From: Candidatus Babeliales bacterium
GTDB taxonomy: Bacteria; Babelota; Babeliae; Babelales; UBA12411
Reading direction: 5' to 3'
DNA length: 34,194 bases
NCBI GenBank assembly: GCA_023128415.1
Contig: JAGMEA010000034.1
Location: forward strand, 1 to 34,194
Made by a program: the position numbers and the translations under genes. Below, one piece after another: positions 1 to 34,194 of the stretch. Below the pieces are notes generated by a model, which saw nothing but the letters and a program-made list of their open reading frames with translations, did no database searches and was not told the DNA's origin. Positions within the stretch are counted from its first letter, which is position 1, and each line of letters begins with the position of its first letter.

Positions 1-529
1 TACTAAATATTAGACCTAAAGAGTTACTTTGGTAATCGAGATTATTATTTTTGAAAGTAGCATTGTTTAGAAATAAAGAAGATGTTTCATCTTCAAAACG
101 AATAGGTGTATTTAATCCACCGCTTGGGGTGCAAACAAATGTTGTATTTTTTCCAATTTCAAAAGTTGCATTTTTATCTATTAAAAGATTATGGCCACTA
201 AAAGTAAATGTAAATTCTCCTTCAATACTGGAGTGATTTAGAATTTCTATAGAACCTTGTGAAAATGAATAATCGCTGTCTAGGATTATTCTAGCATTAT
301 CTAATTTAAGTTTAGAGGTTGAATCTTTCATTATAAGTCGTTCGTCTCTTAGTTGTGCTAAAGTTAGATTTTTTAAGGTTAAAGTTTTTCCTGCTTCGAC
401 TTTTAATAAACCATTACTGGTTAGTTTTAAACTATTGCCATTGCCATTGATTGTAATGTCTGCATTAAGAAAATTAGACAAGGTTGTTGTTATAATTATT
501 GTAAAAGTGAAGATAATATTTCTTTTCAT
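1..529 (-). CDS. Exported beta-strand-rich surface-type protein, 5' part (runs off the left edge)
   Basis: Starts at ATG 529 with AAGGAAA just upstream and runs off the left edge, so only about 175 residues are visible. The first 25 residues form a Sec-type signal (MKRNIIFTFTIIITTT, then LSNFLNA). The rest is rich in Asn, Ser, Thr and Leu with alternating hydrophobics (GKTLTL, LKLDNARIIL, LIDKNATFEIGKNTTF), as in right-handed beta-helix or autotransporter passenger proteins; no specific family is recognised. Oddity: the N-terminal frame meets a TAA after 'TLTLKI', while the next frame continues cleanly as NLTLAQLRDE to the edge. I count five T at 370-374 (A on the coding strand); six would restore one frame. 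This may be a real frameshift or a base-count error. Function unknown; surface adhesin is only a guess. Confidence 0.55.
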   Translation of the reverse strand, partial: MKRNIIFTFTIIITTTLSNFLNADITINGNGNSLKLTSNGLLKVEAGKTLTLKNLTLAQLRDERLIMKDSTSKLKLDNARIILDSDYSFSQGSIEILNHSSIEGEFTFTFSGHNLLIDKNATFEIGKNTTFVCTPSGGLNTPIRFEDETSSLFLNNATFKNNNLDYQSNSLGLIFS

Positions 530-609
530 TCGGTTTCCTTTTTCATGGAAAATTTTATAAAAAGATTTTAATTAAAAAGTAAGCCGAAATTCTAGAAATT
601 TATTTTAAA

Positions 610-1317
610 TTATTTAGATTCAAGTTTTTTCTTTATTAAATTTGATTTAAATCCTTTTATATATCCGCGTTCATAGGCCTTTTGTACTCTGGAAGATATG
701 TTTTTTTGTAATGTGTCTATTTTTTTTTCTAATTTTGAGACAGCCCTTTTTATAGAGGCTTCCATTATTGGGTTATGAATAAGGTGTTTGTATAATATTA
801 AAGAAGCTAATATTAGGGATATTCCTCCAGCATAAATTAAACCCTGTTCAAAAAATGTTTTTTTATGTTCAAAGGTTAAAAAAATTTGGGTTTCTGGATT
901 TTGATAATAATTGCCAATTAAATTTTTTAACAATTCAAATTTAGAAAGTGCGATGAGCGCGTGACGGTCTTTGGCATTCAACCTCTTAACTTCTTCAGAT
1001 CGTTCGCAAAGAATATTACAGAGATTTTTTTCTATTTCTATAGGAAATTCTAAAAATATTATTTTATTTTCCAAACTAATTTTGAATGGTTCATAAAAAC
1101 TTTCTTCAGATCTAAATTTTTCTATCTCTTCTAAAGTATATGAGTAAAATTTGTTGCCAAATATGTCAATCAACTTATTTATTTCGTTATTAGATAAAAT
1201 AATTTTAATTGAATTATAAGGATTATTATTTCTTAAATTTTTGCATTCATCACAGTTTGGATAAAGGGATTTTGTAAGAATCAGGATATTTATAAGAATG
1301 AACTTGTTAATGCTCAT
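610..1317 (-). CDS. Orphan exported membrane protein with C-terminal basic helix
   Basis: 235 residues, family not recognised. An N-terminal hydrophobic segment (residues 5-20, then PNCDECKNL) looks like a signal peptide or anchor. The middle is a charged helical region of about 140 residues. A clear membrane segment (YAGGISLILASLILY) lies near residue 170-185, followed by a Lys/Arg-rich helix with coiled-coil spacing (LEKKIDTLQKN). The likely topology is an exported N-terminal domain and a cytosolic basic tail. Start ATG 1317 is preceded by AAAGG at good spacing. It lies 69 bp downstream of murB on the same strand, so co-transcription is possible, but nothing ties it to peptidoglycan. The plan of signal, exported part, single membrane segment and basic tail recurs in other orphans of this window. 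Confidence 0.7.
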   Translation of the reverse strand: MSINKFILINILILTKSLYPNCDECKNLRNNNPYNSIKIILSNNEINKLIDIFGNKFYSYTLEEIEKFRSEESFYEPFKISLENKIIFLEFPIEIEKNLCNILCERSEEVKRLNAKDRHALIALSKFELLKNLIGNYYQNPETQIFLTFEHKKTFFEQGLIYAGGISLILASLILYKHLIHNPIMEASIKRAVSKLEKKIDTLQKNISSRVQKAYERGYIKGFKSNLIKKKLESK

Positions 1318-1386
1318 TACTTGGTGCCTTTAATTTATAGTTTTAAATTGAGCGTCAAGTTAACAGATAATTATTTTGTAGGCAAA

Positions 1387-2340
1387 TTATTCTGCATAAG
1401 CATTTGGGATGCTATTGTCAGTATAAAGAGGGGACTTTTTGAATCCAATAAGTCTACATTCTGGGATAGGCAGAATTTTGAAATTTTTATAAACCATTAT
1501 TTGCATTGTTTTGGCAATATTTATTATATCGCTGCTTTTGGCATCACCGTTATTGACTAACATATTTGCGTGAAGAGGAGAAACTGAAGCATTGCCTACC
1601 CGTAATTTTCCCTTAATGCCTAATTTATCAAAATAATAAGCAACATTTAGAATTTTTTTATTATCACTTTCAAATTGAATCTCTTCGTCTTTAAAATTTC
1701 GGAAAAAGCTCCCACAGGTTTTGGAAATTGGATATCGTCTATACCTATGTCTTATTATTTCATCTCTTCTTCCCTTAGCGTATGCTGCTTCCATATCAGT
1801 TGATTTTTTTAATTTTAGTGTAGCATTTATTAAAAAATGGTTATTTAGATGTAGCTTTGAGGTATTGTATCCAAATTCAAACCAGCCATTATCAACTTCT
1901 AAAATTTCTCTTGATCTGCTTACTACTTTTGCTTTTAAAAGATATTTAGATAGTAAAAACTCGAAATAATGGATATTTATAAATACAGATCCACCTAAGG
2001 TTCCCGGAATTCCGCTAAATTCTTCAAGACCTACTAAATTATTATCCAGGCAAAAGTTTATAAGGTTTTCTATTGTTATTCCAGCTCCAGCAGTTATAAG
2101 CGAATCATCAATCGTGACTTCTTTTAATTGGGGCCTTATAACTAGACCGTCAAAGCCTTCATCACTAATAAGAGTATTTGCCCCTTCACCGAGTACAAAG
2201 ATTTGAAGTTTATTATTTTGTGCAAATTTGATTGCAGTTACAAAAGCTTGATCATTTTCTGGTTCGCAGAAAAATTTTGCTGGACCTCCAGTTCCAAACC
2301 AGTTTTTGTCTCTCAAAGGTACGTTTTGAAAAATTTGCAT
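1387..2340 (-). CDS. murB: UDP-N-acetylenolpyruvoylglucosamine reductase MurB
   Basis: Cytosolic FAD enzyme that reduces UDP-GlcNAc-enolpyruvate to UDP-MurNAc with NADPH, the second committed step of peptidoglycan synthesis. Visible family motifs are NWFGTGGPAKFF near the N-terminus, the FAD-binding LGEGANTLISDEGFDGLVI, GIPGTLGG, the CGSFFRNF segment carrying the catalytic Ser, and the C-terminal IPECRLIGF with the conserved Glu. At 317 residues it fits type II MurB. Two positions look unusual: the stretch after GIPGTLGG is SVFINIHYFEF rather than the usual AVxMNAGAYG, and the Tyr-Arg-x-Ser motif appears as FGYNTS, with Asn where Arg is common. Start ATG 2340 has AGGAG 6 nt upstream. It is divergent from the amidase gene and far from murD in this window. 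Confidence 0.93.
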   Translation of the reverse strand: MQIFQNVPLRDKNWFGTGGPAKFFCEPENDQAFVTAIKFAQNNKLQIFVLGEGANTLISDEGFDGLVIRPQLKEVTIDDSLITAGAGITIENLINFCLDNNLVGLEEFSGIPGTLGGSVFINIHYFEFLLSKYLLKAKVVSRSREILEVDNGWFEFGYNTSKLHLNNHFLINATLKLKKSTDMEAAYAKGRRDEIIRHRYRRYPISKTCGSFFRNFKDEEIQFESDNKKILNVAYYFDKLGIKGKLRVGNASVSPLHANMLVNNGDAKSSDIINIAKTMQIMVYKNFKILPIPECRLIGFKKSPLYTDNSIPNAYAE

Positions 2341-2660
2341 ATGCTCTCCTAAGAACCACCGATAAATAATACCGAATTTTAGCAGGATGAGGTGATTTTA
2401 TCCAGTCAAAAACTAGGAACTTGATACTTAAATTCATGCTCTTTTCTATTAGCATTTTATTTTAGCCTTGGTTTTACGCTTGATTTCATCTTAAATTTCC
2501 CTTTGAAAATTTTATAGCCTCGATAATATGCCTAATAGAAATATAGTTCTATGTAATAATTTGAAATTGATTGACAAACTGAAATCAGGGCTGCTAGTTT
2601 GAGTTAGATAAGAAGCTTTAGGGGGTGTTGCTTCAAGTCATTCATTCTTTTGGGGGGAAC
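2341..2660. promoter_or_regulatory. Divergent intergenic region between murB and the amidase gene
   Basis: About 320 bp without a supported gene. It must hold the promoters for murB (leftward) and for the amidase operon (rightward). For the rightward unit there is a perfect -35, TTGACA at 2571-2576, with a poor -10 candidate (TAGTTT) 18 bp later. A small inverted repeat (ATAGAA/TTCTAT) lies near 2535-2552. No convincing -10 was found for murB. The in-frame GTG at 2625, upstream of the amidase ATG, is not supported as a start. Confidence 0.4.
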
Positions 2661-3887
2661 ATGAAGAATATATTTATAGGGACGCTGTTTTTGTGTCTTA
2701 TTGGATCTGTTTATGCTGCTCAAGGTGGTTTGATGCTGGGTCCCAACTCTTTAATGCCTTCGGGAGGTATTTTGAAGAATTCGGAAGGTGTTTTAAAGAA
2801 TATTGAAGTTCTTTCTAGTGATTTTTCAACGCAAGCAATTTTCTTTTTCTCTGGAGCTTGTACGCCTAAAAAGAAGGATCTTACTTCAGATTCTAGGCTT
2901 TGCATTTTTTTCCCAACTTTAAAATTAGGAAATATAAATCAACAAGATATCTTGAAAAAGCTTAATAAATTTAATTTAATTGAACGTTTTAAGTTTGAGA
3001 ATGTTGGAAGTCCTAAAGGGGTCTTATTAGATATTAAATTTTCTGAGGGAGCATTTGTAAAATTGCTTCATATGGAAGGTAAAAATAAGTTTATTATGGA
3101 GATCTATTCCAAAAATGAGTTGGCTAAGATCGATAGGTCTACTGGATTACCACTTTATTTCGCTTACAATGATCTAAAAAAAAAAAGAGATGCTAAATTA
3201 CGTGTAATGATAGATCCTGGCCATGGAGGAAAGGCCTTGGGTACACAGGGTTTATATAATCTTATAGAAAAGGATGTTAATTTAGACATATCTAAAAAGG
3301 TAAGATTTTTATTAGAAAAGCTTGGTTATGAAGTTGCATTAACTAGGACTAGAGATGAAGATATTTCTTTGGTTGAACGAAGTCGTAAGGCTGAAGTATT
3401 TAAAGCAAATTTATTTATTTCAATTCATGCAAATTCCTCAGGCGGATCAGATAAAGCTCATGGAATAGAGACTTTTCACTTTAATGTGAAGCCTTTTTTG
3501 GGATTCCTTAGTGATGGGGCTGCTGTTTCTTATGAATTATTGTTTATCCGTAACTCTGAGGACCATCGCCTTGCGAGTGTTGCTAATAATTTAGTCCGTA
3601 GTAGTGAATCCTCTTCTCATAAATTTGCAGATTCTATTCAAAATACACTTGTTGATATGCTAAAGAAAAAAAATGTAGCAGTAATTAATAGGGGCACAAA
3701 AAATGCATGCTTTTTAGTATTGTTATGTTTTTTAAATAAAAAAATTCCATCAGCCCTTGTTGAAACGGGATTTATTACCAATAAGGAAGAGGCTAAAAGA
3801 TTAACTGATAATAATTATAGAATGTTAATAGCCCAAGGCATTTCTAAAGGGGTTTGGAATTTTGCTTCATTATTTAGAGAGGTATAA
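2661..3887 (+). CDS. N-acetylmuramoyl-L-alanine amidase (Amidase_3, AmiC-like), exported
   Basis: Zinc amidase that cuts the bond between MurNAc and L-Ala in peptidoglycan, acting in the periplasm during septum splitting or turnover. Start ATG 2661 was chosen over the in-frame GTG 2625 because a G-rich ribosome site (GGGGGG, 2652-2657) sits just before it and a textbook signal peptide begins there (MKNIFIGTLFLCLIGSVYA). Residues 20-175 form an AMIN-like beta-rich region. The catalytic domain spans about 180-408: zinc ligands His188 (DPGHGG), Glu203 (NLIEKD) and His256 (SIHANS), and catalytic Glu368 (VETGF). All key residues are present and the length of 408 is normal for AmiA/B/C. It leads a plus-strand run that also includes murD and ftsW. 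No LysM domain is visible. Confidence 0.93.
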   Translation: MKNIFIGTLFLCLIGSVYAAQGGLMLGPNSLMPSGGILKNSEGVLKNIEVLSSDFSTQAIFFFSGACTPKKKDLTSDSRLCIFFPTLKLGNINQQDILKKLNKFNLIERFKFENVGSPKGVLLDIKFSEGAFVKLLHMEGKNKFIMEIYSKNELAKIDRSTGLPLYFAYNDLKKKRDAKLRVMIDPGHGGKALGTQGLYNLIEKDVNLDISKKVRFLLEKLGYEVALTRTRDEDISLVERSRKAEVFKANLFISIHANSSGGSDKAHGIETFHFNVKPFLGFLSDGAAVSYELLFIRNSEDHRLASVANNLVRSSESSSHKFADSIQNTLVDMLKKKNVAVINRGTKNACFLVLLCFLNKKIPSALVETGFITNKEEAKRLTDNNYRMLIAQGISKGVWNFASLFREV

Positions 3888-3889
3888 AG

Positions 3890-4183
3890 ATGAGAAAAGA
3901 TATTTATTTTTTTGCTAGTACATTTTTTCTTAGTGTTTATGCAATGCATGGAGTTTTATTTGCTATGGAATCGCTTTATACTATTCCAGTTCTAGGCGAT
4001 TTTTTAGGGGTTAAGAAAATTTTAAAACTTCCTGGTGAGGTAACAGGAATTTCAAAAACTCTCGAAAGAGCTAGTAAGACAATGTTTATGGTTCAAGTAT
4101 TTATAGCTGTTGTTTCTATTTTATTAATAGGCTGGATTGCGGTAAAAATTATTATGTATTTTAAAAATAATAAGAAAAAATAA
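3890..4183 (+). CDS. Small two-helix membrane protein, paralogue of the next gene
   Basis: 97 residues, no recognised family. It has an N-terminal hydrophobic segment (about 6-27, possibly a signal peptide ending near FAME), a short Gly/Pro-containing exported loop (PVLGDFLGVKKILKLPGEV), a second membrane helix (about 70-92, VFIAVVSILLIGWIAVKII), and a Lys-rich tail. Start ATG 3890 follows the amidase stop by 2 bp, so translation is probably coupled, with GAGAGG in the end of the amidase gene as ribosome site. The same plan, including the I-P-G/L-P-G loop and a terminal 'YFKN' plus Lys tail, appears in the next gene, which suggests tandem duplication. A role linked to the amidase is inferred only from position. 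Confidence 0.7.
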   Translation: MRKDIYFFASTFFLSVYAMHGVLFAMESLYTIPVLGDFLGVKKILKLPGEVTGISKTLERASKTMFMVQVFIAVVSILLIGWIAVKIIMYFKNNKKK

Positions 4184-4211
4184 TTTTACAATTTAGCTCA
4201 AGGGCATAGAA

Positions 4212-4736
4212 ATGAAAAAAGGTATTTATTTAATTATCGGATTATTTCTTCTAACCATTCATATAATTCAAAATTTGTTGTTAGCAGTAGGACCTATTCC
4301 TATAGCTATACCTCTTATTGGAGGAGCTTTAGGGGCTGGTGGTTTATCAAAAATACCAGGGAACCTCGCAGAAGTGTTATCTAACGCTCAAGTCACAATG
4401 GTTATAATACAAATTTTATCTATTGTAGTTTTATTAATTTCGGTCATTTGGAGTGCTTCACAGATAAATTTATATTTTAAGAACAGGAAAAAAAATTCAT
4501 TTTTATTTTTATTAAATCGTCTTGAATTAGAAATTTTATCTGAAAATAGTCCTACTGATGAATCAGTTTCTTTGTTTAATGATCACATGGGAATCTTTGT
4601 GGTTAAGTGGTTGATTCCTGCAAATAATCAGAAAAAGATGCATCAAGCATTAAAAGTTTTACAACAGGCAGAGTTAACGAAAACGGATAAGGTTATGATT
4701 ATTTCAGCATTAAAGGATGCTGTAAAATTAATTTAG
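4212..4736 (+). CDS. Small membrane protein with helical C-terminal domain, paralogue of the previous gene
   Basis: 174 residues, family not recognised. The first about 95 residues repeat the plan of the preceding gene: hydrophobic N-terminus (IYLIIGLFLLTIHIIQNLLL), a Gly-rich loop (PLIGGALGAGG, then KIPGNLAEVL), and a second helix (VIIQILSIVVLLISVIW) followed by INLYFKNRKK. It then adds about 75 residues of soluble, probably cytosolic, helix-rich sequence (NRLELEILSE ... VMIISALKDAVKLI) absent from its neighbour. AAGGG lies 7 nt before ATG 4212. It sits between the amidase and murD on the same strand. Whether it works in envelope biogenesis is unknown. Confidence 0.72.
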   Translation: MKKGIYLIIGLFLLTIHIIQNLLLAVGPIPIAIPLIGGALGAGGLSKIPGNLAEVLSNAQVTMVIIQILSIVVLLISVIWSASQINLYFKNRKKNSFLFLLNRLELEILSENSPTDESVSLFNDHMGIFVVKWLIPANNQKKMHQALKVLQQAELTKTDKVMIISALKDAVKLI

Positions 4737-4800
4737 CGCTATATTTTTTCAATACTTGCTATACTTGGTCTTAATCAAAAAGCTAAGTTGGTGGGTGTTT

Positions 4801-6207
4801 ATGATTTTAAAAGAAAAAATTGGAATTTTAGGATTTGGAATAGTTGGCAAATCCTTTCTTACATTTCTTAAGTCTTTTAATAAACAAATTTCTATTTGGG
4901 ATTCTAGGGAGTTAACCACTGAAGAATTAAACTTAATAAATGATTCTCATGCTATCATTAGTCATCTAAGTTTAGAAAAATTTATTCAAGAAAATGATTC
5001 TATTTTTATAAGTCCGGGTTTTGATACTAGGGACTTTAAAGCCCAGGAGCATAAATTTTTTTGTGAGTTAGATCTTTTTTCTCAATATTTTAAAGGCAAA
5101 TCTATTGCGATTACAGGAACCCTAGGCAAAACAACTGTTACTAGATTACTGGGGAGGTTGTTTGAGAGTGAAGATACTTTAGTAGGTGGGAATATTGGCC
5201 ATGCGATGCTTAACTTGGTAGATAAAAATCTTAAGCGTGTTTTTTTAGAACTTTCTAGTTTTCAGTTAGAGAGAAATAAAAATTTTGCTCCAAACATTGC
5301 TGTTATAACAAACTTTTTTCCCAATCATTTGGATCGTCATAAAAATTTAAAAAGTTATTTAGAAGCAAAATTCAAAATTTTTCAAAAACAAAACAAAAAT
5401 CAGTTTGCTGTTATTCCTGCAGATTTAATTTTGAGGCTAGGGGAGATTGAAAGAGTTAAATTAATAAAGTCGCAGGTTTTTTTTGTTGCAGCTAGAGAGC
5501 TAAATGAGAAAGAGCTTTTTATTTTAAAGCAAGTTAGTAATAATATTTTTTATTTAAGAGAAAATAAGTTTGTTTTAAAAAAATCTGATGGCACAAAAGA
5601 GCTTTGTTATATTAATGATTTTCCAAAAATTTCCTTTTTAGAAAATTGGTTGTTCATTGTATCGATCAGTTATCTTTTGGGTTTAGGTGAGATAGAAATA
5701 AAACGTCGTATATTGGGGTTTAAAAAAGACGAAATTAAAACTGATCCACATAGGACTGAATTTTTTGCTACGTTTAATGGTGTTAATTTTTATAATGACT
5801 CTAAAGCAACAATTATGGAAGCGACAATTGCAGCTTTAAATAGGTTGGAAAAGAATCAGCGGCCAATCATTCTTATTCTAGGTGGTGTAAGTAAGGGTGT
5901 TGATCGACGTATTTTGGTAAGACAACTTTTGCAACAAAATAGTTTAAAGAAGATTTTTTGTTTTGGTAGAGAATGTGAAGTTTTTCAGGGTTGTGAAGGT
6001 TTTTCAACGTTAGAAGAACTTGTTGAGATTGTAATGAATGTTGCAAAAAAGGATGACCAAGTTTTATTTTCACCAGGTGGTGCAAGTTTTGATTTATTCC
6101 CAAATTTTGTTGCTAGGGGAGAACGATTTAAGGAGTTGGTGATAAATTATGGCAAAAGACAAAAAGCCAATAAAATTTTCTCTTCAGGTGCTTCTGATAA
6201 TTGTTAG
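4801..6207 (+). CDS. murD: UDP-N-acetylmuramoyl-L-alanine--D-glutamate ligase MurD
   Basis: Cytosolic ATP-dependent ligase that adds D-Glu to UDP-MurNAc-L-Ala. The N-terminal Rossmann-like domain carries GILGFGIVGKS. The ATP-binding P-loop is GTLGKTT at residues 106-112. Further family motifs are GGNIG, LELSSFQLE, TNFFPNHLDRH, YNDSKATI and GGVSKGVD, and the C-terminal signature is FSPGGASFD followed by RGERFKEL. ATG 4801 was preferred over an in-frame TTG at 4756 because the Rossmann motif follows directly and the upstream residues (MLYLVLIKKLSWW) are atypical. With this start the protein has 468 residues, normal for MurD. The last 59 bp overlap ftsW in another frame, a remnant of the dcw gene order murD-ftsW. 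Confidence 0.94.
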   Translation: MILKEKIGILGFGIVGKSFLTFLKSFNKQISIWDSRELTTEELNLINDSHAIISHLSLEKFIQENDSIFISPGFDTRDFKAQEHKFFCELDLFSQYFKGKSIAITGTLGKTTVTRLLGRLFESEDTLVGGNIGHAMLNLVDKNLKRVFLELSSFQLERNKNFAPNIAVITNFFPNHLDRHKNLKSYLEAKFKIFQKQNKNQFAVIPADLILRLGEIERVKLIKSQVFFVAARELNEKELFILKQVSNNIFYLRENKFVLKKSDGTKELCYINDFPKISFLENWLFIVSISYLLGLGEIEIKRRILGFKKDEIKTDPHRTEFFATFNGVNFYNDSKATIMEATIAALNRLEKNQRPIILILGGVSKGVDRRILVRQLLQQNSLKKIFCFGRECEVFQGCEGFSTLEELVEIVMNVAKKDDQVLFSPGGASFDLFPNFVARGERFKELVINYGKRQKANKIFSSGASDNC

Positions 6208-7258
6208 TATTCTTTCTATCATAGGTTTAGTTTTTATTTACTCGTCTAGTTGTATATTTGCGTCTGAAAAATTTGGATCTTCTCATTACTTTTTGAAGAA
6301 ACAAATATTTTTTTTAATGTTAGGAATTGTTGGATTTGTCACATTTGCTTCCATTCCAATCAGATTTTTTAAAAAGAGAGCACCATTATTGTTTTTGGGT
6401 TCTTTTATTTTGGTTTTATTAACTTTTCTTCCTGGAATTAGTTCAAAAGTACATGGTTCTAATCGTTGGCTTAGTGTTGCAGGTTTTGGTTTTCAACCTA
6501 GTGAATTATTAAAATTATTTTTATTAGTTTATATGGGTTTTTTATTCGACAAAAAGACTCATAAGGTGACTTCTTTGGCTAGGGTGTATTTTCCCTTTTT
6601 TTTTGTTTTGGCAATTACTTTTTTAGTTTTATTAAAGCAACCAGATTTTGGAAGCGTTGTAACCCTTTTTATTACAGCAATGATTTTATTTTTTGTTGCT
6701 GGGGTAAAAGTATCACATTTACTTATATCCATTGGAACAGCATTGCCTTTTGCCGTGGCGGCTATTTTTCTAAAATCTTATAGACTCAATAGAATTTTGG
6801 TCTTTTTAAATCCTTGGGCTGATTCAAAAGGCCGTGGGTATCAAATTATTCAATCATTAATAGCTATAGGCTCTGGAGGCTTTTGGGGTTTAGGTATTTC
6901 TAATTCTAAGCAAAAGTTTTTTTATCTTCCCATGCAACATACCGATTTTATTTTTTCTATAATTGCTGAAGAAATGGGATTTTTTGGTGTTATTCTTATT
7001 ATTGCACTGTATGGCTTATTTTGTTATTTCGGTATAAAAATTGTTTCTAAGTTAAAGGATTCTTTTGCCTTTTTTACAACTTTAGGTTTTATTGTTTTGA
7101 TAACGTTACAATCAGCTATTAATTTGATGGTTGTAACTGGTTTGGTTCCAACTAAGGGTCTAGGGCTTCCGTTTATTAGTTATGGTGGAAGTGCTCTTAT
7201 TTGTAATTTTTGTATGATTGGTTTAATTGCAAATTTTGTTCGCGAATCTTCTGATTAG
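6149..7258 (+). CDS. ftsW: SEDS peptidoglycan glycosyltransferase FtsW
   Basis: Polytopic inner-membrane glycosyltransferase of the SEDS family (FtsW/RodA/SpoVE) that polymerises lipid II at the division site with a class b PBP. About ten hydrophobic segments are visible. Family signatures in order are GSNRWLSVAGFGFQPSELLK, LLKQPDFGS, GYQIIQS...GGFWGLG, FSIIAEEMGFFG, and GLVPTKGLGLPFISYGGSA near the C-terminus. The 369-residue length is normal. Start ATG 6149 has AAGGAG 14-19 nt before it inside murD, and the hydrophilic leader MAKDKKPIKF fits. Adjacency to murD favours FtsW over RodA, which motifs alone cannot separate. The partner PBP is not in this window. Confidence 0.9.
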   Translation: MAKDKKPIKFSLQVLLIIVSILSIIGLVFIYSSSCIFASEKFGSSHYFLKKQIFFLMLGIVGFVTFASIPIRFFKKRAPLLFLGSFILVLLTFLPGISSKVHGSNRWLSVAGFGFQPSELLKLFLLVYMGFLFDKKTHKVTSLARVYFPFFFVLAITFLVLLKQPDFGSVVTLFITAMILFFVAGVKVSHLLISIGTALPFAVAAIFLKSYRLNRILVFLNPWADSKGRGYQIIQSLIAIGSGGFWGLGISNSKQKFFYLPMQHTDFIFSIIAEEMGFFGVILIIALYGLFCYFGIKIVSKLKDSFAFFTTLGFIVLITLQSAINLMVVTGLVPTKGLGLPFISYGGSALICNFCMIGLIANFVRESSD

Positions 7259-7315
7259 GCTTGTAAATAGTTCAAAAAAATGTATAACTAGACCCCAAAT
7301 ATTTAAGGGGTCAAA

Positions 7316-9175
7316 ATGTTTAAAAAATATCTATTTTTTATTCCATTTTTTTTTTGTTATTCATTTATTTTAGCCAACGGTAAAGATCCATTATTTGATG
7401 AATATCTTGTTTCATTTGTCAAAAAACACCCAGAAGAGTGTTCTAAATCTGCCGAAGCCGCCAATATAGACAATATTGAGGAAATCTCTCAAGTATATAG
7501 GGTTGTTAGTTTTAATCCGGAGTTAGGTAAAATTGTTATCGAGGGATTCGAGAATTTTCGAGAAAGTTTTTCTTATAAAGAGTTACGTTCATTAACAGAT
7601 AAATTGGTTAATTTTCGAGTTAAAACTCACAATGAATATAGAGAGATTGCTAATGAGCTTTATATACTTATTGAAGAATTTGAAGTAGAAGTTTCTGAGT
7701 TGAGCGTTGTACAGCTGCTTTCTTTAGATAAGATTAAAGAATTTATTTCATTCACTATTAATTTGCCAGATAGCTTTTTATCAAAAATTATTGATCATTC
7801 TAAAAAACTTACACAGAAAAATTCTGGTTCATGGTTGACTACTAAAAAAGTTGTAATTGCCGTGGGACTAATTGCAGCTGGCTACATTTTTAAACGTTAT
7901 TTTTGGGATATTGCTCAGGACAAAAGTTTAGTGTATAGACGTAAAAATCAAGTTAGAGATACATATATAGAAGATATGCGTTGTATTAAAGATCGACGGG
8001 ATTTGGAATTTTTGAGCCTAGCTCCCTTTGAAGTAGCTGCACAAGCTAGGGTAACTCTAAATACTCCCGGAACATGGCTACCAGCTTTGCGTGATGGAGC
8101 AGGACGTTGTACTATTGCTGGAAAAATTATCAGGGACGATGGTAGAGGATTGGTAAAATTAATAAGAGGAGTTGGCACAGGAGGACGCTTTAAGAATCTT
8201 GTTATTAATGTAGGAATGGAGACTGCTGAATTAGCACTTCCATTAGTTCTCGATCATAGAATGCATAAGGCCTTTCATATGAGTATGCCTTTTATTGGGA
8301 CTATGGTTCATTGGTTAACAGATTCAAATGCTAGAACTGCACTTATAGAACAGTTTGGGCAGGAGGGTGAGGGTATTATTAATGTCCTTGGAATTGTGTA
8401 TGGTGTTGGCCATGAGACCTTAGGAGGACATCAATCTCCAGGCTATCAAGATAGAATCTATTCGTTTAAAGGTAGAGATGTGCGTGGAGCATTGGCTTTA
8501 TTAGAACTTTTAGGTGGTGTTTTCAAGTGGCCCAAGGAAGCACTGAAGTTGGCTGTAAAAGTTGTTGCGTATGAAGATTTATTATTATTTACGAAAAATC
8601 TCTTTTATCCAGTAGCAGTTTACTGGAAAAATTGGGGGAAAATGCCGGAGTTACGTATCTATCTTTGGTATAATTTTTGTAGATACTTAGCTTTGAAGAG
8701 TGCTATTTGGTCGTGGCGCTTGTCAAAAGGAAATGTGGATTTAAATGTGTTAGTTTCGATGTGGAACAATGCGGGATTAGTTTCTGTTGATGGTAAGACG
8801 AAAAAACTTATAGTTCGCGAAGTTAGAAAAATTTTGGATAAAGCTGAGATCAAAATAGATAAGTCCGGAAAATCGTTTTTAGAAGTTATAAAAATTTTAT
8901 ATTATGGATTGTCTGATACTCAAGGGCATTCTGCTTACAAAATTATGGATGAAGCTATTAGATCTTTGAAAAAATATGACTTTGCTAAATATTCGTATAC
9001 CCCCGCATCTTTAGATGAAGTTGCAAAAATAATAGAAATTAATTCTGATTATGATCCTCTTAAAAATATTTTGTCAGCCTTTTCTGATGTCTTAGCTGAT
9101 TTTGAAAAGGAACAAAGTGAGTCAGGTGTTTTTGAAGATGCTAATGAGGAAGAAGACGAAAAAGTTTTTGCATAA
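7316..9175 (+). CDS. Large orphan exported membrane protein (619 aa)
   Basis: Family not recognised. It has a strong Sec signal at residues 1-20 (MFKKYLFFIPFFFCYSFILA), a helical exported region to about 175, a membrane segment at about 180-194 (VVIAVGLIAAGYIF) followed by basic KRYFWD, and a soluble remainder of about 420 residues. The C-terminal part has Gly- and His-rich turns (IVYGVGHETLGGHQSPGYQD) and a very acidic tail (ANEEEDEKVF). No catalytic signature could be assigned; the two closely spaced His motifs (GHET, GGHQ) are only suggestive. Start ATG 7316 has AAGGGG at good spacing. It lies 57 bp after ftsW and converges on lpxI with 5 bp between stop codons. Co-transcription with ftsW is possible. 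Confidence 0.75.
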   Translation: MFKKYLFFIPFFFCYSFILANGKDPLFDEYLVSFVKKHPEECSKSAEAANIDNIEEISQVYRVVSFNPELGKIVIEGFENFRESFSYKELRSLTDKLVNFRVKTHNEYREIANELYILIEEFEVEVSELSVVQLLSLDKIKEFISFTINLPDSFLSKIIDHSKKLTQKNSGSWLTTKKVVIAVGLIAAGYIFKRYFWDIAQDKSLVYRRKNQVRDTYIEDMRCIKDRRDLEFLSLAPFEVAAQARVTLNTPGTWLPALRDGAGRCTIAGKIIRDDGRGLVKLIRGVGTGGRFKNLVINVGMETAELALPLVLDHRMHKAFHMSMPFIGTMVHWLTDSNARTALIEQFGQEGEGIINVLGIVYGVGHETLGGHQSPGYQDRIYSFKGRDVRGALALLELLGGVFKWPKEALKLAVKVVAYEDLLLFTKNLFYPVAVYWKNWGKMPELRIYLWYNFCRYLALKSAIWSWRLSKGNVDLNVLVSMWNNAGLVSVDGKTKKLIVREVRKILDKAEIKIDKSGKSFLEVIKILYYGLSDTQGHSAYKIMDEAIRSLKKYDFAKYSYTPASLDEVAKIIEINSDYDPLKNILSAFSDVLADFEKEQSESGVFEDANEEEDEKVFA

Positions 9176-9180
9176 ACTTT

Positions 9181-10002
9181 TTATACAGATATAAGAGTTA
9201 TTTCGAGATCCTTTGCTAGGGAAATAAATTTTTCTTTTTCTGCTATAAATGTTTGATTAGATTGCCAGGCGATTGCTGCGACATCTTCCTTCTTGATATT
9301 TTTTAATGTGTCGGGTCCTAAAGTTGGAAGGTCATATTTTTTATTTTGATCAGACCTTGCTGCTTTGCATATAACAATTTCTTTTTTCCCTAGCTCTAAT
9401 CCACGTAAAATGCATTTATCTGTACCTTCTATAGCTTCAACGGCTAAGATCATTCCATCTTTTATTACTACTGTTTGACCAATGTCGCATTTAGAAAGAT
9501 GTTTAGCTGTATCTAGCCCTAACCGTATATCTTGTTCTAGGACGTTTGTAATTTTGCCTGTAAGAACTCCTGGCGGTACGAATAGAGAATCTAAAATTTC
9601 ATTTTGGCGCATTGCCTCTATCCCGTTTTCTTCAAGGATGGATAATATTTTTTCCATTACCGGCTTATCGCCTTTAGATAACAAACTGGTCAGAAGTTTT
9701 ATTGTTAGCCAATCGAGTTTGATTTTTTTTAATAAGTGAGATTTTTCTACTTTTCCAATTAAAAGAACCTTTTTTGTCTTTTTAGTTTTTAACAGATTTA
9801 GTATCTCTGTTGCTTTGTAAACATTTTGTTTTATTAACTCATTTTTGTTTTCAATAACATCTAGGAGATCAGATCCATTGTTTTCAGGGAAAAGAGAGAT
9901 GACAAAAAAGGGACAGTTTTCTTGTTTTAATTTTTTACATGCTTCTACAGGGAGATTTCCTGTTCCTGCAATTACGGCAACCAATTTTTTATTCATATCC
10001 AT
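9181..10002 (-). CDS. lpxI: UDP-2,3-diacylglucosamine pyrophosphatase LpxI
   Basis: Cleaves UDP-2,3-diacylglucosamine to lipid X and UMP in lipid A synthesis; LpxI is the alternative to LpxH. Family motifs (formerly DUF1009) are the N-terminal AVIAGTGNLP, LIGKVEKS, GDKPVMEKILSILEENGI, FVPPGVLTG, DIRLGLDTAK, DGMILAVEAIEGTD and the C-terminal CKAARSDQNKKYDLPTLGPDT; the last segment holds the Asp of the active site (Asp225 in Caulobacter LpxI). The 273-residue length is normal. ATG 10002 is the longest start; ATG 9996 (MNKKLVAVIAG) is equally plausible because neither has a clear ribosome site. It follows the oxidoreductase by 3 bp, as the last gene of the lpxA unit. Confidence 0.92.
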   Translation of the reverse strand: MDMNKKLVAVIAGTGNLPVEACKKLKQENCPFFVISLFPENNGSDLLDVIENKNELIKQNVYKATEILNLLKTKKTKKVLLIGKVEKSHLLKKIKLDWLTIKLLTSLLSKGDKPVMEKILSILEENGIEAMRQNEILDSLFVPPGVLTGKITNVLEQDIRLGLDTAKHLSKCDIGQTVVIKDGMILAVEAIEGTDKCILRGLELGKKEIVICKAARSDQNKKYDLPTLGPDTLKNIKKEDVAAIAWQSNQTFIAEKEKFISLAKDLEITLISV

Positions 10003-10005
10003 TGC

Positions 10006-11022
10006 TTAATTTGTTGGCGTATCAGAAGTTTCGTTCTTACTAATATGGTTTATTCTATCGACGGCTTTGACTGGTTTTTTACCAAGAAGGAGATTTTCTA
10101 TTTCTATTGCTAATCCTAAAGCCTTCATATCTTGTTCAGGTTTTAAATTTCTTTTTCCACTTCTTATGCATTTAATAAAGTTTTCAACTTCAACTCTTAA
10201 AGGATTATCTTTATAAACAAATAAACGTTTTATTGTTCCCTCTTGTTTATATTTAAGTTGTTTGTTACTAACCTTAACACTGTCTGTGATATTACTGTGT
10301 ATTGATATATCCTGAGCAGTGTAATCTAGTTGTAGTACGCAACCTTTTTGATGTACTGACATAGATCGGTGTTTTATTTGGGACACTCTACTTGAAACAA
10401 TGTTTGCAACTGCACCATTTTCAAATTTTAATTGTACTATTGCAATGTCTCCGGTGTTTGTTTTTATTGAGGTACCAACGGCATTAAATGTTTTTAAAGG
10501 GGAATCTATTAAACTGAGGATAATGTCTAGGTCATGGATCATTAAATCCAAAACAACGGAATCTTTTTGAGGTCTAGCAGTAAAGGGTCCCAACCTATGA
10601 CATTCTATTAAGTAGGGATTATTTACAATTTTTCTTAGTTCTTGGACTGCTCCATTAAAGCGTTCAACATGACCTACATGAAGAGATACATTATTTTCTT
10701 TGGCAATATTAAAAAGCTCTTGAGCTTGTTCTAATGTTCTGGTTAATGGTTTTTCCAACAAAACATGTTTTTTTCTAAGTAGACATTCTTTTGCTATTTC
10801 AAAATGTAAAGATGTTGGAACAGCTATTATTACTGCGTCAACATAGTCTATCCATTCTTGATAATTTTGAGTTTTTACTACTTTTGCAGATTTTATTTTA
10901 GCTAAATTTTTTATATTTGGATCAGCTATGCAGGTAAGTTCCATATTTGAAATGCTTGTGCTGACAGAAGCATGATATGTGCCCATGTGACCCAAGCCGA
11001 TTATTCCGAGTTTTACCATCAT
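10006..11022 (-). CDS. Gfo/Idh/MocA-family NAD(P)-dependent oxidoreductase in a lipid A operon
   Basis: Rossmann-fold sugar dehydrogenase family. The N-terminus carries the dinucleotide motif GIIGLGHMGTYHA, then AVIIAVPTSLHFEIA, the family signature EKPL (residue about 95), VGHVERFNGA, and the active-site helix segment DLMIHDLDIILSL with the conserved Asp-His pair. The 338 residues are normal. Its start overlaps the lpxA stop by 4 bp (ATGA), and lpxI follows 3 bp later, so it is embedded in lipid A synthesis. In Acidithiobacillus and Leptospira a Gfo/Idh enzyme (GnnA) next to lpxA oxidises UDP-GlcNAc at C3 so that GnnB can aminate it to UDP-GlcNAc3N. A GnnA role is an inference here; no GnnB aminotransferase lies in this window. 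Confidence 0.85.
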   Translation of the reverse strand: MMVKLGIIGLGHMGTYHASVSTSISNMELTCIADPNIKNLAKIKSAKVVKTQNYQEWIDYVDAVIIAVPTSLHFEIAKECLLRKKHVLLEKPLTRTLEQAQELFNIAKENNVSLHVGHVERFNGAVQELRKIVNNPYLIECHRLGPFTARPQKDSVVLDLMIHDLDIILSLIDSPLKTFNAVGTSIKTNTGDIAIVQLKFENGAVANIVSSRVSQIKHRSMSVHQKGCVLQLDYTAQDISIHSNITDSVKVSNKQLKYKQEGTIKRLFVYKDNPLRVEVENFIKCIRSGKRNLKPEQDMKALGLAIEIENLLLGKKPVKAVDRINHISKNETSDTPTN

Positions 11023-11846
11023 ATTGTTACCTGTTTGTTATAAGTTTCTGTTTCATAAAATAATGCCCTCCTTGATACTCCACGTTTAGAATTTTCAATA
11101 AATGTTAAAAATTCTTGAACATATTGATCATTGCCCCAACTAATAGATTCTTGGTTTGCAAGATCTTTTATTTTTTGAAGAGGCAGTTTATTTATATAGT
11201 ATAGATTTGTTACACGCTTTACAGCATTAATGCTTTCTTTAGAGAAATTTGCACGTTTTAATGCAATTAAATTTAGATTGGAAAAATGACTAGGTTGTCC
11301 CGTGAACATGCTGAATGGCGGCAAGTCTTGCCTTGTTCCACTAAAAGGAGTAATGCAGCTGTATTTTCCGATTTTGCAGAATTGGTGGACCGCTGTGTTT
11401 GCCATTAATAATACATTTTTTTCAAGATAGGAGTGCCCCCCTAGATTTGTATTATTAGTCAAAACTATATTCTCTTCCATGATGACATCATGGGCTATAT
11501 GGCAGTAATTCATTATATAACAATTATTGCCAACAGCAGTAAAACCATTTTCAGTTTTAGATGAGTGTATTGATACAAATTCTCTTATAATGCAATTTTC
11601 CCCTATTTCAATAGATCCCAAACTATGTGTTGTGTCTAGATCCTGAGCTGGAAGTCCTATAGAAACATAAGGGAAAATTTTAGTTCCCGATTTTATTTTT
11701 ACTTTTCCTACTATAGTACAATAAGGGCCAATTTTTACATTGTTTTCTATTATGACATCCGGTCCAACTATAGATGTTTTGTGAATATATTTTTTTTTAG
11801 AATAAAAAAACTCTTCTTCAAAGAAAGAATTTTCTTTTTTGGTCAC
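11019..11846 (-). CDS. lpxA: Acyl-ACP--UDP-sugar O-acyltransferase LpxA
   Basis: First enzyme of lipid A synthesis: transfers a 3-hydroxyacyl chain from ACP to UDP-GlcNAc (or its 3-amino analogue). The left-handed beta-helix hexapeptide repeats run from about residue 24 to 190 (TSIVGPDVIIENNVKIGPYC ...). The catalytic His lies in CHIAHDVIM, and LGGH and HQFCKIG are further LpxA signatures. The C-terminal helical domain follows GQPSHFSNLNLIALKR. Start is GTG 11846, giving a roughly 20-residue N-terminal extension rich in Glu and Phe; the extension is unusual, so a later non-ATG start cannot be excluded. By eye, the position of E. coli Gly173, which sets acyl length, is Pro here, so acyl preference may differ. 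It begins 12 bp after the tRNA-Gln CCA end. Confidence 0.92.
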   Translation of the reverse strand: MTKKENSFFEEEFFYSKKKYIHKTSIVGPDVIIENNVKIGPYCTIVGKVKIKSGTKIFPYVSIGLPAQDLDTTHSLGSIEIGENCIIREFVSIHSSKTENGFTAVGNNCYIMNYCHIAHDVIMEENIVLTNNTNLGGHSYLEKNVLLMANTAVHQFCKIGKYSCITPFSGTRQDLPPFSMFTGQPSHFSNLNLIALKRANFSKESINAVKRVTNLYYINKLPLQKIKDLANQESISWGNDQYVQEFLTFIENSKRGVSRRALFYETETYNKQVTI

Positions 11847-11858
11847 GATATAACTTTC

Positions 11859-11933
11859 TGGCTGGGGCGGAAGGATTCGAACCTCCGAATGGCAGGACCA
11901 AAACCTGCTGCCTTACCACTTGGCTACGCCCCA
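11859..11933 (-). tRNA. tRNA-Gln (anticodon UUG)
   Basis: Complete cloverleaf on the minus strand. Acceptor stem TGGGGCG pairs with CGCCCCA over 7 bp, D arm is GCC-AAGTGGTAA-GGC, anticodon stem GCAGG/CCTGC encloses loop TTTTGGT with anticodon TTG, and the T arm is GGAGG-TTCGAAT-CCTTC with one G-T pair. Discriminator G is followed by an encoded CCA (11859-11861). The short distances to spoVG upstream (19 bp) and lpxA downstream (12 bp) suggest it is processed from a common transcript. Confidence 0.97.
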
Positions 11934-11952
11934 AATTTTACTAGCTGCGAAA

Positions 11953-12210
11953 CTATTCTGTTATAAGCTTTTTATACTCGTCTATAATTTTTTCTTCTAT
12001 TTCTTTTCGAGTATCTGAATTAAGAGGATGTACTATATCTTTAAAACTACCATCTTTTTTTCTTCGAGATGGCATTGATACAAACATGCCCTTATCACTT
12101 TGTATGACTTTTAAGTCTCTTACAATAAAACAGTTATCAAAGACCATGGTTGCATATGCTCTCAATTTCCCTTCTTTGGCAGGGTATACCTTTATTTCTG
12201 TAATCTTCAT
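11953..12210 (-). CDS. spoVG: SpoVG-family regulator
   Basis: 85-residue SpoVG family protein, nearly unmistakable: MKITEIKVYP at the start, LRAYATMVFDNCFIVRDLKVI, then the core FVSMPSRRKKDGSFKDIVHPL and the DTRKEIEEKI helix. SpoVG proteins of Firmicutes, spirochaetes and others bind DNA or RNA site-specifically and act as global regulators; nothing points to sporulation here. ATG 12210 has GGAGA just upstream (TTGGAGATAGTGAT), with a TATAAT-like sequence close by. It lies between rsmH and the tRNA-Gln/lpxA unit on the same strand. Confidence 0.95.
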   Translation of the reverse strand: MKITEIKVYPAKEGKLRAYATMVFDNCFIVRDLKVIQSDKGMFVSMPSRRKKDGSFKDIVHPLNSDTRKEIEEKIIDEYKKLITE

Positions 12211-12370
12211 ATCACTATCTCCAATTATAACCTAGGAGCCTCAACTTTTCTTGTAGAAGCCTGTTAGTATGCATTTCAAGATGCCTACAAATCTAAATAG
12301 TTATGGTTTTTTTGTCAACCAAACAAGAGAAAATTGCCTCTAGAAGTTACATAAAGTCAGACATTAAGTA

Positions 12371-13246
12371 TTATATTTTTAGAGCCATGCGTAGTTTCGC
12401 ACTTCTTGAAGAGGGATTGCTAATCAGTTCATCCTTACTAGCGATAGCTGGTTTCTTTGTAATTATTTTTAATTTGTTAACATTATTTCTAAAAAAATCT
12501 TTAACTATTCTATCCTCTAAAGAGTGAAAACTTATACATATTAGAGGTGCTTCATTTTTTAGATATCCTATAGCCGTTGGTAAAAATAATTCGATGTTTT
12601 TTAGTTCCTTATTTATATAAATTCTAAGTGCCTGAAAAACTTTAGTAGCTGGATGTATGCTGCCTGTAGGTGTTCCTGAATATATACCTTCAATTAATTT
12701 AGCAAGCTGTCTTGTTGTTGTTATTTTTTTGCGTTTTCTTATTTCAACTATTGCTTTTGCTACAGTTTTTGATTTTCTTTCTCCACCAAACTCTGAAAAT
12801 ATTTTGGTAAGTTTTTCTTCTGGATATTTTTCTAAAACTTTTTCAGCTGTTAGGTAATTATGTGAGTTGGACATTCTCATATCTAAGGGGGTGTCATTAC
12901 GAAATGAAAAACCATCTTTCTCATGTATTTGGTTTTGAGATGTTCCAAAGTCTGCAATTATACCATCGACCCTTGAAATTTTATGCTTTTTTAAGATTTT
13001 AAAAAGATCTGCAAAATTCCCCCATGCAACCTTTAATCTATCACCGAATTCTTTTGTTAAGGGTAAAGCATAATTTTCTATGGCTTTTTTATCCCAATCT
13101 ATAGCAAAAACGGTACATGTAGGCTCCTTTTCAAGAATCGCCCTTGTATGACCTCCACAGCCAAATGTGGCATCAATATACAGCCCATTTGGTTTGGGAT
13201 CTAAGAAGCTAAGAAGCTCTTCGGTTAAGACTGGTTTGTGTCTCAT
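12371..13246 (-). CDS. rsmH: 16S rRNA (cytosine1402-N4)-methyltransferase RsmH (MraW)
   Basis: SAM-dependent enzyme that methylates N4 of C1402 in the 16S rRNA decoding centre. Motifs are RHKPVLTEELL at the start, SAM-binding DATFGCGGHT (residues 25-34), AIDWDKKAIE, DGIIADFGTSQNQI (usually DLGVSSxQ, slightly diverged), GFSFRNDTPLDMRM, ATKVFQALRIYINKEL, and ISFHSLEDRIVKDFF. The 291 residues are near the family norm. ATG 13246 has GGAGAG 5 nt upstream. In many bacteria rsmH opens the dcw cluster; here it is separated from murD/ftsW and sits downstream of dnaA and a lipoprotein gene. Confidence 0.95.
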   Translation of the reverse strand: MRHKPVLTEELLSFLDPKPNGLYIDATFGCGGHTRAILEKEPTCTVFAIDWDKKAIENYALPLTKEFGDRLKVAWGNFADLFKILKKHKISRVDGIIADFGTSQNQIHEKDGFSFRNDTPLDMRMSNSHNYLTAEKVLEKYPEEKLTKIFSEFGGERKSKTVAKAIVEIRKRKKITTTRQLAKLIEGIYSGTPTGSIHPATKVFQALRIYINKELKNIELFLPTAIGYLKNEAPLICISFHSLEDRIVKDFFRNNVNKLKIITKKPAIASKDELISNPSSRSAKLRMALKI

Positions 13247-13335
13247 TTATCTCTCCAAAAGCATTAATTTTTACAAAAAAAGCGAAAACACCCTTAGTGG
13301 AAAGTATAACAATGATTGCTTGGTTTGAAAAAGGC

Positions 13336-14247
13336 CTATTTAATAGATTTTCTTTCAAATTCTACCTTGGGATATTGGTTGTCAAATCCAGAAAGTGCGC
13401 CATACTTTTTAGGTATAATAACAACTTTCTTATCCTGATAGCGTTTGAGATAACCTACAATAAGTTTTTGATCTGGTTTTAAAAGTTCAAATGTTGATTT
13501 GTCAGCATCCTCTTTTTTATCATGCTCAAAAACTCCCAAAATGCCAATGACTGATTCCCAGGCATCTTTGGGGACTCTTAATGTGTCAACATCTATAAAT
13601 TTACCTTGACCTGATTTTATTTCTATGACATCTGTTTTATCAAAAACCCAGTGGCCATGATCAAGCTCTTGCTGATAAACAAAACATGTTATATAAAGGT
13701 CTTTTTCTGTTTGGTTTTCTACTAAAAAATCCAATTCTTTATGCTTTATATTTTTATTTAGACCATTTTTTTCATGTTCCCAATCAAGAGTTTCTCCTTT
13801 GAATCCGTAGGATTCTGTTTGTAAAAGGATATTACTTTTTTTTAAGTGTAATAATTTAGAGAGCTCTATTTTATTTTTGTCTTCTAATAGCTCATAAATA
13901 GATGCTTCAGCTTCCCCCTTGTTCTCAAATATTCCTAAATATCCATAAATATTTTTCATTTCTTTTTTTTCTGCAATTGTGTGGATATCAATCAAAATCT
14001 TATCTCCAGGCTTTATTTCATAAACAGGTGTTTTATACCAGGACCATCGAGTTCTGATTTGTTTTACAGCATAATAAAAGCAAGCTACATATAAGGTTTT
14101 ATTTGTTTGATTAGTTACATAAAAATCTAGTTCAACACCATTGGTTTTTTGTTCTTGAATCATTGCATTTTTTTGCATAGCTTTTTCTGTTTCTCTATAG
14201 CATGCAGGCAGCAATAATAGCATGAGAATTAAAGGGGAATAGCGCAT
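13336..14247 (-). CDS. Lipoprotein with two tandem copies of an unknown domain
   Basis: 303 residues, family not recognised. A type II signal ends in LLLPAC with the lipid-modified Cys at residue 16. The mature part contains two homologous domains of about 110 residues: about 38-148 (VELDFYVTNQTNKTLYVACF ... YGYLGIFENK ... LLQTESYG) and about 170-283 (KELDFLVENQTEKDLYITCF ... IGILGVFEHD ... VVIIPKKYG). Shared elements are ELDF-V-NQT, LY-CF-Y, a K-Vp-EIK-G strand, and G-LG-FE, suggesting a beta-sandwich. The RGD-free, acidic surface gives no functional clue. AAGGAG lies just before ATG 14247. It starts 12 bp after the dnaA stop, so it is likely translated from the dnaA transcript. Confidence 0.8.
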   Translation of the reverse strand: MRYSPLILMLLLLPACYRETEKAMQKNAMIQEQKTNGVELDFYVTNQTNKTLYVACFYYAVKQIRTRWSWYKTPVYEIKPGDKILIDIHTIAEKKEMKNIYGYLGIFENKGEAEASIYELLEDKNKIELSKLLHLKKSNILLQTESYGFKGETLDWEHEKNGLNKNIKHKELDFLVENQTEKDLYITCFVYQQELDHGHWVFDKTDVIEIKSGQGKFIDVDTLRVPKDAWESVIGILGVFEHDKKEDADKSTFELLKPDQKLIVGYLKRYQDKKVVIIPKKYGALSGFDNQYPKVEFERKSIK

Positions 14248-14259
14248 TATGTCTCCTTT

Positions 14260-15693
14260 TTAGACTTGTAATGAGGAGTTAATTTTTTCTAACAATTGAG
14301 TAACTTCTTTGCTTTTACTTTTTAATGTTTCAATTTTTGTAACGGCATGAAGCACTGTTGTGTGGTTTCTACCACCTACAAAATCTCCTATAGCTTGAAA
14401 AGAGGTGGTCGTTTCTTTTTTCAGCATATAAAAAGCAACTTGTCTTGCTAAAGCAATATTTTTATTTCTGTTTTTTGATTTTATATCTTCAATAGATACA
14501 GAGCAATATTTTGCAACAGTTTTTAATATTTTATTTAATGAGCTAGATGTTTTGCTTTTAGGTTGATTTACTTCTCCTAAAATTTGATTTGCCAAGTCTA
14601 TTGTTATTTCTTTACCAGTTAATGATGAAAAAGCTTCTATTCTAATTAAGCAACCCTCTAGTTCTCTTATGCTATTTACCTCTTGTGATGCTATAAATTT
14701 AATTACTTCTTCTTCTATATTTAAATTTTGTGATAGCATCTTTTTTTTCAGTATGGCTATTTTCATTTCTAAGGTTGGTAATTGAACATCTGCGACTAAT
14801 CCAGATTGCAATCGTGATTTTAATCGATTTTGTAATCCTGCTATATCATTAGGGAGTGTGTCGCTAGAGAAAATCACTTGTTTATTTCTGTTATGTAATG
14901 CATCAAAAATATGAAATAAGATTTCTTGAGTTTGTTCTTTTTTTGAAAAAAATTGAACATCATCTAATAGGAGTAAGTCTACCTTTTGATATTTTTCTCT
15001 AAATTGTCTTATTTTATCGTTCCTTATTGATGTAATAAATTCATTTATAAAACTATCGGATGTTTTATATAACACGTTTGCATTTTTATTCTTCTCTCTT
15101 ACTTCATTTCCTACTGCATGGAGTAGGTGCGTTTTGCCTAATCCGGTTGGACCATATATAAATAAAGGATTGTAGACCTTTCCTAAATTTTTAGAAACGG
15201 CAATAGCCGCCGCTTGTGCTAGTGAATTGCTTGGGCCGACTACTAGGGAATCAAAAGTAAATTTTGGATTGAGTTTTTCAGAAAACAACCTTGGAAAATT
15301 TTTATAATTCTTTTTTTCTATTATTTCTTTTTTTGCATAAGTAGTTGGAAGATTTTTTTTAAAACCTTCATCCCTAAAATTATCCGCCAGCACTTGTTTT
15401 TGTAGTGCTGATGCAGGAATTAATCTTTTTGTTTCTCCTTTTTCCTCTGTTTTGCAGAAAAGAAATAATTTAATTGAATCAGTGTGTAATAATCGACTCA
15501 AGTGTGTTTTTATTAAACTAATATAATGTTCTTGAATCCATTTTCTTACAAATGGATTAGGCATTAATAAAAAAGCAGTATTTGTTTCTTTGTCCCAGCG
15601 TTCTAACCTGACCGCTTTGAACCAAGTCTCAACTACTTGGGTTCCTGCTTCTTGTTTAATAATGTTTAAAAAATCGTCCCAAATTAGTTGCAC
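14260..15693 (-). CDS. dnaA: Chromosomal replication initiator DnaA
   Basis: AAA+ ATPase that binds DnaA boxes and opens oriC. All four domains are visible: domain I (IWDDFLNIIKQEAGTQVVETWF, helicase and partner contacts), a linker to about residue 140, the AAA+ core with Walker A GPTGLGKT (181-188), Walker B LLLLDDVQF (about 241-249) and SSDTLPNDI, and domain IV with the signature GGRNHTTVLHAV near the C-terminus preceded by IALARQVAFYMLKKET. The 477 residues are normal. The start is GTG 15693, continuing QLIWDD; no ATG nearby fits. The 104 bp to the divergent lipoprotein gene show no cluster of TTATNCACA boxes, so oriC is not evident here. A lipoprotein gene, rsmH and spoVG follow on the same strand. 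Confidence 0.97.
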   Translation of the reverse strand: MQLIWDDFLNIIKQEAGTQVVETWFKAVRLERWDKETNTAFLLMPNPFVRKWIQEHYISLIKTHLSRLLHTDSIKLFLFCKTEEKGETKRLIPASALQKQVLADNFRDEGFKKNLPTTYAKKEIIEKKNYKNFPRLFSEKLNPKFTFDSLVVGPSNSLAQAAAIAVSKNLGKVYNPLFIYGPTGLGKTHLLHAVGNEVREKNKNANVLYKTSDSFINEFITSIRNDKIRQFREKYQKVDLLLLDDVQFFSKKEQTQEILFHIFDALHNRNKQVIFSSDTLPNDIAGLQNRLKSRLQSGLVADVQLPTLEMKIAILKKKMLSQNLNIEEEVIKFIASQEVNSIRELEGCLIRIEAFSSLTGKEITIDLANQILGEVNQPKSKTSSSLNKILKTVAKYCSVSIEDIKSKNRNKNIALARQVAFYMLKKETTTSFQAIGDFVGGRNHTTVLHAVTKIETLKSKSKEVTQLLEKINSSLQV

Positions 15694-15797
15694 CTAAAAA
15701 ACCTTATCTTAATAATTGGTTTAAATTGATTTTTGTGCTATTGATTTAGCGCTTTATTGAAATTCATTTTTTAAAAGTATAACAGAGCGAAATTTCT

Positions 15798-16472
15798 ATG
15801 AATATTAAAACTTTAAGAATTCTAGTTTTCCTTAGTTTAACTTCCTTTTTTACTGGATGCAGTAGAAAGGGGAGTGGTCGTCTTGCGGAGAATTATTATA
15901 AATTATCTTTAGATTATTTAGAAGGTGGATCTTTGCAGGGATATAAACAGTCTCTCTATTATTTAGATAAAGCCATTTTAAATAATTCTCAAGGCAATTA
16001 TTACGCATTAAAAGCAACATTATTGTTAAGGTTGGGCAAAGAGGATGAAGCGGAGGATGCGTTTAAAGAATCTTTATCTAAAGATATGAATTCTAAGGTT
16101 AAGGCAGACGTTTTAAATAATTATGCCTGTCTTTTAGCCGAACAAGATAGAGGGGGCGAGGCTTATAGTCTTTGGCAGAAATTAAGTAGGAGCAAACATT
16201 ATATGACACCAGAAGTTGCCTTATTTAATCAGGGAAAGCTGTTAATACTTCAGAAAAAATATCTTATGGCTAAGAATAAATTGTTAGAGGCTGCTTTATA
16301 TGCACCGGATTATGTTGATGCCCATTACTATTTAGCTGTTTTAGCAGATAGATATTTGAGGGATTATAAGCTTGCAAAACAGGAAACGGATTTAGTTTTG
16401 TATTTGGAGCCTTCACATTCTGGAGCTAGGGCACTGTTGAAAATTATTTCTAAGAAAGATTGTTCCTGTTAA
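15798..16472 (+). CDS. TPR-repeat lipoprotein, PilF/NlpI-like
   Basis: 224 residues. A type II signal ends in FFTGC, so Cys21 would be lipid-modified and the protein anchored to a membrane facing the periplasm. The mature chain is built from about five TPR units: YYKLSLDYLEG/QSLYYLDKAIL, YYALKATLLLRLGKEDEAEDAF, ADVLNNYACLLAEQDRGGEAYSLW, ALFNQGKLLILQKKYLMAKNKL, and YVDAHYYLAVLADRYLRDYKLA. The 'LNNYACLLAEQ' unit resembles PilF/PilW pilotins of type IV pili ('NNYGxFLCxQG'), but TPR lipoproteins are diverse and no pilus gene lies nearby. It is divergent from dnaA. Confidence 0.8.
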   Translation: MNIKTLRILVFLSLTSFFTGCSRKGSGRLAENYYKLSLDYLEGGSLQGYKQSLYYLDKAILNNSQGNYYALKATLLLRLGKEDEAEDAFKESLSKDMNSKVKADVLNNYACLLAEQDRGGEAYSLWQKLSRSKHYMTPEVALFNQGKLLILQKKYLMAKNKLLEAALYAPDYVDAHYYLAVLADRYLRDYKLAKQETDLVLYLEPSHSGARALLKIISKKDCSC

Positions 16473-16532
16473 AGGAGTTATTGAAAAGATTTTCAAGGTA
16501 ATGTTGATTTAAGTTTTTCTATTTGGCTACTC

Positions 16533-16564
16533 TTAAGCTCAAGGGGTTGGTGGGGCGAGCTTAA
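16533..16564 (+). repeat. Perfect 8-bp inverted repeat with G-rich loop in a leader
   Basis: TTAAGCTC (16533-16540) and GAGCTTAA (16557-16564) flank a 16-nt loop, AAGGGGTTGGTGGGGC. It lies 38 bp before the GTG start of the thioredoxin-fold gene. There is no T-run after it, so it is more likely an operator or a leader hairpin than a terminator. Confidence 0.5.
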
Positions 16565-16601
16565 ATTGTTGTACTCAAGGACGTAAAATTAAGGGTATCC
16601 T

Positions 16602-17321
16602 GTGCCTCACAAGATTCCATTTCGCGGTATTCTTTTATTGTTTCCTTTGTTATTGATTTGCTTAAGCAATTTGGCGGCACATAAAGGAAATTCTGTTAGT
16701 TTGTTTGATCATGTTATTTTGAGGAGTTATGAGCTTACAGCCGATGGTGCTGACAGTTATGTTTTAGAACTTTCGGGAATTAAGGGACTTTATGAGGAAA
16801 TAGGGAAAAGTAAGCAACCCGTTGTTGTTAAGTTCTTTTATCCTCACTCTACAAATACTCAAAAAACGGCATTGTTGTTTCAGGACATAGCTGAATGCTT
16901 TAAAAATAAAGTAAAGTTTTCTTCTGTTGATATTTTACGCAATAAAGACATGGTTAGGTTTTTTGGTGCTTTTTTCTTAAAATTGGCTATAGGTCTTCAA
17001 TCACAGAAAGATCAATCAACTGTTGTGTTTTTGCCTAAGATTATGGAGTTTTTAAAACGTCTTGTTGCTTTAGAAAAGGTTGATAATTCTATTCCATTTG
17101 TGTTGTTTTTTAAGAACGGTTCATTAATTTTTCCACATTCTTTAGATTTTTTAGATAAAGCAAAGTTTATTTCGGCTGTGGAAGGGCAACTTTTAAGTGG
17201 AAATAAGCAGCATGTTATTAGGCTTTTTGATATTAAGAAAGAAGCTGTTGCAAAAAAAGAATCTATTTGGAAAAGAGTCAAAAAAAGAGTTCGAAATTGG
17301 TGGAAACGGGAAAAAAATTAA
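16602..17321 (+). CDS. Exported thioredoxin-fold protein lacking the CxxC active site
   Basis: 239 residues with a signal peptide (about 9-26, ILLLFPLLLICLSNLAA). The body matches a thioredoxin fold by pattern: a PVVVKFFYPHSTNTQ segment at the place where WCxxC normally follows 'VVVxFxA', then KVKFSSVDIL, then PFVLFFKNGSLI (the cis-Pro/strand 4 region, 'P' in SIPFVLFFKNG). Both active-site cysteines are absent, so redox catalysis is not expected; a chaperone or binding role is inferred. A very basic C-terminal tail (WKRVKKRVRNWWKREKN) could bind membrane or nucleic acid. The start is GTG 16602 with AAGGG 6 nt before it; no ATG is available ahead of the signal. Confidence 0.65.
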   Translation: MPHKIPFRGILLLFPLLLICLSNLAAHKGNSVSLFDHVILRSYELTADGADSYVLELSGIKGLYEEIGKSKQPVVVKFFYPHSTNTQKTALLFQDIAECFKNKVKFSSVDILRNKDMVRFFGAFFLKLAIGLQSQKDQSTVVFLPKIMEFLKRLVALEKVDNSIPFVLFFKNGSLIFPHSLDFLDKAKFISAVEGQLLSGNKQHVIRLFDIKKEAVAKKESIWKRVKKRVRNWWKREKN

Positions 17322-17415
17322 AAACATTTTTTTAAATCTTTATAAGTATTGCTCTTAAAACTTAATATCTTGTACTGTGGATTAATGTTGCTAAATAAAA
17401 AAAGGAGAAAAGGAT

Positions 17416-17622
17416 ATGTTTTATTCATTAACATGGTTTAGCGGATTGTTTAGTGCTATCGGTGCTATGAACTGGGGCTTAGTTGCTTTTTTTGGTTTTG
17501 ATCTTGTTCGTTATTTGACAAGATTGCTTGGTGTTAAGTACGTAGATAAAATTCTTTATGGAGTGATTGCTCTTTCTGGAGTATTTAGTTTATTAGCGTT
17601 ATTTAGTTCTCCAATGTATTAA
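17416..17622 (+). CDS. DUF378-family small membrane protein, copy 1
   Basis: 68 residues with two predicted membrane helices. The DUF378 signature is clear: SAIGAMNWGLVAFFGFDLV in helix 1, and KILYGVIALSGVFSLLALF in helix 2. Function of the family is unknown. AAAGGAG lies before ATG 17416. The next gene, 32 bp on, is a paralogue, so the pair arose by tandem duplication and probably shares one transcript that ends at the terminator near 17910. Confidence 0.88.
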   Translation: MFYSLTWFSGLFSAIGAMNWGLVAFFGFDLVRYLTRLLGVKYVDKILYGVIALSGVFSLLALFSSPMY

Positions 17623-17654
17623 ATCATAGATTAATTTTTTATTAAGGAGAGGAA

Positions 17655-17867
17655 ATGAAAGAAATGCTTTCAAAGCTAGCAGCAATTTTTAGTGCTGTTG
17701 GAGCAATTAACTGGGGTTTAGTGATTTTTTTAAGATTTGACCTTGTTGGTTGGATTCATAATCTTTTAGGAATTCCTTATGTTAATGCAATTCTTTATGG
17801 AATAATTGCATTAAGCGGAGTTTATTCACTTTTTGCAATTTTTGCACGTGGTTATTTTTGTGAATAA
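17655..17867 (+). CDS. DUF378-family small membrane protein, copy 2
   Basis: 70 residues, clearly homologous to the preceding gene (AINWGLVIFLRFDLVGWI, then AILYGIIALSGVYSLFAIFARGYF). Two membrane helices with the conserved Asn-Trp-Gly in the first. AAGGAG lies before ATG 17655. The tandem pair could form hetero-oligomers, which is inference only. A strong hairpin terminator lies 27 bp after the stop. Confidence 0.88.
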   Translation: MKEMLSKLAAIFSAVGAINWGLVIFLRFDLVGWIHNLLGIPYVNAILYGIIALSGVYSLFAIFARGYFCE

Positions 17868-17894
17868 TTGAGCATCTGCCTTTTTGTTAATTTT

Positions 17895-17923
17895 AGGGGT
17901 CCATTTGGATCCCTTTTTTTTTT
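17895..17923 (+). terminator. Rho-independent terminator after the DUF378 pair
   Basis: Stem GGGGTCC/GGATCCC (7 bp with one G-T pair, 4-nt loop ATTT) flanked by an A-T pair and followed by a run of about ten T. This is a strong intrinsic terminator on the plus strand. Confidence 0.9.
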
Positions 17924-18191
17924 GCGTATAGTTTATTGATAATAAAAATCCTTAGCTTGCAAGGATTAGTCGAGATAGTAAGTATTGTTATAACTTGATA
18001 CCAAGAATTGAAGGCAAACTTGAATACGGAAATGTGGAGACCAATTTAAATAATATCCGAGTTGATTATTAATTTTTAATAACGCTTTTAACTAGGGAGT
18101 CATTTCTAGTCTCCCTAGATTATTTACTTTTCTTTAAGCCTTTTCGTACTCTTTTTCATATAGATGTTTATTCTGCTTTTTAGGGGATATG
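17924..18191. other. Gene-free stretch with two inverted repeats
   Basis: The interval between the DUF378 terminator and the next gene holds AATCCTT/AAGGATT (17947-17967, 7-nt loop) and CTAGGGAG/CTCCCTAG (18092-18118, 12-nt loop). The second is followed by weakly T-rich sequence and may be a terminator or an operator for the 18192 gene. A short open stretch starting TTG 17995 (25 codons to TAA 18070-18072) has a coding-like composition but no ribosome site. A promoter could not be placed with confidence. Confidence 0.45.
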
Positions 18192-19409
18192 ATGAATCAT
18201 AAGAGCAAAACTCTAATTTTTACTATCATTTTAGTGACTATTATGTCTGGCTATCATCTTAAAATTATTCCCGATATTGGTACTCCTAGAGAAGCGGCAG
18301 AAGAAATTGCAAATTATGTAGCAAAAGAGTTTGAAAAGTTAATTGATAAAGCAAATAGAAAGCTTGAGGCCCTAAAAGAATTACCACAAAAGTTTAAGGA
18401 TGGAATTAGTTCTGCTGGGTATTATGATTCAAAGATTTCTATTTTGACAACAGAGGGTGATGGGATTGAATTAAATTTTGGTTTTGGTGGACATGGATCA
18501 TTGTTGGGATTCGAAAAAAAGAAAGCAGAATTTAAACTTAAGGATTTGCCAAAGGAGTGGGGCGCTGCGATAGGAAGAACTTTAGAAGATGCCGGTTTAG
18601 AAAAGCTGATTAATTTTTCTAAGGGACAAATTGGATTTTTAAAAATTGCTTTACTTTGTCAAGATAGGAAGCGGCAGGTTTTAGATAAAGAAGATTTTGT
18701 TTTGGAGTTGTCTTTTCTTTTATATCGTTTTTTGATTACAGGAGGTTTTGACAATCCTTCCGATATTTTAAAAGATATTTTCCAGCCACTTGAAACGTTA
18801 ATTAAAGCTATTAGAATCAAAGGAAGTTCTGCAGGTGTATTTTTGGATGATCAGTTTTCCAAGGTTAAAAAATTTGCGGCAATGAAGTTTCATAAAAAAG
18901 TTATTAATGGAGAATTCGTAAAGGATCAATTTCCTGCCTACAAAGAGAATTTAACGGATGGAGAATTACGTACTATTTTGTTTGGTTTGATTTTTAAAAC
19001 TTATATTTTTTATGTAATGCTTCAAGACAAATTTCATGAGACAAGTTCGGGAAAAACTGCATTAGAAGATAAACACAAGGCGTACTCTGAAGCTGCCAAA
19101 TTAGGTAATATTGCCCGAAGAAAAGCGTCAAGGTTAGTAGCTTTAAATGCTTATAACAGTAAGTTGCCGAAACTTAATGATTTAAAAAAGTTTGTTGCGG
19201 TTGAGATTGCTAGGATTCTCAATAAATATTCAAAGAGTAGAGATCTTATAGCTAAAACTTTAGATCCTCTTTTAAAAGCTATTTTGGGAGGAATCGATTC
19301 TGAGTGTCTTTTAGAATCATTTACTGGAGAGCCTGAACCTGAATCATCGCTTCCTCCGGAAGAGCCAGAAGAAACTTTGGATAATGATTTTGATGTTGAT
19401 GAAGTTTAG
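18192..19409 (+). CDS. Orphan exported protein with acidic tail
   Basis: 405 residues, family not recognised. A hydrophobic N-terminus (TLIFTIILVTIMSGYHL, residues 6-22) is a signal or anchor. The rest is soluble and helix-rich: a Lys/Glu amphipathic stretch (about 30-75, KEFEKLIDKANRKLEALKEL) and a Gly-rich turn (ELNFGFGGHGSLLGFEKKK). The last 35 residues are strongly acidic with Pro-Glu repeats (EPEPESSLPPEEPEETLDNDFDVDEV). Two ATG codons are adjacent; the second (18192) is 5 nt from AGGGG and is preferred, the first being too close. It lies 52 bp upstream of the M3 peptidase gene on the same strand, so joint expression is possible. Confidence 0.72.
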   Translation: MNHKSKTLIFTIILVTIMSGYHLKIIPDIGTPREAAEEIANYVAKEFEKLIDKANRKLEALKELPQKFKDGISSAGYYDSKISILTTEGDGIELNFGFGGHGSLLGFEKKKAEFKLKDLPKEWGAAIGRTLEDAGLEKLINFSKGQIGFLKIALLCQDRKRQVLDKEDFVLELSFLLYRFLITGGFDNPSDILKDIFQPLETLIKAIRIKGSSAGVFLDDQFSKVKKFAAMKFHKKVINGEFVKDQFPAYKENLTDGELRTILFGLIFKTYIFYVMLQDKFHETSSGKTALEDKHKAYSEAAKLGNIARRKASRLVALNAYNSKLPKLNDLKKFVAVEIARILNKYSKSRDLIAKTLDPLLKAILGGIDSECLLESFTGEPEPESSLPPEEPEETLDNDFDVDEV

Positions 19410-19461
19410 TGTTAGTATTTCTGTTTTAAATTAAAAAAAATAATTTTAGGTTTTTTATATT

Positions 19462-21561
19462 ATGAGACAGTTAATTTACTGTGGCCTAGTATTTGGATTA
19501 TTGGTTTTGCCAGGCTGCCAGTTTGTAGATAAAGTTGGAGATGATTTAAGTGGTAAATCAAAGGGGCTAATTGATATGGATTACATTCAAGTTAAGGATT
19601 TTTCTGATGTTGTTTCTCTTTTTCCAAAAAGTGCTAAGGATATAGCCGAAATCACAGATAAAACAATTGAAGAAACCAAAAGGAATTTGGAAAAACTTAT
19701 CAGTATTAAGGCGGAAGGTAGAACATTTGATAATACAGCTAGAGCATTAGATATTATAAGCACAAATTTTGGAAATAAATTGTCGCCTATACATGTTCTT
19801 GAAATGGTTAGCCCCGAAGCTGAAATTCGAGAAGCAGCCAGAAAGTTTATTTTAAAGGCAGATGGCTTTGCTGTAGATGCTTTTAATAATGTGGATTTAT
19901 ATAAGGCATTTAAATCTTATGTTGAAGGCAATACTTCAAAAGAGAATCTAAATTCAGAAGAAAAATATTTTCTTGAAGAAGAAATGAAGGATTTTATTCG
20001 TGCAGGTTTAAATTTACCAGCTGCTGATTTAGAAGAAGTTAAGGGATTAAAAAAAGAATTATCTAAATTGTCACTAGAATTTGAAACTAATATTAATGAA
20101 GATAAAACTAGCATTAAAGTAAGGTGTGAAGGATTGGATGGCTTATCTGATGAATTTATTAATCAGTTAAAGAGAGATGGTGATGATTACATTTTGACTT
20201 GTGATTATCCTACTTACCATGAAGTTATTCAGCATTGTAAAGCCGAGTCTACAAGACGAGATTTATATTTGGCATTTAATAATCGTGCCTATCCTCAAAA
20301 TATAGAAATTTTAGAAAAAATTATTGGGCTTAGGGATAGGTTGGCGCACAAGTTGGGATTTAAGAGTTATGCGGATTTAAATATTGATTCTCAGATGGCA
20401 AAAGGTTCTTCCAGGGCGAGACAATTTATTTTAGATCTAGTAGATAAATCACAAGGTAAGGCGCAAGTTGAAATTAAAGAGTGGTTAAAAGACTTACCCG
20501 AAGGGATAACCTTAACGGAAGATGGAAAAGTTAAGCCTTGGGATATTAAGTTTTTACAAGAGAGTTATAAGAAAAAGCATTTTGATGTTGATGAGCGTAA
20601 GATTGCAGAATATTTTCCTATGCAGCCAACCATAAATGCTTTATTTGATATTTATCAAAAGTTTTTCAGCTTAAGATTCAAGATTAATAAACCTTCTTGG
20701 TCTTATCATGAAGATGTTCAGCTTATAGAAATTTATGATAATAAAGATAACAATTTAATTGGTTATATATTTTTAGATTTATTTCCAAGACCTAACAAGT
20801 ACTCGCATGCTTGTCACTGTGATTTTGTAGAAGCAATAGGTAGTAGGCCATCAGCTGCCATTGTGATAGCTAATTTCCCTAAGCAAACAAAAGAAAAACC
20901 TTCTTTGCTAAAGCATGATGACGTTGTAACATTTTTTCATGAGTTTGGACATGCAATGCATGCTGTTCTTGGAAGAACAGAGCTAGGGGCTTTTTCAGGA
21001 ACAGCAACCAAGACTGATTTTGTTGAGATGCCATCCCAGATGTTTGAAGAGTGGATGTGGGATAAGGAAATATTAAAGAGTGTAAGCAACCATTATAAGA
21101 CGGGAAAATCTCTTCCTGCCGATTTAATTAATAAAATGGTTGAATTAAAGAAATTTGATTCAGGGTATTTTGTATTACGTCAATGTGTTTTGAGCTTGAT
21201 AGCTTTGAATCTTTTTGATGAAGGTGAAAGAAAGGATTCGACAAAAATTGTAAATGATTTGTGGTCTAGTTATGTAACGGATGTAAAGTATGATCCTCGC
21301 TCACATTTTCATGCAGCATTTGGTCATCTAACAGGGTATGGCGCTCGTTATTATGGATATATGTGGTCAAAAGTTTTTGCTCTAGATATTTTTGATGCTG
21401 TTAAGAAGAATGGATTATTAAATCCTGATATTGGCAAGAAGCTTGTAGATTTAGTCTTGGGTAAGGGTGGTAGTGTTGAGCCAGAGAAATTACTGAAAGA
21501 TTTTTTAGGAAGAGAGCCAAATCAAAATGCTTTTTTGGAGGATATGGGATTTCTTTCCTAA
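19462..21561 (+). CDS. M3-family zinc metallopeptidase, lipoprotein form
   Basis: 699 residues. The C-terminal half is a peptidase family M3 domain (thimet oligopeptidase, oligopeptidase A, Dcp), which degrades short peptides inside a closed channel. The zinc site is intact: HEFGH with His493, Glu494 and His497, and Glu522 in FVEMPSQMFE at the expected spacing. HFHAAFGHLTGYGARYYGYMW is the substrate-binding Tyr/His segment. The N-terminus is unusual: MRQLIYCGLVFGLLVLPGC is a lipoprotein signal with Cys19, so this copy should be membrane-anchored and exported, while most bacterial M3 enzymes are cytosolic. The family length is about 600-700, so the enzyme is complete. It could digest imported or host-derived peptides, which is inferred. 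The ribosome site is weak. Confidence 0.9.
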   Translation: MRQLIYCGLVFGLLVLPGCQFVDKVGDDLSGKSKGLIDMDYIQVKDFSDVVSLFPKSAKDIAEITDKTIEETKRNLEKLISIKAEGRTFDNTARALDIISTNFGNKLSPIHVLEMVSPEAEIREAARKFILKADGFAVDAFNNVDLYKAFKSYVEGNTSKENLNSEEKYFLEEEMKDFIRAGLNLPAADLEEVKGLKKELSKLSLEFETNINEDKTSIKVRCEGLDGLSDEFINQLKRDGDDYILTCDYPTYHEVIQHCKAESTRRDLYLAFNNRAYPQNIEILEKIIGLRDRLAHKLGFKSYADLNIDSQMAKGSSRARQFILDLVDKSQGKAQVEIKEWLKDLPEGITLTEDGKVKPWDIKFLQESYKKKHFDVDERKIAEYFPMQPTINALFDIYQKFFSLRFKINKPSWSYHEDVQLIEIYDNKDNNLIGYIFLDLFPRPNKYSHACHCDFVEAIGSRPSAAIVIANFPKQTKEKPSLLKHDDVVTFFHEFGHAMHAVLGRTELGAFSGTATKTDFVEMPSQMFEEWMWDKEILKSVSNHYKTGKSLPADLINKMVELKKFDSGYFVLRQCVLSLIALNLFDEGERKDSTKIVNDLWSSYVTDVKYDPRSHFHAAFGHLTGYGARYYGYMWSKVFALDIFDAVKKNGLLNPDIGKKLVDLVLGKGGSVEPEKLLKDFLGREPNQNAFLEDMGFLS

Positions 21562-21621
21562 GCATCATTGTCAATAAGCCTTTTGACAGCATTAATTTAA
21601 TTATATATTTTTGTTTGAGTT

Positions 21622-21644
21622 GTTCTTATATTAGGTATAAGAAC
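21622..21644. repeat. Perfect 9-bp inverted repeat upstream of a paralogue pair
   Basis: GTTCTTATA and TATAAGAAC around a 5-nt centre (TTAGG), 50 bp before ATG 21694. It overlaps plausible promoter elements (TTGAGT, N17, TAAGAA) and has no T-run after it, so an operator is more likely than a terminator. Confidence 0.5.
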
Positions 21645-21693
21645 GATTTCTTATGTGCACAACCTGGTTTAACTTCATGGGGCTAACGGTAAA

Positions 21694-22245
21694 ATGAATA
21701 AATCTTTGTTAATTATTGTATTGGCATTATTATTTGGTTTCAATATACAGTTTGTCAGTGCAAGTCAGTTTGATTCTACCGAGAAAAATTTAAAAAGTTT
21801 TTTTAGTGCAGTTGGTAGCAAGAATCCTAATATGGCTTCCGTAGATTCTTTGCAGGGTGAGCAGGGTATTAAGCTAAAATTCTCTGATTACTTAAGTAAG
21901 GCTAAAGAGTCTTATTTTGAGACAAAGGCCAATTGTGTTAACGGGATTAAAAAGAGTGCCTTTACTAAAGAGGTAAGTAATTTACTTCAAGAGTTAAATC
22001 TAAAAGGTGGAGAAGCTGTTAATTGGATAGGAGAGAATCCTGTTAAGACAACAGCTTTAGTTAGTGGAGGTGTTATCTCTATTGTTATTTTGAGAGATAT
22101 GTGGAAGAAATTGTGTTATAGAGATAAGAATAAGATAGCTAACAAAGCGTTTGTTTTGGGTACATTTGCTTCTGTTGGGGCCGTTTTTGTTCTTGTTTTA
22201 ACGTCGGATGAAGCATATTTATGTGAGGGAGCTGAAGAAGCTTAA
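21694..22245 (+). CDS. Small exported membrane protein, paralogue A
   Basis: 183 residues, family not recognised. It has a signal peptide (1-23, ending VSAS), an exported region of about 85 residues, and a strikingly conserved block NPVKTTALVSGGVISIVILRDMWKKL that holds the first membrane segment followed by basic residues. A second hydrophobic segment (VLGTFASVGAVFVLVLTS) lies near the C-terminus, which is acidic. The next gene repeats the signal peptide, the block and the second helix, so the pair is a tandem duplication. The ribosome site is weak (GGGGCTAACGG). Function unknown. Confidence 0.75.
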   Translation: MNKSLLIIVLALLFGFNIQFVSASQFDSTEKNLKSFFSAVGSKNPNMASVDSLQGEQGIKLKFSDYLSKAKESYFETKANCVNGIKKSAFTKEVSNLLQELNLKGGEAVNWIGENPVKTTALVSGGVISIVILRDMWKKLCYRDKNKIANKAFVLGTFASVGAVFVLVLTSDEAYLCEGAEEA

Positions 22246-22293
22246 TTTGTTTTTTTATTTACAACTTTGTTTTTACATCAAGAGGTCAGTCAT

Positions 22294-22788
22294 ATGTACA
22301 AATATTTATTGGTTGCAGTGTTAGTGCTAGGGTTTGGTGGGGATTCTATGAGTGCCAATCCTATCGAGGTTTCAGGTAATGGAATTAAGGTAAATACTTT
22401 CTCAGATCATCTAAATGGTTTGGGAAAAAGTGTTGATGTCAAATTTAGATCGTTAATAAAAAGTTTGAATAAAAATAGTGGGAAAGCTATTACTTGGGTT
22501 ATTGATAATCCAGTTAATTGGGCAGGCAATAATCCAATAAAAGCAACGGCTTTAGTTAGTGGTGGAGTCTTAACTGTTGTTATTGTAAGAGATATGTGGA
22601 AAAGATTAGATGATCATCACAAGCAATATATTAAAGACAAAGCTTTATTATTAGGGGTAGTTCCAGGATTTACTCTTTTTTTTCTTTGGGCTGACAAGCT
22701 TGGGAAACAAGAGCGAGAAGAAGCTCAGCAAAATTTAGAAAAGACAATCTTTGAATTAATTGAAAAGAAACTAGCTGAGCAAAAATAA
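22294..22788 (+). CDS. Small exported membrane protein, paralogue B
   Basis: 164 residues. Signal peptide MYKYLLVAVLVLGFGGDSMSA, then an exported stretch (FSDHLNGLGKSVDVKFRSLI), then NPIKATALVSGGVLTVVIVRDMWKRL, matching the upstream gene almost residue for residue, a second hydrophobic segment (LLLGVVPGFTLFFLWA), and a charged Gln/Glu/Lys helix at the C-terminus. 'NPVNWAGNNPIKA' looks like a small internal repeat of the 'NP' element. ATG 22294 was chosen over TTG 22267 because AGAGG precedes it at 8 nt and the signal peptide begins there. A bidirectional terminator follows. Confidence 0.76.
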   Translation: MYKYLLVAVLVLGFGGDSMSANPIEVSGNGIKVNTFSDHLNGLGKSVDVKFRSLIKSLNKNSGKAITWVIDNPVNWAGNNPIKATALVSGGVLTVVIVRDMWKRLDDHHKQYIKDKALLLGVVPGFTLFFLWADKLGKQEREEAQQNLEKTIFELIEKKLAEQK

Positions 22789-22815
22789 ATTTGCTTTTCT
22801 TTTTATAAAAGCAAG

Positions 22816-22843
22816 GGGGACCTTTTAACGGGTCCCCTTTTTT
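22816..22843. terminator. Hairpin terminator between convergent genes
   Basis: GGGGACC and GGTCCCC form a perfect 7-bp stem with an 8-nt loop, followed by TTTTTT on the plus strand. It ends the paralogue-pair transcript; on the minus strand the flank is T-rich (TTGCTTTTAT), so it may also stop dnaK transcription. Confidence 0.9.
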
Positions 22844-22865
22844 ATTTCTAAGATTGCAAAATACC

Positions 22866-24785
22866 TTATTGCTTCTCTTTAAACTCTGCTTCTATTGGTT
22901 CTTCTTGGTTTTCAGCTTTATTTTTTTGTTGGTCATTTTGAGCATTTTGCTCGTTAGAAGTTTGAGCTTCTTTTTCTTGTGCTTCCTTGTATAAAATTTC
23001 AGAGATTTTATATGAAGCTTGCATTAAATCGTCACTTGCCTTTTTAAGTGCATCAAGATCATTTTCATTTTCTTTTAACACTTTTTTTGCTTCAGTTAAT
23101 GCTTGTTCAACTTTCTCTACTTCTTCAGCAGGAAGCTTTTCTTTATTTTCAGAAATGGTTTTTTCAATTTGTGTTATAGTTCCGTCTAAACGATTTTTAG
23201 TTTCAACTGTTTCCTTGCGTTTTTTATCATCAGATTCATGCATCTGAGCGTCTTTTACAAGGTTATCAACTTCATCTTTTGATAAACCGCTTGAATTACT
23301 AATGGTTACATTTTGTTCTTTTCCGGTTCCCTTGTCTTTAGCCGATACATTAAGAATTCCGTTTGCATCTAAATCAAATGTTACTTCGATTTGGGGAACA
23401 CCTCTAGGAGCGGATGGAATGCCATCTAATCTAAATTGTCCTAGAGTTTTATTGTCTCTAGCAAACTCACGTTCACCCTGAAGTATATGAATATCAACGG
23501 CAGATTGACCATTTTCAGCAGTTGAGAAAACCTGATTTTTCTTTGTTGGTATTGTTGTGTTTCTTTCAATTAATTTGGTTGCAATACCACCAAGAGTTTC
23601 AATAGATAGTGATAACGGTGTAACATCTAAAAGAAGTACGTCGGTTACATCACCAGCCAAAACCCCACCTTGGATAGCAGCACCTTTTGAAACAACCTCA
23701 TCCGGATTAACGGATTTATTAGATTCTTTTCCAAAGAACTCTTTTACCATTTGTTGTACTTTTGGAATACGAGTAGAACCTCCAACAAGTATAACTTCAT
23801 TAATATCAGAAGCTGTTAGATTTGCATCTTTGATAGCCTTTTTACAAGGCTCAAATAATTTGTTGAACATCTCAGAGCATAAACTTTCAAGTTTTGATCT
23901 TGATAATTTTTTAACAAGATGTTTTGGTCCTGATGCGTCTGCAGTTATGTAAGGAAGATTAATTTCTGTTTCAAGAGTAGAAGACAGTTCGATCTTTGCT
24001 TTTTCAGCAGCTTCTTTTAACCTTTGAACTGCCATTTTATCTTTATAAAGATCTACACCTTGTTCTTTTTTAAATTCATTTGCCAAATAATTAATTAAAA
24101 TAGTATCTACATTATCACCACCCAACATGGTGTCACCATTAGTAGATTTAACCTCCACAACCCCGTCACCGACTTCTAATATAGAAATATCAAATGTTCC
24201 ACCACCAAAATCGAACACTACTATTTTTTCATTATTTTTTTTATCAAGTCCATATGCTAAAGCAGCAGCAGTTGGCTCGTTAATAATTCTTTTAACATTT
24301 AAACCTGCAATTTTACCAGCATCTTTAGTTGCTTGACGTTGTGAGTCGTTAAAATACGCAGGAACTGTAATAACTGCATCGGTTACACTTGTACCTAGGT
24401 ATTCTTCTGCAGCTTTCTTTAATTTCTGCAAAACAGCAGCGGCCATTTCTTGTGGTGTGTAAGTTTTACCATCAATTTCTATAGCAGCATCGCCATTAGC
24501 AGCAGCAACTAACTTGAAAGGTACGTGTTTTTGTTCGTCTTTAACTTCTGCAAACTTTTTACCTATAAGTCTTTTAGCTGAATAAATAGTTTTTTCCGGA
24601 TTGGTAACGGATTGTCTTTTAGCAACGGCACCAACAAGTCGTTCTCCATCTTTTGTAAACGCGACTATAGAAGGAGTGGTATTTGTTCCCTCTTGGTTAG
24701 GAATAACTTTAGAGGTTCCTCCCTCCATTAGAGATACTACTGAGTTAGTAGTTCCTAAGTCGATTCCGATTATTTTACTTGCCAT
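22866..24785 (-). CDS. dnaK: Chaperone DnaK (Hsp70)
   Basis: Cytosolic ATP-driven chaperone. Complete at 639 residues: phosphate-binding [11 protein letters not shown] at the N-terminus, [34 protein letters not shown], the second phosphate loop [26 protein letters not shown], the linker [12 protein letters not shown], the substrate-binding domain (GERxxARDNKxLGxF, [22 protein letters not shown]), a helical lid, and a Gln/Asn-rich tail ending in [15 protein letters not shown] 24785 has an optimal AGGAGG ribosome site. dnaJ and grpE are not adjacent, so dnaK is a separate unit, controlled by the promoter and CIRCE-like element just upstream. Confidence 0.98.
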
Positions 24786-24878
24786 TTTTCCTCCTCATAT
24801 TATTAGAAACTCTTTATAGCTTCATTGAAAGGTTTTATTATGAAATTTTTTAACTTAATGTTAATTTTTGTATCGATA

Positions 24879-24905
24879 CTAGCACTGAAAAAATCTTAGT
24901 GCAAG
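24879..24905 (-). promoter_or_regulatory. CIRCE-like HrcA operator upstream of dnaK
   Basis: CTAGCACTG, 9-nt centre, TAGTGCAAG compared with the consensus TTAGCACTC-N9-GAGTGCTAA: 7/9 and 6/9 matches with the exact 9-nt spacing and the core GCACT/AGTGC intact. It lies in the transcribed leader, about 75-95 bp before the dnaK start. This implies repression by HrcA, relieved on heat shock; hrcA itself is not in the window. Confidence 0.75.
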
Positions 24906-24925
24906 TAGTTAAATTTCTTTAGTAT

Positions 24926-24954
24926 ATCTTACAACTATTAGCTTCACTTGTAAA
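24926..24954 (-). promoter_or_regulatory. Probable sigma-70 promoter of dnaK
   Basis: On the minus strand TTTACA (24949-24954), a 17-bp spacer, then TAAGAT (24926-24931). Predicted transcription start is near 24919, which places the CIRCE-like element just downstream, the usual geometry for HrcA control. Confidence 0.55.
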
Positions 24955-25245
24955 GAAACCTTATGCTGTCCGGCTAAGATTTGTATATTGAGGGATGGAG
25001 TACATCCTACCTGTATTTCTGGAAGGGCGAGATTTAATATGAGGGATCCAACTAAGATTTCATGTTGAAAATATCGCTAGGCATAAGAGAAGATAAAGTT
25101 CTTAGTTTTTTGAAAAACTTTGGACTGGAATGCGTCGCATAATTCTATGGGGCTAGTTCCTCAAGTGTTCTTTTCTAGAATAGGGTGAGAATCTCAACTC
25201 TCAGTTTTCTAGCTGGACCTTACCAGCCCCTTTCAATCGTGGTCT

Positions 25246-25276
25246 CCCCTCCCCACCCTCCGTCCGCGCACCCCCC
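25246..25276 (-). other. Potential G-quadruplex (minus strand)
   Basis: Four C-runs on the plus strand (CCCC, CCCC, CCC, CCCCCC) separated by loops of 1, 1 and 12 nt. On the minus strand this fits a G-quadruplex with one long loop. It stands out because C/G runs of this size are otherwise rare in this AT-rich window. Confidence 0.5.
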
Positions 25277-25640
25277 ATCCTTTTTACCTGGGCTTCTTCG
25301 TGGGTATTTTGAGGGCTTCCTGCCTCCTTGGCGGATGGCAAGTGGGTACATTACGAGGGCATTACTTGGAGCAACGGGGGAAAAGCTACGGGGTTGATTC
25401 TATGATGGAAAAACGTAAGTTTATAACCTTAGCCGTGGGCTTTTAAGCAAAGGGGGAGGGTGTTTTAACATGAATGCCACCGTGGGTATCTAAACGAAGC
25501 TGTGGGGTTTGGACTACGTGATTATTGGAGGAGTTATTCCTTCTACCGGCTAAAGTCTTATGTCTTTAAGGCGCTTATAATTAAAACCCTTAAAAGGAAG
25601 AAGGAGGAGGAGAAGAAAAAGAATGAGAGTAAGAAAAAAA

Positions 25641-25751
25641 AGATTCTCATAAAGGAGTGGGTCAAAAGACCACACACCATAGAAGCTCTTTTCAGAGCTT
25701 TTACTATCTCTTGAGAGATCTAAGGATTCTCATTAAAGATTCTCATAAGGC
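25641..25751. repeat. Three hairpins bounded by direct repeats
   Basis: AGATTCTCATAA occurs at 25641-25652 and 25738-25749, with a variant GGATTCTCATTA at 25724-25735. Between the outer copies lie three hairpins: GTGGGTC/GACCAC around AAAA (25657-25673, one bulged G), AAGCTCT/AGAGCTT around TTTC (25683-25700), and ATCTCT/AGAGAT around TG (25706-25719). The density of perfect stems suggests an RNA structure or a small mobile or repeat element. Confidence 0.55.
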
Positions 25752-25792
25752 ATTTTTATATAAGTTTTCAATTTGATCTTATCCATACCTAC

Positions 25793-25868
25793 GATAATGC
25801 TTCGCACGATAACGCTTCACTTCATATCATAACGCGCCTACATAATATCATAACGCGTCTATATTATG
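25793..25868. repeat. Degenerate tandem repeats, unit about 20-21 bp, with embedded inverted repeat
   Basis: The core ATAACGC or ATAATGC recurs at starts 25793, 25808, 25828 and 25849. The two best units, 25826-25846 and 25847-25867, are adjacent 21-mers differing at about three positions. CATAATAT (25841-25848) and ATATTATG (25861-25868) form a perfect inverted repeat around a centre with the palindrome ACGCGT. No spacers or cas genes, so not CRISPR. Confidence 0.6.
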
Positions 25869-26093
25869 ATGCACCTACATAAACCAATCGCACGCACATA
25901 AAAAAAAATACTTAATAACCAATACACGTAATCTTAAAAATCTTCTTAATGCCATGTTTTTCTTAACTAATAATAGTTAACAATTTATTAAAAACCAAAA
26001 AAGGGAAATAGGGCGCTGTTTTGCAAGTTATTGATTTAATTATTTTGCTTGTTATTTCTTATGACTTTTAAGCAATTATTATATCTAATCTTG

Positions 26094-26123
26094 GAATATA
26101 ATCTTCCCTGGAAGATTATATTC
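26094..26123. repeat. Perfect 14-bp inverted repeat spanning a stop codon
   Basis: GAATATAATCTTCC and GGAAGATTATATTC separated by 2 nt. The stop codon of the leftmost propeller gene (26116-26118) lies inside the right arm. There is no T-run on either side, so it is a weak intrinsic terminator at best, but it is the obvious 3'-end hairpin of the propeller operon. Confidence 0.6.
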
Positions 26124-27597
26124 TTCTATCAGCCAAGTTCTTATTTCTTCTGGGAAAGTTACAAAGAATTTCATATAAATGGGCATGCTGTTGAAAGTTG
26201 ATGGTTTGTGACGGCTCTTGGGCATGAAGCATGTCTAAAACTCGTATTAATATACACTGGTTTAATGTCAAATCTACATACCACAGACTTGTTGTTCCAT
26301 CAGTCTGTTTAGAAAGAAAAGACTTTTCCATGCGGTCCCAACTTATTTCAAATGTTTTTAACGGTATTTTTATTTGGGTTGGGCTCCATTCTCCACTTCT
26401 CAATTGCCATAAATACGATTCTGAACCTTTGTGTTTAGTAATAAATGAATGCTCCTTATTCCAGAAAATATTAAATATATCTTGGGTAGGTAATAATGTT
26501 GGTTCCCATTGTCCTCCCACTGATTTCCATATATTTATTGATTCATCAGCGTGCTTAGAAATAAAATATTTGCCACTGGGACACCAAGAAATAGTGATTA
26601 CATCCTGTATTTTAAGCTGCGTTGCTATCCATTGCCCATTTATTTCTTGCCATAAATATGTTGAGCCATCGGTAAGTATAATAATGAAACTTTTATCACT
26701 AGGGTTAGGGTTCCAATAGATGTTTGATACATTTTGTAGCAAAAGACCTCGTTGATATTGCTCGTTAAGCAACACCCAAAGGATTGCTGTTTCATCGTAA
26801 TGTTTCGAAAGAAATGCCTCACCGTTAGGGCTCCAGAGGATTTTAGATGCGTTTTCTAGTTCTAATTGACTTGCTTGCCATTCTCCATCTCCCAAAACCC
26901 ACAAAATTCCTTGAAAATTAATTTGTATAGCAACAAAAGAGTTTCCATTAGGATTCCACTTTACATCAAATATGTTTGGGATTGGCTGTGCTACTGATTT
27001 CCATCGGCCATCTACTAATTGCCAAATAAATCCTTCAAACGTTTCCGCATTTACTGAGTATGTAATAACAAATTCGTCTTTATTAGGACTCCAGTGAATA
27101 GAGTGTATAGTTCTTCCTCTTTTCTTTATAGAGGTTTGTCGCCATCGATTATTTACCAACCGCCAAACATACGCTGATTCGTTAGAATAGTGTTGGGTTA
27201 TAAAAGAGGTACCATTATGGTTTGGATGTAAACGATATGCTCCTTGTATAGGTAGCCTAGTTGGTTCTAGGTATCCATCTACCAACCTCCATATAGTGTT
27301 ATAACCTTCTTCCGTAGTAAGAAATAATTTTTTATCATCGTTATGGCTAACATCCCATTTCTGCCGCCTTTGGAGCGGCTTTTGTAGGTATATTGGGTCT
27401 TTTTCAACAATTAAATCTTGTACTAGTCCCAACTTGTTGATATCAGCAAAATATTTGGGATCCCTTAAAGCCTTGTTTAATTCAGATTCACTTCTGTAAT
27501 TAGCAGCTTGTTTTTGCAAGGCAAGTTGTTCTAGAGTAGGAACAGCAGAAAGCGTGGTGATAGTAGATAATAAAAAGCTAAGTAGTAAATTCTTCAT
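26116..27597 (-). CDS. Exported divergent WD-like beta-propeller protein, C-terminus frameshifted
   Basis: 493 residues from ATG 27597, chosen over TTG 27603 because the signal peptide MKNLLLSFLLSTITTLSA starts there. After a helical module (LEQLALQKQAANYRSESELNKAL) come about 8-9 blades of roughly 42 residues with the pattern hhW-P-G--Fhs-H-DES--hW-hhdG-W--t-l (e.g. ISWCPSGKYFISKHADESINIW). It is a diverged WD40 form without GH dipeptides. The C-terminal module (HAHLYEILCNF) then breaks: the last residues PRRNKNLADRRI are out of frame. Removing one base from GGG 26152-26154 would give PEEIRTWLIEEYNLPGK, matching the C-termini of its paralogues, with a stop at 26085-26087. The gene overlaps its upstream neighbour by 20 bp, so they are co-transcribed. 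Location is likely periplasmic or secreted; binding partner unknown. Confidence 0.82.
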   Translation of the reverse strand: MKNLLLSFLLSTITTLSAVPTLEQLALQKQAANYRSESELNKALRDPKYFADINKLGLVQDLIVEKDPIYLQKPLQRRQKWDVSHNDDKKLFLTTEEGYNTIWRLVDGYLEPTRLPIQGAYRLHPNHNGTSFITQHYSNESAYVWRLVNNRWRQTSIKKRGRTIHSIHWSPNKDEFVITYSVNAETFEGFIWQLVDGRWKSVAQPIPNIFDVKWNPNGNSFVAIQINFQGILWVLGDGEWQASQLELENASKILWSPNGEAFLSKHYDETAILWVLLNEQYQRGLLLQNVSNIYWNPNPSDKSFIIILTDGSTYLWQEINGQWIATQLKIQDVITISWCPSGKYFISKHADESINIWKSVGGQWEPTLLPTQDIFNIFWNKEHSFITKHKGSESYLWQLRSGEWSPTQIKIPLKTFEISWDRMEKSFLSKQTDGTTSLWYVDLTLNQCILIRVLDMLHAQEPSQTINFQQHAHLYEILCNFPRRNKNLADRRI

Positions 27598-29044
27598 GTG
27601 CAACTTCTTTTAAATTTGTATCAATATATTTTACTTTTGCTGGATATTTAGGATTTTTTAAAGCTTCTTTGTTAATAGCATCTAGTTTTAAATAATTTTC
27701 TTGTTCTAAAGTTAATTCTGGGATGTCATACTCCGCAATCAATTCTTTTCTCATATCTTCTTCAAAGGAATAAAGAATTATATATAAATGGGCATGTTCT
27801 TCCAGATTTAAAATAACATTTTGTCTTTTAAGTAAATTTAAAGCTTCTATAAGCATATGTTGTTTAAAAGTTAACAGATCTTTTTCCGGTTGCCATATCT
27901 TTATTGATCTATCAGGATGTACAGATATAAAGCAATTATCATTAGAGCTCCAGTGAATGTTGGAAAATTTTTCTGTTCCGAGTTTTATTGACCTATATTC
28001 ACCATCTACAAGCTCCCATATGTATCCCATAGAGTCTTCTATAGAAATAAAAAATTTACCACTAGGACTCCAGCAGATATCAGACAGGATTTTTGTTTCT
28101 AGTATAGTTGGCTGCCATTGACCATCTACGAATTTCCAAAGTTTTGTTGGTTCGTTTCGGTGTGTAGAAACAAAAGACATTTCCTTAGGATTCCAAAAAA
28201 TACTATATACATTTTTTACTGGTAATAACGTTGAGGTCCAGACTCCATTTTTGATTTCCCACAGACATGTTTTGTTGCTTAGATGTGTTGTAATGAATAA
28301 ATTCTTATTGTTGTAAATACCAATTGTAGTCGGTGATTCCTCCAGATAAGATGATGAAAAAGTTCCATCCATCATCAATTGATATAGCCTTACTCCATTA
28401 TCTGGATCTCTAGATATAAATCCAGCGGGAATCTTAGTATTACTGGGTAATGAGTGAAAAGGTATTATTTGAAATTGAGAATTTTCTAATAAATATAGTG
28501 TTAAAGAAAAATTTCTATCAATTAAAATAAGTATATTTCCCTGATTATTCCATAGCATATAGCGCATATTGTTTGCTTGAATTTCTGTAGGGGTAGATCG
28601 CCATACGTTTTCTGATATTTCCCATAGGGTTATATTAAGGTTTCTATCAATAGAAATAAAAGATGTTCCTGTAGGATTCCAAATTATACGTATTGCTTCT
28701 AACTGAAAAATAGAACGATATTCTCCATCTATTAACTGCCATAAGTAAGCTTGATTATCTATTGAAACAAAAAATCTGTTGTTAGAGTTCCAATAAATAG
28801 GACCTTGGAAGACTTCTCTTTGGATTGGCAAGTATTTAGGAATAGCACTTGCTATTTTTGATTGTGCAGGCTCAGTGAGAGTTTCATTTATATTGGTAAA
28901 ATAATCAGTCTTATTTATAAATTTTTCAATTTCAGCTTTACTTCTAAAAGAAGCTCCTAGCTTTTGGGCAACAAGCTCTTCTAGAGTAGGTATTGCTGAT
29001 AATGTTGTTATAGATAGTAATAAACTAAGCAGCCATTTTTTCAT
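27578..29044 (-). CDS. Exported divergent WD-like beta-propeller protein
   Basis: 488 residues. ATG 29044 was chosen over ATG 29056 because GGAG sits 6 nt before it and the signal peptide MKKWLLSLLLSITTLSA begins there. N-terminal helical module (PTLEELVAQKLGASFRSKAEIEKFI), then about eight blades (e.g. YSIFWNPKEMSFVSTHRNEPTKLWKFVDGQW, ICWSPSGKFFISIEDSMGYIWELVDGEY), then the helical C-terminal module (HAHLYIILYSFEEDMRKELIAEYDIPEL). An extra tail (LEQENYLKLDAINKEALKNPKY) resembles the N-terminal module of the following gene, which starts inside its last 20 bp. It shares a signal peptide style and propeller subtype with the 26116 gene; the two form an operon. Confidence 0.85.
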   Translation of the reverse strand: MKKWLLSLLLSITTLSAIPTLEELVAQKLGASFRSKAEIEKFINKTDYFTNINETLTEPAQSKIASAIPKYLPIQREVFQGPIYWNSNNRFFVSIDNQAYLWQLIDGEYRSIFQLEAIRIIWNPTGTSFISIDRNLNITLWEISENVWRSTPTEIQANNMRYMLWNNQGNILILIDRNFSLTLYLLENSQFQIIPFHSLPSNTKIPAGFISRDPDNGVRLYQLMMDGTFSSSYLEESPTTIGIYNNKNLFITTHLSNKTCLWEIKNGVWTSTLLPVKNVYSIFWNPKEMSFVSTHRNEPTKLWKFVDGQWQPTILETKILSDICWSPSGKFFISIEDSMGYIWELVDGEYRSIKLGTEKFSNIHWSSNDNCFISVHPDRSIKIWQPEKDLLTFKQHMLIEALNLLKRQNVILNLEEHAHLYIILYSFEEDMRKELIAEYDIPELTLEQENYLKLDAINKEALKNPKYPAKVKYIDTNLKEVAHEEFTT

Positions 29045-29090
29045 GAAAATCTCCATTTTTTATAAAAAATGTGGCCAAAATGCCCTTTTC

Positions 29091-29142
29091 TATTTGCAAA
29101 TAATTATATATTATATGATGGCATATGATTTATAATTGTCAA
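29091..29142 (-). promoter_or_regulatory. Candidate promoter of the two-gene propeller operon
   Basis: Minus-strand TTGACA (29137-29142) is a perfect -35. The -10 is ambiguous: CATCAT after 16 bp or ATCATA after 17 bp, with a TATAAT at 21 bp that is too far. The perfect palindrome TATTTGCAAATA (29091-29102) lies downstream and contains the octamer ATTTGCAA shared with the other propeller promoters. Confidence 0.45.
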
Positions 29143-29180
29143 AAGGAGTCCCTGGATGTATAAGGAGTTTCTGGATGTAT
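29143..29180. repeat. Tandem 19-bp direct repeat beside a -35 element
   Basis: Two adjacent copies of AAGGAGTYYCTGGATGTAT (29143-29161 and 29162-29180) differ at two positions. They abut the TTGACA of the preceding promoter on its upstream side, a position suited to an activator site. No protein is encoded. Confidence 0.6.
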
Positions 29181-29216
29181 AATGAAGATGTTTTTAGTAG
29201 ATTTGTCTTATTAGGA

Positions 29217-29245
29217 ATATAGCTGCTAATTATTAGCAGCTATAT
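29217..29245. repeat. Perfect 14-bp inverted repeat, probable 3'-end hairpin
   Basis: ATATAGCTGCTAAT and ATTAGCAGCTATAT with a single central T, 49 bp beyond the stop of the 29294 gene on the minus strand. No T-run follows, so it may be a transcript-stabilising hairpin or a dyad operator rather than a classic terminator. Confidence 0.55.
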
Positions 29246-29293
29246 AGAGTTAACTTTAATATGCTATTATAAATAACTATTTTTTTAGATTTA

Positions 29294-30634
29294 TTAAACC
29301 TTGGGAAATCCATAAACCTTTTTTAAATGTTCTCTAGTTTTATAAGCTAGGGAGTTGTATAAATCAAAAAGATGTCTATATTCTACAAAGTTTTTTATTT
29401 CTCTTCTAGAAACAAGTAGTATAAATAAGGCCTTTTTTAGATCACGGTCGGAAAGATCGGTTTCTTGCCAGAACATAATTGAGTCATCCTCATCGTGAGC
29501 CGCAGCGATTGTTTGACCATCAGAGCTAAGAGCTAAAGCAGTAAAACCATCGCGGTTACCTTTTAGTTCATATGACTTATTAGTTTCGATATCCCAGACT
29601 CTGATTGTGCCATCCTTAGATGCACTAAAAACTTTTCGACTATCAGGACTCCAGGCTACCGAGGTGACTTCATCAGAATGTTCTCTCAATGCATATTCAC
29701 TAAAGTTTCCGGTTTCTGTATTCCATATCCTTACATCACTATCGCTATGACCAGAAGCAACTCTTTTTCCATCAGGGCTCCAGGCTACCGAGTAAATTTT
29801 ATTTTGAATAGCATAAAATCCACTTTCTATTCTTCTTCCAGTTATAGCATCCCAAATCGACACATTGCCATCTTTGGCTCCGCTGACAAGCTTTTTGCCA
29901 TCAGGTGTCCATGATAATGAGGTAATGCTATTAACATGTGCTCTCGGTGGATTTGCATAAGCTTGTAGCATAAGCTCTTCTTTTTTAATTTCAAAATTCC
30001 AGATTCTAATTGTGGCGTCGAGTGACCCAATAGCAAGTTTTTTTCCACTAGGACTCCAGGCTACTGCCATAATTCTACTAGGCTGGCCTTGTTCTCTTTG
30101 TAGTAAGTGTTCGATATTTTTTGTTTTGGCATTCCATATTTTAACAGTACCATCACGTGAGCCAATCGCAAGATGTTTACCATTAGGGCTCCAGGCTACT
30201 GTATCTATAAAATCTCTACCTTTTAAAATAAATGCAGGTTCTCCAGTTTCAATATTCCAAACTATGGTTCTTTTATTCCAAGATCCACTAGCAAGATGTT
30301 TACCATTAGGGCTCCATGCTAGTTTTGAACTTGGATTCCAGGATAATGAAACAATTCTACTAAAATGTTTTTTTAATTTTTTAGGAGTTGGAGTGTATCT
30401 AAAAATAATACTTGGGTTTTTAATATCTATTTGTTTAATAATTTTTACTTGACCCTTTTCTGGCAAGTTAAGTTCCGCTTTTAAATTCTCAAAGCCTCTC
30501 GGAGTTTTCATATTATCAAGCCAACGGCCTAAATGTTTTCTTACAGCTTGCTCAGCTGCTAGTTCTCCGAGGGATGTTTGGCTAAAAACATTTAGATTGG
30601 ATATGCAAAACAATAAAACAAATAACTTTTTCAT
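29294..30634 (-). CDS. Exported WD40-repeat beta-propeller protein
   Basis: 446 residues from ATG 30634, which has GGGAG upstream; ATG 30658 is rejected because it would put MGLKGENL before the signal peptide MKKLFVLLFCISNLNVFS. A helical module (LGELAAEQAVRKHLGRWLDNM ... LNLPEKG) is followed by seven canonical WD40 blades (e.g. VAWSPDGKRVASGHSDSDVRIWNTETG), enough for one closed propeller. Blade 1 has a small internal duplication (SLSWNPSSK/LAWSPNGK). The C-terminal helical module is DLKKALFILLVSRREI ... HLFDLYNSLAYKTREHLKKVYGFP. Own promoter at 30668-30697. Closest relative in the window is the 30777 gene. WD40 domains are scaffolds for protein binding; an exported one in a host-associated organism could contact host or surface proteins (inference). 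Confidence 0.88.
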   Translation of the reverse strand: MKKLFVLLFCISNLNVFSQTSLGELAAEQAVRKHLGRWLDNMKTPRGFENLKAELNLPEKGQVKIIKQIDIKNPSIIFRYTPTPKKLKKHFSRIVSLSWNPSSKLAWSPNGKHLASGSWNKRTIVWNIETGEPAFILKGRDFIDTVAWSPNGKHLAIGSRDGTVKIWNAKTKNIEHLLQREQGQPSRIMAVAWSPSGKKLAIGSLDATIRIWNFEIKKEELMLQAYANPPRAHVNSITSLSWTPDGKKLVSGAKDGNVSIWDAITGRRIESGFYAIQNKIYSVAWSPDGKRVASGHSDSDVRIWNTETGNFSEYALREHSDEVTSVAWSPDSRKVFSASKDGTIRVWDIETNKSYELKGNRDGFTALALSSDGQTIAAAHDEDDSIMFWQETDLSDRDLKKALFILLVSRREIKNFVEYRHLFDLYNSLAYKTREHLKKVYGFPKV

Positions 30635-30667
30635 AAGATTTTCTCCCTTTAACCCCATTTATTTTTA

Positions 30668-30697
30668 ATTATACAAGGCTTTTATTGCAAATAGCAA
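30668..30697 (-). promoter_or_regulatory. Promoter of the 29294 propeller gene, shared module copy 1
   Basis: Minus-strand TTGCTA (30692-30697), 18-bp spacer, TATAAT (30668-30673). The octamer ATTTGCAA lies at 30685-30692 and forms part of the inverted repeat TATTGC-N5-GCAATA (30683-30699). The same arrangement occurs before two other propeller genes. Confidence 0.7.
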
Positions 30698-30721
30698 TAT
30701 TTGGTGGGGATGTACTAAAAT

Positions 30722-30747
30722 AAAAAAGAGGCACCGAGTTGATGCCT
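30722..30747 (-). terminator. Rho-independent terminator after the 30777 propeller gene
   Basis: On the minus strand AGGCATC/GGTGCCT (7 bp with one T-G pair, 5-nt loop) followed by CTTTTTTA. It lies 29 bp past the stop and just upstream of the next gene's promoter, so the two propeller genes are separate units. Confidence 0.88.
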
Positions 30748-30776
30748 AATTAGATTATAAATTTTGAAAGAATTGA

Positions 30777-32093
30777 TTAAATTTGTTCAGGAAAATTATA
30801 AGTTTTTTCTAAGTATTGTTTAGCTTCTTCGCTTAATGAATTATATAACGGGATGAGGTGCTGAGTAGTGATATTGAAGGTATTTATTTTTTTTGTTGTA
30901 ATAAGAATCATCAACAAGGCCTTTTTAAGGTCTGAATCACTGTAATCAGTTTTCATCCAGAGTTTTATCGTATTATTGTCTTCTGCCGTAGCAATTGTCT
31001 TTCCATCAGGACTCAGGGCTAGAGAAGTAATTTTATTACTTGGATTTCTTAGCACATATGTATTTCTAGTTTCTATATTCCAGAGACTAATTATGCCATC
31101 ATCAGACCCGCTAAAAATTATACGATTGTCAGGGCTCCAGGCTACAGAATTCACTCTACTTTTGTTTATTGCTGGCAGATCTTTTCTACGAGTAGTTCTA
31201 ATATTCCAAGCTGTTACTTCGCCGTTTATATTTCCAATAGCAAGACATTTGCCATCAGAACTCCAGGCCATCGAAGTAACAGGCCGATCTACGGACAAGG
31301 TTTTTTCCTTTGCTCTGGTTGTGGCATTCCAAATATTTACTATACCATTAAAAAATCCACCAGCTAGGTTTTGTCCATCAGGACTCCAGGCTATTGAAAT
31401 AACTGCATTTCTGCTGGCCCTAAATTGATGCTCTTGTTCTTTTGTTTTCAGGTTTATTAAGTTAATATATCCATCACTAGTTCCAATAGCAATTCTTCTA
31501 CCATCAGGACTGAAGGCCATTGTTGAAAAGGAAACTGCTTGTGGCTGACCTCCCACATCATATTCTTCTTGTAATATGTCGATGATTTTTCCTGTTTCAA
31601 CATCCCAAATTCTAATTGAGTTATTTGCTGATATGTCAGCAAGTTTTCTGCTATCAGGGCTCCAGGCTAATGATTTTTTACGCGAAGATTTTTTAAAAAT
31701 CCATTTGGGGCTTCCAGTTTTAACATCCCAGATTGTTGTATTATTATTTCCAGATCCACTAGCAATTTTTTTGCCATCAGGACTCCAAGCTACTGTAGAG
31801 GCTGTATAGCTGGGAGGCATTTTTAATTCTTGAGGAGGAAATGTGTAAAGAAAAATAGTGCTAGGATATCGAGTATCTATTAGCTTGAGAATGTTTGATT
31901 TGACCTTTTCAGGCAAGTTCAGCTCGGCATTTAGTTGCTCGAATTTATCCGGGCTTTTCATATCATCAAGCCAACGGCTTAAATGTTCTCTTACAGCCTG
32001 CTCAGCTGCTTGTTCACTAAGTGATCTTATTGGTGCTTGGCTAAAAACACTTAGATTTGAGAAGCAAAATAATAAAATAAATAACTTTTTCAT
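30777..32093 (-). CDS. Exported WD40-repeat beta-propeller protein
   Basis: 438 residues from ATG 32093, preceded by AGGAGG; the longer ATG 32117 start is rejected for the same reason as in its neighbour. Signal peptide MKKLFILLFCFSNLSVFS, helical module (SEQAAEQAVREHLSRWLDDM ... LNLPEKV), seven WD40 blades (e.g. VAWSPDGKKIASGSGNNNTTIWDVKTG, IAWSPDGQNLAGGFFNGIVNIWNA), and the C-terminal module (DLKKALLMILITTKKI ... HLIPLYNSLSEEAKQYLEKTYNFP). Very similar to the 29294 protein in both end modules, so the pair is a recent duplication. Own promoter and own terminator. Confidence 0.88.
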   Translation of the reverse strand: MKKLFILLFCFSNLSVFSQAPIRSLSEQAAEQAVREHLSRWLDDMKSPDKFEQLNAELNLPEKVKSNILKLIDTRYPSTIFLYTFPPQELKMPPSYTASTVAWSPDGKKIASGSGNNNTTIWDVKTGSPKWIFKKSSRKKSLAWSPDSRKLADISANNSIRIWDVETGKIIDILQEEYDVGGQPQAVSFSTMAFSPDGRRIAIGTSDGYINLINLKTKEQEHQFRASRNAVISIAWSPDGQNLAGGFFNGIVNIWNATTRAKEKTLSVDRPVTSMAWSSDGKCLAIGNINGEVTAWNIRTTRRKDLPAINKSRVNSVAWSPDNRIIFSGSDDGIISLWNIETRNTYVLRNPSNKITSLALSPDGKTIATAEDNNTIKLWMKTDYSDSDLKKALLMILITTKKINTFNITTQHLIPLYNSLSEEAKQYLEKTYNFPEQI

Positions 32094-32126
32094 AAGGCTT
32101 CCTCCTTTTAACCCCATTTATTTTTA

Positions 32127-32156
32127 ATTATATAAGGATTTCCTTGCAAATAGCAA
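32127..32156 (-). promoter_or_regulatory. Promoter of the 30777 propeller gene, shared module copy 2
   Basis: Minus-strand TTGCTA (32151-32156), 18-bp spacer containing ATTTGCAA (overlapping at 32144-32151), and TATAAT (32127-32132). The downstream leader AATTAAAAATAAATGGGG is almost identical to that of copy 1. Confidence 0.7.
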
Positions 32157-32191
32157 TATTTTGCGGGAATGTATCATCATAATAGAAAAGA

Positions 32192-32214
32192 GGCGCCAAA
32201 TTTTCAGTGGCGCC
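32192..32214 (-). terminator. Hairpin terminator downstream of the 32525 gene and its decayed copy
   Basis: Minus-strand TGGCGCC-type arms, GGCGCCA/TGGCGCC on the plus strand (7 bp, 9-nt loop), followed by TCTTTTCTATTAT on the minus strand. It lies beyond the pseudogene fragment, which separates it from the intact gene's stop by 310 bp. Confidence 0.75.
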
Positions 32215-32221
32215 AATAGTT

Positions 32222-32514
32222 TTATAAAAAGGAGTTGTAGATTTTTATTAAATGTTGATATCTTTTGGGAAATTGAAATTGATCCCTTAAAGGGTTTCGA
32301 ATGGTTATTTTTTTATCTTTTGCCAGAATTAAAAACAGCGTCTTAAATAAATCATCTTTTCTACTCCCTGGTCCTGATATAAATCGGTCTCTTTCCAAGT
32401 TTCAGCTAAATAATTTTCATCCAAAGTTAAAATTTTCTTACCATCGGGACTCCAAAAGCCATCAAGTATCATATATTCAGTAGCATTAAAATGATTTAAA
32501 TGGAATAAGTCCTT
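32222..32514 (-). pseudogene. Decayed 3'-end copy of a WD40 propeller gene
   Basis: Translating the minus strand gives DLFHLNHFNATEYMILDG, then FWSPDGKKILTLDENYLAET and WKETDLY, matching DLLHLNHFDRKEN and FWSPDGTNILTEERNGVTEV of the adjacent 32525 gene. The frame then shifts near 32357-32360, after which DDLFKTLFLILAKDKKIT and KRYQHLIKIYNSFL match SDLFRALFLILVKNKTIT and KKYQHLMEIYHSL. It ends at a stop in 32222-32224. There is no start, signal peptide or N-terminal blade. It lies directly after the stop codon of the intact gene, consistent with a partial tandem duplication followed by decay. Similarity is by eye but extends over the full fragment. Confidence 0.85.
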
Positions 32515-32524
32515 TTAATGCTAA

Positions 32525-34081
32525 TTATGCCGGTCCTGCTTCCCCATCAATAGATTCTTTGTCTTTGCCTTTATCTTTTTTTATTTCGATATCAAAATAT
32601 CTTAAAAGATATTTTTTTGCTTGGTCTGATAAAGAGTGGTAGATTTCCATCAAATGTTGATATTTTTTAGATTTAATGTTCGATTTGGTTATTGTTTTAT
32701 TTTTTACTAGGATTAGAAAAAGAGCTCTAAATAAGTCACTTTTTATATCTACCGATCCTACATAGAGATCAATTTCATTCCAAACTTCGGTTACTCCATT
32801 TCTTTCTTCAGTTAGAATATTCGTACCATCAGGACTCCAAAATGCACGGATCATTGTATTTTCTTTTCTGTCGAAATGATTTAAGTGCAATAAATCTTGA
32901 CCGGTTTGCGCATTATATATATTTGCCTTTCTATTTTTTCCTGGAGAAAGAAGAATTTGAGAACTATCAGGGCTCCAGCTTATTGTGGCTAGTATTGACA
33001 GAATTCCCTCACTATGTACCTCTATTTTAGAAAGTATTTTCGATGTATGAGCATCCCATATTCTTACCGTATTATCAAAGGAGGAAGTAGCAATTTTTTT
33101 TCCATCAGGGCTGTATTCAGCCATATTTACAGTATTAAAATGCCCTTGAAGACTTTTACTAAATAATTTTCTTCTTCCGGGCAAATTTCTAATGACATTC
33201 ATATTGTCAGGATTGCAAATATTTGCACCGCGATGTCCATCTTCAGTAATAATATAAGTACCGTCAGGACTCCATCCATAAGCAAATCTTGTATCACTCA
33301 ATCTTACCCCTGTATCAGCATCCCAAATGATGCTGATACTTGCAGACTTTGTCATAATTTTACTTCCATCCGGGCTCCATTTAATTATAGCAATGGATTC
33401 AGGGTGGCCATCGAGATTATGTTTAGGCTTTTCTTTTTGAAGATCCCATATTACTGCTCTATTACCTAATCCGGAGATTAGATTTTTTCCATCAGGACTC
33501 CAAGCTAATGCAAAAAAGTTTTCTACAGGAGCAAAAGTTAAAGTAGTTTTATAATGCACCATTGAATTTTCTAGATACATTATCCTTATAGAAGAGGGGG
33601 CAAATGTAGCAAATAGGTTAGGAATTTTAGGACTCCAGCTTATTGTACCTATGTTAGCTTCATGTTCTGTTGGAAAAATTCCAACTTTTATACTTTTTCC
33701 CTTAATCTGGAAGGGTTGTTGATCCCTCCAAATATTTACGTCTTGATTGACTGGAATGCCAGCCATTTTGCCATCAGAACTCCAATTTTCAAAACTAATA
33801 TTTCTATCGATTTGACCAAGGTAGGACTCTGTTATATATCCGGAAATTGAGTATGGATTTAATTTTTTTATTGCTTTTAAGACATCAATTATTGTTTTTT
33901 CAGGGATATTCAATTCTCTTTTAAGATTTTCAAGTCTATTTATAGATAGCATATTATTTAACCAACTAGCTAATCTTGTTTGAACAAGTGTTTCTGCTGA
34001 TAGTTTGGTGAGAGGTTGTGGTATTTGTGAAAATAAACTTAAATTAGACAGTAAAATTAGTAAAATTAACGATTTTTTCAT
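32525..34081 (-). CDS. Exported WD40-repeat beta-propeller protein
   Basis: 518 residues, the longest of the five. ATG 34081 has AAGGAG upstream and begins the signal peptide MKKSLILLILLSNLSLFS. The helical N-terminal module (LSAETLVQTRLASWLNNM ... LNIPEKT) is followed by about eight blades, several irregular (e.g. LAWSPDGKNLISGLGNRAVIWDLQ, AEYSPDGKKIATSSFDNTVRIWDAHTS) and one with a long insertion near the centre. The C-terminal module (SDLFRALFLILVKNKTI ... HLMEIYHSLSDQAKKYLLRYFDI) ends with a Lys/Asp/Glu-rich tail. Promoter copy 3 lies upstream and a decayed copy of its 3' end lies directly downstream. Likely exported; ligand unknown. Confidence 0.87.
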   Translation of the reverse strand: MKKSLILLILLSNLSLFSQIPQPLTKLSAETLVQTRLASWLNNMLSINRLENLKRELNIPEKTIIDVLKAIKKLNPYSISGYITESYLGQIDRNISFENWSSDGKMAGIPVNQDVNIWRDQQPFQIKGKSIKVGIFPTEHEANIGTISWSPKIPNLFATFAPSSIRIMYLENSMVHYKTTLTFAPVENFFALAWSPDGKNLISGLGNRAVIWDLQKEKPKHNLDGHPESIAIIKWSPDGSKIMTKSASISIIWDADTGVRLSDTRFAYGWSPDGTYIITEDGHRGANICNPDNMNVIRNLPGRRKLFSKSLQGHFNTVNMAEYSPDGKKIATSSFDNTVRIWDAHTSKILSKIEVHSEGILSILATISWSPDSSQILLSPGKNRKANIYNAQTGQDLLHLNHFDRKENTMIRAFWSPDGTNILTEERNGVTEVWNEIDLYVGSVDIKSDLFRALFLILVKNKTITKSNIKSKKYQHLMEIYHSLSDQAKKYLLRYFDIEIKKDKGKDKESIDGEAGPA

Positions 34082-34102
34082 AGGTTATCTCCTTTATTTT
34101 TT

Positions 34103-34132
34103 ATGATACAGAGACTTAATTGCAAATAACAA
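34103..34132 (-). promoter_or_regulatory. Promoter of the 32525 propeller gene, shared module copy 3
   Basis: Minus-strand TTGTTA (34127-34132), 18-bp spacer containing ATTTGCAA (overlapping at 34120-34127), TATCAT (34103-34108). Same geometry as copies 1 and 2 but with a diverged -10. The remaining 62 bp to the window edge show no gene. Confidence 0.6.
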
Positions 34133-34194
34133 TATTTGGGAATGTTTAACAAGACACCGCGGAATTCTCCACCTATAATCTATCTGATTTAGAT

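Follow-up and report, generated by a model that had tools for sequence, protein, structure and literature searches.

The window, that is, the whole 34,194-nt stretch of DNA that was analyzed, comes from a Dependentiae (Babeliales) contig whose genome amounts to 949 kb in 49 contigs. Between the dnaK gene (22866–24785) and an ORF at 26116, it contains a GC-rich block of 306 bases (25205–25510). The original prediction had described the surroundings of the block as gene-free and the block itself as a compositional outlier. Both descriptions hold: no ORF of at least 90 amino acids lies between 24785 and 26116, and the GC content of the block is 0.520 compared to a mean of 0.327 (SD of 0.039) for 306-base windows, a difference of ~5 SD. 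The most GC-rich 306-base window of the 34 kb (0.529) starts at ~25209–25213, and the next separate window reaches 0.435. The conserved unit considered below is broader than the block and extends from 25134 to at least 25894. The features of the region are as follows:

22866–24785, minus strand: dnaK, the usual neighbor (NCBIfam DnaK equivalog, 983.8 bits; cut-off, 648)
24880–24903, minus strand: imperfect inverted repeat TAGCACT-N11-AGTGCA ahead of dnaK, seen in the sequence
25134–25143, plus strand: left box GTCGCATAAT, exact in the window, conserved before the hairpin and resembling one Xer arm
25246–25276, minus strand: C-run cluster from the motif scan, a weak quadruplex candidate (four G-runs, one 12-nt loop)
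25256–25520, strand unassigned: hairpin core, 265 nt, with an enlarged tip, delimited by the ordered triple with the left box
25256–25264, plus strand: 5′ arm CCCTCCGTC, one change from the consensus CACTCCGTC obtained by 9-mer enrichment
25300–25488, plus strand: enlarged tip with GTGGGTA at 25300, 25342, and 25482, from motif counts
25512–25520, plus strand: 3′ arm GACTACGTG (consensus GACTNCGTG), which pairs with the 5′ arm around a 3×3 internal loop (sequence and covariation)
25592–25642, plus strand: purine tract after the hairpin, seen in the sequence
25883–25894, plus strand: right box ACCAATCGCACG, supported by genome counts of exact AACCAATCGNACG
25999–26016, plus strand: possible fourth motif AAAAGGGAAATAGGGCGC, from the enrichment of AAAAAGGG

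Within the block, C-runs come first and G-runs follow, as had been predicted, and GTGGGTA indeed recurs, with three of the four exact copies in the window located inside the block. The window total is only modestly above the 1.4 copies expected, four being reached by 3 of 100 shuffles. Of the predicted quadruplex motif, less remains. On the plus strand, no motif of four G-runs is present in the block even when loops of up to 12 nt are allowed, while the minus strand has a single motif of four G-runs (complement of 25246–25276), whose third loop is 12 nt; if a G-quadruplex is defined by four G-runs with loops of at most 7 nt, the block contains none. The conserved feature is probably not quadruplex formation. 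The idea that an AT-rich genome retains a GC-rich block because it is functional fits the composition of other structured RNAs of the same genome, which are also richer in GC (RNase P RNA, 0.47; tmRNA, 0.39; SRP RNA, 0.45) than their flanks (0.31–0.33).

A nucleotide search with the block yielded no convincing homologue in its own genome, in the family relative, in phylum genomes, or in phages and plasmids. One place was matched in its own genome, and no place was matched in the single other member of the family; blastn matches in 3 of 100 other phylum genomes were 32 to 56 bases long, and two of them fall in the purine tract. Since the nucleotide search gave no homologues, the neighboring gene dnaK was used to reach the corresponding loci of relatives. 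A search at E values up to 1e-100 identified DnaK in 82 of the 87 phylum genomes, and 80 dnaK-upstream loci were read, 79 of which were long enough for 9-mer enrichment. The words CACTCCGTC and GTCGCATAA were each present in 21 of the 79 loci (0.0 and 0.1 expected, respectively), and GACTACGTG was present in 7 (0.0 expected).

Together, the consensus words CACTCCGTC and GACTNCGTG form a single hairpin, one word in each arm. Both arms were found in 46 of the 80 loci when two changes in all were allowed (1.2 expected in shuffles), in 33 when one was allowed (0.2 expected), and in 28 when none was (0.0 expected). For the 46-locus count, the 3′ arm was picked by sequence only, and an earlier pick made partly by energy is not used as evidence. 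Thirteen of the 46 loci carry two changes, and with 1.2 expected, chance may account for some of them; the arm pair is absent from the other 34 loci. The 33 loci with at most one change represent 10 families, and the 46 loci represent 12. The most GC-rich 100-base window overlaps the hairpin core in 45 of the 46 loci. Absence from close relatives, combined with a lack of expression, had been named as a condition that would refute the original prediction. At the nucleotide level, the family relative indeed has no match, but the hairpin was found there through the gene neighborhood (locus L018; L and G handles denote individual loci and genomes).

In relatives, the core is a GC-rich imperfect hairpin of the form CAC-UCC-GUC-stem-GAC-UNC-GUG. 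From the outside in, the order is a CAC/GUG helix, a 3×3 loop UCC/UNC, a GUC/GAC helix, a 3/2 loop, and then a long stem whose letters vary between genomes. The 5′ loop is UCC in all 46 loci, being part of the selecting motif, and the 3′ loop is UCC in 17, UAC in 16, UUC in 10, and UGC in 3. Core length is 66 to 78 nt in 23 of the 46 loci and reaches up to 280 nt in others, including L032 (249 nt) and L019 (208 nt). Some long cores are rich in plus-strand GTGGG[TC], with four copies in L032 against 0.79 expected, and the motif is absent from 7 of the 19 cores that have at least 80 bases between the arms.

Pairing in the stem was assessed at 12 positions in a fixed register across the 46 loci, where 7.57 positions were paired compared to 6.01 ± 0.22 with partners exchanged. 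An alignment was made from 20 of the 23 compact cores; L079, L083, and L087 were left out as having two arm changes, and the set includes close relatives (L105 and L107). In this alignment, 75% of cells were paired compared to 63.5 ± 1.6, both sides had changed in 14 of the 17 pairs compared to 9.2 ± 1.2, and the covariation score was 0.296 compared to 0.123, none of the three values being reached in 500 shuffles. Further pair types numbered 31 against 25.1 (8 of 500 shuffles). When registers were slid, pairing in the same 20 cores fell to 31–45%. Judged from these aligned sequences, the stem is covarying among relatives. A conserved outer closing stem is at best weakly indicated, with a mean helix score of 13.84 compared to 12.69 ± 0.44 for exchanged partners and a maximum of 14.03 in 300 shuffles; the signal is carried by few loci, chiefly L113. 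In L033 (G081), a long, apparently perfect inverted repeat, noticed by eye, spans both arms and could compete with the family fold.

A covariance model built from the 20 compact cores (R1) was then available for whole genomes. At E values up to 0.05, it gave one match each in 40 of the 87 genomes and none in 47. Twenty of the 40 positive genomes are those on which R1 was trained, and 20 of the 67 others match; since stricter filters were applied and at most 50 candidates were scored per genome, weak second copies could be missed. A degenerate core pattern searched over genome contigs occurred at 12 places, 6 in Dependentiae and 6 in other phyla. The Dependentiae places fold at −20.1 to −31.6 kcal/mol. 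The number in other phyla is close to a hand estimate of about seven by chance; four of these places fold weakly (−6.7 to −15.5), and the remaining two, L220 (−22.4) and L227 (−27.7), fold without their arms being paired.

The original prediction had also allowed for a foreign remnant or a newly acquired block. This part is unsupported, since the hairpin occupies the same neighborhood in 10 to 12 other families of the phylum and a nucleotide search of phages and plasmids gave no match to the block. Eleven viral places found by the degenerate pattern are near-identical 74-base stretches that fold at only −10.5, and in the one examined (L230) the stretch lies inside a long ORF; a foreign or viral origin was thus rejected. 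The GC-rich block is real and is probably not foreign debris. The suggestion that it could be a structured noncoding RNA or a DNA element, on the other hand, gains support, the block most likely being the local copy of a hairpin that covaries in relatives.

The hairpin is accompanied by conserved motifs on both sides. The left box GTCGCATAAT, a word itself taken from the 9-mer enrichment, is found in the 46 core loci exactly in 16 (0.02 expected) and with at most one mismatch in 23 (0.22 expected). With up to two changes, it lies ahead of the core in 32 of the 46, at a spacing of 75 to 149 nt in 28. Its variants GTCGTGTAAT and GTCGCATAAC would argue against reading it as a plain −10 box. On the right, a search of 14 whole genomes for AACCAATCGNACG gave just one copy in 7 of them, always at the hairpin locus, and no copy in the other 7; its reversed control has no occurrences in the 14 genomes. 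Allowing two mismatches in the first 1500 bases, ACCAATCGCACG has a plus-strand site in 39 of the 80 loci and a minus-strand site in 2; in core-bearing loci, 39 right-box sites follow the core and none precedes it. In all 24 loci that have both boxes, the order is left box, core, ACCAATCG. In the same-genus pair L105 and L107, the core, the left box, and the dnaK side are near-identical, and divergence is seen in the spacer that separates the box from the core.

The purine fraction in relatives is 0.62 in the 150 nt after the core compared to 0.456 before it and 0.523 farther out. The word AAAAAGGG is present in 27 of 78 loci (3.2 expected) at 700 to 1500 bp from dnaK and is followed by a GC-rich hexamer in 11 loci; AAAAGGGAAATAGGGCGC, listed above as a possible fourth motif, could alternatively be part of the neighboring gene, at its 3′ end. 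A short tandem-like repeat, ATATCATAACGCGCCTACATAA, is seen in three degraded copies at 25819–25882 between the hairpin and the right box.

The copy in the window is not matched by R1, and its tip is far longer than in R1. Its membership in the family therefore rests on ordered motifs, position, and fold. The left box, the 5′ arm, the 3′ arm, and ACCAATCGNACG lie in this order upstream of dnaK. The ordered triple of left box and two arms is unique in the 34 kb and arose in none of 3000 shuffles of the intergenic region, and AACCAATCGCACG, ending at 25894, is rightly placed and is the sole exact copy in the genome. Four GTGGG[TC] copies lie between the arms compared to 0.27 expected. Forcing the inner closing pairs of the family on the window costs 2 kcal/mol of 84, and the copy of the same-family relative (L018, genome G001) is R1-positive with 35.8 bits. 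The helix 25255/25455, which appears when the window is folded alone, is not the family helix and was discarded.

Most likely, then, the GC-rich patch is an enlarged local copy of the hairpin found near dnaK in many relatives. We regard it as very improbable that an unrelated GC-rich relic or an assembly artifact happens to sit at the site of the family. Such a coincidence would account for the missing R1 match, the one change in the 5′ arm, and a core ~3.8 times the compact length that folds no better than shuffles (z of 1.46 on the plus and 0.96 on the minus strand; a longer stretch gives −1.99 on the plus strand, with 20 shuffles, and −0.35 on the minus strand). It would leave unexplained the ordered triple and the placement of AACCAATCGCACG, and long cores are known in relatives.

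Given its position, the hairpin could act in cis on dnaK, as a leader or regulator. Of the 40 R1 matches, 39 are upstream of dnaK and share one orientation; 33 of these are located 122 to 1114 bp from the gene, as a leader might be. The other six, however, are 2.2 to 5.7 kb away, and their companion motifs are retained: ACCAATCG with at most two mismatches follows in all six, and the left box with at most one mismatch within 370 nt precedes in five. Since the motifs are kept at such distances, the hairpin unit appears to be separate from dnaK. Other conserved words lie nearer the gene, and we read them as probably the promoter of dnaK itself. The inverted repeat at 24880–24903, which we take to be CIRCE-like, was likewise assigned to dnaK and not to the hairpin locus; at this place, relatives have conserved words such as AATCTTAGT, found in 22 of 79 loci compared to 0.3 expected. 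A leader function is thus improbable in our estimate. The remaining R1 match (G045) is on the opposite side of dnaK and is without companion motifs. The idea that one particular gene always borders the locus on the side away from dnaK was rejected as well, as the ORF ends, compared by eye, differ among 13 loci except in the same-genus pair L105/L107 and the similar pair L017/L019.

The locus does not correspond to a cataloged RNA. The covariance search that had been proposed for the block was run with Rfam 15: at gathering cut-offs, only a tRNA (11862–11933) was found in the window, and no family was found in 20 loci of relatives. At lax E-values, only subthreshold matches appeared, one of which overlaps a core (L113, mir-200, 21.5 of the 86 bits needed). 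The tmRNA, RNase P RNA, and SRP RNA were rejected as identities of the locus, since none is in the window and over-cut-off matches are located elsewhere in the genome (RNase P RNA on contig C5, tmRNA on C9, and SRP RNA on C21). For 6S RNA (RF00013), there was no match in the same genome or, up to E = 10, in 10 relatives, with a model that recovers only 5 or 8 of 14 known genomes in a control and can miss divergent members.

The strand of a putative RNA was addressed in several ways, and the tests disagree. Mean fold energies tie between strands (−24.17 and −24.14). Fold z-scores, computed for 33 of the 46 loci with those having two arm changes left out, are lower on the minus strand in 24 of the 33 (means of −1.72 on the minus and −0.91 on the plus strand), while the purine tract is on the plus strand. 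In the structure prediction on both strands that had been proposed as a check, the window core itself behaves like shuffles. The wobble evidence for an RNA strand is mixed. On the plus strand, strand-neutral helix extension gives 137 G·U compared to 54 A·C, but it extends into the U-rich/G-rich tip; flanked single mismatches are 16 G·U, 8 A·C, 27 C·U, and 3 G·A (L086 dropped as a near duplicate of L077); and the 17 aligned pairs contain 9 G·U compared to 13 A·C. Read on the minus strand, the internal loops are GNA/GGA, which would suit sheared G·A pairs.

The tie in fold energies is also what is expected if the locus is a DNA site, that is, a single-stranded hairpin or cruciform bound by a protein such as a recombinase or a replication protein, with the flanking boxes bound as well. 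We treat this as a serious alternative, though less likely than an RNA. Transcription signals are missing: before the left box, no −35 element was seen in core loci, and intrinsic terminators are not in excess on the plus or the minus strand. The left box is similar to an Xer arm. The two-arm pattern TCGCATAAT-N6-TTATGTTAAC (at most three mismatches) occurs in 8 of 80 loci compared to 0 of 80 shuffled ones; the right box is single-copy and keeps a fixed order. Against a DNA site, no repeated binding sites were seen, and it is more often in RNA that one meets internal loops which are conserved and flanked by short invariant helices.

The resemblance to a dif/XerCD site is limited to one arm, GTCGCATAAT, a second arm being present in a minority of loci and missing in the window. 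In four genomes, a separate dif-like site, TTCYGATAAT-N5-TTATGTWAAAA, was found near the GC-skew switch with a pattern derived from its first two matches:

G097:472646 (L158); hairpin at 510.4 kb
G046:459290 (L165); hairpin at 502.9 kb
G049:424200 (L213); hairpin at 463.7 kb
G025:95112 (L200), with three mismatches; hairpin at 29.3 kb

The scan covered sampled 20-kb stretches (22 in G097, 18 in G046 with one N, 16 in G025, 18 in G005, and 8 in G049). In all four genomes with both elements placed, two of which (G046 and G049) belong to one genus, the hairpin is 38 to 66 kb from the dif-like site. Such proximity would suit a DNA site, but the hairpin itself is no part of dif, and a dif or terminus identity was rejected because of the missing right arm in the window and the separate site. 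In G005, the 18 sampled stretches contained no clear dif-like site, and R1 has no match in this genome. A replication origin was rejected as well, since GC skew places the origin far from the hairpin in G097, G046, and G025.

The attC sites of integrons are imperfect hairpins of single-stranded DNA whose boxes are paired, whose spacer is unpaired, and whose tip varies in length. The Dependentiae hairpin is similar in these respects and differs in that its boxes are 3 bp long, have other letters, and are present in one copy.

We consider the chances about even that the block represents the core of a noncoding Dependentiae gene that is independent and makes a structured RNA. The reading of the locus as an RNA gene is based on the single matching place per genome wherever R1 finds one, on the constant order of left box, hairpin, and ACCAATCGNACG where all are recognized, on a stem that covaries and is closed by two short helices, nearly invariant, with a conserved 3×3 loop, and on the GC-richness that the block shares with other RNAs of its genome. 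The tip is variable in length and enlarged in the window genome. In such a gene, the hairpin locus would be transcribed. The conserved internal loops may serve as a docking site for a protein (or RNA), which the stem would merely present. Since the companion motifs are retained when the unit lies 2 to 6 kb from dnaK, the RNA would act in trans, in a housekeeping or regulatory role, rather than as a dnaK leader. One job that it might perform is that of 6S or Ms1, holding RNA polymerase, which is considered because none of the 11 genomes tested gave a 6S match. A more specific version, in which a phylum-specific, single-copy, multidomain noncoding RNA of ~0.3 to 0.9 kb from box to box has an essential trans job, perhaps replacing 6S, and a tip that freely expands and contracts, appears rather unlikely at present.

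The Dependentiae hairpin resembles 6S (RF00013) and Ms1 in being a long irregular hairpin with an internal loop. Unlike 6S, it has no RF00013 match and no clear, generally conserved closing stem, and its core is often only ~70 nt. According to the accessible part of the report on Ms1 in Streptomyces, the gene neighborhood helped its discovery too (PMC9130861). A second relevant case is the “dnaK motif” (PBC-38-1) of Enterobacteriaceae, which the accessible text presents as structured, covarying, intergenic, and upstream of dnaK; it was found via GC-rich intergenic regions, and its authors suggest a possible action as single-stranded DNA (PMC11109978). The two motifs share covariation, a position upstream of dnaK, and the logic of discovery. 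PBC-38-1, compared here by its description in that text, differs in having its reported representatives in Enterobacteriaceae, lying between dnaK and satP, and overlapping a potential promoter (PMC11109978). The portions of the Babela and Chromulinavorax genome papers available to us name only rRNA, tRNA, SRP RNA, tmRNA, and RNase P RNA, and no report of the hairpin locus was found in the accessible literature on Dependentiae, Babela, Chromulinavorax, and 6S or dnaK RNAs. A noncoding locus conserved in 10 to 12 families of these reduced bacteria, which infect protists, would count as a gene of the group that had been overlooked, and the hairpin offers a defined starting point for experiments on what such parasites cannot do without.

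Several other genes of the window deserve mention. The ORF at 26116–27603 has no NCBIfam match. It is the first of five minus-strand ORFs (26116, 27578, 29294, 30777, and 32525) that follow the hairpin locus over 26116–34081; several of them appear, from a reading of their sequences, to have WD40-like repeats and perhaps form a local paralogue array. The dnaA gene (NCBIfam) is located at 14260–15693, in the same window as the hairpin locus.
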